Virus record (IMG/VR): IMGVR_UViG_3300024505_000286
Span: 1-50,167 of that record
Direction: 5' to 3' (one strand)
Length of the DNA: 50,167 nt
Source: a virus
Part shown: positions 1-50,167 of the stretch, piece by piece
Layout of the letters: each line of letters opens with the position of its first letter
Numbering within the stretch: the stretch's first letter is position 1
Notes under the pieces: generated by a model
What the model saw: the letters and a program-made list of their open reading frames with translations, nothing else
What the model was told of the DNA's origin: nothing
The model's database searches: none
Translations under genes and position numbers: made by a program

Positions 1-3000
1 GTGGTTGTGCTAGATGTGGTGGTTGTGCTAGTACTAGATGTGGTGGTTGTAGTGCTTGTACTAGATGTAGTGGTAGTAGTTACAGGAGTTGCTGTTCCTT
101 CCAAATCACAGTTGTAAAGATACACAATACCTGCAAGAGCACAATCAAGTGTTGTAGTTGTGGTGGTGGTTGGAATAGGTCCAATTGTACCAACAAGCAC
201 ATCAAAGTCATCACAGCATCCGTTGATACCAGAATAGAAGAAGTTGTTTTCTCCAATATACCAATTAGGCAGATAGCTATGGAAGCTTATCCAGCTCTTT
301 GTATTGAAGTTGAAAGACACTGTCCAGCTCTTGTTACAGAAGTATTTTTCATCAGATACAGATATAGGTATTCTGATTATAAGACCATTCACTTCTTTAA
401 CATCATAAAATGTCCTTGTATTTTCATCATACATGATGGAATTCACCTTAGGAACATAATCAAGCTTTGTAATAAGCACACGGTCATACTTGCTGTCATA
501 CACACCATGTAATCCAATCCCTGTGAAGTTGTTGTCTGTGTTCACCTTAGGGAAGTAACGCAAGATTTCAAATGCCAGATGGTCTGTAAAGAACCTGTTA
601 AGACCAGATCCAAAACCAGACAAATCTACAGCCTCTGTTCCAGCTATTAGGAACACCTGACCCCTCTTAGCATCCACACTCACTTGTCCTTGTGGAATCT
701 TCAATAACATCTTGTTTTGAGTTCCTACATATCCCAAATCAGTTTCTGCGAAGTCAATTGGGGGTGCTCCTCTAAACAACCTTGGATTGCCTACATAGGC
801 AGCCTGAGGGTTACTTGTATCTATTGTAAGGAGGTTGTTATACATGAGTGTCTTGTTCTCAAAACGAGCAAGAACAGCTCTGTTCTGAATTCCATCTAGA
901 GACACAAGATCTCCAAAGTTCTGAGGGAAATCATAATAGGAGATGGCTCTGTAAATCAACCAGCTATTCACTCTGTTGTCAGCATCTATGTTCTGGCTAT
1001 CAGAATAGATGGCTCTGAATGGATAGTAGGTGTAACAAGGTTTGTCCCAGTCGATAGGCAAATGGGTGAATGTATTCTCCCTGTTTTGCTTAGAATAGCT
1101 CACATTGTAATAGTAGGTGTTATCCTGAGCAATAGGTACAAAGCTTTGCTGCACCCAGTCATCAGGAATACCTGTGCTCACGTGAGGCCAGAAATCACCC
1201 TCTCTATTATTGAACGCCTGACGCAGGTCAATATTGTAAGAGCTTTCACAATAGAAGTTGGGAATACCATATGCAAACAGATAGAAATATCCATCATAGT
1301 ATGTCCTGTTTGGATTGGTTGAAATAATGGTGCCTTGTAAAATAGTGGTGGTTGTGGTAGTGGTGATTGAAGGCGTAACAATAACACCCTGATCGTTAGG
1401 GCAATCAAAGTTGTGAGCCTTATAAGATATGATGTTGGTTAATGTTCCTCCACTACTTACATAATCCTTCAGAATAGATCTGGCTGAGTGCCAGTATTTT
1501 GGATAGGCTATATTACCAATCTCATCATAGAATATATCACTGTCATCAGGAGCGTTCACCCTATTATCTATAAAGAAAGGAAGCTTGCTCTTGAATGCAA
1601 ATCTACTGATGAATGTATCACCACCAAACACTGTACGTGGTTGGTCAACACTATTTATAATTGCCTGATAACCAGTGTCTACAGTGTCATATGAATAGAT
1701 CTGTCCATATTGATTTGGGAAGATGTTCTTCATAGAAGCATAATAAGACACAACAGATATGTCTTCTTCCTTACCAGGAACATCACAGTTACCAATCTCT
1801 GATATGGTGAATCTAGACTTGTCTGTAACCAAAGGACTTCCTGAAGACACCATGTTAGGACTTTGGTCTGGGAAAGGAAGCGCTGGTCTGTCTAGATCAG
1901 TTCTCAAATATACAGATGATTCCCTCTGGAAGTTGTTGATGTTGTATACATCACCAACATTCTGCACACCAGGAATCAAATATCTAGCAATGTCTAAGTT
2001 TCTCTGCTTTATACCAAGGTTGTCAGGAACTCCAACACCATAGTTGTAATCAGCTACAGAGTTGAAAGAATAAGCATAGTTTTTTCTGGTGATACCGTTT
2101 ACATAGATTGTCAAATATGCCTGATATGTGGTGAACATAGCAGTGGCACTAAACGGTGTGGTGAGAGCACCTAGTTTATTAGAACTGTTAAGAGCATCCA
2201 CCTGAGCTTGTTCTGTCAAGAGCTTGTATTTAGCATTGCTCTTCACCTCAACAAAATGGGCCTTGCCACCACCAAACATTACACTCTCAAGCTTCAGAAT
2301 ACCACCTAAGAATGGCTGTCCAAAGGAAGTTTCAGGAGAGTTGAATATCTGTCTGTACTTCTCTGTTACAGCGTGCTGTGGAGTTTCTATTTTACAATTA
2401 GGACCAGTGACACGTGTAGGACCAGTGAAACATATATTATCAGGTGTTCCTTCTATCACCTTTGGGATTGTTCCAGGAACTGCATTGAATGTAAATGTTT
2501 CTACATTTGGCCATCCTGTTATCCATTCTGTAGAAGGTCCGTTGTATATATCAACCCATTCTATCCTATTACCTGTCTTTAAAAATGTAGGAGGACATAT
2601 TGTTGCCACCCAAACATCATATGTAGAAAGTCCTGTTCTTCCTGTTGCAGGGGATAACACCAAAGGCTTGCTTGTAGAACATAAATGGTATGTTCCTGTA
2701 GAATAATATTTCTGTGTACCCTGTTTATTACTGTTGCAATCTGTGTATAACACCTCTGCACAGTTGGCACCACCATCAGAGCATGGACCAAGAGACGATA
2801 TCTCTATTGTGTAATCATCACAAATCTGTGTCCAGGCATTGTTGTTCTCATTAAGGAATGGATCTACATTAAGATCGTTGTATGGATAGTTGGGATAGAA
2901 GTAGGTTTGCTTCTCTCTTTCATACGTATTCACATTCCTAAGGATGCCCTTTGCTACAATAGATTTGTTTGTGCCACGGTCTGCACGTATAATCTTGAAT

Positions 3001-4661
3001 CCAACAATATCACTTTTCTGGTCATCTGTCAAACTAGATGACTGAATGAGAGCCTCCACTTGCTGTATATCCAGATGTACACCAATAGGGAATACAGCAT
3101 CATTTCCCTGCACCATTGCTGTAGGTCCTAAGAAAATCTTAGACTCATATGCAGCACTGATGTTTATATCTGGGAACTTGTGATGTCTAATTGGTTGACC
3201 AGCCAAATCACCCCAAACATCTGCATTACAAGGATAGGTGTCTGTAGATTCCCAATATGCAAACTGACCATATTGGTATGGTCCTTTGTAGTCATCAGCA
3301 GGGGAATATTCAGGAGCAAATCCTGTAACAGATGCTGTGTTGTATATCTTCCAATATGGACTGGTTCCTGTAAAAGGATCAGGTTCTCCAATGAAGTCAT
3401 CATTTGCTGGAGAAACTGGTGTTAAGTCAAAGCTTGTTGCTATCCTACCAGGAATATGGAATCCATCTGTTTGCTTGCCATTCTTAAGCAAGAATACTAT
3501 TTCAAATGCATACACTTCGTCCCTCAGATAACCTCTAAGGTTGGTGGCATTCAATTCATCTGCGTAATTCTCATTAGCAGGAATTCTCCAGCTTTCCCAC
3601 TGAAGATTGATTTGATTTGCAATGCTTTGATAGTTGATACGATCAATGGATGTAAGATTGTCCCATATAAGAATATCTTGAGCTGTTGTCAGGTCTTGTG
3701 CAATATCATAATAAGGGAATTTCTCAAATATATCATTGATGGTAAGACGGATTTGTGTAACGTTCTGACCAGTGTATGTGATTTGCTTTTGTACATTATC
3801 AATGTAATATGTACCCACTAGCTCCACAGAAGTGATATCATTCACTGTTCTGATCACCGCCAAGTTGAAATATTGGTAGAGCCCACTGTCCTCAAGATTG
3901 CTGATATTAAGGATGATGGATTTACCAACAGGATAGTTGAAGTTCACTGATGTAATAAACTCATCAGCAATAGGTGTTGGGTTGGTAACAGAATAATAGG
4001 ATGTGTAAGGATTGCCCTGAGGATCAGAGTATTGTATAGCAAACTGGTATGTGCCAGCAGTGAGATTTCCTGTGCTAGTGACATCTGTTACATCCAGTTG
4101 AGGAATCTTGAAATTAGGCTGGAGTTTGAGTTGATTACAGTCTAGATCGTCTGTATACTCAGGATGGCAGAAAGGAGTGCCAGACTTCAACACCTTAGGA
4201 ATGTTGTCAATGTCTAGGTATCTTCTGGGATTGTAACCATCTGTCCAATATATCTCAGTGGTGCAGTTGGTAATCTTGTGCGCCACCTTTTGTATGGGAT
4301 AGCTAGTGTTAAAGTTGAGACATGGAGCATTTACAAGTACACGATAGACGCAATCATTGTTTTCCATATATCCAATCTGACTAGCTCCAGTGTCTGGATT
4401 GGTGATGAAGAATACATGTTTGTTTCTTTCTTGGATGAAATGATTACCTATAAGTACAAAGCCAGAAGGGAATGTAACACACAGTTCATTCCCTGGCTCA
4501 TTCTGATAGTTTACAGAATTAGAGTCAAAGTTTTCAACAGCAGCGTTTAATGCATACGTAAGTTTCCCCTTCTGTATTTGATTAGGGGTTTGGTCCATGT
4601 TAAGACCAGTGGTAGCATTATTATATTCCTGCCTAATATTACCTTGTTCCTGTTCAGCCAT
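1..4661 (-). CDS. Giant tail stabilisation / muzzle-like protein, 3' end beyond window
   Basis: The reading frame is open from an ATG at 4661 to the left edge, at least 1553 codons without a stop, so the C terminus is missing. The product starts MAEQEQGNIRQEYNN and is rich in aromatic, Asn and Thr residues, as expected of a large beta-structured virion protein. Size, position directly downstream of the tail tubular gene, and the segment SFHSYLPNWYIGENNFFYS near residue 1465 resemble the crAss-like stabilisation (P22 gp10-type, muzzle) proteins. Exact seven-Thr tracts occur at residues 1100-1106 and 1498-1504, and a Thr/Ser-rich stretch runs from residue 1528 to the edge. Such proteins form the distal tail and hold adsorption proteins. 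The virion assignment is firm; the exact homology is inferred from context. The start lies 5 nt after the stop of the tubular gene. Confidence 0.75.
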   Translation of the reverse strand, partial: MAEQEQGNIRQEYNNATTGLNMDQTPNQIQKGKLTYALNAAVENFDSNSVNYQNEPGNELCVTFPSGFVLIGNHFIQERNKHVFFITNPDTGASQIGYMENNDCVYRVLVNAPCLNFNTSYPIQKVAHKITNCTTEIYWTDGYNPRRYLDIDNIPKVLKSGTPFCHPEYTDDLDCNQLKLQPNFKIPQLDVTDVTSTGNLTAGTYQFAIQYSDPQGNPYTSYYSVTNPTPIADEFITSVNFNYPVGKSIILNISNLEDSGLYQYFNLAVIRTVNDITSVELVGTYYIDNVQKQITYTGQNVTQIRLTINDIFEKFPYYDIAQDLTTAQDILIWDNLTSIDRINYQSIANQINLQWESWRIPANENYADELNATNLRGYLRDEVYAFEIVFLLKNGKQTDGFHIPGRIATSFDLTPVSPANDDFIGEPDPFTGTSPYWKIYNTASVTGFAPEYSPADDYKGPYQYGQFAYWESTDTYPCNADVWGDLAGQPIRHHKFPDINISAAYESKIFLGPTAMVQGNDAVFPIGVHLDIQQVEALIQSSSLTDDQKSDIVGFKIIRADRGTNKSIVAKGILRNVNTYEREKQTYFYPNYPYNDLNVDPFLNENNNAWTQICDDYTIEISSLGPCSDGGANCAEVLYTDCNSNKQGTQKYYSTGTYHLCSTSKPLVLSPATGRTGLSTYDVWVATICPPTFLKTGNRIEWVDIYNGPSTEWITGWPNVETFTFNAVPGTIPKVIEGTPDNICFTGPTRVTGPNCKIETPQHAVTEKYRQIFNSPETSFGQPFLGGILKLESVMFGGGKAHFVEVKSNAKYKLLTEQAQVDALNSSNKLGALTTPFSATAMFTTYQAYLTIYVNGITRKNYAYSFNSVADYNYGVGVPDNLGIKQRNLDIARYLIPGVQNVGDVYNINNFQRESSVYLRTDLDRPALPFPDQSPNMVSSGSPLVTDKSRFTISEIGNCDVPGKEEDISVVSYYASMKNIFPNQYGQIYSYDTVDTGYQAIINSVDQPRTVFGGDTFISRFAFKSKLPFFIDNRVNAPDDSDIFYDEIGNIAYPKYWHSARSILKDYVSSGGTLTNIISYKAHNFDCPNDQGVIVTPSITTTTTTTILQGTIISTNPNRTYYDGYFYLFAYGIPNFYCESSYNIDLRQAFNNREGDFWPHVSTGIPDDWVQQSFVPIAQDNTYYYNVSYSKQNRENTFTHLPIDWDKPCYTYYPFRAIYSDSQNIDADNRVNSWLIYRAISYYDFPQNFGDLVSLDGIQNRAVLARFENKTLMYNNLLTIDTSNPQAAYVGNPRLFRGAPPIDFAETDLGYVGTQNKMLLKIPQGQVSVDAKRGQVFLIAGTEAVDLSGFGSGLNRFFTDHLAFEILRYFPKVNTDNNFTGIGLHGVYDSKYDRVLITKLDYVPKVNSIMYDENTRTFYDVKEVNGLIIRIPISVSDEKYFCNKSWTVSFNFNTKSWISFHSYLPNWYIGENNFFYSGINGCCDDFDVLVGTIGPIPTTTTTTTLDCALAGIVYLYNCDLEGTATPVTTTTTSSTSTTTTTSSTSTTTTSSTT

Positions 4662-4666
4662 TAGTG

Positions 4667-5638
4667 TTAGTTATTGCGTCTCCAACCATATCTATTGGTA
4701 CGGTTAGGTAGTTCATACATGTTAAACCTATTAAGATCGTTGATTATTCTGCGTTGCTTGGTCCAAGGATCTTGTTTCTTAATCTCAATATCAGCCATAA
4801 TGAACGCCTCATCAGCCTGCTGTTTGTAGAAAGCTAGCTTTTGTTGAAGCTGATTAAATGTCTCATCATTGGTCTGATTGGTGAGCGTTTCAATCACTTT
4901 ATACTTAATGAAGGCTTCCACAAACTCCCTGATACGATAGTTGTCAGGAATCAATTGGTTACCCACTTGGTCATATTCTGTTGCATAGAAAAGCAGATGC
5001 ACTACACCATTGCGGAAGTTAGTAACAAACTTATTGTCTCTAATATCAAATGAATCATACCAGGAGGAACCAGGTGTAAACTCGTTGATAGGAGGTGCCT
5101 CTTGATAGAATTCCCAGTTGTTGGTATAATCTACACCACAGTTACCCTGTGCAGATATATTACCAGGCTTGAGAAGATATTCCTTTCTATAGAGTACAGG
5201 TGCTTGATTATTTGTCTTATATACAGCTTGCACCAAATCAGGCATACACTTAGGACAAAACTGTTGACCACAATTACCCTCTTCACAAGGATTACCATAC
5301 ACAATCACAGGGCTCACTTGAATAGTTGTAGAGCTAGCTGCTTGTGAATAGAACGAGTTGGCCTGCTGATATGGAAAACCATTTACAGCTGTACAAAGCC
5401 AAGCTTCACGAACAGCGTAGAAATTATCTGGGAGTCTTGCTTCATAGTCACAGATGTGAAGAATCTCTTGAGAAATCACATAAGTGGTTCTTCCCAGCTT
5501 TCTGAGACATTTGTCTAGATAGGTGGGAAACATCAAATCATCTACAGCTCCTGTATCAAAATAGCTTTTAAACTCTTCCTTGACGATAGAGTAGATAGGC
5601 TCAGGAGTGACGAAATTATATTTGTAATAGTATGCCAT
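4667..5638 (-). CDS. Tail tubular / head-tail connector-like protein
   Basis: A 323-residue protein beginning MAYYYKYNFVTPEPIYS. The N-terminal third (roughly residues 15-100: VKEEFKSYF, FPTYLDKCLRKLGR, ILHICDYEARLPDNFYAV) has the helical pattern typical of short-tail tubular or adaptor proteins of the P22 gp4 / crAss-like Ttub type. The middle holds a Cys cluster (CEEGNCGQQFCPKC, about residues 118-131). The basic C-terminal tail is rich in Asn and Arg. It follows the IHF-like gene with no gap and precedes the stabilisation gene, the order seen in crAss-like phages. The role, a collar ring below the portal, is inferred from that order and the N-terminal pattern. Confidence 0.65.
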   Translation of the reverse strand: MAYYYKYNFVTPEPIYSIVKEEFKSYFDTGAVDDLMFPTYLDKCLRKLGRTTYVISQEILHICDYEARLPDNFYAVREAWLCTAVNGFPYQQANSFYSQAASSTTIQVSPVIVYGNPCEEGNCGQQFCPKCMPDLVQAVYKTNNQAPVLYRKEYLLKPGNISAQGNCGVDYTNNWEFYQEAPPINEFTPGSSWYDSFDIRDNKFVTNFRNGVVHLLFYATEYDQVGNQLIPDNYRIREFVEAFIKYKVIETLTNQTNDETFNQLQQKLAFYKQQADEAFIMADIEIKKQDPWTKQRRIINDLNRFNMYELPNRTNRYGWRRNN

Positions 5639-6121
5639 CTATAATGCTTTTTTCCATTCTTGATATAAATGTTGGTATTTGTCATCAGCTCTCAGATAGT
5701 GGGAGAGAAGCCTAGACGTGTTCCTGGAAGGTTTGAAATACCACAGCGGTGAGTGTTTAAACCTAGCTGTTAATTTAAACCACATCCATCCAAAGAAATA
5801 ACCCTCTGTGTGAAAGTTGAAATTGTATATACGCTTACCTTTTTCTTTTGTCTTCTTCCAATCAATAGGAAGATTGACAAACTCTTTACCATCTATTCCT
5901 TTTATCTTCCTGCGCTTCTTCTTGCTTATTGAGAACTCACCAAACCCAAAGGGCAGCTTTGCTCGTTCTCCTGTCTCAAGAATATATTCTCTAAAGGCAT
6001 CATTAAAAGAATAGATGATGTTTCTCCACTGATCAAATGTAAGCTTGATGGACGGATGTTTCTTACAGAAACTGTTGTAGTTATCTTTGCTAGCGCTTCG
6101 CCAGTCTATCTTTACTCTCAT
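5639..6121 (-). CDS. HU/IHF-like DNA-binding protein (second copy)
   Basis: A 160-residue basic protein. Residues about 20-75 resemble the HU/IHF fold: a helical N-terminal part (TFDQWRNIIYSFNDAFREYILETG) followed by the strand LPFGFGEFSISKKKRRK, which matches the GFG-F turn of HU/IHF. The C-terminal part is rich in Trp, Phe and Lys and is not recognised. crAss-like phages typically carry two IHF-like genes, one next to the tail tubular gene as here. The likely role is DNA bending in the virion or at packaging; this is family-level inference. It abuts the tubular gene and is separated from the upstream structural gene by 1 nt. Confidence 0.65.
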   Translation of the reverse strand: MRVKIDWRSASKDNYNSFCKKHPSIKLTFDQWRNIIYSFNDAFREYILETGERAKLPFGFGEFSISKKKRRKIKGIDGKEFVNLPIDWKKTKEKGKRIYNFNFHTEGYFFGWMWFKLTARFKHSPLWYFKPSRNTSRLLSHYLRADDKYQHLYQEWKKAL

Positions 6122-6122
6122 A

Positions 6123-6851
6123 TCATCTCAAGTTTGGAGCGTTAGGTGCTTGACCATCAACGCCATCACTTGTGATGTCTGTCTTAAGTTTGAAATACGT
6201 AGTGAGAAGCTTCTGAGAAGTGAGCTCTAACACCTGCTTTTCTAGGTAGCCAGGCACTGGAGATTCTTTATCTAAAGGATTTACACACAGTTGCTCTGGT
6301 GTATAGCTAGGAGTTCCACATCCACATTCTGGATACATTATCTCATTTGGAACATCTTCCTCGAAAAGAGCAACTAGTCTGATTGCTTTTAGCAATGGGT
6401 TGTTTACATACAGATACCCATTTGAAATCCAATAGTATTCTTCCTTCTTAATAATTGGAAGCTTGAGCAAATTCACGTATCGGTTGATGGTTATTTCCTT
6501 AAGTTTCTTTCCCTGTCCACTCATGGCGTTAATTGAATAAACACCCTGAATTACATACTGATAGTTACCCTCTGTAATCCTAGGAAGCTTAAACTTCGTT
6601 CTAGAGACCGTGCAAGGATCAGCATAATCACAGCATTCAGAAATAGGAACTTCCACCATCTCTAGACAAGGAATGGTGGTAAAAACTGTATCGGTTGCCC
6701 ATAACTTCCTCAGATTAGTCTCACGCTTTATCAAGAGGAAGGCATTGTTCTTAATCTCAGACATAATAGCTCTATCTGTGATCAAGTTGTCTGTGGAGAG
6801 CAACTTGTGCATAGAGCGCGCATCTGAAACTAACTTCCTAAAAGTTGACAT
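6123..6851 (-). CDS. Conserved tail-ring-like virion protein
   Basis: A 242-residue protein, MSTFRKLVSDARSMHKLLSTD. The N-terminal segment (residues 1-55, VSDAR, LITDRAIMSEI, LIKRETNLRKLW) followed by TTIPCLEMVEVPISECC is a pattern I associate with a conserved structural protein of crAss-like and related Bacteroidota phages, found just before the IHF and tubular genes. No enzymatic motif is visible. Cys residues cluster near 73-79 (ECCDYADPC) and near 175-178. The gene shares one nucleotide with the upstream metallophosphoesterase gene (ATG A of one within the stop of the other), so the two are probably translated together. A ring or adaptor role in the tail is inferred from position. Confidence 0.5.
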   Translation of the reverse strand: MSTFRKLVSDARSMHKLLSTDNLITDRAIMSEIKNNAFLLIKRETNLRKLWATDTVFTTIPCLEMVEVPISECCDYADPCTVSRTKFKLPRITEGNYQYVIQGVYSINAMSGQGKKLKEITINRYVNLLKLPIIKKEEYYWISNGYLYVNNPLLKAIRLVALFEEDVPNEIMYPECGCGTPSYTPEQLCVNPLDKESPVPGYLEKQVLELTSQKLLTTYFKLKTDITSDGVDGQAPNAPNLR

Positions 6852-8101
6852 TATAAATACTGTTTGAATATATTTGTTATTCCATTATCATAGTCTATCA
6901 AGAATCCTGTCACTTCACCTTTGGTTATTGTGTACCCATTTTTATCATCCCATCCACTCTTAGCTGTGGAGAAGGCTGGAAGCTGATAGAACTTAATACC
7001 ATTGAAATCTAAACTCATTTCATGGTGTTTATCACCTGTAAATATGTAGAAATTATCGTGGTCTGACCATGCAAATTTGAACTCCATTGGGAACAGATGC
7101 GCAAGTTTTGCAGGCTTAAGAGCATCTCCGTGGTTGAACATCATTGCAGAACTTCCATAACTTACGTACTTCCTATACCTTGGAGATATGTCAAAATGCA
7201 CACGATATTCTTTTCTGTAATAGGTTTTCAACCAACTGGCTAAATGCCATCCTACATACTCATCATGATTGCCAGCTACAAATATCACCTCCACTTCTTC
7301 ACCCTTCTGAAGGAGAAGGTTTATCACACTCACTTCATGATCACAGATAGCTTGGAAAGCATCGTGATAGGACAAGATGTTTTGTTGGGGTGTACCCTTT
7401 GTAGTGGTGTTGGTAAACTCACTATTGAACTCATCAGAACCAATGATGTATTTGATATCTGTGAGATTGTTGGCTAGAGAGGCTTGGTCTAGGATGATCT
7501 CCACCCTCTGTATGAAATCACCAAAACGCTCGTCTATATCGTTATCCCCTGCTATATCTAGTTTGTTTAAATGGGCATCCTGTTTGTTGATAATAAGGCA
7601 AGCATCTTGTCTGCCTGCATCATACTTAGGAGCCACTATCTCAGGCGAAACAGGTGTATATGTCTCAAGAAATGTGATGAAATTATCTTGAAAAACTTGT
7701 TCTCCTTTCTTCTTGCCCAGCCATGCTTTCACTTGGTAGTGAGGCTGCTCAGCATTTCCCCAGTAGTTTTGTACGTATTTAGTTATTTCCCATTTCTCTG
7801 TATCAATCTTGCACTTCTCAATGAGCTCATCTAAACTTTTGATTTCCTCTTTAGAGTTGAAGACCACTTCTCCAGTTCCCCTTTGAACGTCTTCATAAAA
7901 TCTTACTATCTGATCTTCTAGCTCCCCAATGTAGTTCCCTATCTCTGCGTCATCCTGTGCCATCTGCGAACTTCGCAGCTCCTTTATCAAATCATCCACT
8001 TCGCTTTCTGTAATGTTGAGTTTGTCTGCATAGAACTTTTTGCTCTTTTTCCAGTGAAGCATATGCTCCATCTGTTGCAGAAGAGATTGATTTTCAGGCA
8101 T
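6851..8101 (-). CDS. Calcineurin-like metallophosphoesterase
   Basis: A 416-residue protein. Residues 20-45 (KKFYADKLNITESEVDDLIKE) look like a helix-turn-helix, followed by a coiled region to about 100. The phosphoesterase domain spans about 165-380 with metal-binding motifs in order: D175-x-H177, GSD at 221-223, GNHD at 277-280, H324, and GDKHH at 356-360. These fit the calcineurin-like superfamily, which hydrolyses phosphomonoesters or phosphodiesters. The substrate cannot be read from the sequence. Its own Bacteroidota-type promoter lies at 8130-8162 behind a terminator, so it begins a transcription unit that also covers the ring, IHF, tubular and stabilisation genes. An enzyme at the head of a tail operon could process DNA or nucleotides; this is inference. 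Confidence 0.8.
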   Translation of the reverse strand: MPENQSLLQQMEHMLHWKKSKKFYADKLNITESEVDDLIKELRSSQMAQDDAEIGNYIGELEDQIVRFYEDVQRGTGEVVFNSKEEIKSLDELIEKCKIDTEKWEITKYVQNYWGNAEQPHYQVKAWLGKKKGEQVFQDNFITFLETYTPVSPEIVAPKYDAGRQDACLIINKQDAHLNKLDIAGDNDIDERFGDFIQRVEIILDQASLANNLTDIKYIIGSDEFNSEFTNTTTKGTPQQNILSYHDAFQAICDHEVSVINLLLQKGEEVEVIFVAGNHDEYVGWHLASWLKTYYRKEYRVHFDISPRYRKYVSYGSSAMMFNHGDALKPAKLAHLFPMEFKFAWSDHDNFYIFTGDKHHEMSLDFNGIKFYQLPAFSTAKSGWDDKNGYTITKGEVTGFLIDYDNGITNIFKQYL

Positions 8102-8129
8102 TTACGTTTTAGTTTGATTAAAATTGGCC

Positions 8130-8162
8130 TAAAGGTACGAAAGTTTTTTCATATTTTCCAAA
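8130..8162 (-). promoter_or_regulatory. Bacteroidota-type promoter for the tail operon
   Basis: On the minus strand, TTTG (8162-8159) is followed after 21 nt by TACCTTTA (8137-8130), one mismatch from the Bacteroidota TTTG / TAnnTTTG promoter consensus. It lies 29 nt before the metallophosphoesterase start and downstream of a strong terminator, so it should drive the 8101-to-1 operon. Confidence 0.65.
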
Positions 8163-8206
8163 TTATTTTAACCAACTTCATTATTGTTACTAACTAAGTT
8201 AGTTAG

Positions 8207-8242
8207 AAAACAAAAACTCCCCAGGGCCATAGCCCCAGGGAG
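8207..8242 (-). terminator. Intrinsic terminator of the fibre region
   Basis: An 11-bp stem (8242-8232 with 8227-8217; two G-T pairs inside) and a 4-nt loop are followed on the minus strand by TTTTTGTTTT. It sits behind the small Cys-rich gene at 8278-8532. A second inverted repeat, ATCCCTG at 8244-8250 with CAGGGAT at 8263-8269, lies between it and the stop codon. Confidence 0.85.
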
Positions 8243-8277
8243 GATCCCTGAAAACCAACAAACAGGGATTTTTAACT

Positions 8278-8532
8278 TTATGAAGGTGTGCAACAATCGT
8301 CTATTTGACTCTGAAGGTTTACGATTTGTTGTTTCAGTATACAAATTTGTTCGTCTATTTTTTGAAGAGACACAGTCACTGTATCACATGTATGAATCTG
8401 TGTACATGGAAGGTTTGGACCACTGTATGACACACTATTCGTTGGAATAGGCTGTGCTGTACAAGGTTCACACGCAGCATAAACAGGAGTGACTACAGGT
8501 GTGCAGCATGGGTTTTGTGGAAGAAATATCAT
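8278..8532 (-). CDS. Small Cys-rich protein sharing the fibre N-terminal motif
   Basis: An 84-residue protein with ten cysteines, MIFLPQNPCCTPVVTPVYAAC. Residues about 34-60 (SVSYSGPNLPCTQIHTCDT) repeat the pattern V-x-Y-[ST]-G-x-x-x-P-x-x-x-I-x-T-x-D that occurs near the start of the neighbouring collar-domain fibre (CVRYTGVDVPVLGIQTGDS). The C-terminal part (SLQKIDEQICILKQQIVNLQSQID) is a short coiled coil. I infer a small virion protein that docks or trimerises like the base of the fibre. It is the last gene of its unit, 21 nt after the fibre gene and just before a terminator. Confidence 0.6.
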   Translation of the reverse strand: MIFLPQNPCCTPVVTPVYAACEPCTAQPIPTNSVSYSGPNLPCTQIHTCDTVTVSLQKIDEQICILKQQIVNLQSQIDDCCTPS

Positions 8533-8553
8533 TTTATGTAAAGAGTTTAGCTA

Positions 8554-9651
8554 TTAAGGAATATACATGATGTAGTAACATCCAAGACCAGGTTGATAGT
8601 TGTTATGACCTAGTCCTCCTCCTGTAGAGCCAATAGTAACACTTACGGAGATTCCTGTACTTGCTGAGTTAGTAGTTGCAGAAGAACTCTTTGTACCAGC
8701 TTGATCCATATAATCAGCAACAGCACCCGCTTCATCTGGATCAGATTTACCAGGAGCGTAAGCAAGTGTATGTGTGTGTCCAGGATCAGTTACAGATGAT
8801 GTAGCTGAGTGTGAGTGTGCAGGTATTTGGTTGGTAGCAAGAGTCACTGTATTAGAACCAGCTGTTCCCAGAAGAGTGTAGTTAGGGTTGCTTGGCACAG
8901 CAGGATCCACTGCAGGGCTCATAGCTCCACCTCCCATACCTGTTGTCACTCCCACTGGAACACGTCCTCTTTTATCAGGCGTTCCATTTTGACCATTACA
9001 GAGGTAGATTTTCTCCCAGTCACCAATACCAGCACCTGTACCATCAAACTTACCTGTAAGAGAGCCATAGTATTCTACAGCTACATAAGGTATCATTTTG
9101 TTATAATACTTGGTGCTTGTACCAATACTGTTTAGGTAAGCCTGAATTAATGCGTTGAGATCAGCAAGCTTGACATAGTTTGTATCTACATCAAGAGCTA
9201 GCGCTGCAAGGTCCACTTCTATATCACAAATCTTATTGATGGCTGCCTGAAGGATGGCATGTGTTCCAGAAGAACCAGTTACACCATCAAGACAACCCAC
9301 TGTATATGCTCCCTCTAGAGCAGCAAAGTCAGCCTCAAGAGCAGTGAGTCTTGTGTCAAGCTCACATATGGCCTTTATTAATGCATTGATAACATTTATG
9401 AGTGTGAGGTCTTCACATTCTACAAGATTCTTGTTTACAATCTCACAGATAATTTGAGGGTCAATTGGTAAAACTATACCACTTCCATCAAGTGTAGATA
9501 CAAGAAAAGTAATCAATGCTTGTTCAACATACGAAAGAGAATCTCCTGTTTGAATTCCCAAAACGGGAACATCCACTCCTGTATATCTCACACATTGATC
9601 AGAAATTGTTTCTGCACAACCGTTATAGCAATTTGAACAAATGTTGGACAT
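8554..9651 (-). CDS. Tail fibre with C-terminal phage tail-collar domain
   Basis: A 365-residue protein. It begins with a Cys-rich segment and the YTGVDVPVLGIQTGDS motif (about 22-38). A coiled-coil middle region (residues 90-175, LDTRLTALEADFAALEGAY) follows. The C-terminal domain from about residue 195 resembles the phage tail-collar domain: KIYLCNGQNGTPDKRGRVPVG, then IPAHSHS, and the ending NNYQPGLGCYYIMYIP. Such proteins form trimeric fibres or collars that touch the host surface. It sits in a run of small Cys-rich virion genes after the capsid region, consistent with a receptor-binding or head-fibre role. The domain call is strong; the place in the virion is inferred. Confidence 0.75.
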   Translation of the reverse strand: MSNICSNCYNGCAETISDQCVRYTGVDVPVLGIQTGDSLSYVEQALITFLVSTLDGSGIVLPIDPQIICEIVNKNLVECEDLTLINVINALIKAICELDTRLTALEADFAALEGAYTVGCLDGVTGSSGTHAILQAAINKICDIEVDLAALALDVDTNYVKLADLNALIQAYLNSIGTSTKYYNKMIPYVAVEYYGSLTGKFDGTGAGIGDWEKIYLCNGQNGTPDKRGRVPVGVTTGMGGGAMSPAVDPAVPSNPNYTLLGTAGSNTVTLATNQIPAHSHSATSSVTDPGHTHTLAYAPGKSDPDEAGAVADYMDQAGTKSSSATTNSASTGISVSVTIGSTGGGLGHNNYQPGLGCYYIMYIP

Positions 9652-9918
9652 TTATTTATATTTTAAAAGTTTAACTCTGCTCGCAATCATATTCACTGTA
9701 TAACAAGCAGCATAATCGGGATTACAATACTTGTAGACAAGTATTCTTCTGTAGTTTATGAGTGCCAGCATTACCCCTCCAGGTACAGGCTGGTTCAACA
9801 TAAACACAACATTATTGTACAAATTGTTTCCAAGGGCTGCCAGTTTACAATCTATCTCAGCGATAAGATTGGGAATACTAGCGCACTCTGGACAATTTGT
9901 AAGCCTGGGTGATAACAT
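9652..9918 (-). CDS. Hypothetical small protein in the fibre cluster
   Basis: An 88-residue protein, MLSPRLTNCPECASIPNLIAE. It has a CxxC pair at residues 9-12 and further Cys residues near 24, 66 and 72, and a helical, moderately hydrophobic middle (NNVVFMLNQPVPGGVMLALINY). I do not recognise a family. It ends directly before the fibre start and its own start overlaps the end of the small zinc-finger gene by 41 nt in another frame. Its place between fibre genes suggests a virion or chaperone role, which is only inference. Confidence 0.5.
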   Translation of the reverse strand: MLSPRLTNCPECASIPNLIAEIDCKLAALGNNLYNNVVFMLNQPVPGGVMLALINYRRILVYKYCNPDYAACYTVNMIASRVKLLKYK

Positions 9919-10030
9919 TTCCTATAATTTTTCTTCCTTGTTTTACAGCAGAATTGCATGCAGCACAAAGACCGTTAATCAATTGACATCCACATCCAAC
10001 CTTAGCTCCACATTTTTTACAAGCAGCCAT
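9878..10030 (-). CDS. Tiny Cys-rich zinc-finger-like protein
   Basis: A 50-residue ORF, MAACKKCGAKVGCGCQLING, ending with TAG. Eight cysteines are arranged CxxC (4, 7), CxC (13, 15), then C22, and C25 before NSAVKQGRK, as in a small treble-clef or zinc-ribbon protein. The codons read as a normal gene start after an A-rich leader, and the start follows the upstream structural gene by 1 nt. Its 3' end overlaps the next gene by 41 nt. The function is unknown; a structural zinc or a disulphide-rich virion part is possible. Confidence 0.6.
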   Translation of the reverse strand: MAACKKCGAKVGCGCQLINGLCAACNSAVKQGRKIIGNVITQAYKLSRVR

Positions 10031-10031
10031 A

Positions 10032-10595
10032 TTAATAAAAGTTTATAATGTAGTTGTTTCCAGAACATCCACAATTGTTCTTCAAGAAGTTGTTCAGCAT
10101 CATATCTGCCTGATTGTACATTTTTGTTGCTTCAACATCAGCACAGTTGTTGGCAGCAGCTAAAGCTCCCTGTATAAAGAAATTTATAGTGTTCAAATCT
10201 ACAAACGCTTGTGTTTTTATAGCTCTATCACATTCCATCATATCAAGCTTCATAAATGCTCCATCAAACTTCTCTTGTAGCTGTTCAATACGCATGATTG
10301 ACTTCTCTACATAGTTTAAGTATGCAGGAGCCACAGAATATTTTAAACGATACACACCATCAGGAAGTGGCTGATCCACACCTGGAGGAGTGATTCCTAA
10401 GTTTGATGTTGTAAATATGTTGAAGTCATTAACACTAAAAGGTTTGAAGAATGTGCCAAATCCAGGAACTGTGATTTCAATTGTAGCACCAGAAACAACA
10501 GGTGGATTAGTTGGATAGGTAGAGGCATCAGCAACCCCAAGTGTGGTTACATTATATGTAGGGATTACCAGTATGTCTAGTTTTAAATCTGCCAT
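10032..10595 (-). CDS. Hypothetical virion protein
   Basis: A 187-residue protein. Residues 1-105 look beta-rich (MADLKLDILVIPTYN, VSGATIEITVPGFGTFFKPF, DGVYRLKYSV), while 110-175 is helical (YVEKSIMRIEQLQEKFDGAFMKLDMMECD). It ends with a Cys/Asn-rich tail, NNCGCSGNNYIINFY. A beta domain with a helical stalk is common in head-decoration or fibre-base proteins. It follows a structured terminator-like hairpin after the Thr-tailed protein and leads the fibre cluster. I do not recognise the family. Confidence 0.5.
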   Translation of the reverse strand: MADLKLDILVIPTYNVTTLGVADASTYPTNPPVVSGATIEITVPGFGTFFKPFSVNDFNIFTTSNLGITPPGVDQPLPDGVYRLKYSVAPAYLNYVEKSIMRIEQLQEKFDGAFMKLDMMECDRAIKTQAFVDLNTINFFIQGALAAANNCADVEATKMYNQADMMLNNFLKNNCGCSGNNYIINFY

Positions 10596-10611
10596 GTTGT
10601 CTTAAATAATT

Positions 10612-10652
10612 AAGCCAGAGGATTGAGTTTTAAATCCTCTCACCTCTGGCTT
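10612..10652 (-). terminator. Terminator-like nested hairpin
   Basis: AAGCCAGAGG (10612-10621) pairs with CCTCTGGCTT (10643-10652) over 10 bp. A competing inner stem (GAGGATT with AATCCTC) can form within it. On the minus strand it is followed by AATTATTT. It lies between the genes at 10685-11857 and 10032-10595, so it may attenuate read-through. Confidence 0.6.
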
Positions 10653-10684
10653 AGGTTAATATAATCTAGGTTATTCTCCTACTA

Positions 10685-11857
10685 TTACGGAATCAAAGTT
10701 GTAGTAGTAGAAGTAGAAGGCCATACAGTGGTTGTTGTAGAAGTGGTAGTTACACAAACTCCATTCTCATCAGCCACAGCACCAAGACCAGCTACAAGAA
10801 CAGCCTCAATTGCAGCTTCAGCAGCGCTATCTTTTTCAACAGCAATGATTACAGTGCTATCTTCTTTGATATAATCGCCCCAGCTGTAAACAGACTTGTC
10901 ATACTCATTGAACTTGATGTAATAGGTGGTGTAGGTTGTACCATCGCTCACCCAAGATTCAAAGTTCTCGTTGTAGCCATTCATTCTGTAAAGATGCTTC
11001 AAGTAACCAGCTTGATAGCTGTAGAAGTTCTTTTCTAATTGTGCAATCTCAGCAGAAGTACCAGTGGCGTAAGAAGAACGCTGTACAACTACAGGATCAG
11101 CAACAACGTTACAAGGATCGTACACAATGAAGTCAGCAGTTGTTGCTGGACCACTGTACACGAATGTACGGAACCACATTCTGTCATACTCGAAAGGAAA
11201 TGCTGCAACGTCACAAGGCTGACCATATTTAGTCAATGGTTTACCAGTGATACGCAAGAATGCGTTTGCATCATTACCAATTCTTTGGAACTGATAGAAA
11301 TCAGACAAAGTGATGTTGTCAGGGTTGTTACCTGGAGCTTGCAAATTCAAATGATAGATTACATCATCAATGAATGCAGGAACATCAACAGCAGCACAAG
11401 GGTTACCGTCACACTCACAACAAGGAGCATTTACAGTGACTGAACGAGTGAAACCGTTAAAATACAAAGTGTCTAAATAGCTAGAGTGAGCACGAAGTGT
11501 AAGGGTTACCACCTCACCACATTGTACATTCCAGTTTACTACATCAGTGATTTGAGTCAATGGTGTAGGACAACCGTTCACTTTATACCATTCAGTTACG
11601 TTGCTTTTGCAACCAGATCCTGAAGGACAACCTTTAATCTTATCAGAACGCTTAGAGCCTTGCAGATAAGTGTTGGTACGGCCCTGCGCAATATAGAAAT
11701 AAGGAGAAGCAGCAATGTTACCAGCTGTGGCAACAGAGTAGTCAGCACGGTAGATACCCACCTGACCTGCTGTTAGGTCTTGCGTAGATCCAGAGCTAGG
11801 GAGCGCAGTTTGCCCTACTGGTACTACGAAGAGCGTAGTTAATGAAAAATCAGCCAT
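10685..11857 (-). CDS. Abundant-type virion protein with Thr-rich tail
   Basis: A 390-residue protein, MADFSLTTLFVVPVGQTALP. It is beta-rich, with a Cys-rich middle (CPSGSGCKSN, APCCECDGNPC) and a C terminus TTTSTTTTVWPSTSTTTTLIP, low-complexity Thr like that in the giant tail protein at 1-4661. The next gene downstream also starts MAD. It carries no enzymatic motif. Its place after the capsid gene in the late arm and its well-kept codon use suggest a major structural component, such as a head fibre or tail protein; this is inference. It is followed by the hairpin at 10612-10652. Confidence 0.55.
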   Translation of the reverse strand: MADFSLTTLFVVPVGQTALPSSGSTQDLTAGQVGIYRADYSVATAGNIAASPYFYIAQGRTNTYLQGSKRSDKIKGCPSGSGCKSNVTEWYKVNGCPTPLTQITDVVNWNVQCGEVVTLTLRAHSSYLDTLYFNGFTRSVTVNAPCCECDGNPCAAVDVPAFIDDVIYHLNLQAPGNNPDNITLSDFYQFQRIGNDANAFLRITGKPLTKYGQPCDVAAFPFEYDRMWFRTFVYSGPATTADFIVYDPCNVVADPVVVQRSSYATGTSAEIAQLEKNFYSYQAGYLKHLYRMNGYNENFESWVSDGTTYTTYYIKFNEYDKSVYSWGDYIKEDSTVIIAVEKDSAAEAAIEAVLVAGLGAVADENGVCVTTTSTTTTVWPSTSTTTTLIP

Positions 11858-11885
11858 TTTGCTTTATTTTTAGTGATTAAAAAAC

Positions 11886-12617
11886 TTATTCGTTTGTCTG
11901 TATCCTGAACTGTGCACTTTGAACAGCGGGTGCGTTCTCTGTATACATAGCTAGGTTTTGTACTGTTAAGTCTACCAATTCATCCTCTAGATAGAGTTCA
12001 AGTTCGCAGTCTTGGTTGTAAGATGGTTCTCCGTCAAGCATTATATATCCTTCTTTATTGATATAAACTGGATATCTCATGTAAGACATGTAGATTTTGC
12101 TTGGGGTGAATGTCCCATCGGTGAAGATGCTTATTTCATCTGTCGAAAGGAAGTTGAAAGTCTCTTGGTATTCAAAGCTTGGTCTGTAATGGTCGTTGTT
12201 CAGAATGAACTGAAGGTCACCATGTTTAGCCAAATCTCTGTTTATCCAGATCTTTCTGTCCTTACACACTCCTTTGTCAGCCAGTACATAACTATCAATA
12301 TAGAACATGTACTTGGGAACTAGGAGATGCAGATTAGCAAACCATTGATTTAGTTCCTTGTTCTTGAGTTTGAGCTCAAGAGGTTGGTGGTTGTAAGTGA
12401 TCACCAAACTTTGGAGGTCCTCGTAACGCTTCTTAAAAGCGTCAAGTCCCATTCCACTTATCACACTAAAACCATCAACCTTTTGTTTTATCAGCTTTAT
12501 CTGAGCCTCATTGAGGGCTAGTATCTTGTCTTCTAAGTTTATCTGCTGGTGTACATTAGTTGATAGTTTATTTAGTTTCTGATCTATCTTGTATAATAAA
12601 CTATCTACTGGTATCAT
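11886..12617 (-). CDS. Hypothetical structural protein
   Basis: A 243-residue protein. Residues 1-60 are helical (LLYKIDQKLNKLSTNVHQQINLEDKILALNEAQIKLIKQ), followed by a mixed domain with KYMFYIDSYVLADKGVCKDRKIWINRDLAKHGD and the segment IFTDGTFTPSKIYMSYMRYPVYI. Comparable genes sit between capsid and tail genes in crAss-like phages and are likely head-completion or connector proteins, but I cannot name the family. Its ATG overlaps the upstream stop by 4 nt, which suggests translational coupling. Confidence 0.5.
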   Translation of the reverse strand: MIPVDSLLYKIDQKLNKLSTNVHQQINLEDKILALNEAQIKLIKQKVDGFSVISGMGLDAFKKRYEDLQSLVITYNHQPLELKLKNKELNQWFANLHLLVPKYMFYIDSYVLADKGVCKDRKIWINRDLAKHGDLQFILNNDHYRPSFEYQETFNFLSTDEISIFTDGTFTPSKIYMSYMRYPVYINKEGYIMLDGEPSYNQDCELELYLEDELVDLTVQNLAMYTENAPAVQSAQFRIQTNE

Positions 12618-13582
12618 ACTGCAGCTAATTTCTTAGTTTTCAACTTTCCTTCGAGAGTCAAGAGCAAGTCTTGATTGTCATCATCAGAGAGTTGTTTAAT
12701 CAAATCATCTTCGTCCTTAGCTATTTCAAATTCACCTTCATAGATTTTACCATTTGGCTTAGATCTGTATATTGAATGTGTGATGGCTTGTTTCACTAAG
12801 TCTTTGATATGGAGTAAGTTGTCTTTCATATCTGCAAAGCGTGTGAACACTTCAACAGGATTCAACCCCTGATACTTACCGTTTTTAAACTCGGTTTGTT
12901 TGAGGACATTGTCTACAAGGTTGTAAACTGCTTCCTCTTTAGTATCATCAGTTACAGGTAGGCCCAACAAACGTGCCACTTTTCTTTTTCTCTCAGGAGT
13001 CATTCCATCAAACTTGACAATAGCTTTGTTGATGAGTTGCTTCTTCTTGAACAGAACAGCATTTTCAATTTCATCATCAGCTACGTAAAACTGTGTGTCA
13101 GCTGGATATTCACCACGCTCCCAAGCTTGATATGAGCTTGCGATGGTTGGATGAACACGTAACCAAGAAAAAGCTAGTTCCTGTAGAGGAATTGCAAGAT
13201 CGAAGAAGTTGTCACCATCCAGAAGTTTAACAGGCTGAACATGCATTCCATCTTGTGTAGATGTAGACAATCCATAGTTCCAAAAACTAGAACGAGGACC
13301 TAAGTCAACATCACCAAGAGCAGCTTGCAATTTAGCTTTCAGTTTTGTAACACGCTCAATCTCCAAGTCTCTTTCTAGAGGATCAGAAATTCTGCGGATG
13401 TAAGCAGCTTCAGTATCAAGTCCTGTTCTGTATTTACCATCCAATTCCTTATAGGGATATTTAAACACCCCTGTTCCAGGAATACGCGTTAAACCTTTTA
13501 AAGCAAGTCCACCTTGCATTGTCTGAAGTTGTGAGTTATTATACTCCTTCTTAATTGTTGAGATTTTACCTAACTTACCCAT
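12614..13582 (-). CDS. Hypothetical protein downstream of the capsid gene
   Basis: A 322-residue protein, MGKLGKISTIKKEYNNSQLQ, largely charged and helical. The segment PLERDLEIERVTKLKAKLQAAL is probably coiled coil, and the C terminus is acidic then basic (DEDDLIKQLSDDDNQDLLLTLEGKLKTKKLAAV). I see no catalytic motif. Its start carries the leader AATAAACTACAT immediately before ATG, identical to that of the scaffold gene. It lies 190 nt after the capsid gene behind a structured intergenic segment. A head-assembly role is inferred from position only. Confidence 0.5.
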   Translation of the reverse strand: MGKLGKISTIKKEYNNSQLQTMQGGLALKGLTRIPGTGVFKYPYKELDGKYRTGLDTEAAYIRRISDPLERDLEIERVTKLKAKLQAALGDVDLGPRSSFWNYGLSTSTQDGMHVQPVKLLDGDNFFDLAIPLQELAFSWLRVHPTIASSYQAWERGEYPADTQFYVADDEIENAVLFKKKQLINKAIVKFDGMTPERKRKVARLLGLPVTDDTKEEAVYNLVDNVLKQTEFKNGKYQGLNPVEVFTRFADMKDNLLHIKDLVKQAITHSIYRSKPNGKIYEGEFEIAKDEDDLIKQLSDDDNQDLLLTLEGKLKTKKLAAV

Positions 13583-13595
13583 ATGTAGTTTATTT
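13579..13595 (-). promoter_or_regulatory. Shared 17-nt leader and start (copy 2)
   Basis: The sequence is identical to the block at 16639-16655 and includes the ATG of the gene at 12614-13582. Identity covers the leader and start codon only; the two proteins differ from the third residue on. Confidence 0.4.
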
Positions 13596-13610
13596 ATTTG
13601 GTTTTATTCG

Positions 13611-13668
13611 CAGAGTGATTCCCATCGAAGGGATAGCGATTGGGAGACACCCCAGTCCAACCACTCTG
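13611..13668 (-). ncRNA. Structured RNA element between capsid and next gene
   Basis: CAGAGTG (13611-13617) pairs with CACTCTG (13662-13668) and encloses a second stem, CCCATCG (13621-13627) with CGAT-TGGG (13637-13644). The fold would be a stem with an internal arm and a G/C-rich single-stranded flank. It lies in the 190-nt gap after the capsid gene and before the next start, next to the terminator hairpin at 13675-13718. It could be an RNA-processing or attenuation element; the strand is taken from the flanking genes. Confidence 0.35.
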
Positions 13669-13674
13669 TAGTTT

Positions 13675-13718
13675 GAGAAGAGCTCCCCCACAGGGAGTGT
13701 GGGGGGCATTCTCTTCTC
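13675..13718 (-). terminator. Long hairpin after the capsid gene
   Basis: Two stacked stems: GAGAAGAG (13675-13682) with CTCTTCTC (13711-13718), and CCCCCACA (13685-13692) with TGTGGGGG (13698-13705) around a 5-nt loop. It is 54 nt beyond the capsid stop. The minus-strand tail is AAACTAC, without a U run, so it may protect the 3' end or only partly terminate. Confidence 0.6.
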
Positions 13719-13772
13719 GATTTTATGAAGACTAGGATGCTGATCTTACGGGTAGCATCACTAGTACGGTCA

Positions 13773-15326
13773 TTAGAATTGTGGAATCTCTTCGATCAAA
13801 ACTGTACGAGACAAGTCTTCGATAAAGACATCACAACGGTCTTTCATCCAGATTTCATATCCTGGGAATTTGTTTGCAGAGCTCATACCCTGAGATTTGG
13901 CAAATCCCAAATGGTGACGAGTTCCATCAATATATCCCCAAGTCATAGAAGGTGCACCCTTCATACGAACTTCACGGATGTTGTTAACCATAGAACCATC
14001 AGACATTGGAGACACGTCAAATACCATGAATACAGGAGTGCTCTTCTTGTTCTGACCAAATTCTAAGTTAGTTTGAGGCAAATCCAATTCTTTCAAATGG
14101 ATGAGCTCAACACGACCAGTTTCACGTGTAACCATTGCATCGAATGCAAAGTTGTAAGTGATGTGCTGGCCTTCGCCTTGCAAATAACGGTTACCGCTAT
14201 CAGCCATGAATGTCAAACCGCTGTTCAAAGCGTCATTCTTCAAAGCTTGTTGGAACACGTCAAATCCAGCTTCGTTGGTGTACATTTTCACTCTACGATC
14301 TTTAACATCCACCCTTCTGTAGAACAAGTCTCCAAAAACAGAACGGATCAAGTTCGCAGTGAATTCACCACGGTTGTATTGTACCAAGTTACCGTTGTTA
14401 CGCATTCTGTGGTAAACACCAGCAGATGTACGCTTCAATTCTTGCTTGCTACCATTTGTTTTAACAGTGCCTGGGCGAGACCAAATCATACGCTTAACTT
14501 TCAACTCAAGCATAGACTTTCTCATCCAGAACTCGATGAATGGCTCCCATTTAACATCGTTACGAGTTAAAGGAAGTTGGTTACGTCTTTGAGGAGCGTA
14601 AACCAAGATATCCAAAGGATTACCTTTGCTATCTCTCATCATTTTGTCATCAGCCCACTCAGTGATTTTGTGCTCAAAACCATATGCAGAACCCAAAGAT
14701 TCAAACATTGTGATTTGCTCACCCAAACGAGGAAGACCTAACAAGTCTTGGTCAAATTCACCAATCGCAGCGTCAACTAGTTCAAGTTCAATGCCCACTT
14801 GCAAGAACACAGGACTAACGAAGTCTACAGTTGGATTGTCTGTAACCAAAGTGAAGCTATAAAGGAAGCCCATGTTCCAAGGAACTGGATCCTTAATAAC
14901 GTAAAAGCGAGGACCATATTGGCGAGAACCAACAGAAACGATAGCGTTCTTAGAGAACTCGTTTGTGTCAATTACCAATTGGAACTCTTGACCATCAATA
15001 CCAGGCTTGCTCAACTCAAGAGTGGAAGCAGGGATGTCGATGATTTTAGGGAATTTGTACGGAACAGCTACTTGCCATTTCCAAGCATCGCTATTATTAT
15101 CAATGTAATAAGGCGTGCTTTTGTTGATCATGTCTAGGAAGTCGTTGCTGTAAAGAGAGCTCTGTGTATAGAGGCTGATGATTTTCTTGTCGTAATCAGC
15201 AGGCTCAGTTGAGTGGAAGCTCTCCAGGTGGTTAGCGTCAGTTAGCTTACCAACAGCACGCTTGTCCATAGATGCGACACGAGCATACGTGAAGCCAGTT
15301 AGACCTGGGATTGTTTGAATTGCCAT
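13773..15326 (-). CDS. Major capsid protein
   Basis: A 517-residue protein, MAIQTIPGLTGFTYARVASMD. It is called as the HK97-fold major capsid protein from position right after the scaffold gene and two genes after the portal, from its size (crAss-like capsid proteins are about 490-510 residues), and from its body with many aromatic and charged residues and an N-terminal helical arm. I do not see a specific diagnostic motif, so the assignment rests on context. It is followed by a strong hairpin, as expected for a highly expressed gene. Codons such as GTT, GCT and CGT are used more than in neighbours, consistent with high expression. Confidence 0.75.
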   Translation of the reverse strand: MAIQTIPGLTGFTYARVASMDKRAVGKLTDANHLESFHSTEPADYDKKIISLYTQSSLYSNDFLDMINKSTPYYIDNNSDAWKWQVAVPYKFPKIIDIPASTLELSKPGIDGQEFQLVIDTNEFSKNAIVSVGSRQYGPRFYVIKDPVPWNMGFLYSFTLVTDNPTVDFVSPVFLQVGIELELVDAAIGEFDQDLLGLPRLGEQITMFESLGSAYGFEHKITEWADDKMMRDSKGNPLDILVYAPQRRNQLPLTRNDVKWEPFIEFWMRKSMLELKVKRMIWSRPGTVKTNGSKQELKRTSAGVYHRMRNNGNLVQYNRGEFTANLIRSVFGDLFYRRVDVKDRRVKMYTNEAGFDVFQQALKNDALNSGLTFMADSGNRYLQGEGQHITYNFAFDAMVTRETGRVELIHLKELDLPQTNLEFGQNKKSTPVFMVFDVSPMSDGSMVNNIREVRMKGAPSMTWGYIDGTRHHLGFAKSQGMSSANKFPGYEIWMKDRCDVFIEDLSRTVLIEEIPQF

Positions 15327-15352
15327 TTTGTTATCCTTTTATTTATGAAAAT

Positions 15353-16642
15353 TTATAAGAACCATGAATTTTGTTTAGAAGGCTGTGCACCACCCACTGC
15401 TGACTTAGTTTTTGTAACCTGTCTAGCCACTTCCCCAAACAGCTCGTTTGATTTCTTTGAAACGCCTGTTCTTTGGATGGTAGATAATGTAGGGTCTTTT
15501 TCTAAGATTTTAAGCAGGAGAGCAACTTTCACCTTTGTTGCATGGTTCTCAGGTCTCTTCAATTCCAAGATGGTCTTGTCGAAATCAGTGAGGGTCTCAC
15601 CGTTTGCTGTCTTATACTTATCTACCAGCAGGAAGTCTTGTAGTTCGTTTGCCAACTTGGGATTGATGGGTATACCATCAAACTCCTTAGATTTCAGCTT
15701 GTCGTTAAGAACTTGCTGAACATTCTGGATGTATTGGTTTTTGATTGCTTGCTTTTGTTGGAGTTCTTGTTCAGCTCTTTGCTCCATTTGTTGGAGTTTT
15801 GCAGCTTCCTTTTTAACCAACACTTTATGGTGCTTTGTAGCAACGCTTTCCAAATCACCGTAGTTTTTGAGTCTTTCAACCTCTGTGTTAATGTCTTCAG
15901 TTTCAAAACCCTGATCAGCTAGTGCTTGTTTTATCACTGCCACTTGATTATTCTCTTGTGACAAATCCATTTCAGCAAAGCTGGTCACGTTATTATATGT
16001 ACCAAAGTAGTCCTTTGGATTAACGCCTTTTACGAATATAGCATCAAACGCTTGTTGATAATCTTCCCCAAACTGACCAATGAAGCTCTGCACCATTTCA
16101 ACAGCTCCTTTCTTCTTCTCATTTTGGAAGCGCTCAAGGAAAGCTTCAGGTGTAGAGATGTCAGCATCTTCTTCATCTTCATCCTTTGAAAAGACACCAA
16201 GTTTGAATAGGTCACGAGAAAGTGCGGTGAATTGACTCACTTGTTCTGTCTCCTCATCTTGTGATTCCTCTTCAGCAGCAGGAGCAGCTTCAGCAGGTTT
16301 TGCTTCGCCAGCTTTCTTCTTAACTGGTTGAGGATCAACAGGTTGTGTTTCTTCCTCTTCTTCATCAGTGTTGTCACCAAGGAAGTTTGAAATCAAGTCC
16401 TGAGCAGAAGGTTCTTTACCATCTTGTTGAGGAACGATTTCTTTTCCTTTAGGCACCTCAGGTTTTGGAGCAGGAGCAGGATCTTCTACGTTCTTTACAA
16501 TCTCTTGAATCTGATCAGGATTGCTTGTAGAAGTTTCAGGAGAGAGCAAGTCATTAAGAAGCTCTGCACCTCCAGGTCCCATTTCCATAGTATTTTCAAT
16601 ACTAAAGTTGCCAAATGACGGGGTATCAAGGTTCTCAGCCAT
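15353..16642 (-). CDS. Scaffold-like capsid assembly protein
   Basis: A 429-residue, strongly acidic protein. Residues 60-150 are Pro/Glu/Lys-rich and disordered (DEEEEETQPVDPQP, EEESQDEETEQ). Residues 265-325 form a coiled coil (KEAAKLQQMEQRAEQELQQKQAIKNQ). There is no protease motif that I can see. Acidic, coiled-coil proteins directly before the capsid gene are typical scaffolds. It has its own promoter at 16677-16707 and the leader AATAAACTACAT before ATG, shared with the gene at 12614-13582. The C-terminal 50 residues are basic, as scaffolds often are where they touch the capsid protein. Confidence 0.65.
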   Translation of the reverse strand: MAENLDTPSFGNFSIENTMEMGPGGAELLNDLLSPETSTSNPDQIQEIVKNVEDPAPAPKPEVPKGKEIVPQQDGKEPSAQDLISNFLGDNTDEEEEETQPVDPQPVKKKAGEAKPAEAAPAAEEESQDEETEQVSQFTALSRDLFKLGVFSKDEDEEDADISTPEAFLERFQNEKKKGAVEMVQSFIGQFGEDYQQAFDAIFVKGVNPKDYFGTYNNVTSFAEMDLSQENNQVAVIKQALADQGFETEDINTEVERLKNYGDLESVATKHHKVLVKKEAAKLQQMEQRAEQELQQKQAIKNQYIQNVQQVLNDKLKSKEFDGIPINPKLANELQDFLLVDKYKTANGETLTDFDKTILELKRPENHATKVKVALLLKILEKDPTLSTIQRTGVSKKSNELFGEVARQVTKTKSAVGGAQPSKQNSWFL

Positions 16643-16655
16643 ATGTAGTTTATTT
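16639..16655 (-). promoter_or_regulatory. Shared 17-nt leader and start (copy 1)
   Basis: The 17 nt around the scaffold start (AAATAAACTACATATGG on the minus strand) are identical to those at 13579-13595 before the gene at 12614-13582. The block has no Shine-Dalgarno sequence. It could be a translation-initiation element for late genes. Confidence 0.4.
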
Positions 16656-16676
16656 TAAGTTTGGTTTATACGTTTG

Positions 16677-16707
16677 TAAAAGTAATCAGAGTATATTGAA
16701 TAGCAAA
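16677..16707 (-). promoter_or_regulatory. Bacteroidota-type promoter for scaffold and capsid
   Basis: On the minus strand TTTG (16707-16704) is followed after 19 nt by TACTTTTA (16684-16677), one mismatch from TAnnTTTG. It lies 35 nt before the scaffold start in the 123-nt gap after the SPFH gene and would give the scaffold-capsid unit its own strong transcription. Confidence 0.6.
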
Positions 16708-16765
16708 GAGTTATGCATTTGTGTGAATGTTTTTCCCGTATAATATAGCATTAATATAATTCACT

Positions 16766-17296
16766 CTAATCAAGTTTGTTTGTAATCGTGTCATTTATGA
16801 GTCTAAAGCTTCTGATAGGGGCTATATCTGTAAGCGTAACCTGTTGAATGTCAACTCCCCATTTCTTAGCTTCAACCCTCACCTTCTTAGTAAGTGTATT
16901 GTCTATTTCTGGATCTATACACTGTTCTAGAGGTAGGGATATGACGATGTTCTTGATGATAGACTGGGTCATATCAGCCAAGGCATCCTGAGCATCAAAT
17001 ACTTCCAGGAGGAACACTTTGACATCAGATATCTTATATTTGACAACACCTTTAACAACTATGTTTTGTTTATCCTTTGTATATAGCGACTGGGCAGAAA
17101 GGCTCAACGTTGTTACAACAGCATGCTGCTGTATCACTTCATCTATAACAGGGAGTTTCACGTGGAACCCTGGTTTCAATACCTTCTTGAACTTACCAGC
17201 CCTTAGCAAAACAGCTTCCTCATAGTCTGGTATGATCACTGCTGGCATCAAAAAATTCCACCAATGAGTTATTAGGTCTATGAGTTTATCAAACAT
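16766..17296 (-). CDS. SPFH / band-7 (stomatin-prohibitin) domain protein
   Basis: A 176-residue protein. Residues 5-22 (LIDLITHWWNFLMPAVII) are hydrophobic and could anchor in a membrane. The SPFH domain follows: EEAVLLRAGKFKKVLKPGFHVKLPVID (26-52), the strand YTKDKQNIVVKGVVKYKISD (about 73-92), and WGVDIQQVTLTDI (about 148-160). This is essentially the whole band-7 core without the C-terminal coiled coil of stomatins and HflK/C. Cellular members scaffold membrane microdomains and restrain membrane proteases such as FtsH. The gene shares 1 nt with the portal stop and lies before the scaffold promoter, so it is made with TerL and portal. Its use by the phage is unknown. Confidence 0.8.
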   Translation of the reverse strand: MFDKLIDLITHWWNFLMPAVIIPDYEEAVLLRAGKFKKVLKPGFHVKLPVIDEVIQQHAVVTTLSLSAQSLYTKDKQNIVVKGVVKYKISDVKVFLLEVFDAQDALADMTQSIIKNIVISLPLEQCIDPEIDNTLTKKVRVEAKKWGVDIQQVTLTDIAPIRSFRLINDTITNKLD

Positions 17297-19878
17297 TATT
17301 TAGGTTTTTTAGCTCGATTTCTAGCGTTCACCTTTGCTATTTCGAGATCGTTCTTTTGGTTCTCTCTAGCCACCTTCAGCTTTTCTCTTTCGATTTCCAG
17401 CTTCTGTAAACTTTGAGAGTTCTTAGACTGAATGTCTGCCATCTTCATTTCATATTCTCTGCCTGTACGTGACTGTTCAGCTGCAATCTTCTGAATTTCC
17501 AGAACATCAGGAGCTCCACTCTTGTCTATATCTGTAAGAGGACCCACCTTAGCTTCAGCATTTATCAGAGCTATTTCTTTTTTATTGATTCTATCAAGTT
17601 CATTCTGATAGTTCTCATTAGCCATATCTTGTTCCTTCTGGAACTGAGCCTGTTGCAATTGAGACTGAGCAATCTGAGCTTGTTGATCAAGTTGTTGCTG
17701 TTTCAACTGGAGCTCACTATTTTGTAGATCCATTTGTCTGTTTCTCAAGTCTTTAAACACTTTCTTCATTGCTCTCATAGACTTGGTACTGTAAAGTTCA
17801 ATTACATCATACAATGTACCACCATTCTGGATGATAGCCTGAGAAAGACCTCTAAGCTCGTCAAACATTTGCTTATCTTCAGGACGATTTGTCAAGAATA
17901 CTTTCAAATCTCTAAACTTGAGATCAGATCCATTTACAGAAACAAATGCTGATTCACCTTCACTGGTGATATAACTTAGTGTAGACTGAGGCTTCTTGGA
18001 TTCTACATATAGGGCAGCATCAATGATTGCTTGATAGAGCTGACCCATAATATATTCGTGAGCTACAAATAATGGTTCTGTTTGAGAATAAGATTGTTGT
18101 ACAGCTGTGTTTACACCTGTAGCAGATTCACTGGATGTAATAGATCCCATACGTTGTCTGCTCATTCCCACAAGTTCCCAACATTCGTTCTTGAGCTGTT
18201 GAGCCAGTGTGTAACGAGATTGTATTTCCTGTGTACGTGTAAGATCAATGTCTCTAAACTGATTGAATGAGCTTGGACTCTTTAGATTCTCAGGGCTGTC
18301 GTCAATAAATACAACACCACGATTACGAGCTTCCATTTCCCAGATGTCTAGTGCATCTTGTGCATCACCATCCTTGGGAACGGGAATGTGCCTGATGGAT
18401 GTCAAGTACACCTTACCCACTTCCTTCTCAAGGAGCTTGTAAAGCTGGTTCATACAAACATTGTAGAGCACCTGGAAAGGCTTCATTAAGTCTACAAGAC
18501 TCTTAGCCTCTGTGTTCTTCACCTCAAATGTTGTACCAATGATGGGACAATAGTTGAGAAGATTAAACGGTTTGATGTGGTAGATGTCTGGACCAATCTT
18601 TGTTCCTTGATACCACTGATTTATCCATCCCCATTCTAGAGACTGCTGTGTAGGAATGGTGTTAGATTTGTAATTCTCATCTACCAGGACAGACTGCTCA
18701 TTTCCCAATTCATCCAGGTAAATGACCTTACCGATCTTCTTCTTACTAATCCAATAAGAACGGACAACAACATACTTGTATCCAAAAGAGGAAACATTTG
18801 ATGTGAGTCCTAAGAAGTCTTTCAGCCCATCGTTGTTCTCCTTCATTTCTGATTCAATAATCATACGTGTCTGAAGAACAAGAGGATCATATGTGTCGTA
18901 CATTACAGAATCAATACCAGGAATCGCATCAGGATTACCTAGATTGGATTCACGTACATTAATAAGTCCGTAGTCTTGAAGAGATGAACGCAGGTGATCT
19001 ATCTCCTCTTTAGTGAGATCAGGAATGCTCTCAATGATCTCTGAAAGCTCCATAACTTGAACAGTACCAGCAGCATAAGCACCTTGAGCTCTCCCTGTAG
19101 GGTCGCTAATCCACTTTCTATCAGGCGTTGTGAGAAACCATGTATTCTTTGGGTTAGCCACCTCAATGTTAAATCCAAGCTTTGAATTATCTTCATATAT
19201 GTGATAGAATTCTCTTCCTGATATAAGCATGTCACGAAATGCATCTTCTGATTTCTCCTTTAGATTGAACTCTGCCTTTTGACATGTCAATACATGGTTG
19301 GCCCATTTCTCAGCTACAGATGTATAACTGTCAAGCACATCTTTCACTTGCTCCATTGTCATTTGTTCTAGTTCCTCTGGATCAATCTCTTGACCAGTCA
19401 TTGCGGCTTGCTGAACAATCTTTTGCTTGGCTTGACTAATTACGTATTGTTGTAGAATGTCTGTTTTAAATTGCAGCTCTTCAGCTTTGCTGTCATCATC
19501 AAACGCTTTCACCCTGAATGTATCAGGACGCTTTGTGATTTCACCAACCAGCTCATTCACTGGTGTAGTCATGATGGAATACATCTTCACATATGCAGGA
19601 AGCTGTAAGTCAGCTGTCATGATGTCTGTAAATGATTTCACCTGTGGTTCTTGATAGAAGTCTTCCATACGAAGAATACCTTTTATCAAGTCGTAGTTTT
19701 TGACAAATGTATCACGGTTCTTTACATACTCAGCATAAGACTTGTTTGCAAAGTAGTCCATCGTGTTCTTTATCCAACTCTCATCCTGCTTCTCTTTGTC
19801 AGTTTTAAACTGATCAGGGAATATGTTTAGATAGGCATATCTAATCGTAGCATCCTTGGTATATCTAATGATAGCCAT
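17296..19878 (-). CDS. Portal protein
   Basis: An 860-residue protein directly after TerL, sharing one nucleotide with it. The portal core is within about residues 60-620 (VKSFTDIMTADLQLPAYVKMYSIM, NTWFLTTPDRKWISDPTGRAQG, and a helical stem segment SYSQTEPLFVAHEYIMGQLYQAII). The C-terminal 200 residues are a long Gln/Lys/Glu-rich coiled coil (QLKQQQLDQQAQIAQSQLQ and following), which could form the barrel extending into the head. The length matches crAss-like portals, which are large. The protein forms the dodecameric DNA channel at the head vertex and docks the terminase. Confidence 0.8.
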   Translation of the reverse strand: MAIIRYTKDATIRYAYLNIFPDQFKTDKEKQDESWIKNTMDYFANKSYAEYVKNRDTFVKNYDLIKGILRMEDFYQEPQVKSFTDIMTADLQLPAYVKMYSIMTTPVNELVGEITKRPDTFRVKAFDDDSKAEELQFKTDILQQYVISQAKQKIVQQAAMTGQEIDPEELEQMTMEQVKDVLDSYTSVAEKWANHVLTCQKAEFNLKEKSEDAFRDMLISGREFYHIYEDNSKLGFNIEVANPKNTWFLTTPDRKWISDPTGRAQGAYAAGTVQVMELSEIIESIPDLTKEEIDHLRSSLQDYGLINVRESNLGNPDAIPGIDSVMYDTYDPLVLQTRMIIESEMKENNDGLKDFLGLTSNVSSFGYKYVVVRSYWISKKKIGKVIYLDELGNEQSVLVDENYKSNTIPTQQSLEWGWINQWYQGTKIGPDIYHIKPFNLLNYCPIIGTTFEVKNTEAKSLVDLMKPFQVLYNVCMNQLYKLLEKEVGKVYLTSIRHIPVPKDGDAQDALDIWEMEARNRGVVFIDDSPENLKSPSSFNQFRDIDLTRTQEIQSRYTLAQQLKNECWELVGMSRQRMGSITSSESATGVNTAVQQSYSQTEPLFVAHEYIMGQLYQAIIDAALYVESKKPQSTLSYITSEGESAFVSVNGSDLKFRDLKVFLTNRPEDKQMFDELRGLSQAIIQNGGTLYDVIELYSTKSMRAMKKVFKDLRNRQMDLQNSELQLKQQQLDQQAQIAQSQLQQAQFQKEQDMANENYQNELDRINKKEIALINAEAKVGPLTDIDKSGAPDVLEIQKIAAEQSRTGREYEMKMADIQSKNSQSLQKLEIEREKLKVARENQKNDLEIAKVNARNRAKKPK

Positions 19879-21905
19879 TATGTAAAAAGTTTACTTTTTT
19901 TCCTTTTATTAAATAACCCACGAGATTCTGTGAACAACACATTCTTCTTATTGGGTTTGAATATCGCGCTCACTCTAGGATCACTGGATCCTCCCACCTT
20001 ACCAAGCACAGGATCCATCTTAAGAGCCTGAGCAATAGCAAGTTCTGCAGCCACAATACGGTCAAAGTTACCTTGATCGTTGTATTGGATGATTTCTTCC
20101 AACAGCACAGGATCAAATATCTTTGATACACCTGTCACTTCTTTCACTATCTTTCCGTCATCATCCTTCTCAGAATACACCACTTCCTCCATATACTTCT
20201 TCAGACAGTTGTGTAGATAGTCTCTGATTTTCTCAGAAGAACGGTGTACACCATAGTCACGTTTCACTGTTGTTCCAGGCACCACTTCCTTCAACCAATC
20301 AGGTTGCTTCTCTAGGTAGTGTGCATCTCCTTTTGCTTTCATATATTCTATGAAAGATATGTCATCGTTCTCACAAAGTGTACGTGCATTGAAATACTTG
20401 ATGAGAAGTCGTGCCTGTTCTTCCCAGGTGTCTTTCTTATCAGGTCTTGCACAATACGAAGCTACGAACATATCCTGATATTTCTCTCCTGTAATATCAT
20501 GCATTCTTTTATAAATGTACACACTACCAAGAGATGTAGAATACGCAGCTTGTCCTTGTCTGTATGGGTCAACCCCTGCTACATAGAGTCCGTATGGAGG
20601 ATTCTCGATAGGGAATTCGTATATAACAACAGGAGCATCTTTTAAGTCACTGTTCTTTAGAGGGAAGTTGGTTATTGGTTGTTTGTCCGTAAACTCGTGA
20701 CAAATCTTTTCACCGTCATTAAACAGAATAACAGGAGTGCCCGTACGCCCCTGCATAAGCAACCTACTCTTTTGACGTTTGGCTGCTTCTATATCAAATA
20801 TGTTTGTGTCCTCATTGAGGAAGATGTCATCCACTTCAATTGGATAGTACATCTTCTCTTTCAAATAAGCCACTCTGTCTCCAGCCTTCTTTAGTCTTTC
20901 TAAATTGTTTGTGGTGATTTCAAGAGCTTTGTCTTCATTGCTCACCAACATCTTAACATTATACAAGTCACTGTCAACAGGCTGTTCCAAAAACTCACCG
21001 AGCGTGCTTTCTTCTTTTGCCTCCATGCGATACTTATATGAGATAAATAACCCATGAACGCGCGTGTCATCTTTCTCATTGTTATAACTTAGGAAGTTAA
21101 AATTGTCTGCATCAAACATCAAGGATTTAGCATCCATGAATTTCTTCATATCACCACCTGTACCTGTAAGCAAAGGAGAACATCCCCAACCATAAGGTGT
21201 GGTGAAACCAGGCACAGCTGCCTGAAAACCTCTAAGGAAATTTCCCTTACCAATCTCATCAATAATTAGTTTACGTGGTTTTGTACCTGCAATAGCTTCC
21301 TCGTTATTACCTTCATCCAAGTTACGGATGAGGATTTGGGAGAACGGTATACGTTCCCCTCCACGAGTCTTGATACCTAGGGTGACTTGGTTTTTCCAAT
21401 TATCCTCCACTCTCTGCCATCTCCATGCTTCAGGCAAAAAGTTGAGGCCCTTGTCCAGCTTATCTGTGATCAGCTTTATATCGGGGGCATTTAACCCAGC
21501 GATCACATTCTGGGAATTTTCGTCAAACGTTGCGCCCCACCCTATGTAAGAAGCCTCTAAAACAGACTTGGCAAAACGTCTAATTCCTAGGATGACCAAG
21601 CCCTTTTTTTCTTGTTGTGCCCTGTCGATTTCATTTGTCACTATCCATTCGTTATCACGCAACAGGGGATTGGCATATTTCTGATATATTCTTCCACGCT
21701 CATCAACAACATCCACCTCTGTATGCCACATGTTCAGATGCCAGTATAAAAATGGGTTGATGTATACACCGCCCATCATGCAACCATTGAGACAAAGCTC
21801 TTTGTGAAAGTCATAGAACTGTTTATACTCCTCTGACTCACGGTCAGGCAGACGCCCCTGGTTAATAAACCAGTCTTTGTAGTCTATGCTTTTAAGCTCG
21901 CCCAT
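19878..21905 (-). CDS. terL: Terminase large subunit
   Basis: A 675-residue DNA-packaging motor. The ATPase has a deviant Walker A at 107-114 (GIRRFAKS, Ala in place of the last Gly) and Walker B with catalytic acid at 214-217 (IIDE). The LLTGTGG segment near 245 is the coupling motif. The nuclease domain begins near residue 450 with VAGVDPYRQGQ (first metal-binding Asp) and continues with ENDD and a late Asp near DRIVAAE. Both domains are intact, so it should package and cut. It is the first large gene of the leftward arm and overlaps the gene before it and the portal by 1 nt each. Confidence 0.88.
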   Translation of the reverse strand: MGELKSIDYKDWFINQGRLPDRESEEYKQFYDFHKELCLNGCMMGGVYINPFLYWHLNMWHTEVDVVDERGRIYQKYANPLLRDNEWIVTNEIDRAQQEKKGLVILGIRRFAKSVLEASYIGWGATFDENSQNVIAGLNAPDIKLITDKLDKGLNFLPEAWRWQRVEDNWKNQVTLGIKTRGGERIPFSQILIRNLDEGNNEEAIAGTKPRKLIIDEIGKGNFLRGFQAAVPGFTTPYGWGCSPLLTGTGGDMKKFMDAKSLMFDADNFNFLSYNNEKDDTRVHGLFISYKYRMEAKEESTLGEFLEQPVDSDLYNVKMLVSNEDKALEITTNNLERLKKAGDRVAYLKEKMYYPIEVDDIFLNEDTNIFDIEAAKRQKSRLLMQGRTGTPVILFNDGEKICHEFTDKQPITNFPLKNSDLKDAPVVIYEFPIENPPYGLYVAGVDPYRQGQAAYSTSLGSVYIYKRMHDITGEKYQDMFVASYCARPDKKDTWEEQARLLIKYFNARTLCENDDISFIEYMKAKGDAHYLEKQPDWLKEVVPGTTVKRDYGVHRSSEKIRDYLHNCLKKYMEEVVYSEKDDDGKIVKEVTGVSKIFDPVLLEEIIQYNDQGNFDRIVAAELAIAQALKMDPVLGKVGGSSDPRVSAIFKPNKKNVLFTESRGLFNKRKKSKLFT

Positions 21906-22240
21906 TATCGTCTGCTCTTAAGGAAGTCCTCAGCCATGGAGCTTAGTTCTCCATTGCCTCTGATTTCCACTTTAGCTTCTTCCTTCTCTCTTAGTTTCTC
22001 CACCACCTCTAGAAGAGCCAAGTAGTTCTTCATTGTTTCCTGTATAAACTTACCTTGTGCTTCGATTGATGCAATCACCATGGGAAGCATGCCTCCTTTG
22101 GCTGTAGGTTTCCACTCAATCCTATCTTTAAGTTCATGCAGGGGATTGGCATCAACATACGCCTTCCAGGAGGAAAGCTGTTGTTCTGCCCAATCAAGCT
22201 CAGCATTTACGTATGTAGTTTTTTTAATAGTCTTCGCCAT
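21905..22240 (-). CDS. Small helical protein upstream of terL
   Basis: A 111-residue, mostly helical protein, MAKTIKKTTYVNAELDWAEQQLSSWKAYV. The C-terminal half (IQETMKNYLALLEVVEKLREKEEAKVEI) looks like a coiled coil. It ends in the first base of the terL start. Small terminase subunits usually lie just before terL and oligomerise through such helices, so it is a candidate TerS, but no DNA-binding motif is obvious. It overlaps the upstream gene by 17 nt. Confidence 0.5.
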   Translation of the reverse strand: MAKTIKKTTYVNAELDWAEQQLSSWKAYVDANPLHELKDRIEWKPTAKGGMLPMVIASIEAQGKFIQETMKNYLALLEVVEKLREKEEAKVEIRGNGELSSMAEDFLKSRR

Positions 22241-22505
22241 CTTCTTCTTTTAATATGTTCTCCAGATTCATCCCCTCCTTTATAATCTGATCAATTTCAC
22301 TCTCGTCTGTATGGGGCACGTCCATGTCTAGCTCAGCCTTGTATTTATCAAGAGCAAACAACAGCTCTCTGTCAGTGAGTCCCCACACATCTCCATATTC
22401 ATCTAGCGCAGTGGCTAGGTGTCTACCCATATTGTAATTAGGGTAGCTTACATGTAATTGTTGTAAGAGTGCGAGCACTCTGTAATAATCATTGGGTCTT
22501 CCCAT
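22224..22505 (-). CDS. Hypothetical protein in the packaging operon
   Basis: A 93-residue protein, MGRPNDYYRVLALLQQLHVSYP, with an acidic C-terminal half (DMDVPHTDESEIDQIIKEGMNLENILKEEDGEDY). The N-terminal half is helical with the sequence NMGRHLATALDEYGDVWGLTDRELLFALDKY, which could be a small protein-protein interaction fold. No family is recognised. It is packed between two other small genes and overlaps the next by 17 nt. Confidence 0.5.
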   Translation of the reverse strand: MGRPNDYYRVLALLQQLHVSYPNYNMGRHLATALDEYGDVWGLTDRELLFALDKYKAELDMDVPHTDESEIDQIIKEGMNLENILKEEDGEDY

Positions 22506-22514
22506 GTCTACAAT

Positions 22515-22694
22515 TTAGGCAATAATCCCAGCTGAACTTGCAGACAGCTTGTTTAGTCCAGGCGTAATTACATCCTTTATAAGCTTAGCAATCTGTTCGT
22601 TGGCCAGTGTTTTTACATCTTCTGAAATGCCTGGTGTGGCAACAAGTGCCCCCAGCTTTTCAATTACTATCCATGCTTCCACTACAGGGTTCAT
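22515..22694 (-). CDS. Small hypothetical protein
   Basis: A 59-residue protein, MNPVVEAWIVIEKLGALVATPG, reading ISEDVKTLANEQIAKLIKD in the middle and ending with TAA. Its ATG overlaps the upstream TGA in an ATGA arrangement, which argues for a coupled real gene. It is helical with a hydrophobic N-terminal half but no clear membrane segment. The function is unknown. Confidence 0.55.
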   Translation of the reverse strand: MNPVVEAWIVIEKLGALVATPGISEDVKTLANEQIAKLIKDVITPGLNKLSASSAGIIA

Positions 22695-22945
22695 ATTAAT
22701 TGGTTTAAATCTTCGTCTGTCATATCTTCGTCTTTCCTTTCATCCAGCTCCACATCTATTTCAAACTCATCCTCAGGATTGACATTCATATATTCTTCCT
22801 TTATGGCTATAGCAATGTTGTCTTGCACCTCGTTGGCTGTTCCCATGATGTCAACATAGTCAGCCCCCTTGTTCCAAGCGTCATGAAGAATGTCTATCAA
22901 CACCTTCAACGGAATTTTCTTCAATATTACTTCGTTGTTTTCCAT
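22691..22945 (-). CDS. Small acidic hypothetical protein
   Basis: An 84-residue protein, MENNEVILKKIPLKVLIDILHD. The C-terminal half is very acidic (NPEDEFEIDVELDERKDEDMTDEDLNQLI). It overlaps the end of the upstream zinc-ribbon gene by 65 nt in another frame and is coupled to the downstream gene by ATGA. An internal start at residue 34 would remove the overlap but also most of the ordered N-terminal half, so the first ATG is preferred. Confidence 0.5.
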   Translation of the reverse strand: MENNEVILKKIPLKVLIDILHDAWNKGADYVDIMGTANEVQDNIAIAIKEEYMNVNPEDEFEIDVELDERKDEDMTDEDLNQLI

Positions 22946-23225
22946 CGTTTTTCATTTGCTCTTCTTGTTCTTGTGTCACCACAGCTGTCCATTTCTTTAG
23001 AGGACATTCACATGAGAGACACTTGGTTTTAGCAGACAGGGTGCATCCACATTTTGTGCAATGCTCATCGAGACGTAGGGTTTTATATCCCCACCTGTTA
23101 GATGAATGATAGTCACATTGCTTACAAATGCTAAGCCTCGAAAGGCTCGTCTCCTTTATAATCGTCTTCAGCTCCTCTGAGGGAAACAGGTTGTTCTTCC
23201 ATCCCTCGTAAATCTGTGATAGCAT
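22881..23225 (-). CDS. Zinc-ribbon protein
   Basis: A 114-residue protein. Two or three zinc-binding Cys sets are visible: CKQC (about 34-37), CTKCGC (about 56-61) and CLSCEC (about 69-74). The N-terminal part (MLSQIYEGWKNNLFPSEELK) is an amphipathic helix seen in similar phage zinc-ribbon proteins. The tail is hydrophilic. It may bind nucleic acid or serve in assembly; the function is not known. It overlaps the IHF-like gene by 95 nt and the next gene by 65 nt, an unusually dense arrangement. Confidence 0.6.
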   Translation of the reverse strand: MLSQIYEGWKNNLFPSEELKTIIKETSLSRLSICKQCDYHSSNRWGYKTLRLDEHCTKCGCTLSAKTKCLSCECPLKKWTAVVTQEQEEQMKNDGKQRSNIEENSVEGVDRHSS

Positions 23226-23604
23226 ACATTCTTGGTTTTAAATCTCTTATGCAATCTTTAGCAATCTGTAATTTGAGCTCCAGCGACTTCCTTTTCTGTT
23301 CCGTCAGTGCATCGTCTTCCAACATCTTAGAGAACAGCGCCACCTGACTGTGATGTTTCTCCATCTGCCTGACAGCCTTCCCCTCATTGAAGAAGAATTT
23401 CCCAAACCCACTTATCTCCAAGCTCTTTACATTCTTCAGCGCCTCATTAGCTCCCTGAAACTGGTGGTTGACAACAGCCTCAATCGTCTTCTCACTGAGC
23501 AACATCTTAGGAGCCAGCTTTCTTATTATCCAATCCTTGACGGACAGACTCATTGGCTTATTGTCCGTGAACAAGTCTGATTTCAAGGGTGACATCATTT
23601 TCAA
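23131..23604 (-). CDS. HU/IHF-like DNA-binding protein (first copy)
   Basis: A 157-residue protein. Residues about 18-85 match the HU/IHF pattern: MSLSVKDWIIRKLAPKMLLSEKTIEAVV, a helical dimer part, then SLEISGFGKFFFNEGK, the GFG-F turn. A coiled coil follows (MLEDDALTEQKRKSLELKLQIAKD). The likely role is DNA bending in replication or packaging. A second possible start is the ATG at 23553 (residue 18), which begins exactly at the domain and avoids the 47-nt overlap with the upstream gene; the longer form is given here. crAss-like phages usually encode two such subunits, the other here being at 5639-6121. Confidence 0.65.
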   Translation of the reverse strand: MKMMSPLKSDLFTDNKPMSLSVKDWIIRKLAPKMLLSEKTIEAVVNHQFQGANEALKNVKSLEISGFGKFFFNEGKAVRQMEKHHSQVALFSKMLEDDALTEQKRKSLELKLQIAKDCIRDLKPRMYAITDLRGMEEQPVSLRGAEDDYKGDEPFEA

Positions 23605-23905
23605 AGTTTAATACTATCCTAGGATTCACCTTCACCTTCGTCCCATCCTTCACTAATACGCCCATCTTCTTCAGCCTAGAAATAATGTTATTTATAGACG
23701 GATTGGTGGTGCCATACTTCTCACAAAAATCCTTCCTTATATTAGCATAAGAGATGTTACCTCTTATAGCTGCATAGGCTATAAGCTGTATTTCCCTCTG
23801 TGTAAGCTTCAAATCATTAATAGAAGAAAGGATGGTGTAATACCTCTCTGCTAACAGATAATCGTCCTTCTCTTCCTTCTTTAGTTTTTGTAATATCACT
23901 CTCAT
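23558..23905 (-). CDS. Winged helix-turn-helix protein
   Basis: A 115-residue protein. Residues 36-90 (LTQREIQLIAYAAIRGN, NIRKDFCEKYGTTNPSINNIISRLKKMGVLVKDG) form a winged helix with the recognition helix at SINNIISRLKKMGVL. It is the first gene of the leftward arm, 15 nt from the promoter's TATCTTTG element, so it may regulate that promoter. A small terminase role is an alternative, because such folds also occur in TerS. Confidence 0.6.
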   Translation of the reverse strand: MRVILQKLKKEEKDDYLLAERYYTILSSINDLKLTQREIQLIAYAAIRGNISYANIRKDFCEKYGTTNPSINNIISRLKKMGVLVKDGTKVKVNPRIVLNFENDVTLEIRLVHGQ

Positions 23906-23919
23906 TATGTAGAATGGTA

Positions 23920-23951
23920 CAAAGATACAATGTTATTCTAACATGTTCAAA
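23920..23951 (-). promoter_or_regulatory. Bacteroidota promoter of the leftward arm
   Basis: On the minus strand TTTG (23951-23948) and TATCTTTG (23927-23920) are separated by 20 nt. Both boxes match the Bacteroidota TTTG / TAnnTTTG consensus exactly. The site is 15 nt before the first leftward gene and should drive the regulator, IHF and packaging genes. Confidence 0.8.
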
Positions 23952-24137
23952 TACAATCTTTTAGCTTATTGCTATATTATGCTCTTTTTTCCATCTCCCA
24001 GACCATTCCATCCACCACTTACACCCATTTAACCACATTCTATCTATAGGACCAGACTTATTCTCTCACCCCACCCTCCACCCCAAAGTTACAAACCTTC
24101 CTCCATATAAGCCAAATTTATTTTTGTAAACCTATGG

Positions 24138-24187
24138 CCTGACAAAACACCCCCCTATGTCAACTCATATCCTGACAAGCCCCCCTA
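24138..24187 (+). repeat. Direct repeat CCTGACAA-CCCCCCTA
   Basis: Two copies, 24138-24157 and 24171-24187, start 33 nt apart. Both read CCTGACAA, then CCCCCCTA; the first has three extra bases between the two blocks. The spacing of about three helical turns would fit an iteron-like protein site. Confidence 0.5.
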
Positions 24188-24470
24188 CACTTGTAAGTGC
24201 CCCTAGGTATTATGTGTATAGGAGGGGAGGGTACTCCATTTCAAAACCCCCAGCCTGTCTTGCAATGTTGGGGCTACCCCCCATCAATTGCTACAGAATG
24301 GGCGATTTTGCCAGGTAAAACGTTCTGGAAATCTTTTCTAAAGGACAGCAACAGTTCAACGGTCTGCCACAAGTTCATTGCTGCATTCTAAAGGAATAGA
24401 TTAATTATGGAGAATTAAGCCACTAAGAACGGCAGACACATCATGGGAAGACCAGTTCTTCCCTTGTCCT

Positions 24471-24493
24471 CATTCCATCCCAAAACCATTTAA
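24471..24493 (+). promoter_or_regulatory. CCAAAACC leader element, copy 1
   Basis: CCATCCCAAAACCATTTAA lies 21 nt before the gene at 24514 and follows the hairpin at 24445-24463. Related copies occur at 24742-24760 and 25128-25148, each directly after a terminator and before a single gene. No TTTG / TAnnTTTG boxes are nearby, so it may be part of a different, phage-specific promoter. Confidence 0.45.
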
Positions 24494-24513
24494 CAGCCTT
24501 AAAATTAAACGTT

Positions 24514-24714
24514 ATGCTAGTAACAACAACAAGCCAATTGACAGGCAAACAACACACAATGGAGCTAGACATTACAGAAGAACAGATTGATTCCTACTTA
24601 AGTGGTGCTAAGGTGCAGGATGCATTTCCTCACCTCAAGCCACATGAAAGGGAGTTCATTCTAACAGGAATGACACCTGAAGAGTGGGATGAATTAGTTG
24701 CATTCGGAGAATAA
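24514..24714 (+). CDS. Small protein of a widespread mobile-element family
   Basis: A 66-residue protein. The C-terminal half, DAFPHLKPHEREFILTGMTPEEWDEL, resembles a short conserved motif (FP-L-x-x-x-EREF-TG-TPEEW) that I associate with proteins of phages and plasmids, of unknown function. The N-terminal half (TTTSQLTGKQHTMELDITEEQIDSY) resembles a small beta domain. It is the first gene of the rightward arm, a single-gene unit between the CCAAAACC element and a strong terminator, so it is probably highly and early expressed. Confidence 0.65.
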   Translation: MLVTTTSQLTGKQHTMELDITEEQIDSYLSGAKVQDAFPHLKPHEREFILTGMTPEEWDELVAFGE

Positions 24715-24738
24715 GCACGCTCAATGCGTGCTTTTTTT
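24715..24738 (+). terminator. Intrinsic terminator
   Basis: GCACGC (24715-24720) pairs with GCGTGC (24726-24731) around a 5-nt loop and is followed by seven T. It begins in the base after the stop codon of the gene before it. Confidence 0.9.
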
Positions 24739-24741
24739 ATT

Positions 24742-24760
24742 CATTCCAAAACCATTAAAC
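24742..24760 (+). promoter_or_regulatory. CCAAAACC leader element, copy 2
   Basis: CATTCCAAAACCATTAAAC lies 3 nt after the T run of the preceding terminator and 19 nt before the gene at 24780. Compared with copy 1 it lacks a CATCC insertion but keeps CCAAAACCATT. Confidence 0.45.
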
Positions 24761-24779
24761 AACTATAAATCAATACATT

Positions 24780-25094
24780 ATGTTTAAAGTTACAGTTATT
24801 CTTCACATTGACAAGACAATGAACATTTGCCAGAACATGTTTGGAGAAATGTTCTTCCTGCCTGAATTAATTAGTGGTTCATTGAAAACACCATTCTATG
24901 CTGTAATCTCTGACCAAATGAAAGATATAAAAGACTTCAGCCCACTGTGGGGAGAAGATATTAGTGGGTCATTCAAGGTGATTGGTGCTGCCTTCCAAAG
25001 GAAAAGAGACATGCTGGATTGGTTGACAATACCAGCAATGAAGAGTTGTGAGCAATATGAACCAGACGCAGAATGGCTTGAGTTAGTAAGTTAG
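24780..25094 (+). CDS. Hypothetical small protein, single-gene unit
   Basis: A 104-residue protein, MFKVTVILHIDKTMNICQNMFG. The N-terminal strand-helix pattern and the later segment FKVIGAAFQRKRDMLDWLTIP suggest a compact alpha/beta domain, but I do not recognise it. It is flanked by the CCAAAACC element and its own terminator, like the genes before and after it. That setting in the first part of the rightward arm suggests an early gene that acts on the host; this is inference. Confidence 0.6.
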   Translation: MFKVTVILHIDKTMNICQNMFGEMFFLPELISGSLKTPFYAVISDQMKDIKDFSPLWGEDISGSFKVIGAAFQRKRDMLDWLTIPAMKSCEQYEPDAEWLELVS

Positions 25095-25100
25095 CAATAA

Positions 25101-25122
25101 AGGGGAATTGCTCCCCTTTTTT
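25101..25122 (+). terminator. Intrinsic terminator
   Basis: AGGGGA (25101-25106) pairs with TCCCCT (25112-25117) around a 5-nt loop; a six-T run (25117-25122) begins within the stem end. It lies 6 nt after the stop codon. Confidence 0.85.
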
Positions 25123-25127
25123 CCCAT

Positions 25128-25148
25128 CATCCATCCCAAAACCTTTTA
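25128..25148 (+). promoter_or_regulatory. CCAAAACC leader element, copy 3
   Basis: CATCCATCCCAAAACCTTTTA directly follows the T run of the preceding terminator. It is 47 nt before the next start, farther than copies 1 and 2. A TAGGTTTA at 25156-25163 resembles a Bacteroidota -7 box, but no -33 box is at the right distance. Confidence 0.45.
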
Positions 25149-25195
25149 TCGGATATAGGTTTATTATTTATTATTAACTTTAAAAACAAAAACAG

Positions 25196-25600
25196 ATGAA
25201 CAAGAATTATGTCATCAACAATGGAGCATTCACAGCAAGCGGTAATTTCTCAGGCTACACAGCACTCGGAGACAGAATCCATTTGTTCAAGCGTCAAATG
25301 CAGGCTCTTGGTTGGGAAAGTCAAACAGACGTTAAGTTCCCATTCTATTGCATTGCTACGATTAAGCAGATTGGACAGCTTGATTTGAAAGGCAATCCTG
25401 TTGTTGATGAGAAAGGTCTTCCTGTGACATCAGACAGGCTTACAGCTCTTAGTGCGTTCAAGACACGCGATGAAATCAAGCAGGCTCATGCTGACGCAAG
25501 CTTGTTAGACATTGAGATTGCTCAAGAGATTCGCACACAGGCTAGCTCTGCTGGTCTTACAGAAGAATCTCTCAAGGCTCTTGCAAGCTCACCGTTCTAA
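25196..25600 (+). CDS. Hypothetical protein, single-gene unit
   Basis: A 134-residue protein. Residues 1-60 (YVINNGAFTASGNFSGYTALGDRIHLFKRQMQALGW) begin with a beta-rich, Gly/Asn-rich segment. Residues 85-130 are helical (LTALSAFKTRDEIKQAHADASLLDIEIAQEI). No motif is recognised. Codon use is cleaner than in its neighbours (GCT, CGT, CTT preferred), suggesting high expression, and it has a long A-rich leader (TTTAAAAACAAAAACAG) and its own terminator. Confidence 0.65.
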   Translation: MNKNYVINNGAFTASGNFSGYTALGDRIHLFKRQMQALGWESQTDVKFPFYCIATIKQIGQLDLKGNPVVDEKGLPVTSDRLTALSAFKTRDEIKQAHADASLLDIEIAQEIRTQASSAGLTEESLKALASSPF

Positions 25601-25607
25601 ACTAACC

Positions 25608-25643
25608 AAGAAAGGCTCTCACCCACGGGAGTCTTTCTTTTTT
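25608..25643 (+). terminator. Intrinsic terminator
   Basis: AAGAAAGGCTC (25608-25618) pairs with GAGTCTTTCTT (25629-25639) with one G-T pair, followed by further T. It starts 8 nt after the stop codon. Confidence 0.8.
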
Positions 25644-25819
25644 CCCATTGTATATATGGGTGGGCAATGGTGTTTTGTTGCGTAGGGTGGGTGTAATCAA
25701 TTGATTCTCAGTGTGTTAGAGAGATGCAGTGTGACCCATAGACACTTATAAGGGGTAAATTGATAATAGGACACATCGGCCAAATAGGACATAAATATAG
25801 CATTAATCAACCATTTTAT
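25644..25819 (+). other. Non-coding segment before the tRNA-like element
   Basis: No gene is seen in these 176 nt. TAGGACA occurs twice (near 25766 and 25785) with 12 nt between the copies. Together with the preceding terminator and following tRNA-like element it makes a gene-free stretch of 351 nt (25601-25951). Confidence 0.4.
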
Positions 25820-25921
25820 GCAGCTGGCTCTCTAATGTATGGAAATGTAAAAGATAAGGGAGAGATGCCATGTTTACGTGGTTAATACCAGGAAATGAGG
25901 GTTCGAGTCCCTCCAGCTGCA
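25820..25921 (+). tRNA. tRNA-like element with atypical core
   Basis: The acceptor stem is a perfect 7 bp: GCAGCTG (25820-25826) with CAGCTGC (25914-25920), discriminator A at 25921. The T arm is canonical: GAGGG (25897-25901), TTCGAGT loop, CCCTC (25909-25913). CCA is not encoded. The 70 nt between them do not form a standard D and anticodon arm. TCTC (25829-25832) can pair with GAGA (25860-25863) around a 27-nt loop, GTAAA (25847-25851) with TTTAC (25873-25877), and TGGT-TAAT-ACCA (25879-25890) resembles a class II variable arm. I cannot assign an anticodon. At 102 nt it is about 15 nt longer than a Leu or Ser tRNA. It could be a degenerate or inserted tRNA or a tRNA mimic. Confidence 0.5.
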
Positions 25922-25951
25922 CACACTATTTATTCATTTAAACCATGTATT

Positions 25952-26110
25952 ATGACCAGACAACAACTTATTGATTACATCCTTGACAACACAACATGGA
26001 AGCTTGAAGAACTTGAGACGTATACAGACGAACAAGTGGCTAAATTAGCTGCTGATATAGAGGAAGGATATAGGCTATTAAAACAGGGAACATATGGAAG
26101 AGAATCTTAA
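25952..26110 (+). CDS. Small hypothetical protein
   Basis: A 52-residue protein, MTRQQLIDYILDNTTWKLEELETYTDEQVAKL, mainly helical and acidic. I chose the ATG at 25952, because the upstream in-frame codons lie in the tRNA-like element. It overlaps the following HTH gene by 17 nt, a normal coupled arrangement. The function is unknown. Confidence 0.55.
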   Translation: MTRQQLIDYILDNTTWKLEELETYTDEQVAKLAADIEEGYRLLKQGTYGRES

Positions 26111-26312
26111 TATATATGACATGAAGGTGCGTATTGTCAAGAAATGTTGGTATGACATAAATAGGTTTCCAACAATGAAGGACATATGTAATGCTACAGG
26201 GCTTACAGAAAGAACATTACACAGGTTTGCTAGGGATAATGATTTGCCTAGGAGGACAAGAGGTAGGATGAGGGAGCTGATGGTAGCAGAATACATTAAA
26301 AATAATTCATAG
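26094..26312 (+). CDS. Small helix-turn-helix protein
   Basis: A 72-residue basic protein. Residues 27-55 (PTMKDICNATGLTERTLHRFARDNDLP) form a helix-turn-helix of the AraC/terminase-like kind, with GLTERTLHRF as the recognition helix. It is a probable DNA-binding regulator or a small nuclease adaptor; the sequence does not decide. It is coupled to the preceding small gene. The 216 nt after it hold only a terminator and a promoter. Confidence 0.6.
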   Translation: MEENLNIYDMKVRIVKKCWYDINRFPTMKDICNATGLTERTLHRFARDNDLPRRTRGRMRELMVAEYIKNNS

Positions 26313-26423
26313 GATATTGGTTGATGGTCGTACATCTCATGCTAGGATACATTGAGTCTTAGCTAATAACTAGGGGACAGATCCCAACAGTTGTTTTGGT
26401 TGACTATTTCATTTTTAATGAAC

Positions 26424-26455
26424 GCTCCTGTATGTCTATACGGGAGCTTTTTTTT
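26424..26455 (+). terminator. Intrinsic terminator
   Basis: GCTCCTGTAT (26424-26433) pairs with ATACGGGAGC (26438-26447), a 10-bp stem with one G-T pair and a 4-nt loop, followed by eight T. It ends the unit containing the HTH gene. Confidence 0.9.
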
Positions 26456-26456
26456 A

Positions 26457-26488
26457 TTTGGTGGTTTGGCTATTTATTGCTATATTTA
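26457..26488 (+). promoter_or_regulatory. Bacteroidota-type promoter directly behind a terminator
   Basis: TTTG (26457-26460) starts 1 nt after the T run of the terminator and is followed after 20 nt by TATATTTA (26481-26488), one mismatch from TAnnTTTG. The ATG of the next gene is 41 nt downstream. Confidence 0.6.
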
Positions 26489-26528
26489 TGCGACAAAGTA
26501 TTTATTCACCCTTCAAATACAAAGCAAA

Positions 26529-26678
26529 ATGAAAACCGTAAAATTTACAGACGTAAAAGATTTTAGGAACTTCCAGAAATTAGCTAATCAGCTTCGCATC
26601 TTCTTTGAATGTACTTATTCAAAAGGAGACATATTGGTGATAGCTGATGCAGCATTTCTAGAAGGGTTGGGTTACTAA
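26529..26678 (+). CDS. Small hypothetical protein
   Basis: A 49-residue protein, MKTVKFTDVKDFRNFQKLANQL, probably one alpha/beta unit (DILVIADAAFLEGLGY at the end). The ATG at 26529 follows the A-rich leader ATACAAAGCAAA and the promoter at 26457-26488; the longer in-frame reading would cover that promoter. It is a single-gene unit with its own terminator. Confidence 0.6.
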   Translation: MKTVKFTDVKDFRNFQKLANQLRIFFECTYSKGDILVIADAAFLEGLGY

Positions 26679-26691
26679 GTGCTGTAACTCT

Positions 26692-26725
26692 GAAGCAGCT
26701 CTGCAATATGGGCTGCTTCTTTTTG
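26692..26725 (+). terminator. Intrinsic terminator
   Basis: GAAGCAGC (26692-26699) pairs exactly with GCTGCTTC (26712-26719) around a 12-nt loop and is followed by a run of T. It lies 13 nt after the stop codon. Confidence 0.85.
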
Positions 26726-26738
26726 TTACATTTTTAAG

Positions 26739-26828
26739 TACGTAAAAGTGTAACAGAATGCACTTTTAAGCAGTAATATCATTCATGAGGAACAAATTAT
26801 ACGTAAAAGTGTATAATAATGCACTTTA
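26739..26828 (+). repeat. Two tandem hairpin repeats (ACGTAAAAGTG ... CACTTT)
   Basis: Copy 1 (26739-26768) has TAAAAGTG at 26743-26750 and CACTTTTA at 26761-26768, a perfect 8-bp inverted repeat. Copy 2 (26800-26828) has TAAAAGTG and CACTTTA with nearly the same 10-nt spacer. Both start TACGTAAAAGTGTA. There is no T run after them, so they are not simple terminators; they may be protein-binding sites in a control or origin region. Confidence 0.6.
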
Positions 26829-27049
26829 TGATGAAATTATATGCAAAAAGCACCATCAAGCACGGTTTGTGTTGAATAATGTGTCATAAAACGCACATTT
26901 TGCGGTGTATTTGTCCCATATAAGTCACATTATAGCTCATTTGGCTGAGTTTTGTAGCTCATAATCAGCCAAATCAGGAAGTAAATGCATGACATTTTCG
27001 GTAAAATTCATGCAAATTCATCACATAATCAATTGTAAATCAATTATAT

Positions 27050-27304
27050 ATGAAATCAGAAACTTTAGAACGTACATTGACAGCTATAGCATTTATAGGC
27101 ATAGTGTACATCGTTATTAATCAGAACATCACATTGAGAAAGATGGAAGCTGATTGTATGATTGAGGGTGGTGATATAGCTAAAGACAGCCTAATACAAG
27201 AGCTTACACGTTATCAACTAGCTCTAGACATGCTCAAGGATGAAGATCCAAAGGCTGCAGATGCATTCGAAACATTATTATACACTAAAACAGAAAAGCC
27301 ATGA
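27050..27304 (+). CDS. Small membrane-anchored protein
   Basis: An 84-residue protein. Residues 10-28 (TAIAFIGIVYIVINQNITL) form one membrane segment with a short N terminus, so the acidic helical C-terminal part probably faces away from it. Its stop overlaps the ATG of the next gene (ATGA). The next product also has an N-terminal export signal, so the pair may act together at the envelope. I do not know the function. Confidence 0.6.
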   Translation: MKSETLERTLTAIAFIGIVYIVINQNITLRKMEADCMIEGGDIAKDSLIQELTRYQLALDMLKDEDPKAADAFETLLYTKTEKP

Positions 27305-27651
27305 AAAAACTACTATTAGTATTAGCTATTACAGCCATTGGTTGTACAGCAGCCAAACAAATCATTATTGGTAAGGCACTATTTGACAAAAGACAGAGAG
27401 AATCACTGAGCCATTTCTCTGTGAATGACATCACTGTCTATTACAAGGATAAGCCTATTGCCAAATACCAAGCTAAAACCTATTCATTAGATGCTGGTGA
27501 GCTGGTAGAAGAATACAATTTGTTGCTAATTGACAATCATATCAAGGATAAGCAGATTATCGGAGACCTTATAGACTTTGTATCAGACAGGCATCAGGGA
27601 GCTGAGGTGGAGGTAGAAATAGATTCTAATGGCAGCATATTCAAATTATAA
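27301..27651 (+). CDS. Secreted or lipoprotein-like protein
   Basis: A 116-residue protein. It begins MKKLLLVLAITAIGCTAAKQ, a signal peptide with a possible lipobox at AIGC (weak, since -3 is Ala). The rest is a small alpha/beta domain, ending VEIDSNGSIFKL. It is coupled to the preceding membrane protein by ATGA. An inner-membrane protein followed by a lipoprotein recalls spanin pairs, but the early-arm location and sequence do not support that strongly. Confidence 0.6.
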   Translation: MKKLLLVLAITAIGCTAAKQIIIGKALFDKRQRESLSHFSVNDITVYYKDKPIAKYQAKTYSLDAGELVEEYNLLLIDNHIKDKQIIGDLIDFVSDRHQGAEVEVEIDSNGSIFKL

Positions 27652-27662
27652 AAAAGAATAAT

Positions 27663-27911
27663 ATGGTGGGAACAATCTTTAGAAAGCACATTGAAAGACA
27701 TGAGCTGGGCACACATGGCAATTCTATGTATCAAGCATGGAAGGTGATAAAACAAATAGGTGATGGTTTGTATGAGTGTGTACGTGTAGATAATACACAA
27801 GATCCTATGGGTGCAGCCAATCCACAAAAGCGTACATTTAAAGAAAAAGACATTCTTAATTACTTGAAAAACAAGCCAGATGACACACCAAACAGTGGAG
27901 CTCGTCCTTAA
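27663..27911 (+). CDS. Hypothetical protein
   Basis: An 82-residue protein, MVGTIFRKHIERHELGTHGNSMYQAWKVIK. The segment GDGLYECVRVDNTQDPMG followed by RTFKEKDILNYL looks like a small SH3-like or similar beta-barrel fold in which a variable loop is followed by a C-terminal helix. I do not recognise a family. It lies 8 nt before the next gene. Confidence 0.5.
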   Translation: MVGTIFRKHIERHELGTHGNSMYQAWKVIKQIGDGLYECVRVDNTQDPMGAANPQKRTFKEKDILNYLKNKPDDTPNSGARP

Positions 27912-27918
27912 GAGCTAT

Positions 27919-28458
27919 ATGCCTAAACAATTGGAAATAGGCATGTGGTTCATCATTAAAATTAATCCAGGCACACGAAAAGAATATACAGAGATATGGG
28001 CATTGGATAAGATTCCTCAGGAAAGCATGGAAGAGTTTATTGTGAAAAATGGAGCGCCTGTAGAGCCTTATTTGATCTATGATGAACAGGTGATAGCTGA
28101 GCCACATGAGATAGGCTGGTGGGATGAAGGAGAGCATACAGACGAATTAAGAGACATAGAGCTCAAAGATGTTAATTTCATCCTAGAAGAATGGGATGGT
28201 GAGGTGGATGTAGAGATTGATGAATGGGACTATGCTCATGAGGATGCTATAAATCCAATTCTGTATGCAGGCAAGGTGACCATGTCCATTCCTGGTGAGT
28301 ATACAGAGGAAGATGATGACGGACCATGGATGTGTGAGCATTGCAATGGTACAGGATATGGATCTACACCAGACACAGTGTGTGTTGTATGTGGTGGGGA
28401 GGGACAATATTATGAATATGACGAATTTGATGAGGCTGATACGGACGATAATTCCTAA
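27919..28458 (+). CDS. Acidic protein with DnaJ-type zinc motif
   Basis: A 179-residue acidic protein, starting MPKQLEIGMWFIIKINPG. Near the C terminus it has CEHCNGTGYGSTPDTVCVVCGGEGQ, that is CxxCxGxG repeated, the zinc-binding pattern of the DnaJ Cys-rich domain. The tail is poly-acidic (YEYDEFDEADTDDNS). I prefer the ATG at 27919, which lies 8 nt after the upstream stop; an in-frame ATG at 27880 would overlap that gene. It may be a protein-folding or zinc-dependent accessory factor; a similar motif is in the rIIB-like protein at 43283. Confidence 0.6.
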   Translation: MPKQLEIGMWFIIKINPGTRKEYTEIWALDKIPQESMEEFIVKNGAPVEPYLIYDEQVIAEPHEIGWWDEGEHTDELRDIELKDVNFILEEWDGEVDVEIDEWDYAHEDAINPILYAGKVTMSIPGEYTEEDDDGPWMCEHCNGTGYGSTPDTVCVVCGGEGQYYEYDEFDEADTDDNS

Positions 28459-28474
28459 CAAAAACAAAAAGCAT

Positions 28475-28651
28475 ATGATTTTAGAAAACATTACGATTGA
28501 AAGGCTAGAAGAAATCGAACAAGAAAGACTAGAAACACAAATGGACCCAGCCTATCAGCAGTGGTTTGACGAAATGCACATATCCAGACTGTATGTAAGC
28601 AGAGAGGGTATAACAAACGCCAACCGCATGATGGCAGATTATTCACATTAA
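28475..28651 (+). CDS. Small helical hypothetical protein
   Basis: A 58-residue protein, MILENITIERLEEIEQERLETQ, with a helical, charged N-terminal half. The ATG at 28475 follows the A-rich leader AAAAACAAAAAGCAT, and a longer in-frame reading would begin inside the previous gene. The function is unknown. Confidence 0.5.
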   Translation: MILENITIERLEEIEQERLETQMDPAYQQWFDEMHISRLYVSREGITNANRMMADYSH

Positions 28652-28661
28652 ATCAAAGCAA

Positions 28662-28841
28662 ATGACCCTTCAAGAAGCGTTGGAAAAGCTCCAACAAGCA
28701 AAAGACATTGATGATTGGAACAACATTAGAGACGGTATTAAATCACAGCTTCCCATGCCTGTTTGGCTAAAAGAATATGCGCCAACAATAGATGGCTCAG
28801 GGCTAGTGGTGGACATACTCGGATCAGACAGACCTCGTTAA
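28662..28841 (+). CDS. Small hypothetical protein
   Basis: A 59-residue protein, MTLQEALEKLQQAKDIDDWNNI, a helical N-terminal half and a PTIDGSGLVVDIL end. It lies 10 nt after the preceding stop, after an AATCAAAGCAA leader. Unknown function; the in-phase spacing and coding bias support it as a real gene. Confidence 0.5.
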   Translation: MTLQEALEKLQQAKDIDDWNNIRDGIKSQLPMPVWLKEYAPTIDGSGLVVDILGSDRPR

Positions 28842-28871
28842 TTATTTACTAACAATTAAAATCAAAGAAAA

Positions 28872-29174
28872 ATGTCAAGGTTAACAACAGAACAGGTACA
28901 GGAATTAAAGACAGTTATTCGTACAGGAGAACCAATTGCAGCTATTGCTGACAGACTTGCTCCTCAGTATGGTAGAAAAACATCATCATTTCGCATCACC
29001 CTTTACAATCTAGCTAAGCGTACACGCAAGGTGGCTGAGTGGAATGGTCCTAAAAGACGTAGAACAAAGAATACAAATGCTACAAAAAGGACAGAAATGG
29101 TGTCTATTATGCAGCCAAGATTGATGAGTGCAATGGTGGAGCAGCACAAAGACCACATTAGAATTTATTTCTAA
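28872..29174 (+). CDS. Basic, probably DNA-binding small protein
   Basis: A 100-residue basic protein. Residues 1-50 (LTTEQVQELKTVIRTGEPIAAIADRLAPQYG) contain a helix-turn-helix-like pattern (EPIAAIADRL) and the following RTRKVAEWNGPKRRRTKNTNATKRT is a strongly basic linker. It probably binds DNA. The leader contains AACAATTAAAA, as also seen before the SSB gene. Confidence 0.55.
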   Translation: MSRLTTEQVQELKTVIRTGEPIAAIADRLAPQYGRKTSSFRITLYNLAKRTRKVAEWNGPKRRRTKNTNATKRTEMVSIMQPRLMSAMVEQHKDHIRIYF

Positions 29175-29193
29175 ACAATAAAAGCACACACTT

Positions 29194-29403
29194 ATGCCAG
29201 CAACCCTCGTTTACCGCTCCTCATGGAGCTCTGTTAGGCCATTAGTTTATTCAGATGATTCAGACAATCCAAATGTCAACAAACTAATAGATGCCATCTT
29301 CAAACGAAAGAAGACCAACAGGCTCACATTAGAGAACAACAAGATGTATTATTCTCCTTCAGATGATTACAAGAAAGTTGTTCGTTTACGAAAATTTAAG
29401 TAA
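29194..29403 (+). CDS. Hypothetical small basic protein
   Basis: A 69-residue protein, MPATLVYRSSWSSVRPLVYSD, ending in a basic KKVVRLRKFK. It may be a small beta-fold protein. It follows the previous gene after 19 nt and precedes the gene at 29451 by 47 nt. No family is recognised. Confidence 0.5.
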   Translation: MPATLVYRSSWSSVRPLVYSDDSDNPNVNKLIDAIFKRKKTNRLTLENNKMYYSPSDDYKKVVRLRKFK

Positions 29404-29450
29404 ATTTGAGTGCCTACAGCAATGTGGGCACCAATTTTAAATCTTTCATT

Positions 29451-29693
29451 ATGGCAAAAGATACATGTATCCTCTGTGGTGCAGAGACACCATATGAATA
29501 CGAAACACACATTGATATGAGGACGGGATATATCGAGGGAGCAGGACAGCTCTGCATTAAATGTTATAGGAGAGGTACAGATCGTACACACATTTTGATT
29601 CCAACACATATTGTGTATGACACTCCTAATGACCAAGAGCTAGGCACTAAAGTGAGGCAAATTTATTACGAGAATATAGATGATGACATATGA
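29451..29693 (+). CDS. Small zinc-finger-like protein
   Basis: An 80-residue protein. CxxC pairs at 6-9 (CILC) and 34-37 (CIKC) with the intervening region YEYETHIDMRTGYIEGAGQL suggest a zinc ribbon of the type often found in phage accessory proteins. The start at ATG 29451 follows a T-rich leader; an upstream TTG at 29406 is in frame but less likely. It is coupled to the next gene by a 4-nt ATGA overlap. Confidence 0.6.
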   Translation: MAKDTCILCGAETPYEYETHIDMRTGYIEGAGQLCIKCYRRGTDRTHILIPTHIVYDTPNDQELGTKVRQIYYENIDDDI

Positions 29694-29848
29694 CAGACAT
29701 AGCAAAATGTAAAGGAGAAGATTGTCCTTTAAAAGAGACATGTTATAGATATACAGCTCCTGCAGATGAATATGGGCAGTCATATTTTGCAAATCCTCCA
29801 TATGATGAGGATAAGAAGGACTGTGATTATTATTGGGAAAACGATTAA
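29690..29848 (+). CDS. Small Cys-rich protein
   Basis: A 52-residue protein, MTDIAKCKGEDCPLKETCYRYT. Cysteines at 7, 12, 18 and 45 (CKGEDCPLKETC ... DC) could bind a metal or an iron-sulphur cluster. Its stop TAATG overlaps the DNA polymerase start, so it is coupled to the polymerase. The function is unknown. Confidence 0.6.
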   Translation: MTDIAKCKGEDCPLKETCYRYTAPADEYGQSYFANPPYDEDKKDCDYYWEND

Positions 29849-31809
29849 TGATGGACAACGTAATTATCTACGACATAGAAACGCTTAAAGAATATTTCCT
29901 GGTTGTTTGTCTTATTCCTCAAGAGCCCTATAGAATATTCAGGGTGAATAAGGATGAGAACAGCCTAGATGCATTCATCAACTTCACAGAGAAGTACAAA
30001 GACTATTATTGGGTGGGCTACAACAACTTGCGCTTTGACTCTCAAGTGGTAGAATGGGTGATACGCAACAATGAATATTGGCATGAGCTTTCTGCTCTAG
30101 AAATTACAGCTAAAATCCACCAGAAGGCAGCAGATGTGATAGATGATGCCAATCATGATGTATTCCCAGAATATCGTGAGACAGACCTCACATTAAAACA
30201 AGTGGACTTATTTAGAATACACCACTTTGACAACAAGAATAGACGTGTTAGCTTAAAGAGGCTAGAGTTTGAGATGGATTTAGAGAACATTGAGGAGATG
30301 CCTATTGTGCATAACAAGGAAGGAATGACCACTGAGGACATTGTTACCACCACAGGTTATTGTATAAACGATGTATGGGCTACCTATCAGTTTTACTTGG
30401 TAACAATTGGACAGACAGATCATCCTCTATATAGAGGAAACAATCAAATTGAGTTGAGACAGGATATCGAGCAAGAGTTCGGTATCCCGTGTCTCAATTA
30501 TTCTGACAGTAAGATTGGTGATGAGATGATCAAAAAATACTACTGTCAGGAGAAGGGCATTGATTATAAAGAACTGCCCAAGAAAGGATTCTTTAGAAAG
30601 AACATACTTGTAAAGAATTGTATTGCTCCATATGTGGAGTTTCAAACAAAAGAGCTGCAGGAATTCCTTAAGAGAATAAAGAAGCTGAGCCTGGGCTTGC
30701 AAGATGATTTCAAAGAGGAGCTACATTTCTATAACAATGTGTATTCTTTTATGAAGGGTGGTTTGCATACAGAGAATAGTCCTAAGATATTTGAAGCTGA
30801 TGAAGATCATCAGATAATAGACTGGGATGTGTCTAGTTACTATCCAGCTATCATCATCAATAACAAGCGTTATCCACAACATTTGGGACCAGCATTTCTC
30901 AGAGGCTATCAAGCCATGTTTGAGAAGCGTCTAGAGCTCAAACCTTTAGCTAAGAAGGATAAGAAGATTAAGGGTATTGTGGGTGCACTGAAGCTCGCTG
31001 TAAACTCTGTGTATGGCAAATCTAGTGACATGCAGTCCTGGATATATGATAGACAGCTCACTATGTTCACCACTATAACAGGAGAGCTTAGCCTGATGAT
31101 GCTTATTGAGGCATATGAATTAGCTGGTATACGTGTTATTTCTGCAAACACAGATGGTGTCACAATTCTTATAAAAACTGTGACATTAGACAGAATGCAT
31201 GAGATAAACAAATGGTGGTCTAGTCTCACTCAATATGAGCTAGAACGCACTGATTATCAGAAGATTGTATTTTCCACGGTAAATGACTATATTGCAATAA
31301 AAACAGATGGAGAAATTAAAAAGAAGGGAGACTTCCTCACAGATTTCGAGCTTCATAAGAACAAGTCAGCGCGTATTATCCCGTTGGCTCTTGAACAATA
31401 TTATACTAATAATATACCTGTTGAGCGTACTATTAGGAGTTGTGATAGGATATTTGATTTCTGCCTGAGACAGAAAGCATCTAAAGACTTCCATTATGAA
31501 GGAATAGATAGGTCCACAGGTGAGAAAACTGTCTATGACAAGCTCATTAGGTATTATGTATCCAACACAGGACAGAAGCTCCTCAAGGTGAAGAATGCAG
31601 ACAGTCAATCTACAGCTGCAGATGTTATGCAAGTGGAAGCAGGTGAGTGGGTTTGTACAGTGTGCAATCATTTAGACAAAAGCCATCCTCTAGATAATAT
31701 CAATTATCAATATTACATAGAGCGCGCTGAGAAAATCATTCATAAGATTGCTTATGAAGGAAGAAAGCGCAAGGTGGTAGTAAATCCTAACCAACTAACA
31801 TTATTCTAA
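29848..31809 (+). CDS. Family B DNA polymerase with 3'-5' exonuclease
   Basis: A 653-residue replicative polymerase. The exonuclease domain has ExoI D9-x-E11 (YDIET), ExoII N60-x3-D64 (NNLRFD) and ExoIII Y171-x3-D175. Polymerase motif A is DVSSYYP with D327, motif B is KLAVNSVYG (382-390), and motif C is NTDG with the catalytic Asp at 436; the first Asp of the usual DTD is Asn. It is shorter than T4 or RB69 polymerases (about 900). The ATG at 29848 fits the TAATG coupling with the upstream gene better than an upstream TTG. It is the replisome core of the rightward arm. Confidence 0.9.
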   Translation: MMDNVIIYDIETLKEYFLVVCLIPQEPYRIFRVNKDENSLDAFINFTEKYKDYYWVGYNNLRFDSQVVEWVIRNNEYWHELSALEITAKIHQKAADVIDDANHDVFPEYRETDLTLKQVDLFRIHHFDNKNRRVSLKRLEFEMDLENIEEMPIVHNKEGMTTEDIVTTTGYCINDVWATYQFYLVTIGQTDHPLYRGNNQIELRQDIEQEFGIPCLNYSDSKIGDEMIKKYYCQEKGIDYKELPKKGFFRKNILVKNCIAPYVEFQTKELQEFLKRIKKLSLGLQDDFKEELHFYNNVYSFMKGGLHTENSPKIFEADEDHQIIDWDVSSYYPAIIINNKRYPQHLGPAFLRGYQAMFEKRLELKPLAKKDKKIKGIVGALKLAVNSVYGKSSDMQSWIYDRQLTMFTTITGELSLMMLIEAYELAGIRVISANTDGVTILIKTVTLDRMHEINKWWSSLTQYELERTDYQKIVFSTVNDYIAIKTDGEIKKKGDFLTDFELHKNKSARIIPLALEQYYTNNIPVERTIRSCDRIFDFCLRQKASKDFHYEGIDRSTGEKTVYDKLIRYYVSNTGQKLLKVKNADSQSTAADVMQVEAGEWVCTVCNHLDKSHPLDNINYQYYIERAEKIIHKIAYEGRKRKVVVNPNQLTLF

Positions 31810-32237
31810 TGAAACTAGCAAAAGGAGATAGATTCAAGAATTACATTGGTGAACTGTGTTTCATCAGCTACATGAGAGGAGACATCATCAAACTTACATA
31901 CATTGATGATAATTCATATGTAGAGGTGTGGGACAAGCAGGAGTTTATTGATGAGGTGAATGGAAATAGATTCTTCCCACAGCCTAAGGTGGTGATTAAT
32001 AGAGCCAATGTATCTACACATTTGGTTGAATATCAACTCAATATGATTGGTAAAACCATGGAGGAAACCAAGAAAGAAAAATGGTATTCCACTAACACCA
32101 TGACTACCAAACAATATGAATTATTCAAGTCATATGCCATTCCTTTATTAAGGAAGGTGTTCAAGTTCAACAAAACTAAAGCTGAGCAAACCTTTCAATG
32201 GTTTGACCTGCAATTTGGCCTTCGCATAAAAGACTAA
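31809..32237 (+). CDS. Hypothetical protein after the polymerase
   Basis: A 142-residue protein, MKLAKGDRFKNYIGELCFISYMRGD, a small beta domain in its first half and helical from about 85 (TMTTKQYELFKSYAIPLLRKVFKFNKTKAEQTFQWFD). The start overlaps the polymerase stop by 1 nt. It could be a polymerase accessory or SH3-like factor; no family is recognised. Confidence 0.55.
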   Translation: MKLAKGDRFKNYIGELCFISYMRGDIIKLTYIDDNSYVEVWDKQEFIDEVNGNRFFPQPKVVINRANVSTHLVEYQLNMIGKTMEETKKEKWYSTNTMTTKQYELFKSYAIPLLRKVFKFNKTKAEQTFQWFDLQFGLRIKD

Positions 32238-32251
32238 AACTCCCCCAACCC

Positions 32252-32386
32252 ATGACTTATTTATTTATTGCGATCCTTGTGATCGTATGGATATGGATTG
32301 CCTATGAGATAATCCATGCTCCAACAATGAAAGAGAATAATGACGCAGATGATGATCCAACAACAACATTTTGGCACGAAGACTAA
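32252..32386 (+). CDS. Small single-pass membrane protein
   Basis: A 44-residue protein, MTYLFIAILVIVWIWIAYEII, with one strong N-terminal membrane segment (3-21) and an acidic tail (ENNDADDDPTTTFWHED). The stop TAA lies 11 nt before the next gene. Probably a membrane-anchored peptide; possible roles include holin-like action or host modification, but nothing specific is visible. Confidence 0.55.
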   Translation: MTYLFIAILVIVWIWIAYEIIHAPTMKENNDADDDPTTTFWHED

Positions 32387-32397
32387 CAAAAATTGTT

Positions 32398-32595
32398 ATG
32401 AACAATCCAATAATTTCTGAAGATTTTGAGCGGGAAAGTCTCAAAGATTCCGTATATTTGTTAGAAGAGCAACAGAGAATAATGCAAGAGATTATGGAAG
32501 AAGAGAATACACGTCTTCCAGCAACTGTGACAGTGATTTACGAGAATAAACCCCAGCCAAATGACCAACTTAAAGATAACTCCTTACCATTTTGA
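32398..32595 (+). CDS. Small acidic hypothetical protein
   Basis: A 65-residue protein, MNNPIISEDFERESLKDSVYLL, with a helical middle (EEQQRIMQEIMEEENT). The ATG at 32398 lies 11 nt after the preceding stop. It overlaps the start of the putative helicase loader by 35 nt. The function is unknown. Confidence 0.5.
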   Translation: MNNPIISEDFERESLKDSVYLLEEQQRIMQEIMEEENTRLPATVTVIYENKPQPNDQLKDNSLPF

Positions 32596-33190
32596 AGAGT
32601 TAATCAAGAAAAGTTATTCCCTAGATGTTATATATCTTTTGAAGCTGATAGAGCAGAAGTTTGATGTTCAACCTCTCTGTGAAGGGAGTATGAAGATTGC
32701 TGCGCTCTATCAGACTTTGATTAGAAAAGGACTCATATCCAACACTGATGAGAAGATAACAACATTGGGTGAAGAACTGCTCCAGTTTATGGAGACCAAA
32801 GAGGCTACAAAGATTATAAAGCGTAAGCCTGCTACAACAGAATTTGAAGAGTGGTGGAAAGCCTATCCAGGCACTGATACATTTACACACAAAGGAAAGA
32901 AGTTTACAGGCACAAGAGGCTTAAAACAGAATAGAGATGAATGTAGACTGAGATTTGACAAAATCCTTCTAGAGGGAGAATATACAGCTGGACAGCTGAT
33001 AGAAGCATTAAACTTCGAGGTGGCTCAAAAGAAAGAGAATTCTGTAAAGACAGGCACTAACAGACTTAGTTATATGCAGAACTCCTTCACTTATTTGAAC
33101 CAACGAAGCTTTGAACCATTTATTGAACTAATTAAAGAGGGTGGAAAAGTTGAAGAAACTGATAAACCCGTAGGAGGAACAGACGTATGA
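32561..33190 (+). CDS. Putative replisome organiser / helicase loader
   Basis: A 209-residue protein. The N-terminal half is helical (LIKKSYSLDVIYLLKLIEQKFDV). Residues 92-190 (EFEEWWKAYPGTDTF ... RGLKQNRDECRLRFDKIL ... LIEALNFEV ... NRLSYMQNSFTYLNQRSFEPFIEL) resemble the C-terminal domains of DnaD-like or phage replisome-organiser proteins, with the typical WWKxYP segment. It lies two genes before a DnaB-like helicase. Helicase loading is inferred from that location and resemblance. Confidence 0.45.
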   Translation: MTNLKITPYHFEELIKKSYSLDVIYLLKLIEQKFDVQPLCEGSMKIAALYQTLIRKGLISNTDEKITTLGEELLQFMETKEATKIIKRKPATTEFEEWWKAYPGTDTFTHKGKKFTGTRGLKQNRDECRLRFDKILLEGEYTAGQLIEALNFEVAQKKENSVKTGTNRLSYMQNSFTYLNQRSFEPFIELIKEGGKVEETDKPVGGTDV

Positions 33191-33366
33191 CACATGAACA
33201 ATTATTACAATATATTAAAGAACAGATTGCAACCCATCCTAAAATGAAGCCAGATATTCTCAGTTATTATCAGCTCTGTTTGGATGAGATAGAAGAGGGT
33301 GGTAGCCCAGAACATGAGCGTGAGTTATGTCATAACAGTATAGAAGAACTAATAAAAGAATCATGA
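33187..33366 (+). CDS. Small hypothetical protein before the helicase
   Basis: A 59-residue acidic helical protein, MTHEQLLQYIKEQIATHPKMKPD. It is coupled at both ends by 4-nt overlaps (ATGA), with the loader-like gene before it and the DnaB-like gene after it. Such placement suggests a helicase accessory peptide; this is inference. Confidence 0.55.
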   Translation: MTHEQLLQYIKEQIATHPKMKPDILSYYQLCLDEIEEGGSPEHERELCHNSIEELIKES

Positions 33367-34430
33367 GTTTTGAACTACTTAAACAAGAAGTGGAGCTTGG
33401 CCTAGCAGGGAGGAATAACGGTATACCCATGGGTTTTAATAGGCTAAATAGATATATTGGCATTCGTAAGAGCATATACTTCCTGGTGGGTGGTTTAACA
33501 GGCTCTGGTAAGACTAGCTTTATTGATGATGCCTTTGTTCTCAATCCATTTGACTGGTATATCAGCCAAACTGATCCAGGAGTGAAGCTACGCATCATAT
33601 ATCGCTCTATGGAGCGTTCTAGGACCTATAAGCTGGCTAAATGGGTGAGCAGGAAGATATTCATCGACCAGGGCATCATCATCCCTGTAAGCAAGCTATT
33701 GGGCTGGAATGAGAAGATGACCAAGGATGAGCATGATTTGTTCATGATGTATGAGGATTATATTGGCAGAATGGATGACATCATTACAATCATTGATGGT
33801 CCAGAGAATGCTGTGGGTATAGCCAAGGAGCTCAAAGCTCACGCTCTACAACATGGTAAGATAGAACAGGTGGATGAATATAACAAGCGCTATTTCCCCA
33901 ATCATGAGAATGAGATAACACTTGTGATTATTGACCACATTGGTCTACTAAAGACTACGAAGGACCAAACCACTAAGAAGCAGGCTATTGATAAGATGAG
34001 TGATGAGCTCAGATATGCTCGTGACTTCTATGGATATACGCCAGTGGTGGTGAGTCAGTTCAATCGTGATATTAGCAATCCCATCAGGATTAAGAATGGT
34101 GATGTTGAGCCTCAGCTAGAAGATTTTGCTGAGAGTTCACAGACACAGAATGATGCTGATGTTGTATTAGCCCTGTTTGATCCTATGCGCTATAAGGTGG
34201 CTGACCCAAGTGGTTATGACCTGAATAAGCTGAAGGACCAATATGGTGCTAAGTATTTTAGAAACCTTAGGTTGATAAAGAATTCCTATGGTGAAGATGA
34301 TGTGCGCATTGGTCTTGGTTTTATGGGCCAGATCGGTATGTTCAAAGAACTGCCTAAACGCAATGTAATGACAGACGCTGATTATGAGGCAGTGATTAAC
34401 AAATCCTATTTTTTAAATAACCAACTATGA
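33363..34430 (+). CDS. DnaB-like replicative helicase
   Basis: A 355-residue RecA-fold ATPase. Walker A is GGLTGSGKT (43-51), Walker B is TLVIIDHIGL with D191, and SQFNRDI near 240 corresponds to the DnaB H3/H4 region. The protein lacks the N-terminal primase-binding domain of bacterial DnaB (about 470 residues), as do many phage helicases. It should unwind the fork 5'-3' as a hexamer. It is overlapped by 4 nt on each side. Confidence 0.85.
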   Translation: MSFELLKQEVELGLAGRNNGIPMGFNRLNRYIGIRKSIYFLVGGLTGSGKTSFIDDAFVLNPFDWYISQTDPGVKLRIIYRSMERSRTYKLAKWVSRKIFIDQGIIIPVSKLLGWNEKMTKDEHDLFMMYEDYIGRMDDIITIIDGPENAVGIAKELKAHALQHGKIEQVDEYNKRYFPNHENEITLVIIDHIGLLKTTKDQTTKKQAIDKMSDELRYARDFYGYTPVVVSQFNRDISNPIRIKNGDVEPQLEDFAESSQTQNDADVVLALFDPMRYKVADPSGYDLNKLKDQYGAKYFRNLRLIKNSYGEDDVRIGLGFMGQIGMFKELPKRNVMTDADYEAVINKSYFLNNQL

Positions 34431-34645
34431 ACGTGAAATTATTCTCCACTTTTCCAAGTGAGAAAGAACCCTACTGGCAAATTGTATTATTACCCACAAT
34501 AACAATCCTGAGAAGTCCTGATCCTTTAGATAGATACACAGTGATCAACCTGGAGTGGCTTTTCTGGAGCGTGTCAATATTTACACATGACAAAGAAAGA
34601 CTATCTAACAGTGAGGATGACAAATCCTACTATACTAATATATGA
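34427..34645 (+). CDS. Small hypothetical protein
   Basis: A 72-residue protein, MNVKLFSTFPSEKEPYWQIVLLP. It is coupled to the helicase stop by ATGA, which supports it as real. Residues 17-60 are hydrophobic in patches (TITILRSPDPLDRYTVINLEWLFWSVSIF). It overlaps the next gene by 29 to 59 nt. The function is unknown. Confidence 0.5.
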   Translation: MNVKLFSTFPSEKEPYWQIVLLPTITILRSPDPLDRYTVINLEWLFWSVSIFTHDKERLSNSEDDKSYYTNI

Positions 34646-34832
34646 GAAGTATAGGGAGAAGCATGACCCAAATAAGCATGGACGTTTGTTAGGAGCACAG
34701 GAGCTGCTTACGTTTGTGCAAATGTGGCGTAATCCTCATGATATACTACAAGGCATCATTGAGGAATATGACACCAAATTTGATGTTGTGCATTTGTTAG
34801 ATAGAAACGGACAACTTATAAAACTATTATGA
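34587..34832 (+). CDS. Small hypothetical protein
   Basis: An 81-residue protein, MTKKDYLTVRMTNPTILIYEKYREKHDP. Another ATG at 34617 (residue 11), preceded by GTGAGG, would shorten the overlap with the previous gene from 59 to 29 nt. The segment LLTFVQMWRNPHDILQGIIEEYDTKFDVVHLL is helical. It is coupled to the SF2 helicase gene by ATGA. No family is recognised. Confidence 0.55.
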   Translation: MTKKDYLTVRMTNPTILIYEKYREKHDPNKHGRLLGAQELLTFVQMWRNPHDILQGIIEEYDTKFDVVHLLDRNGQLIKLL

Positions 34833-35905
34833 CTCTAAGAGACAAACGACAAAAGGAGTTTGCTGATATATGGATAAATGCTGGCAAGTTTGGGATACTT
34901 AATCTGTGTCCCAGATTTGGTAAGATATTTACCACCATCAACATCCTTGAGAAAACTAAACCAAAGAGCATTCTTATTGCCTACCCAGACACAAAGATCA
35001 AAGCAGCTTGGCAAACAGACTTTGAGAAACGTGGATATGATGACAGTGGTGTCACATACACTACACACATATCTCTGCATAAGTATAAGGACAATGCTTA
35101 TGACATGGTGGTGATAGATGAAATCCACTTACTGTCTGATAATCAATTATTTGCAACCAAGGACCTATTGAAACGCAATGATGTTGTATTAGGCCTGACA
35201 GGTACACTATCTAGATGGACAGAGGACACACTCTGTGAACACCTAGATTTGTGTGTCATTGCAGACTATTCAATTGAACAGGCTATCAAGGAAGGTGTTA
35301 TTGTTGATTATGAGATAGTTGTGAGAATGATTCCCCTGGATGATAAGATAAAGCAAAACTTCAAAGGCAAGATATGTACAGAGAAGAGGCGCTTTGATGC
35401 TTACACATGGGCTATAGGCAACGCTGAGCGTGAGGGTAAAACCACCATGTTTCTCAGGCTAGCAAGGATGAGAATAATCCAAAACAGCTTAGCCAAACGT
35501 GAATGTACAAAGAGAATATTACAGAATTTCAAAGATGAACGCATTCTGGTGTTCTGTGGTGTCACAAAAATAGCTGACCAGCTAGGCATTCCTTCCTATC
35601 ATAGCAAGAAAGGAGAGAAAGACACATTTGAGAAGTTTGCTGCAGGCCATGGTAATCATATGGCTGTAGTGAAAATAGGTAACACGGGGGTAACATATAA
35701 ACCTCTTAACAAGGTGATTATCAACTATTTCGATAGTAATGCAGAAAACCTGGCTCAAAAGATAAACAGGTGCATGGCTATGGAATATGACAATCCTGAC
35801 AAGAAAGCCAAGATATATATCATCTGCACAACAGAGGATGTAGAAAGGAAATGGCTTAAGAAAGCATTAGAATTCTTTGACAAAACAAAAATTAAATACG
35901 TATGA
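34829..35905 (+). CDS. SF2 helicase-like ATPase with altered Walker A
   Basis: A 358-residue protein of the superfamily II DEAD-like type. Motif I is CPRFGKIFT (28-35), in which the usual Thr or Ser after Lys is Ile; motif II is DEIH (97-100), motif III is TGT (124-126), and the C-terminal RecA domain carries ILVFCGVTKIADQL and a QKINRC motif VI (AENLAQKINRCMAM). Such helicases act in fork remodelling or strand transfer. The Ile should weaken Mg-ATP binding. It overlaps its neighbours by 4 nt on both sides. Confidence 0.75.
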   Translation: MTLRDKRQKEFADIWINAGKFGILNLCPRFGKIFTTINILEKTKPKSILIAYPDTKIKAAWQTDFEKRGYDDSGVTYTTHISLHKYKDNAYDMVVIDEIHLLSDNQLFATKDLLKRNDVVLGLTGTLSRWTEDTLCEHLDLCVIADYSIEQAIKEGVIVDYEIVVRMIPLDDKIKQNFKGKICTEKRRFDAYTWAIGNAEREGKTTMFLRLARMRIIQNSLAKRECTKRILQNFKDERILVFCGVTKIADQLGIPSYHSKKGEKDTFEKFAAGHGNHMAVVKIGNTGVTYKPLNKVIINYFDSNAENLAQKINRCMAMEYDNPDKKAKIYIICTTEDVERKWLKKALEFFDKTKIKYV

Positions 35906-36093
35906 AACTAGAAATTGAAAAAGTAACAGAAATTGGTAAAGAACCCTGGTATAGACTACTCAAAGATGGTGATTATGTCACAGGTTCTTATAGTTTGTTA
36001 TGGATAGAAGAGAAGTTTGAAAGTATGAAAAATGGTGTACCAAATAAATACTCAGAAATTTTGAGAAGTGAAGAAATTGACCTACCTTTATAG
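35902..36093 (+). CDS. Small hypothetical protein
   Basis: A 63-residue protein, MKLEIEKVTEIGKEPWYRLLKDGDYVTGS, with a beta-rich start and a helical, acidic C-terminal half. It is coupled to the SF2 helicase by ATGA. The function is unknown; it is often the case that such small genes accompany recombination genes. Confidence 0.5.
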   Translation: MKLEIEKVTEIGKEPWYRLLKDGDYVTGSYSLLWIEEKFESMKNGVPNKYSEILRSEEIDLPL

Positions 36094-36123
36094 CTCTAAA
36101 CTACATACATAAACTTAAAGCAC

Positions 36124-36795
36124 ATGTCAAGTAAACTCATCGCAATTGTGGGTCCCACTGGTACAGGTAAATCCACCTCTATCAAGCACCTAAATCCAAA
36201 AGAAACGTACATTATCAACGTAGCAAAGAAGGAACTTCCATTCAAAGGCGCAGACAAATTGTACAACAGAGAGAACAGAAACTATGATGAAATTGATGAC
36301 GCAAACCTGATTTCTCAGAGATTGCGCACACTTTCAAAAGATGCTCCGCATGTTAAGAACATCATCATCGAGGACAGTAATTACATTATGGGCTTCAACC
36401 TGATGCAAAAAGCCACAGAAACTGGTTTTACCAAGTTTACTATTATGGCTAGAGACATGGTTGATTTGTTCAGAACAGCTCGTAATCTCCGTGATGATCT
36501 AAAGGTGTTCTATTTCTCCCATCCAGAAACAGTGGAAGATGGTGGTGAGATAATTGGTTACAAGATCAAAACTGCTGGTAAGATGATTGATAGTCAGATT
36601 GGACTAGAGGGCCTGCTCACTATTTGTTTGTATACACATATTGAGGAGACCAAAGATGGTTCATCTAGCTATTATTTCGTGACCAACAGATTCAGAAAAT
36701 ATCCTGCTAAGAGTCCAGACGGTATGTTTAAAGACATCAAAGTGGAAAACAACCTACAGCTTGTAGCAGATACAATAGACGAATATTACAATTAA
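36124..36795 (+). CDS. Sak4-like ATPase (recombination)
   Basis: A 223-residue P-loop ATPase of the phage Sak4 / RecA-like kind. Walker A is GPTGTGKST (10-18), Walker B-like is NIIIEDS (79-85), and the C-terminal strand includes SSYYFVTNRFRKYPAKSPDG. Sak4-type proteins are single-strand annealing or recombination mediators that work with SSB; here SSB follows 34 nt later, which fits. The leader CTAAACTACATACAT resembles the late-gene leaders. Confidence 0.7.
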   Translation: MSSKLIAIVGPTGTGKSTSIKHLNPKETYIINVAKKELPFKGADKLYNRENRNYDEIDDANLISQRLRTLSKDAPHVKNIIIEDSNYIMGFNLMQKATETGFTKFTIMARDMVDLFRTARNLRDDLKVFYFSHPETVEDGGEIIGYKIKTAGKMIDSQIGLEGLLTICLYTHIEETKDGSSSYYFVTNRFRKYPAKSPDGMFKDIKVENNLQLVADTIDEYYN

Positions 36796-36829
36796 AGCAC
36801 ACATTCATTAACAATTAAAACGAAAAACA

Positions 36830-37693
36830 ATGATTCAAGGAGACAAAAGAGAACAATTACAATCGAAAGAATTTCCAAAGAAGGTGGGATTATTTGAAGC
36901 TGAAGTGGTAGCTATCAATCCTACACCAGAAGAATTTAAAGAAATCTTAGACATTGAACTTCCTGCAGATAACAAGGTGACAGAATACCTTGGCAAGAGT
37001 AAAGATGGCAATGCGTATTTGCGTATTGACGTTTGGCTTAAAGATGTTAAAAGCGGTGATAAGTTCAAGGCTACATTCTTCTTGGAAGACAAAGAACGCG
37101 AAAGCAGAGATGGTAGCAAGAAACAATATATCAACAACATTGGTAGAACAGCTTGGGCTGCAGATCCTAATGATTTGAATGAATGGTTTGTAAAGCGTGA
37201 CTATCGTGTTGCATATGTAGGAGAAGAAGAATTCTATGAGTTCCTCCGCACATGGTTAGGTAAGCTTGACTATATGAAGGACACCACTGTTCTACAGGCT
37301 GACTGGAAGAAGCTTATGAAAGGCAACGTTAGTGAGCTGAAGAGCCAAGTGGATGGTGCATATAGCACAAACATTGGTGCTCTTGCCACTGTTGTTATGA
37401 AAGAGAAGAATGGTGAGAACAAGGAATATCAGGGTGTGTATAACAAGGCATTCTTGCCAGCTTATGCATTAAAGAACTTCCGTCTTATCAACTATAACGA
37501 TGTAACATTACAAACAAGCCTTCGTGCTAAGAAGTTGAAAGACTTGAAACCTCATGAGCGTTTTGTAGTGAATGTTACAGGTGAATATGGATGCAGAGAC
37601 TTCTATGTTCTCCATGATATCAAGGAGTATAACCCAGATGATAACTTGGTTGCATCTGATGCTGTGCTCTCTGATGATGGTGATGACTATTAA
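36830..37693 (+). CDS. Single-stranded DNA-binding protein
   Basis: A 287-residue protein. Residues 15-100 (KKVGLFEAEVVAINPTPEE ... DGNAYLRIDVWLKDVKSGDKFKATFFLEDKE) look like an OB-fold, and the C terminus is acidic (SDAVLSDDGDDY), as in SSBs that recruit partners through an acidic tail. Larger than bacterial SSB, it resembles phage SSBs associated with Sak-type annealing proteins. A 16-nt start region (ATGATTCAAGGAGACA) is identical to that of the primase gene. It is followed by a terminator, so it is probably produced at high level. Confidence 0.65.
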   Translation: MIQGDKREQLQSKEFPKKVGLFEAEVVAINPTPEEFKEILDIELPADNKVTEYLGKSKDGNAYLRIDVWLKDVKSGDKFKATFFLEDKERESRDGSKKQYINNIGRTAWAADPNDLNEWFVKRDYRVAYVGEEEFYEFLRTWLGKLDYMKDTTVLQADWKKLMKGNVSELKSQVDGAYSTNIGALATVVMKEKNGENKEYQGVYNKAFLPAYALKNFRLINYNDVTLQTSLRAKKLKDLKPHERFVVNVTGEYGCRDFYVLHDIKEYNPDDNLVASDAVLSDDGDDY

Positions 37694-37711
37694 ATCCCTT
37701 AACCTCCAAAT

Positions 37712-37746
37712 AGCCCTCATCAAAGATTGGTGGGGGCTTTATTTTT
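37712..37746 (+). terminator. Intrinsic terminator after SSB
   Basis: AGCCCTCA (37712-37719) pairs with TGGGGGCT (37731-37738) with one G-T pair and an 11-nt loop, followed by TTATTTTT. It separates SSB from the DUF6165 gene, which starts 12 nt beyond the stem. Confidence 0.85.
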
Positions 37747-37749
37747 GTT

Positions 37750-38133
37750 ATGTTGACAATCCCAGTGAGCGTAGGAGAGCTGATTGATAAAATAAGCATC
37801 CTACAAATAAAAAGGAGCAAGATAAAAGATGAAACCAAGCTTGCAAAGGTTCAAACAGAGATCAAGGAACTAATGGCTGTAGCAGGTCCATTCTTAGCCA
37901 ATGATTCTATATCTGTCCTTTATGAGGACTTAATAGGAATTAATTCACAGCTATGGAATGTAGAAGATAAGCTGCGCATCCTTGAGAAAGAAAACAAGTT
38001 TGAAGGCGAGTTTGTATCTCTAGCTAGAAGTGTATACCATCTAAATGATGAGCGCTTCAATATAAAGAACAAGATAAATATTTTGCTTAATTCAGACATT
38101 CAAGAGGTAAAACAATATATTGATTACAAATGA
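37750..38133 (+). CDS. DUF6165 family protein
   Basis: A 127-residue protein starting MLTIPVSVGELIDKISILQIKRSKIKD. The pattern IPVSVGELIDK-ILQIK, then ELW-VEDKLR-LE, then EFVSLARSVYHLNDERF-IK-IN is that of DUF6165, a family known from bacteria, with no established function. It is helical and probably a coiled-coil. Its presence in the replication arm is unexpected. It is coupled to the primase gene by ATGA. The family call is from memory of its conserved pattern. Confidence 0.65.
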   Translation: MLTIPVSVGELIDKISILQIKRSKIKDETKLAKVQTEIKELMAVAGPFLANDSISVLYEDLIGINSQLWNVEDKLRILEKENKFEGEFVSLARSVYHLNDERFNIKNKINILLNSDIQEVKQYIDYK

Positions 38134-39134
38134 TTCAAGGAGACATCAAGTTGAGGCTCACTCCTCAGGCTGTGCTCAACAAGATATCAGAGTATGACAT
38201 ATTTAGGTTCTACATGCCAGATAAAAACTGGAAGCTCAATCAAGCCACCTTTTCCCCATTTAGGAGCGAAAATAATCCCTCATTTGTTATAGGGAATAAA
38301 AGAGGGACAATATCCTTTATAGATTTTGCAGATACCAGCAAGCGTGGAGATTGCTTCACATTTGTCAAAATGCTGTACAATCTATCCAATATGGATGAGG
38401 TGCTCAGATTGATTGATAAAGACTTTGGGCTAGGTTTTCTACCAGGCACCTCTACAGACAAGTATAAGACCATTCAGAAGGAATATAAGCAACCAGAAGA
38501 CCTGGGAAAGCGCTATTCTTTGATTCAGGTGGTGACACGCAAGTTCACAAAAGAAGAACTTGAATATTGGAACCAATACTATCAGAGCTTAGATGATCTC
38601 AGAGCCAACAGTGTGTATTCAATCAAAGAGCTATTTCTCAACAGGAAGCGTTTTCCTCTAAAGGACACAGAACTCAGGTTTGGTTATCTATATGATGGTC
38701 ATTGGAAGATCTATCGTCCTTTTGGAGACAAGAAAAGCAAATGGGTGCCCAATAATGTGCCTATTACAGCCATGGATGGTAAGGAGGATATAAAGAATTG
38801 TAGGGTGGCATTCATCAACAAGTCTAAAAAGGACTACATGGTGATGAAAAAGGTGTTTCCCTGCTGCTGTGCTGTCCAGAATGAGGGTGTAGCATGCTTT
38901 TCTGATGAGAATGTAGAATATCTAAAGGCCAACTCTGACAGGCAAATCCTGTCCTTTGATGCAGATGATGTGGGTGTTAGGAATAGTCAAATGATAACCA
39001 AATTGTTTAACTTTGAGTATGCAAATGTTCCACGAAAATATCTGACAGAAGGCATTAAGGATTGGGCTGATCTAGCAAAAGAGCACGGACTAAGAGCCAT
39101 TATATCGTATTTAAACGAAAAGAAACTTTTATAA
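38130..39134 (+). CDS. DnaG-like primase without zinc ligands
   Basis: A 334-residue protein. The N-terminal domain (FSPFRSENNPSFVIGNKRGTISFIDF, GDCFTFVKMLYNL) follows the CHC2 primase pattern, with Ser or Arg where the Cys and His ligands should be. The TOPRIM-like domain lies within about 225-320 with NEGVACFSDENVEYL, QILSFDADDVG (D-x-D) and TEGIKDWADLAKEHG. It should prime lagging-strand synthesis with the DnaB-like helicase. It is coupled to the upstream gene. Confidence 0.75.
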   Translation: MIQGDIKLRLTPQAVLNKISEYDIFRFYMPDKNWKLNQATFSPFRSENNPSFVIGNKRGTISFIDFADTSKRGDCFTFVKMLYNLSNMDEVLRLIDKDFGLGFLPGTSTDKYKTIQKEYKQPEDLGKRYSLIQVVTRKFTKEELEYWNQYYQSLDDLRANSVYSIKELFLNRKRFPLKDTELRFGYLYDGHWKIYRPFGDKKSKWVPNNVPITAMDGKEDIKNCRVAFINKSKKDYMVMKKVFPCCCAVQNEGVACFSDENVEYLKANSDRQILSFDADDVGVRNSQMITKLFNFEYANVPRKYLTEGIKDWADLAKEHGLRAIISYLNEKKLL

Positions 39135-39144
39135 ACAACAACAC

Positions 39145-39918
39145 ATGGAAACAAAAAAATCCTATTTAGCAGCAAAAGACATTCTGCTAAACGCAGCACT
39201 TCCTGCAGAAACAAAAACTTACAAGCCTGTTACACATCAACAGCTTATGGACCTGACATTAGAGAGCATACATGGAGCAGGTTTTGAATTAGAAGAAGAA
39301 ACATATTCAGCAGCAAGAGATGGTAATGTAGCAAATGGTAGATATACCATCAAGAATATAGCAGATAGCGAAATGCAGCTACAGATTGGCTGGCAGAATA
39401 GCTATGACAAAACTATGAGTTTGAAGTTTGCTATTGGTACACGCATCTTTATTTGTTCAAATGGTTGTGTATCAGGTGATTATGGTGCATTTAGAAAAGC
39501 ACACAGAGGAGAAATCCAAACATTCACACCTAACGCTATTACAGAATATATTAAGCAAGCAGGTGATGCTTTCACAAAGATTCAAAGCGAACGTGATGCT
39601 ATGAAGAATATGGAAGTGACAAAGCGTACAACAGCTGAGCTTATTGGTAGAATGATCATAGAGGAAAACATCATTGAGAGCACACAGCTTAACATCATCA
39701 GGGGTCAAATAGAGAACCCATCTTTTGATTATGGTGCTCCAGGCAGCTTATGGGAGCTCTATCAACACACCACATTCGCTATGAAGGAGGTTCACCCAAG
39801 CTTATGGATGAGAAATCATATCAACGCGCATTCCTTCTTTGTGAATGCTGCTGGTATTAATGTTCTCACGCCAGTGGTAGAAGAAATTCCTTTCACACAA
39901 TTAGAAATGCCATTTTAA
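39145..39918 (+). CDS. DUF932 family protein
   Basis: A 257-residue protein. The segments IGTRIFICSNGCVSGDYGAFRKAHRG and AERTTAELIGRM-type helices (KRTTAELIGRMIIEE), with the end SLWELYQHTTFAMK and NAHSFFVNAAG, match the DUF932 pattern found in phage and plasmid genes of unknown function, often near replication genes. It is followed 1 nt later by the UDG-fold gene. Any role in replication is inferred from location. Confidence 0.7.
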   Translation: METKKSYLAAKDILLNAALPAETKTYKPVTHQQLMDLTLESIHGAGFELEEETYSAARDGNVANGRYTIKNIADSEMQLQIGWQNSYDKTMSLKFAIGTRIFICSNGCVSGDYGAFRKAHRGEIQTFTPNAITEYIKQAGDAFTKIQSERDAMKNMEVTKRTTAELIGRMIIEENIIESTQLNIIRGQIENPSFDYGAPGSLWELYQHTTFAMKEVHPSLWMRNHINAHSFFVNAAGINVLTPVVEEIPFTQLEMPF

Positions 39919-39919
39919 T

Positions 39920-40639
39920 ATGATTTGGGAGAAATTCAAAGACCAGTTTCATGAGAGCTGGCATGCTAAGATGAGGCCATTCATCGAAAGTAGTGAATGT
40001 GATGAGATCTATGAGTTTCTCAAAAGAGAATCAAAGAGGGGCAAGAAAATAGCCCCTCTTTCTTCTAATGTATTCAGAGCATTCAAAGAAACTTCGCTAG
40101 ACAATCTAAAGGTGGTGATGATGGGCATGTGCCCCTATCACACAGCTAAGAATGGTGTATATGTAGCAGATGGTTTGTTAATGGGTTGTTCTATTACAAA
40201 TAGCCTACAGCCATCGCTGGAACAGTTTTATGGTGGTATTGAGAGAGAACTCTATGACGGGCTCAATCTTAAATTCACCAAGACACCAGACGTTAGCTAT
40301 CTAGCTCACCAGGGTGTGCTGATGTTTAACGCAGCGCTCACAACAGAAATCAACAAGGCAGGCTCACACATTGCTCTTTGGGAACCATTTACACGTTGGT
40401 TCTTTGAACACGCAATAGATACAGCTGGTGTGCCTATTATATTTCTGGGCAAAGATGCTTCCAAATATCAGCGCTATGTATCACCCTTCACATGGTCTTT
40501 TGCTCTTAGTCATCCAGCCAGTGCTTCTTACAAGAACACAGATTGGGATACAGAGGGTGTATTCACCAAGGTGAACAAGATTGTAAAAGACAACAACAAT
40601 TATCAAATCGAATGGCTCTACGAAGAGCCTCCTTTCTAA
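39920..40639 (+). CDS. Uracil-DNA glycosylase fold, catalytic Asp replaced
   Basis: A 239-residue protein matching family 1 UDG in length and order of motifs: GMCPYH (69-74), corresponding to GQDPYH; LMFNAALT (134-141), corresponding to LLNTVLT; and SHPASAS (197-203), corresponding to HPSPLS. The water-activating Asp is Cys71, the intercalating Leu is missing, and the Phe that stacks on uracil is replaced (GLLMGC). Asn137 and His198 are present. Catalysis may be weak or absent; a structural role like poxvirus D4 in polymerase processivity is a possible alternative. crAss-like phages commonly carry a UDG gene. Confidence 0.8.
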   Translation: MIWEKFKDQFHESWHAKMRPFIESSECDEIYEFLKRESKRGKKIAPLSSNVFRAFKETSLDNLKVVMMGMCPYHTAKNGVYVADGLLMGCSITNSLQPSLEQFYGGIERELYDGLNLKFTKTPDVSYLAHQGVLMFNAALTTEINKAGSHIALWEPFTRWFFEHAIDTAGVPIIFLGKDASKYQRYVSPFTWSFALSHPASASYKNTDWDTEGVFTKVNKIVKDNNNYQIEWLYEEPPF

Positions 40640-40649
40640 ACAAACATTT

Positions 40650-40961
40650 ATGGAAATTGATGTAACACAATTACAGATGGGGGATGAGTTCCTCTACTCT
40701 GTACAGGGAACTATTGCCAGAGCTAAGGTGATTAGACCCGTAGAACCAAAGAAGGTGCAGCCTGTTCATGGTCAACAAGGTAAAACCTATTACAAATCGG
40801 TGAAATGTGTAGTGGCTATGAAAGAAATAACATACAACACTAATTGGGGTGGTCACGCACGCACATGGACCAGAAAAGAATACAACGCATCAGATAATTA
40901 CACAGTGGAAAAATACGTAGATCTAAATTACAGAAACATTTGGTTGGTTAAAAAGGCATAA
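40650..40961 (+). CDS. Hypothetical protein
   Basis: A 103-residue basic protein, MEIDVTQLQMGDEFLYSVQGTIARAKVIRP, probably a small beta barrel (DEFLYSV, AKVIRP, CVVAMKEITY, YRNIWLVKKA). It lies between the UDG-fold gene and the rIIA-like gene, 10 and 2 nt away respectively. It could be an OB- or SH3-like nucleic-acid-binding protein. No family is recognised. Confidence 0.55.
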   Translation: MEIDVTQLQMGDEFLYSVQGTIARAKVIRPVEPKKVQPVHGQQGKTYYKSVKCVVAMKEITYNTNWGGHARTWTRKEYNASDNYTVEKYVDLNYRNIWLVKKA

Positions 40962-40963
40962 TT

Positions 40964-43264
40964 ATGATATTAGAAAAACAGAAAGAAGCATTGATTCATC
41001 AGGACGGTGAATCCACAGAGTCTATAGGCATGTCCTTAGACCTGGACTCAGCACAGGTGCTTATGCAAATGCTGAGCAAGAACTTGTATTCAGACGCAAT
41101 TGGTTCCACTATTCGTGAGTGTGCCTCTAATGCGCTGGACAGTCACAGAAGAGCACAAACTGACAAACCTATTATTGTCAGCCTGCGTGCTACAAAAGAC
41201 AACTCATATGAATTCTCTGTAGAGGATTTTGGTACAGGACTAGATGCTGAGGACGTAAAGAATATCATCAGTAAATATGGTAAGAGTACAAAGCGTAATA
41301 GCACTACAGAACTAGGCATGATGGGGCTAGGATTTAAAGCCCCGCTAGCATATACATCTAGCTTCTATTTTATCGCTCGTAAGGATGGAATGGAACGCAA
41401 ATACATGATGTATGAAGGAGAAGATGTCAATACAATTGACCTCTTATATGAAGCTCCTACAGATCAGCCTAATGGTGTTAAGGTGATTGTTCCAATTAGC
41501 TGGCGTGATAAGTATGATTTCAATCATAAAATCAACGAGCAGCTAGCTTATTTCGAGAATGTATATTTTGATGTAGAAGGGATTAGTAATGATTTTACAA
41601 TTGTCCGTCATCAGTATTTTCAATTCTCTGAACTAGCTAAAGACAACAATCTACACATCTGTTTGGATAATGTCTACTATCCCATGGATTTTAAGAAGCT
41701 TGGTATTGATTATATAATGCTTCCTGTTGGTCTTAGATTTAGTTTGACAGATGGTATATTTCCAACACCAAACAGAGAATCTATTAGATATACACAGGAG
41801 GCCAAGGCTATCATTCTCAAACGTCTTTCTCAAGCTGCTGATTATTTTGTGGAGAAATATAACGAGAGTGTTAAAGAAACAGATAATGTTAGAAAGATTG
41901 TAGAGTATTTTGATAGCAACAATAGGTATTTGATGTTTAACACTAACAAGTGGGACATCAATCCTTTGTCTCAGTTTGCTACAATTAAAATGAACGAGCC
42001 CAACTTTAAGGGAACTACATTACTAAAACCTTCTCGCATTGCAAAGCTGCAGGAGTATATTCTTGGAGAATATGAGGGCAAGTTTGTTGTAAACAGAAAG
42101 ATGGTTCGTGATGCCAAGAGTTATTACCAAATAACATCTGTAAGACGTCTGAAGGATAAAGTGTATGTATATGAATCAGAGAAACTTAGTCAGTTAAAGA
42201 AAGACTATGTCAAGAGCTCACAATCTCATACACATGAAGAGGCTTACATATTTAAGAAGGTGAAAAACTTCAAGCTGCGTGGTAAAGATGGTGCTTATGA
42301 CAACTATTATAACATCCTACAGCTTCGTGACTATCCAAAGGAACAATGGAGACAATTGATTAAAGACTTCCAATTGGTTGTTAAGAGCTTAACAAGTACA
42401 TTTATCAGTCTTGACACAATAGACATTCCTCAATCCTTCATTGATTCTAGAAAGAAGGTGAAGGTGAGTGTTAATGCAAGTGGTACGCCTGGTGTTCGTA
42501 GAATAAAGCTCAAGGGTGAGATTGTGTGTAAACAGGCTGAAGCGCTAGAGCGTTGGTCTGATGGTAAAAACTGTAAGTGGGTGAGCAAGATATATGACCT
42601 AGCTAAGTTCCACCAGAACAAGTTTGTTCTTTTGTATGGTAAGCAGGAAGATGCTAACAAAATGGATGAATGGTTTAAACCTAGTAGAAACCACAATGTT
42701 GAGCTGGCTATATTCAGTGACCGTGAGCTCAAAATAGTGACTAGCTTGAAATTACATAACCTAATGTCTTTTAGTAAATTTATGGAAGGGAAGAATAAAA
42801 TGTTCCAACGTATAGCTTCTAGCTGTATGATTGACAAGCTCAGAGATGAATATAGAGCTGTGTTCAGTAATAGACAACACCTGCAATACGTATCTACAGA
42901 TCTGTTTAATAAGGTGGAAATACTGGAGAGTTATTTTAGAAAAAACTATAGAGACATCATGAGTGATGAAGCTAGAGATGCTATTGCAGCGCATGCTACA
43001 GAGGTGAATCAGTTTGATCCTGAGATACATGACACGTATAAGCAGGTGAAGGCTGTGTGCGAAAAGCTTTTGTTCCTCCATCCAATTCTAGACGCCATGA
43101 GTGTTTACACTAATGATAAAACTCAGAAAATAACACAGGCTCTCGTAGATCTATTCAAATATCACAAGCATAGGGTGGATCTGAAATATTATCAAATCAA
43201 GCTCAACGATGAGGTGGAAATAGAAACACCTATTAGTGAGGAAGTATTAAACGAAATATTATAA
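40964..43264 (+). CDS. rIIA-like GHKL ATPase
   Basis: A 766-residue protein. The N-terminal GHKL ATPase domain has E52-x3-N56-x2-D59 (ECASNALD), the DFGTG motif (D88, G90, G92), and GMMGLGFK (118-125). The remainder is helical and basic without another recognised domain. T4 rIIA and its relatives affect host exclusion systems and the membrane during infection; the biochemical role is unresolved. The rIIB-like gene follows after 18 nt, as in T4 and crAss-like phages. crAss-like members of the family are usually similar in size. Confidence 0.8.
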   Translation: MILEKQKEALIHQDGESTESIGMSLDLDSAQVLMQMLSKNLYSDAIGSTIRECASNALDSHRRAQTDKPIIVSLRATKDNSYEFSVEDFGTGLDAEDVKNIISKYGKSTKRNSTTELGMMGLGFKAPLAYTSSFYFIARKDGMERKYMMYEGEDVNTIDLLYEAPTDQPNGVKVIVPISWRDKYDFNHKINEQLAYFENVYFDVEGISNDFTIVRHQYFQFSELAKDNNLHICLDNVYYPMDFKKLGIDYIMLPVGLRFSLTDGIFPTPNRESIRYTQEAKAIILKRLSQAADYFVEKYNESVKETDNVRKIVEYFDSNNRYLMFNTNKWDINPLSQFATIKMNEPNFKGTTLLKPSRIAKLQEYILGEYEGKFVVNRKMVRDAKSYYQITSVRRLKDKVYVYESEKLSQLKKDYVKSSQSHTHEEAYIFKKVKNFKLRGKDGAYDNYYNILQLRDYPKEQWRQLIKDFQLVVKSLTSTFISLDTIDIPQSFIDSRKKVKVSVNASGTPGVRRIKLKGEIVCKQAEALERWSDGKNCKWVSKIYDLAKFHQNKFVLLYGKQEDANKMDEWFKPSRNHNVELAIFSDRELKIVTSLKLHNLMSFSKFMEGKNKMFQRIASSCMIDKLRDEYRAVFSNRQHLQYVSTDLFNKVEILESYFRKNYRDIMSDEARDAIAAHATEVNQFDPEIHDTYKQVKAVCEKLLFLHPILDAMSVYTNDKTQKITQALVDLFKYHKHRVDLKYYQIKLNDEVEIETPISEEVLNEIL

Positions 43265-43282
43265 AATTCAAAAACAAACAAC

Positions 43283-44821
43283 ATGTTTACATTAAACTGG
43301 TTCAAATCAAAAAAACAAAGAGAACTTGATGAATTACAGGTGGAGGAGCAAAGAATAAAGAATGAGCTCCTAAGAAAAGAATTGTTTCAAGCAACATCTG
43401 CAACATCTGCGACATTACCTGCTGCAGAAAAGACATACAATTGGACTGTGAACACCAACACAGGAGGTGTAGCTACAAAGTCCTACAAGAATGTAAAGCT
43501 TGTGAATAATGTGCTCACTGTGGTGCTTAACGATGGGTCCATCCTATCTAAGCCAAATGCTACAACACAGGATTTTGAGGATGTTCGTAGTGCTATAGAT
43601 GAATATGAGATTATAGACATTATGGCTGTTCAAGAGGTGGTTACAGAGAGAAAGAAACAAGAGCATGAAGCTGAGAGAGTTAGAGCGCTACAGGCTGGTA
43701 TTAAACTACTGGCTGAGCTGAATGATTTTGAGGTGAAGGGGAATAGTGTTTATCTGTATGGTATCAACCGCACACTTCCACAACTTCTTGTTGAGGAGTT
43801 CCTTCGTATAGTGAACAGACACAATGGAAATCGTTGGTCTTTGTCTATTGACGAGGAATATCAGTCTCTGAAGCGCTTCTTTATGTGGTGCTGTCTGAAT
43901 CCTCGTGCTGAGGTGGCTGACAAGTTATACAACTTCCTCAAGAAGAATAGCTTTAAGATCACCAAGCAAGGATTCTTTGTTGCACTGAGGAACGTAGTAA
44001 CGCTCCACGGTAGTACTGAGCTTGTACAATTCGTGAGTAATGCTTACAACAAGGTGAAAGCTGTATGGAAGAAGAGTCCAAATGAATATACAGTGTTTCT
44101 CAAGGATGGTGAGTATAGAATAGTGGATAACAAAGACCTTAATAAAGTTGTAACATGTGAAGACTGTGATGGTACTGGTGAAATGTGGGATGAGGAGGAG
44201 AATGAGTATACAGCATGTGGTACGTGTGATGGTGATGGTGATCGTTATGATTATAATGACAGTGAGTATGGTGAGAAGATTGGAGGTTTGACAGATCTCT
44301 ATCTAGATTTACCTAATAGGGCAGAGAATAGATTTACAGATGCTCATACACGCACATTTGATATTCGTGTTGGTAAGCCTGTAAACATGGATCCAGGTAA
44401 GTGTAGATGGAACACAGATGATTGTGGTGCAGAAGGTTTGCATTTCACATCTGACGAGATTCATTATGTAGGCTGTGGTGATCAATCTGTGCTTGTATTA
44501 ATCAATCCTATGAAGGTGGTTGGTATTGGTGAATCTAAGGGCAGGTGCTGGGAATATCTCCCAATCATGACTGTTCCTAGAGAGGAAGCTACAGAAATCC
44601 TACATGACCTAGATTTTGATACTCTTCAACTAGATGATAGCTACGCTATTCGTGAGCTTGAGAGCTTGTCAGAGAAGGCCAAGGATGGTTTTGTAGCTGA
44701 GTCTAAGAAGCATGAGTTCAACATTCCTCACATTTCCACTGTGGAGATTGAGAATATTGTTCAGTCTCTTGACCACATGAGAGATGAAATCAGCTCTAGG
44801 GTGCAGATGATTGTTGATTAA
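43283..44821 (+). CDS. rIIB-like protein with DnaJ-type zinc motif
   Basis: A 512-residue protein. The N-terminal 45 residues are a coiled coil and Ala/Thr-rich linker. The rIIB-like domain spans about 70-245 (VKLVNNVLTVVLNDGSILSKP, FMWCCLNPRAEVADKLYNFL) and 360-430 (MDPGKCRWNTDDCGAEGLHFTS, corresponding to the T4 rIIB SRGLHVCS segment). Between them is CEDCDGTGE ... CGTCDGDGD (292-320), a CxxCxGxG zinc pattern like DnaJ. It is the likely partner of the rIIA-like ATPase before it. It is followed by a hairpin that also contains the promoter of the next unit. Confidence 0.75.
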   Translation: MFTLNWFKSKKQRELDELQVEEQRIKNELLRKELFQATSATSATLPAAEKTYNWTVNTNTGGVATKSYKNVKLVNNVLTVVLNDGSILSKPNATTQDFEDVRSAIDEYEIIDIMAVQEVVTERKKQEHEAERVRALQAGIKLLAELNDFEVKGNSVYLYGINRTLPQLLVEEFLRIVNRHNGNRWSLSIDEEYQSLKRFFMWCCLNPRAEVADKLYNFLKKNSFKITKQGFFVALRNVVTLHGSTELVQFVSNAYNKVKAVWKKSPNEYTVFLKDGEYRIVDNKDLNKVVTCEDCDGTGEMWDEEENEYTACGTCDGDGDRYDYNDSEYGEKIGGLTDLYLDLPNRAENRFTDAHTRTFDIRVGKPVNMDPGKCRWNTDDCGAEGLHFTSDEIHYVGCGDQSVLVLINPMKVVGIGESKGRCWEYLPIMTVPREEATEILHDLDFDTLQLDDSYAIRELESLSEKAKDGFVAESKKHEFNIPHISTVEIENIVQSLDHMRDEISSRVQMIVD

Positions 44822-44825
44822 TAAA

Positions 44826-44867
44826 TTTGGGGATGTAACATTTTTTTCTTAAATTTGTTACGTCCCC
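44826..44867 (+). promoter_or_regulatory. Promoter inside a terminator hairpin (HNH operon)
   Basis: TTTG (44826-44829), a 20-nt spacer and TAAATTTG (44850-44857) match the Bacteroidota promoter consensus exactly. The same DNA forms a hairpin, GGGGATGTAAC (44829-44839) with GTTACGTCCCC (44857-44867), followed by ATTTTAT. Thus the terminator of the rIIB gene and the promoter of the HNH gene occupy one site, 14 nt before the ATG at 44881. Confidence 0.75.
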
Positions 44868-44880
44868 ATTTTATAACTAT

Positions 44881-45285
44881 ATGATAATCAAGAAGAAACG
44901 AGCATCCAGGAAGCCCAAGGTGGCTAAACCTAGGAATGCTGGCACTATGACTGAAAGCGCCTTTTGGTCCTTTATTCGCAGTGCTTTGAGGCAGAAGAGC
45001 AGATTTTGGAAACCCATATTACAGGCTAAGCTAGAAGCTCGTAGACCATACAAAGGCCCTAATAAGAGACAGAAGTATGAGTATGAGTGTGCTAGCTGTG
45101 GTAAGTGGTTCCAGGAAAAGAAGATTAACGTGGATCATATTCGCCCAGCAGGAAGTCTTAATTCTGCACAAGACCTCCCAGGATTTGTGGAGCGTCTGTT
45201 CTGTGAGAAGGACAATTTGCAGGTGTTATGTGAGAAATGTCATGATCACAAAACTAAATTGGAAAAAGAATGTCAGAAGAAGTAA
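44881..45285 (+). CDS. HNH endonuclease
   Basis: A 134-residue HNH nuclease. Zinc and catalytic residues are C70 and C73 (CASC), VDHI with D85 and H86, N112 (DNLQVL), and C117, C120 and H121 (CEKCHDHKT). The N-terminal 60 residues are basic and probably contact DNA. Such nucleases are free-standing homing enzymes or act at cleavage or packaging. The gene begins a new unit and overlaps the next by 16 nt, so it is part of the operon rather than an intruder. Confidence 0.8.
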   Translation: MIIKKKRASRKPKVAKPRNAGTMTESAFWSFIRSALRQKSRFWKPILQAKLEARRPYKGPNKRQKYEYECASCGKWFQEKKINVDHIRPAGSLNSAQDLPGFVERLFCEKDNLQVLCEKCHDHKTKLEKECQKK

Positions 45286-45512
45286 ATCAGATAGTGATTA
45301 ACAAAGAAGCCTCCTTTGTGGAGGTGTGGCATGAGGGATACATAGAATCCAAGGGAGAGCGTCATTATTTCTGGCTTATTGATCCTCAGGGTGTAGATCC
45401 TAGAGGCAATGAATATGCTCCAGAGGTAAGATGGTTCTTCGCAAGAGTGCCTCGTGAAGTGAGAGCTATGTACAATTCTATTATTGAAGCATTTAAACAG
45501 ACAAAGAAATGA
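45270..45512 (+). CDS. Hypothetical small protein
   Basis: An 80-residue protein, MSEEVNQIVINKEASFVEVWHEG, beta-rich in the first half (YWHYFWLIDP-like strands) and helical at the end (REVRAMYNSIIEAFKQTK). It overlaps the HNH gene by 16 nt and the next gene by 4 nt. The function is unknown. Confidence 0.55.
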   Translation: MSEEVNQIVINKEASFVEVWHEGYIESKGERHYFWLIDPQGVDPRGNEYAPEVRWFFARVPREVRAMYNSIIEAFKQTKK

Positions 45513-45733
45513 TTGTACAAACTGTACATGAAATTCTAAATCCCTTTGATGTAGATGTGAAAGACTTAGGATATGGAGTGGCGCTATTCATGATTGTGGG
45601 TAGCATCCATTCCAATCCCCAGTTTATTGTACGCTTCTACAACACAGGAGAACTTAGAACAGTAGATCAAAATGACCTGCGTGTATATGGAAATCCATCA
45701 GCAGGTGAACCGTTAAAACCAACAGCAATATGA
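45509..45733 (+). CDS. Hypothetical small beta-rich protein
   Basis: A 74-residue protein, MIVQTVHEILNPFDVDVKDLGYGVALFM, apparently a small beta barrel (FIVRFYNTGELRTVDQNDLRVYG). ATGA overlaps couple it on both sides. It may be an accessory factor to the nuclease that follows. No family is recognised. Confidence 0.55.
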   Translation: MIVQTVHEILNPFDVDVKDLGYGVALFMIVGSIHSNPQFIVRFYNTGELRTVDQNDLRVYGNPSAGEPLKPTAI

Positions 45734-46782
45734 TAACAGGAACAGCAAAAACAGAAGCAGTCTATCGTGCAAACATGCTTGATAGCTCGTCCAGCTTGAA
45801 GGAATTCAGCATGGACAGAAAGAAGTATTACCGAAAGTATATACTGGGTGAAGAGGTTGAGGATAAGGACACCCAGGCTGCCACTATTGGCAGGATTGTA
45901 GAAACGCTCTTATTAGAGCCAGAAGAGTTTGATGGAAGGTTTTATATGTCATCTTGTGCATCTGCTCCTACAGGGCTCATGCTAGCGTTTGTAGAGGCGC
46001 TGTATAGATTCACCAAGGAAGCTACAGATGATAATGGGAACGTGACAAGGAGCTTTGAGGACATATCTAAGGATGCATATACAGAATCTGGGTTTAAGAT
46101 TAAATATGATGCTGTAATCAGCAAATTTGTAGGCAGTGATGCAGAAATCTTCTATAATGAAATCCGTAAGGTGAGAAGCATGAACCTAACAGTGGTCACT
46201 GCAGAAGATGTAAGCAACGCTGAGAAGATTGTAGAAGAGCTACGTAACAATCCTGTTACCAAGGATGTGGTGAATCTGGTAAGTAGTAGTAGGTATACAG
46301 TGCACAATCAGCTGCAGGTGGAGGGATATGAGATAGATGGTCATCAGTTCAAAAGCATGATGGATAAGATGATTATAGATCATGATGAGAAAACCATCCA
46401 AGTGTATGATCTGAAGTGTACATGGTCTGTAGAGAACTTCCTGGAGGAATACTATCTCTATCGCAGAGCATATATTCAGGCTTATTTGTATTGGAAAGCA
46501 GCTGTTCATTTCAAGAATGAGAATGATATGGGAGATTATGAAATCAATCCTATTAGGTTCATTGTATGTGACAGCACCAACTATTACAATCCACTCATCT
46601 ATACGCTTTCTATGGAGGATCTTTTAAATGCATATAATGGCTTCACCTATAAGAATAGAGAATATAAGGGTGTTGGCTCACTTATTGCAGACTTAAAATG
46701 GGCCATGGAGAACAACACATGGAACATATCTAGAGAGAACAGTATTGCCAATGGATTAGTAAACATTATGGGATGGAAATAA
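45730..46782 (+). CDS. PD-(D/E)XK exonuclease, RecB/RecE-type
   Basis: A 350-residue nuclease. IGRIVETLLLEPEEF (53-67) matches the start of the phage exonuclease domain, and the catalytic set is D212 (MMDKMI), D227-x-K229 (YDLKC) and Q250 (YIQAYLY). The family digests dsDNA ends for recombination and pairs here with the Sak4-like ATPase and SSB. The fold is typical of RecE-like (DUF3799-type) enzymes. It overlaps its neighbours by 4 and 10 nt. Confidence 0.8.
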   Translation: MITGTAKTEAVYRANMLDSSSSLKEFSMDRKKYYRKYILGEEVEDKDTQAATIGRIVETLLLEPEEFDGRFYMSSCASAPTGLMLAFVEALYRFTKEATDDNGNVTRSFEDISKDAYTESGFKIKYDAVISKFVGSDAEIFYNEIRKVRSMNLTVVTAEDVSNAEKIVEELRNNPVTKDVVNLVSSSRYTVHNQLQVEGYEIDGHQFKSMMDKMIIDHDEKTIQVYDLKCTWSVENFLEEYYLYRRAYIQAYLYWKAAVHFKNENDMGDYEINPIRFIVCDSTNYYNPLIYTLSMEDLLNAYNGFTYKNREYKGVGSLIADLKWAMENNTWNISRENSIANGLVNIMGWK

Positions 46783-47330
46783 AAAGGACAATAACTAGTA
46801 TTTTTATGGTGCCAACTCTCAAGATTCCTAAGGATGCCTTGAGAGAAAATGGATTTATCAATGGTTATGTCAAGGATGGTAGCAGAGAGGTGCAGTATGA
46901 CAACTGCATCTATCTGCTCTTCCAGCCTAAAGACCTAGATAAGTTCAGAGAGTTTCTAGACAGTGAATATGAACGAACCAAAGATCTGATTGATGACTAT
47001 GATTATGAGGAGGGATATGTTGTAGTGGTGTATCAATTGGATGCCAAGTTTTCCAAAGATTTTGATCTGGTAAGAAGGGGAAAATATTCTAAAACTTCTC
47101 CTGCATTCCAGGCTCTCTTTCCTAAGGTGATTAAGATAAAGAAGAACGGCTTGCATAGAGATGAAATATCTCTGCAGTATCGCGTGTTCAATAGAACAGA
47201 AGATCTTATCAAATTCTGGGAGGAAAAGCTTGGTGTGGAATTTTCTGATGATCAGGAGGTTTGGCATGGGTTTGAAGAAGAAAACGAGATTTTAAACATT
47301 CAAAAACTTAAAGAGTATGTACAATCATGA
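46773..47330 (+). CDS. Hypothetical protein
   Basis: A 185-residue protein, MEIKRTITSIFMVPTLKIPKDALREN. It has alpha/beta character with KDLDKFREFLDSEYERTKDLIDDYD as a charged helix and EGYVVVVYQLDAKFSKDFDLV as strands. No motif is recognised. It is tightly coupled to the exonuclease (10-nt overlap), so a shared role in DNA processing is possible. Confidence 0.55.
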   Translation: MEIKRTITSIFMVPTLKIPKDALRENGFINGYVKDGSREVQYDNCIYLLFQPKDLDKFREFLDSEYERTKDLIDDYDYEEGYVVVVYQLDAKFSKDFDLVRRGKYSKTSPAFQALFPKVIKIKKNGLHRDEISLQYRVFNRTEDLIKFWEEKLGVEFSDDQEVWHGFEEENEILNIQKLKEYVQS

Positions 47331-47520
47331 ATTACTAAACAAGATGATTGATATGTTTGGTATAGAGAAAGCCACAGATTTTGCTGAGATGGTGAGCTAT
47401 ATGCACGATGTTCTATATCAGGAGGCTAAGAAAAATGGTAGGGATGAACCTATTGAACACAGCTTTGAGCGTGACTGGTGGCAACTTAAATTTGATGAAC
47501 TTAAATGCGCAACAATATGA
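47317..47520 (+). CDS. Small helical hypothetical protein
   Basis: A 67-residue acidic helical protein, MYNHELLNKMIDMFGIEKATDF, ending RDWWQLKFDELKCATI. It overlaps the genes before and after it by 14 and 16 nt. The function is unknown. Confidence 0.5.
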   Translation: MYNHELLNKMIDMFGIEKATDFAEMVSYMHDVLYQEAKKNGRDEPIEHSFERDWWQLKFDELKCATI

Positions 47521-47918
47521 TAACCAGTGAATTATTAAAAAACCATCCACATGCTGCACAAGCTGTAAGAGAATGGTACATAGACAAGATGATTCAATCT
47601 TTCAAGAATAGTGAGGTGCCTGCTGAATTTAAAGAAACTATGTACAAGCATGGGCTTCCTGATGATAACTTGATAAATCTGATTGATGTCAATGCTAGGG
47701 TGTTGTTTGATGTGTTTGATGATAACGGTGTGATAATCAATGTTGTACATACCAATGGGTGGTGGTCATGGGATGTAAACAATGTGAAAAGTGTAGATAG
47801 CTATTCTTCTAGAAAGGAAGCTGAGAGACAAGCTGTTGAACGTTCCTTTCAAATATTGAATGAAAAGTTAAACATAACATTACATGAAGGACAAGATAGT
47901 TCAACAGGTGGTGAATAA
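47505..47918 (+). CDS. Hypothetical protein
   Basis: A 137-residue protein, MRNNMITSELLKNHPHAAQAVREWY. Helices in 1-60 are followed by a beta part with DVFDDNGVIINVVHTNGWWSWDVN and a helical end (SRKEAERQAVERSFQILNEKL). No family is recognised. It overlaps its neighbours by 16 and 35 nt. Confidence 0.55.
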   Translation: MRNNMITSELLKNHPHAAQAVREWYIDKMIQSFKNSEVPAEFKETMYKHGLPDDNLINLIDVNARVLFDVFDDNGVIINVVHTNGWWSWDVNNVKSVDSYSSRKEAERQAVERSFQILNEKLNITLHEGQDSSTGGE

Positions 47919-48135
47919 GTATACAGAACGTTCTAACGTAGGTTATAACAAGTATGGTACCACTCTTCAAGAGAATAATAAAGACAACTACCTTAAACAC
48001 CTTCAAGAGGAGCTCATGGATGCCACCCTCTATTTAGAGAAGCTCATGTCTCAACATCAGGAGATAACCAAATTGGTTAGCACCAGCATTAATGATGAAG
48101 ATTTGGGAATGAAAATAAGGAAATTAGTTAGTTAG
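47884..48135 (+). CDS. Small protein of a common phage type
   Basis: An 83-residue helical protein, MKDKIVQQVVNKYTERSNVGYNKYGTTL. The pattern ERSNVGYNKYGTTL followed by YLKHLQEELMDATLYLEKL resembles small proteins often found near phage nucleotide-metabolism or replication genes (Asn/Gly-rich turn, then two helices), sometimes annotated as nucleotide-pyrophosphohydrolase-related. No Mg-binding motif of that family is evident. It is the last gene of the HNH operon. Confidence 0.55.
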   Translation: MKDKIVQQVVNKYTERSNVGYNKYGTTLQENNKDNYLKHLQEELMDATLYLEKLMSQHQEITKLVSTSINDEDLGMKIRKLVS

Positions 48136-48149
48136 AATTTTCAAATTCT

Positions 48150-48196
48150 CTTGGAATTTAGGGGATGGTAAATTAAATTTGCCATCCCTTATTTTT
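48150..48196 (+). promoter_or_regulatory. Promoter inside a terminator hairpin (RNR operon)
   Basis: CTTG (48150-48153, one mismatch from TTTG), 20 nt and TAAATTTG (48174-48181) form a Bacteroidota-type promoter. The same region forms a 12-bp hairpin, GGGATGG at 48162-48168 with CCATCCC at 48182-48188 and further A-T pairs inside, followed by TTATTTTT. The terminator of one operon thus contains the -7 box of the next, 38 nt before the RNR start. Confidence 0.7.
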
Positions 48197-48218
48197 CACT
48201 TAAAAATTACAAAACTTT

Positions 48219-50069
48219 ATGGATTTAGGATTGGACGCGTTGAGCAAGCTCACGGTATTTAGTAAGTATGCAAAGTATATTCCAGAGCTCAAAAGAAGAG
48301 AAACCTGGGATGAGATTGTGGATAGATATGAGCAAATGATGATCAAGAAATATCCCAAACTAGAAAGTCAAATTGTAGAAACAGCCACATTTATAAGGAA
48401 AAAGAAGGTGCTTCCCTCTATGAGAGCTCTACAGTTTGCTGGACCAGCAGCTGAAGTGAACAACTCTCGTATTTACAACTGTTGCTACCTACCTATAGAT
48501 AGCATCCATAGCTTCAGCGAAACTATGTTTTTGCTTCTAGGTGGTACAGGTGTGGGCTATAGTGTTCAGAAACAACACGTTGCAAAGCTTCCAGCTATTA
48601 CAAAGCCTGGAAAACTCCGTAACTATCTCATCGAGGATAGCATTATGGGCTGGGCAGACGCTGTGAAGGTGCTCATGAAAGCCTATCTAGAGGAAGGATT
48701 TATGCCTAAGTTTGACTTTAGAGCCATTCGTAAGAAAGGTGCTAGACTAGTGACAGCTGGTGGTAAAGCTCCTGGTCCTGAGCCTCTTAAGATATGTCTG
48801 GCGCATGTGCAGGCAGTCTTAGACAGGAAACAGGAAGGAGAACAATTGAGTCCTCTAGAATGTCATGATATCCTCTGTCACATTGCTAACAGTGTTCTAG
48901 CTGGTGGTATTCGTAGATCAGCCATGATATCTCTATTCAGTCATGATGATGAGGAGATGATTACATGTAAATATGGTAACTGGTGGGAAACCAATGAACA
49001 GCGTGGTAGAGCTAATAACTCAGCTGTACTGTTGAGAGGTTCTGTAGGCAAAGAAGAATTTGATGCCCTCTGGAAGAGGATTGAAGCTTCTGGATCTGGT
49101 GAGCCTGGAATCTATTGGACCAACAATTTAGACTGGGGAACCAATCCATGTTGTGAGATTGCTCTTAGACCATACCAGTTCTGTAACCTATGTGAGGTGA
49201 ACGTAAGTGATGTGGTTAATCAGGAAGACCTGAATGACCGTGTTACAGCAGCAGCCTTCTTGGGAACACTGCAGGCTGGATTTACAGACTTCCACTATCT
49301 CAGACCTATTTGGTCTAAAACTACTCAGAAGGATGCATTGTTAGGTATAGGAATGACAGGTATTGGATCAGGAGAAATCTTGAAATATAGCTTGGAAGCA
49401 GCAGCACATGTAGCCAAACTAACCAACGCTGTTATTAGTGAGAAGATTGGAATCAATGAGGCAGCACGTGTAACATGTATTAAGCCTTCAGGAACAACAA
49501 GTCTTGTGTTAGGTACAGCTAGTGGCATTCATGCATGGCATGCTCCATATTATTTGAGAACAATGAGATTTGGCAAGAATGAGGATGTTGCATCCTATTT
49601 GATGGTAAATCATCCAGAACTTGTAGAAGATGATGTACTGCGTCCTCATGACACAGTGTGTGTAAGAATTCCTGTTAAAGCCCCAGAAGGATCTATATTT
49701 AGAACTGAAAGCCCTCTAGACACACTAGAGCGTGTTAAGAAGTTTGCTACACAATGGATCAAGGCAGGACATAACACAGGAGAGAATACACACAATGTGA
49801 GCGCTACAATTTCTATCAAGCCAGAAGAATGGCCTGTTGTAGGTGAATGGATGTGGACTAACAAAGAATATTACAATGGACTCTCTGTACTACCCTTCTG
49901 GGGAGGAAGTTACAAACAAGCCCCCTTTGAGGACATAGAGAGGACAGAGTATGACACTAGACTGTCCTCACTTAAAAATGTAGATCTCACTAAGGTGACA
50001 GAACTAGATGACACTGTAGAATTTGGTCAAATTGCAGCATGTGCAGGAGGTGCTTGTGAAATCGCCTAG
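48219..50069 (+). CDS. Class II (adenosylcobalamin-dependent) ribonucleotide reductase
   Basis: A 616-residue reductase of the monomeric B12-dependent type. Redox Cys near 88-89 (YNCCY), radical Cys311 in NPCCEI with Glu313, redox partner Cys322 (FCNL), PSGTTS near residue 425, SGIHAWHAPYY, and a C-terminal CAGGAC that re-reduces the active site. The 11-residue spacing of Cys311 to Cys322 equals that of Lactobacillus RTPR (408 to 419). It is shorter than RTPR (739 residues), lacking part of the N-terminal and allosteric region. It makes deoxynucleotides from host pools and needs host cobalamin. It begins a promoter-driven unit with the DUF5522 gene. Confidence 0.88.
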   Translation: MDLGLDALSKLTVFSKYAKYIPELKRRETWDEIVDRYEQMMIKKYPKLESQIVETATFIRKKKVLPSMRALQFAGPAAEVNNSRIYNCCYLPIDSIHSFSETMFLLLGGTGVGYSVQKQHVAKLPAITKPGKLRNYLIEDSIMGWADAVKVLMKAYLEEGFMPKFDFRAIRKKGARLVTAGGKAPGPEPLKICLAHVQAVLDRKQEGEQLSPLECHDILCHIANSVLAGGIRRSAMISLFSHDDEEMITCKYGNWWETNEQRGRANNSAVLLRGSVGKEEFDALWKRIEASGSGEPGIYWTNNLDWGTNPCCEIALRPYQFCNLCEVNVSDVVNQEDLNDRVTAAAFLGTLQAGFTDFHYLRPIWSKTTQKDALLGIGMTGIGSGEILKYSLEAAAHVAKLTNAVISEKIGINEAARVTCIKPSGTTSLVLGTASGIHAWHAPYYLRTMRFGKNEDVASYLMVNHPELVEDDVLRPHDTVCVRIPVKAPEGSIFRTESPLDTLERVKKFATQWIKAGHNTGENTHNVSATISIKPEEWPVVGEWMWTNKEYYNGLSVLPFWGGSYKQAPFEDIERTEYDTRLSSLKNVDLTKVTELDDTVEFGQIAACAGGACEIA

Positions 50070-50167
50070 GGCTGGTATACACTACTACCTTGAGAATGAC
50101 AAGGTTGTGTTCACAGAGAAATTTCATATTGAACGAGGTTTCTGCTGTGGCAAATCTTGCAGACACT
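50056..50167 (+). CDS. DUF5522-like protein, 3' end beyond window
   Basis: The first 37 residues, from GTG at 50056, read VKSPRAGIHYYLENDKVVFTEKFHIERGFCCGKSCRH. The FTEKFHIERGFCCGKSCRH ending matches DUF5522 (FTE-YH-RGYCCG-CRHC), a short Bacteroidota family with Cys that could bind metal. The start overlaps the RNR stop by 14 nt and is preceded by AGGAGGTGCTT, a Shine-Dalgarno-like sequence otherwise rare here. The start codon GTG is therefore reasonable. The remaining Cys/His ligands lie beyond the window. Confidence 0.7.
   Translation, partial: MKSPRAGIHYYLENDKVVFTEKFHIERGFCCGKSCRH

Follow-up and report, generated by a model that had tools for sequence, protein, structure and literature searches.

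A minimal SPFH protein gene in a variable slot between the portal and scaffold genes of crAss-like phages

The gap between the portal and scaffold genes in a clade of crAss-like phages is, with high confidence, a cargo ('moron') slot, and a gene for a short SPFH protein is its commonest content. The carriers of this gene are a family of aquatic crAss-like phages. Since close relatives have no SPFH gene in the slot or hold other content there, the gene is probably optional and host-manipulating, and not a part of the virus shell. The best overall explanation is a cargo SPFH protein that targets SPFH/FtsH membrane platforms of the host at a late stage of infection, for which the chances appear about even. 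The specific mechanism, which would lead from the fold to a host target, is proposed with moderate confidence.

The SPFH gene and its operon

The window (the whole stretch of DNA analysed, a 50-kb IMG/VR record of 50,167 nucleotides) contains an operon that was also found, identical, on a 110-kb contig. The capsid, portal and TerL proteins matched PF23898, phrog_6547 and phrog_6681, respectively, and the genes follow the crAss-like order; by these sequence matches the phage is crAss-like (Crassvirales). The features of the region are:

13773-15326, minus strand: crAss-like major capsid protein, 517 aa (PF23898 Crass_capsid, 8.1e-26)
15353-16642, minus strand: putative scaffold protein, 429 aa (named from its place between the portal and capsid genes; phrog_16294, function unknown)
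16643-16765, minus strand: conserved intergenic 3' boundary of the slot (TAG followed by AGTgAAttatATTAATGCTATATTAT...), seen when full slots, empty slots and slots with other cargo were aligned
16677-16707, minus strand: promoter-like site TTTG-N19-TAnnTTTA of Bacteroidota type, upstream of the scaffold and capsid genes and kept in relatives
16766-17296, minus strand: SPFH/Band-7 gene, type A, 176 aa (amphipathic N-terminal helix at residues 2-16, SPFH1 and SPFH2, without a C-terminal coiled coil)
17296-19878, minus strand: portal protein, 860 aa (phrog_6547 portal, 2.7e-98); its stop overlaps the SPFH start
19878-21905, minus strand: terminase large subunit (TerL), 675 aa (phrog_6681, 2.3e-88), in one transcription unit with portal and SPFH
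23920-23951, minus strand: promoter-like site of Bacteroidota type, upstream of the unit running from 23905 to 16766 that ends with SPFH

The preliminary description of this DNA had proposed a complete SPFH core at 16766-17296, and both the position and the core were confirmed; the minus strand, which it had left out, is added here. Band_7/SPFH (PF01145) is the sole Pfam family matched by the 176-aa protein, with 88.4 bits (cut-off 23.6; E 7.7e-25, residues 21-160). The NCBIfam equivalogs hflK (70 bits, cut-off 159.4) and hflC (51.9 bits, cut-off 134.4) both scored under their cut-offs, and a phmmer search of the PDB matched stomatin (3e-11), QmcA (8e-10) and HflK (2e-6). An AlphaFold model built from a diverse alignment (pLDDT 82, pTM 0.66) superseded an earlier one with pLDDT 70. 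It has the SPFH1-SPFH2 fold, and its query-normalised TM score was 0.77 to stomatin over almost the full length and 0.75 to HflK and QmcA, with HflC also matched. The comparison with HflK/C suggested in the preliminary description gave a match, though stomatin ranks first. The model stops after SPFH2, and the coiled coil that forms the HflK/C cages is missing.

The N-terminal segment, described earlier as hydrophobic, falls short of a clear membrane span. The best 19-residue Kyte-Doolittle mean of the N-terminus was 0.9-1.5, where the usual membrane-span threshold is 1.6, and no transmembrane span was predicted in the protein. The hydrophobic moment of this segment (0.64-0.80) indicates a strongly amphipathic helix.

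Among the 73 SPFH-A loci with distinct portals, the protein is 174-176 aa long in all 73 and exactly 176 aa in 71. The dN/dS ratio was 0.086 for SPFH-A, 0.091 for terL and 0.102 for the portal gene, and the SPFH minimum falls in the SPFH core. A missing SPFH match, or a degraded gene absent from relatives, had been named as grounds against the earlier reading; the gene is instead conserved. It is neither degraded nor a chance reading frame, since many related phages keep it at this position and it is under purifying selection.

The location between portal and scaffold in the packaging operon, and the coupling to the portal gene by 1 nt, were also seen as described earlier. The scaffold is named by its position; the ORF is acidic and lies just ahead of the capsid gene, which is consistent with a scaffold. 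The stop of the portal gene and the start of the SPFH gene share one nucleotide (TAATG); of the 73 SPFH-A loci, 34 have a gap of -1 nt between the two genes and 32 a gap of +2 nt. The SPFH start follows the portal gene without a gap, and the promoter-like site of the scaffold comes after SPFH. The TTTG-N19-TAnnTTTA site before the scaffold gene matches the Bacteroidota promoter consensus. From the placement of the promoter-like sites, SPFH is the last gene of the TerL-portal unit, ahead of the scaffold-capsid promoter. The window contains the pattern TTTG-N18-20-TAnnTTTR 8 times, where 1.64 occurrences would be expected, and none of 100 shuffles reached as many. This excess suggests that the phage probably infects Bacteroidota, judged by its promoters.

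Content of the portal-scaffold slot

The preliminary description had suggested looking for the same gene between portal and scaffold in related genomes, and many such relatives were found in IMG/VR. SPFH relatives are encoded by 131 contigs; in the best 80 of these 131, the gene lies directly before the scaffold and capsid genes, and after the portal gene wherever the contig reaches that far. Exactly one Band_7 gene was found in each of 11 longer genomes (104–116 kb), which came from the SPFH searches. No close SPFH relatives were found in bacterial genomes by scans of genome contigs. Gut crAss-like phages already known, such as cr10_1, have the same TerL–portal–...–scaffold–capsid order with other genes at the slot. 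Among named phages, Leptolyngbya phage Lbo-JY46 is the closest relative, with identities of about 29% in the portal and about 26% in the capsid, and no SPFH gene was found between its portal and scaffold genes.

For an account of the slot without selection for SPFH, contigs were collected by a portal scan, using an alignment in which the distant Lbo-JY46 portal came first. The contigs were ranked by their similarity to that distant portal, and the 54 considered here, all with a clade-type portal and scaffold, come from the head of the ranking; they are not a random sample. Their slots hold SPFH-A in 28 cases, nothing in 20, other small ORFs in 4, and SPFH-B and SPFH-C in one each; thus 24 of the 54 sampled close relatives (about 44%) have no SPFH in the slot. 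Four near-complete genomes (110–117 kb) whose slot is empty gave no PF01145 match anywhere. SPFH is missing from the slot of close relatives whose portals are 80-89% identical. A tree of 106 portals showed at least 12 changes of slot state, at least 9 of them between SPFH and none; it is a quick tree, on which gain and loss are not distinguishable. The 73 SPFH-A loci in this set are an overestimate, since SPFH itself led to many of them. Sister portals, for example L015 with SPFH and L239 with an empty slot, differ in slot state.

The borders of the slot are precise. On the 5' side the slot is bounded by the portal stop codon, and on the 3' side by a conserved intergenic stretch of about 120 bases running from the SPFH stop (TAG, then AG...), which is retained in slots that are empty or hold other cargo. 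Precise presence or absence among close relatives with conserved flanks, which marks a moron or cargo gene, was observed here. In tailed phages, the operon for head and packaging genes is generally seen as a fixed core, whereas this slot varies between close relatives; it is a warning against inferring structural roles from gene position alone.

Divergent SPFH types were also found. Types B and C share 25–29% identity with type A and are found in the same slot in the same clade; type B includes 11 loci (65–100% identical to L211). Types D and E are placed upstream of terL in distant relatives: type D, with 57% identity to A, in L164, a phage whose portal and capsid are 26–28% identical to those of the window, and type E in L187. 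All types from A to E match Band_7, are 173–202 aa long and terminate after SPFH2, and so are minimal SPFH proteins. This distribution indicates that SPFH genes have moved horizontally between crAss-like phages and that a minimal SPFH has been used repeatedly near the packaging genes.

Several slots contain further ORFs. An extra ORF of 66–68 aa lies between portal and SPFH in L016, L019 and L217. In L090 and L092 an ORF of at most 140 aa occupies this place, with cysteine pairs and a cysteine/histidine pattern resembling, by eye, that of an HNH/endonuclease VII type enzyme; it could be a candidate driver of slot exchange. Two small ORFs (78-80 aa and 84 aa) replace SPFH in L222 and L249; the 84-aa ORF has an HExxH motif (HEHFH) and no Pfam match. 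The slots of L221 and L255 hold a 73-aa ORF, also with no Pfam match.

Possible functions of the SPFH protein

Co-transcription with TerL and portal suggests that SPFH is probably a late product. The amphipathic N-terminal helix is predicted to attach the protein to the membrane, presumably on the cytoplasmic face of the inner membrane. Since the coiled coil that closes the HflK/C or stomatin cages is missing, the minimal SPFH1-SPFH2 module would most likely oligomerise with, or disturb, host platforms of the HflK/C, QmcA or stomatin type. Access to FtsH, whose control was also considered in the preliminary description, or the organisation of the membrane, might thereby be altered while virions are produced. 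HflKC encloses FtsH as a cage, and protects lambda CII or affects its proteolysis (PMC12005517). NfeD (PF01957) was not found in 17 phage records, and the phages encode no FtsH; the SPFH, NfeD and FtsH families were all present in a Bacteroides control genome. Because the phages have neither FtsH nor NfeD, the partners of SPFH, if any, would be host proteins. A more speculative form of this idea, which is possible at best, is that the 'cap-less' phage SPFH is a dominant-negative subunit in host SPFH rings, opening or blocking the FtsH cage, and that divergent alleles are swapped to match hosts. If SPFH does act on host SPFH/FtsH complexes, crAss-like phages would have a late host-control function, and the protein would be a natural reagent for probing these complexes in Bacteroidota.

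Alternatively, SPFH might be a late inner-membrane protein for lysis timing, superinfection exclusion or counter-defence, independent of the host SPFH/FtsH complex. An accessory role that depends on hosts or rivals would fit the patchy presence and the divergent alleles in one slot equally well, and the remaining slot content consists of small unknown ORFs. However, no lysis or defence genes linked to SPFH were found. When the gene content of 5 SPFH-A genomes was compared with that of 4 genomes without SPFH-A, a single other ORF (70 aa, function unknown) tracked SPFH-A. In a wider comparison it occurred in 13 of 15 SPFH-A genomes and in 1 of the 6 remaining genomes (Fisher p 0.006), an association confounded by phylogeny. 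This alternative is a minority possibility, though a real one. The 70-aa ORF lies at 19741-19950 (minus strand) of L295, and a related ORF is near 34429-34590 (plus strand) of the window.

The preliminary description had also considered that SPFH tethers head assembly to the membrane. It might, for example, form an inner-membrane ring that holds the portal during procapsid nucleation, in a role like that of T4 gp40; prohead assembly in T4 begins with a portal bound to the membrane, and this portal depends on the phage-encoded chaperone gp40 (PMC9958956). The SPFH gene directly follows the portal gene and overlaps its stop, and SPFH is still beside terL in distant relatives. In L074 and L081, the C-terminal region of the portal and SPFH have diverged jointly, with the rest of the operon close. 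The recombination of the two as a block in L074 was dropped as proof; it is weak evidence, because the portal C-terminus varies in every pair compared. The evolution of SPFH showed no specific coupling to portal or scaffold (partial correlations up to 0.43, in a weak test), and its correlations with the C-terminal windows of the portal (0.06 and 0.28) were not above those with TerL windows (up to 0.41). A general requirement like that for gp40 is countered by the absence of SPFH from relatives, including the slots next to 80-89% identical portals and the four genomes without any SPFH. Tethering as a required function was therefore not upheld, and a head-assembly platform or chaperone is unlikely, although a non-essential gene can still be used as an assembly aid in some hosts.

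The other structural role considered earlier was that of a virion part, for example a packaged or ejected SPFH that makes a membrane pore or seal at DNA entry. SPFH does sit among structural genes, and a role in adsorption or DNA entry was guessed for a phage SPFH lipoprotein (PMC13239085). But SPFH is missing from close relatives that share the portal and capsid genes, and neither the 24 SPFH-free slots nor the four near-complete genomes agree with a required virion part. This role is very unlikely, and ranks below the assembly aid and the lysis, exclusion or counter-defence roles. Finally, a selfish or neutral passenger of a mobile slot, without important function, would explain that the slot content changes often, at times with an HNH-like ORF, yet it is highly improbable, since the low dN/dS, the nearly fixed length and the recurrent use of different SPFH types argue for function.

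Comparison with known SPFH systems

SPFH-A shares the SPFH1-SPFH2 fold along its full length, and the canonical sequence signature, with stomatin, HflK, HflC and QmcA. It differs from them in having no C-terminal coiled coil or cap, and is only 18-25% identical. HflK and HflC are defined by an N-terminal transmembrane helix and a C-terminal coiled coil (PMC12005517); SPFH-A has neither, and carries an amphipathic helix in place of the transmembrane one. The phages also differ from SPFH-NfeD operons of the QmcA-YbbJ type, as the NfeD partner is missing.

Other phages encode SPFH proteins too. The phrog_200 SPFH lipoproteins occur in Cellulophaga phage phi17:2, the crAss-like phage cr128_1 and Leptolyngbya phage Lbo-JY46. 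They are about 260 aa long, with a longer C-terminus than SPFH-A, and the Lbo-JY46 protein has a lipobox-like signal and is 15% identical to SPFH-A. No lipobox was seen in the SPFH-A sequence by eye, and the phrog_200 match to SPFH-A was partial (35 bits, residues 20-160 only). In cr128_1 and phi17:2 the gene lies away from the packaging genes, unlike SPFH-A. The Lbo-JY46 lipoprotein (PP438436.1, 3866-4648; L261) is 63% identical to the Cellulophaga phage proteins. Given this Cellulophaga-like SPFH and the crAss-like backbone, the stated cyanobacterial host of Lbo-JY46 may deserve a check.

Short SPFH proteins were also found elsewhere. The 'HflK protein' A0A6J7WFI0 of an uncultured Caudovirales phage (173 aa) is a minimal SPFH as here, and of all viral proteins it gave the best match by structure, with E 7e-14 and 31% identity. 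The podovirus ctgrD200, an unrelated 45-kb phage, has a short 'prohibitin-like protein' gene directly after terL (MW202733.1, 40885-41403; L084), which is 23% identical; no relatives of this terL-adjacent SPFH were found in viral contigs.

SPFH genes in phages were already known (PMC8540360, PMC4936722). In Pseudomonas phages (Bruynoghevirus, KPP10, PAK-P3), SPFH is likewise patchy among close relatives; these are different phages, and a portal-scaffold slot is not among the features described in the available part of PMC8540360. A limited literature search found no publication on SPFH, prohibitin or band 7 proteins of crAss-like phages, on the minimal type or on the slot. The earlier suggestion of an undescribed phage system was therefore too strong: phage SPFH proteins as such are known, both from PMC8540360 and from the annotation of cr128_1, whereas the minimal subtype without a coiled coil and the portal–scaffold cargo slot seem to be new.
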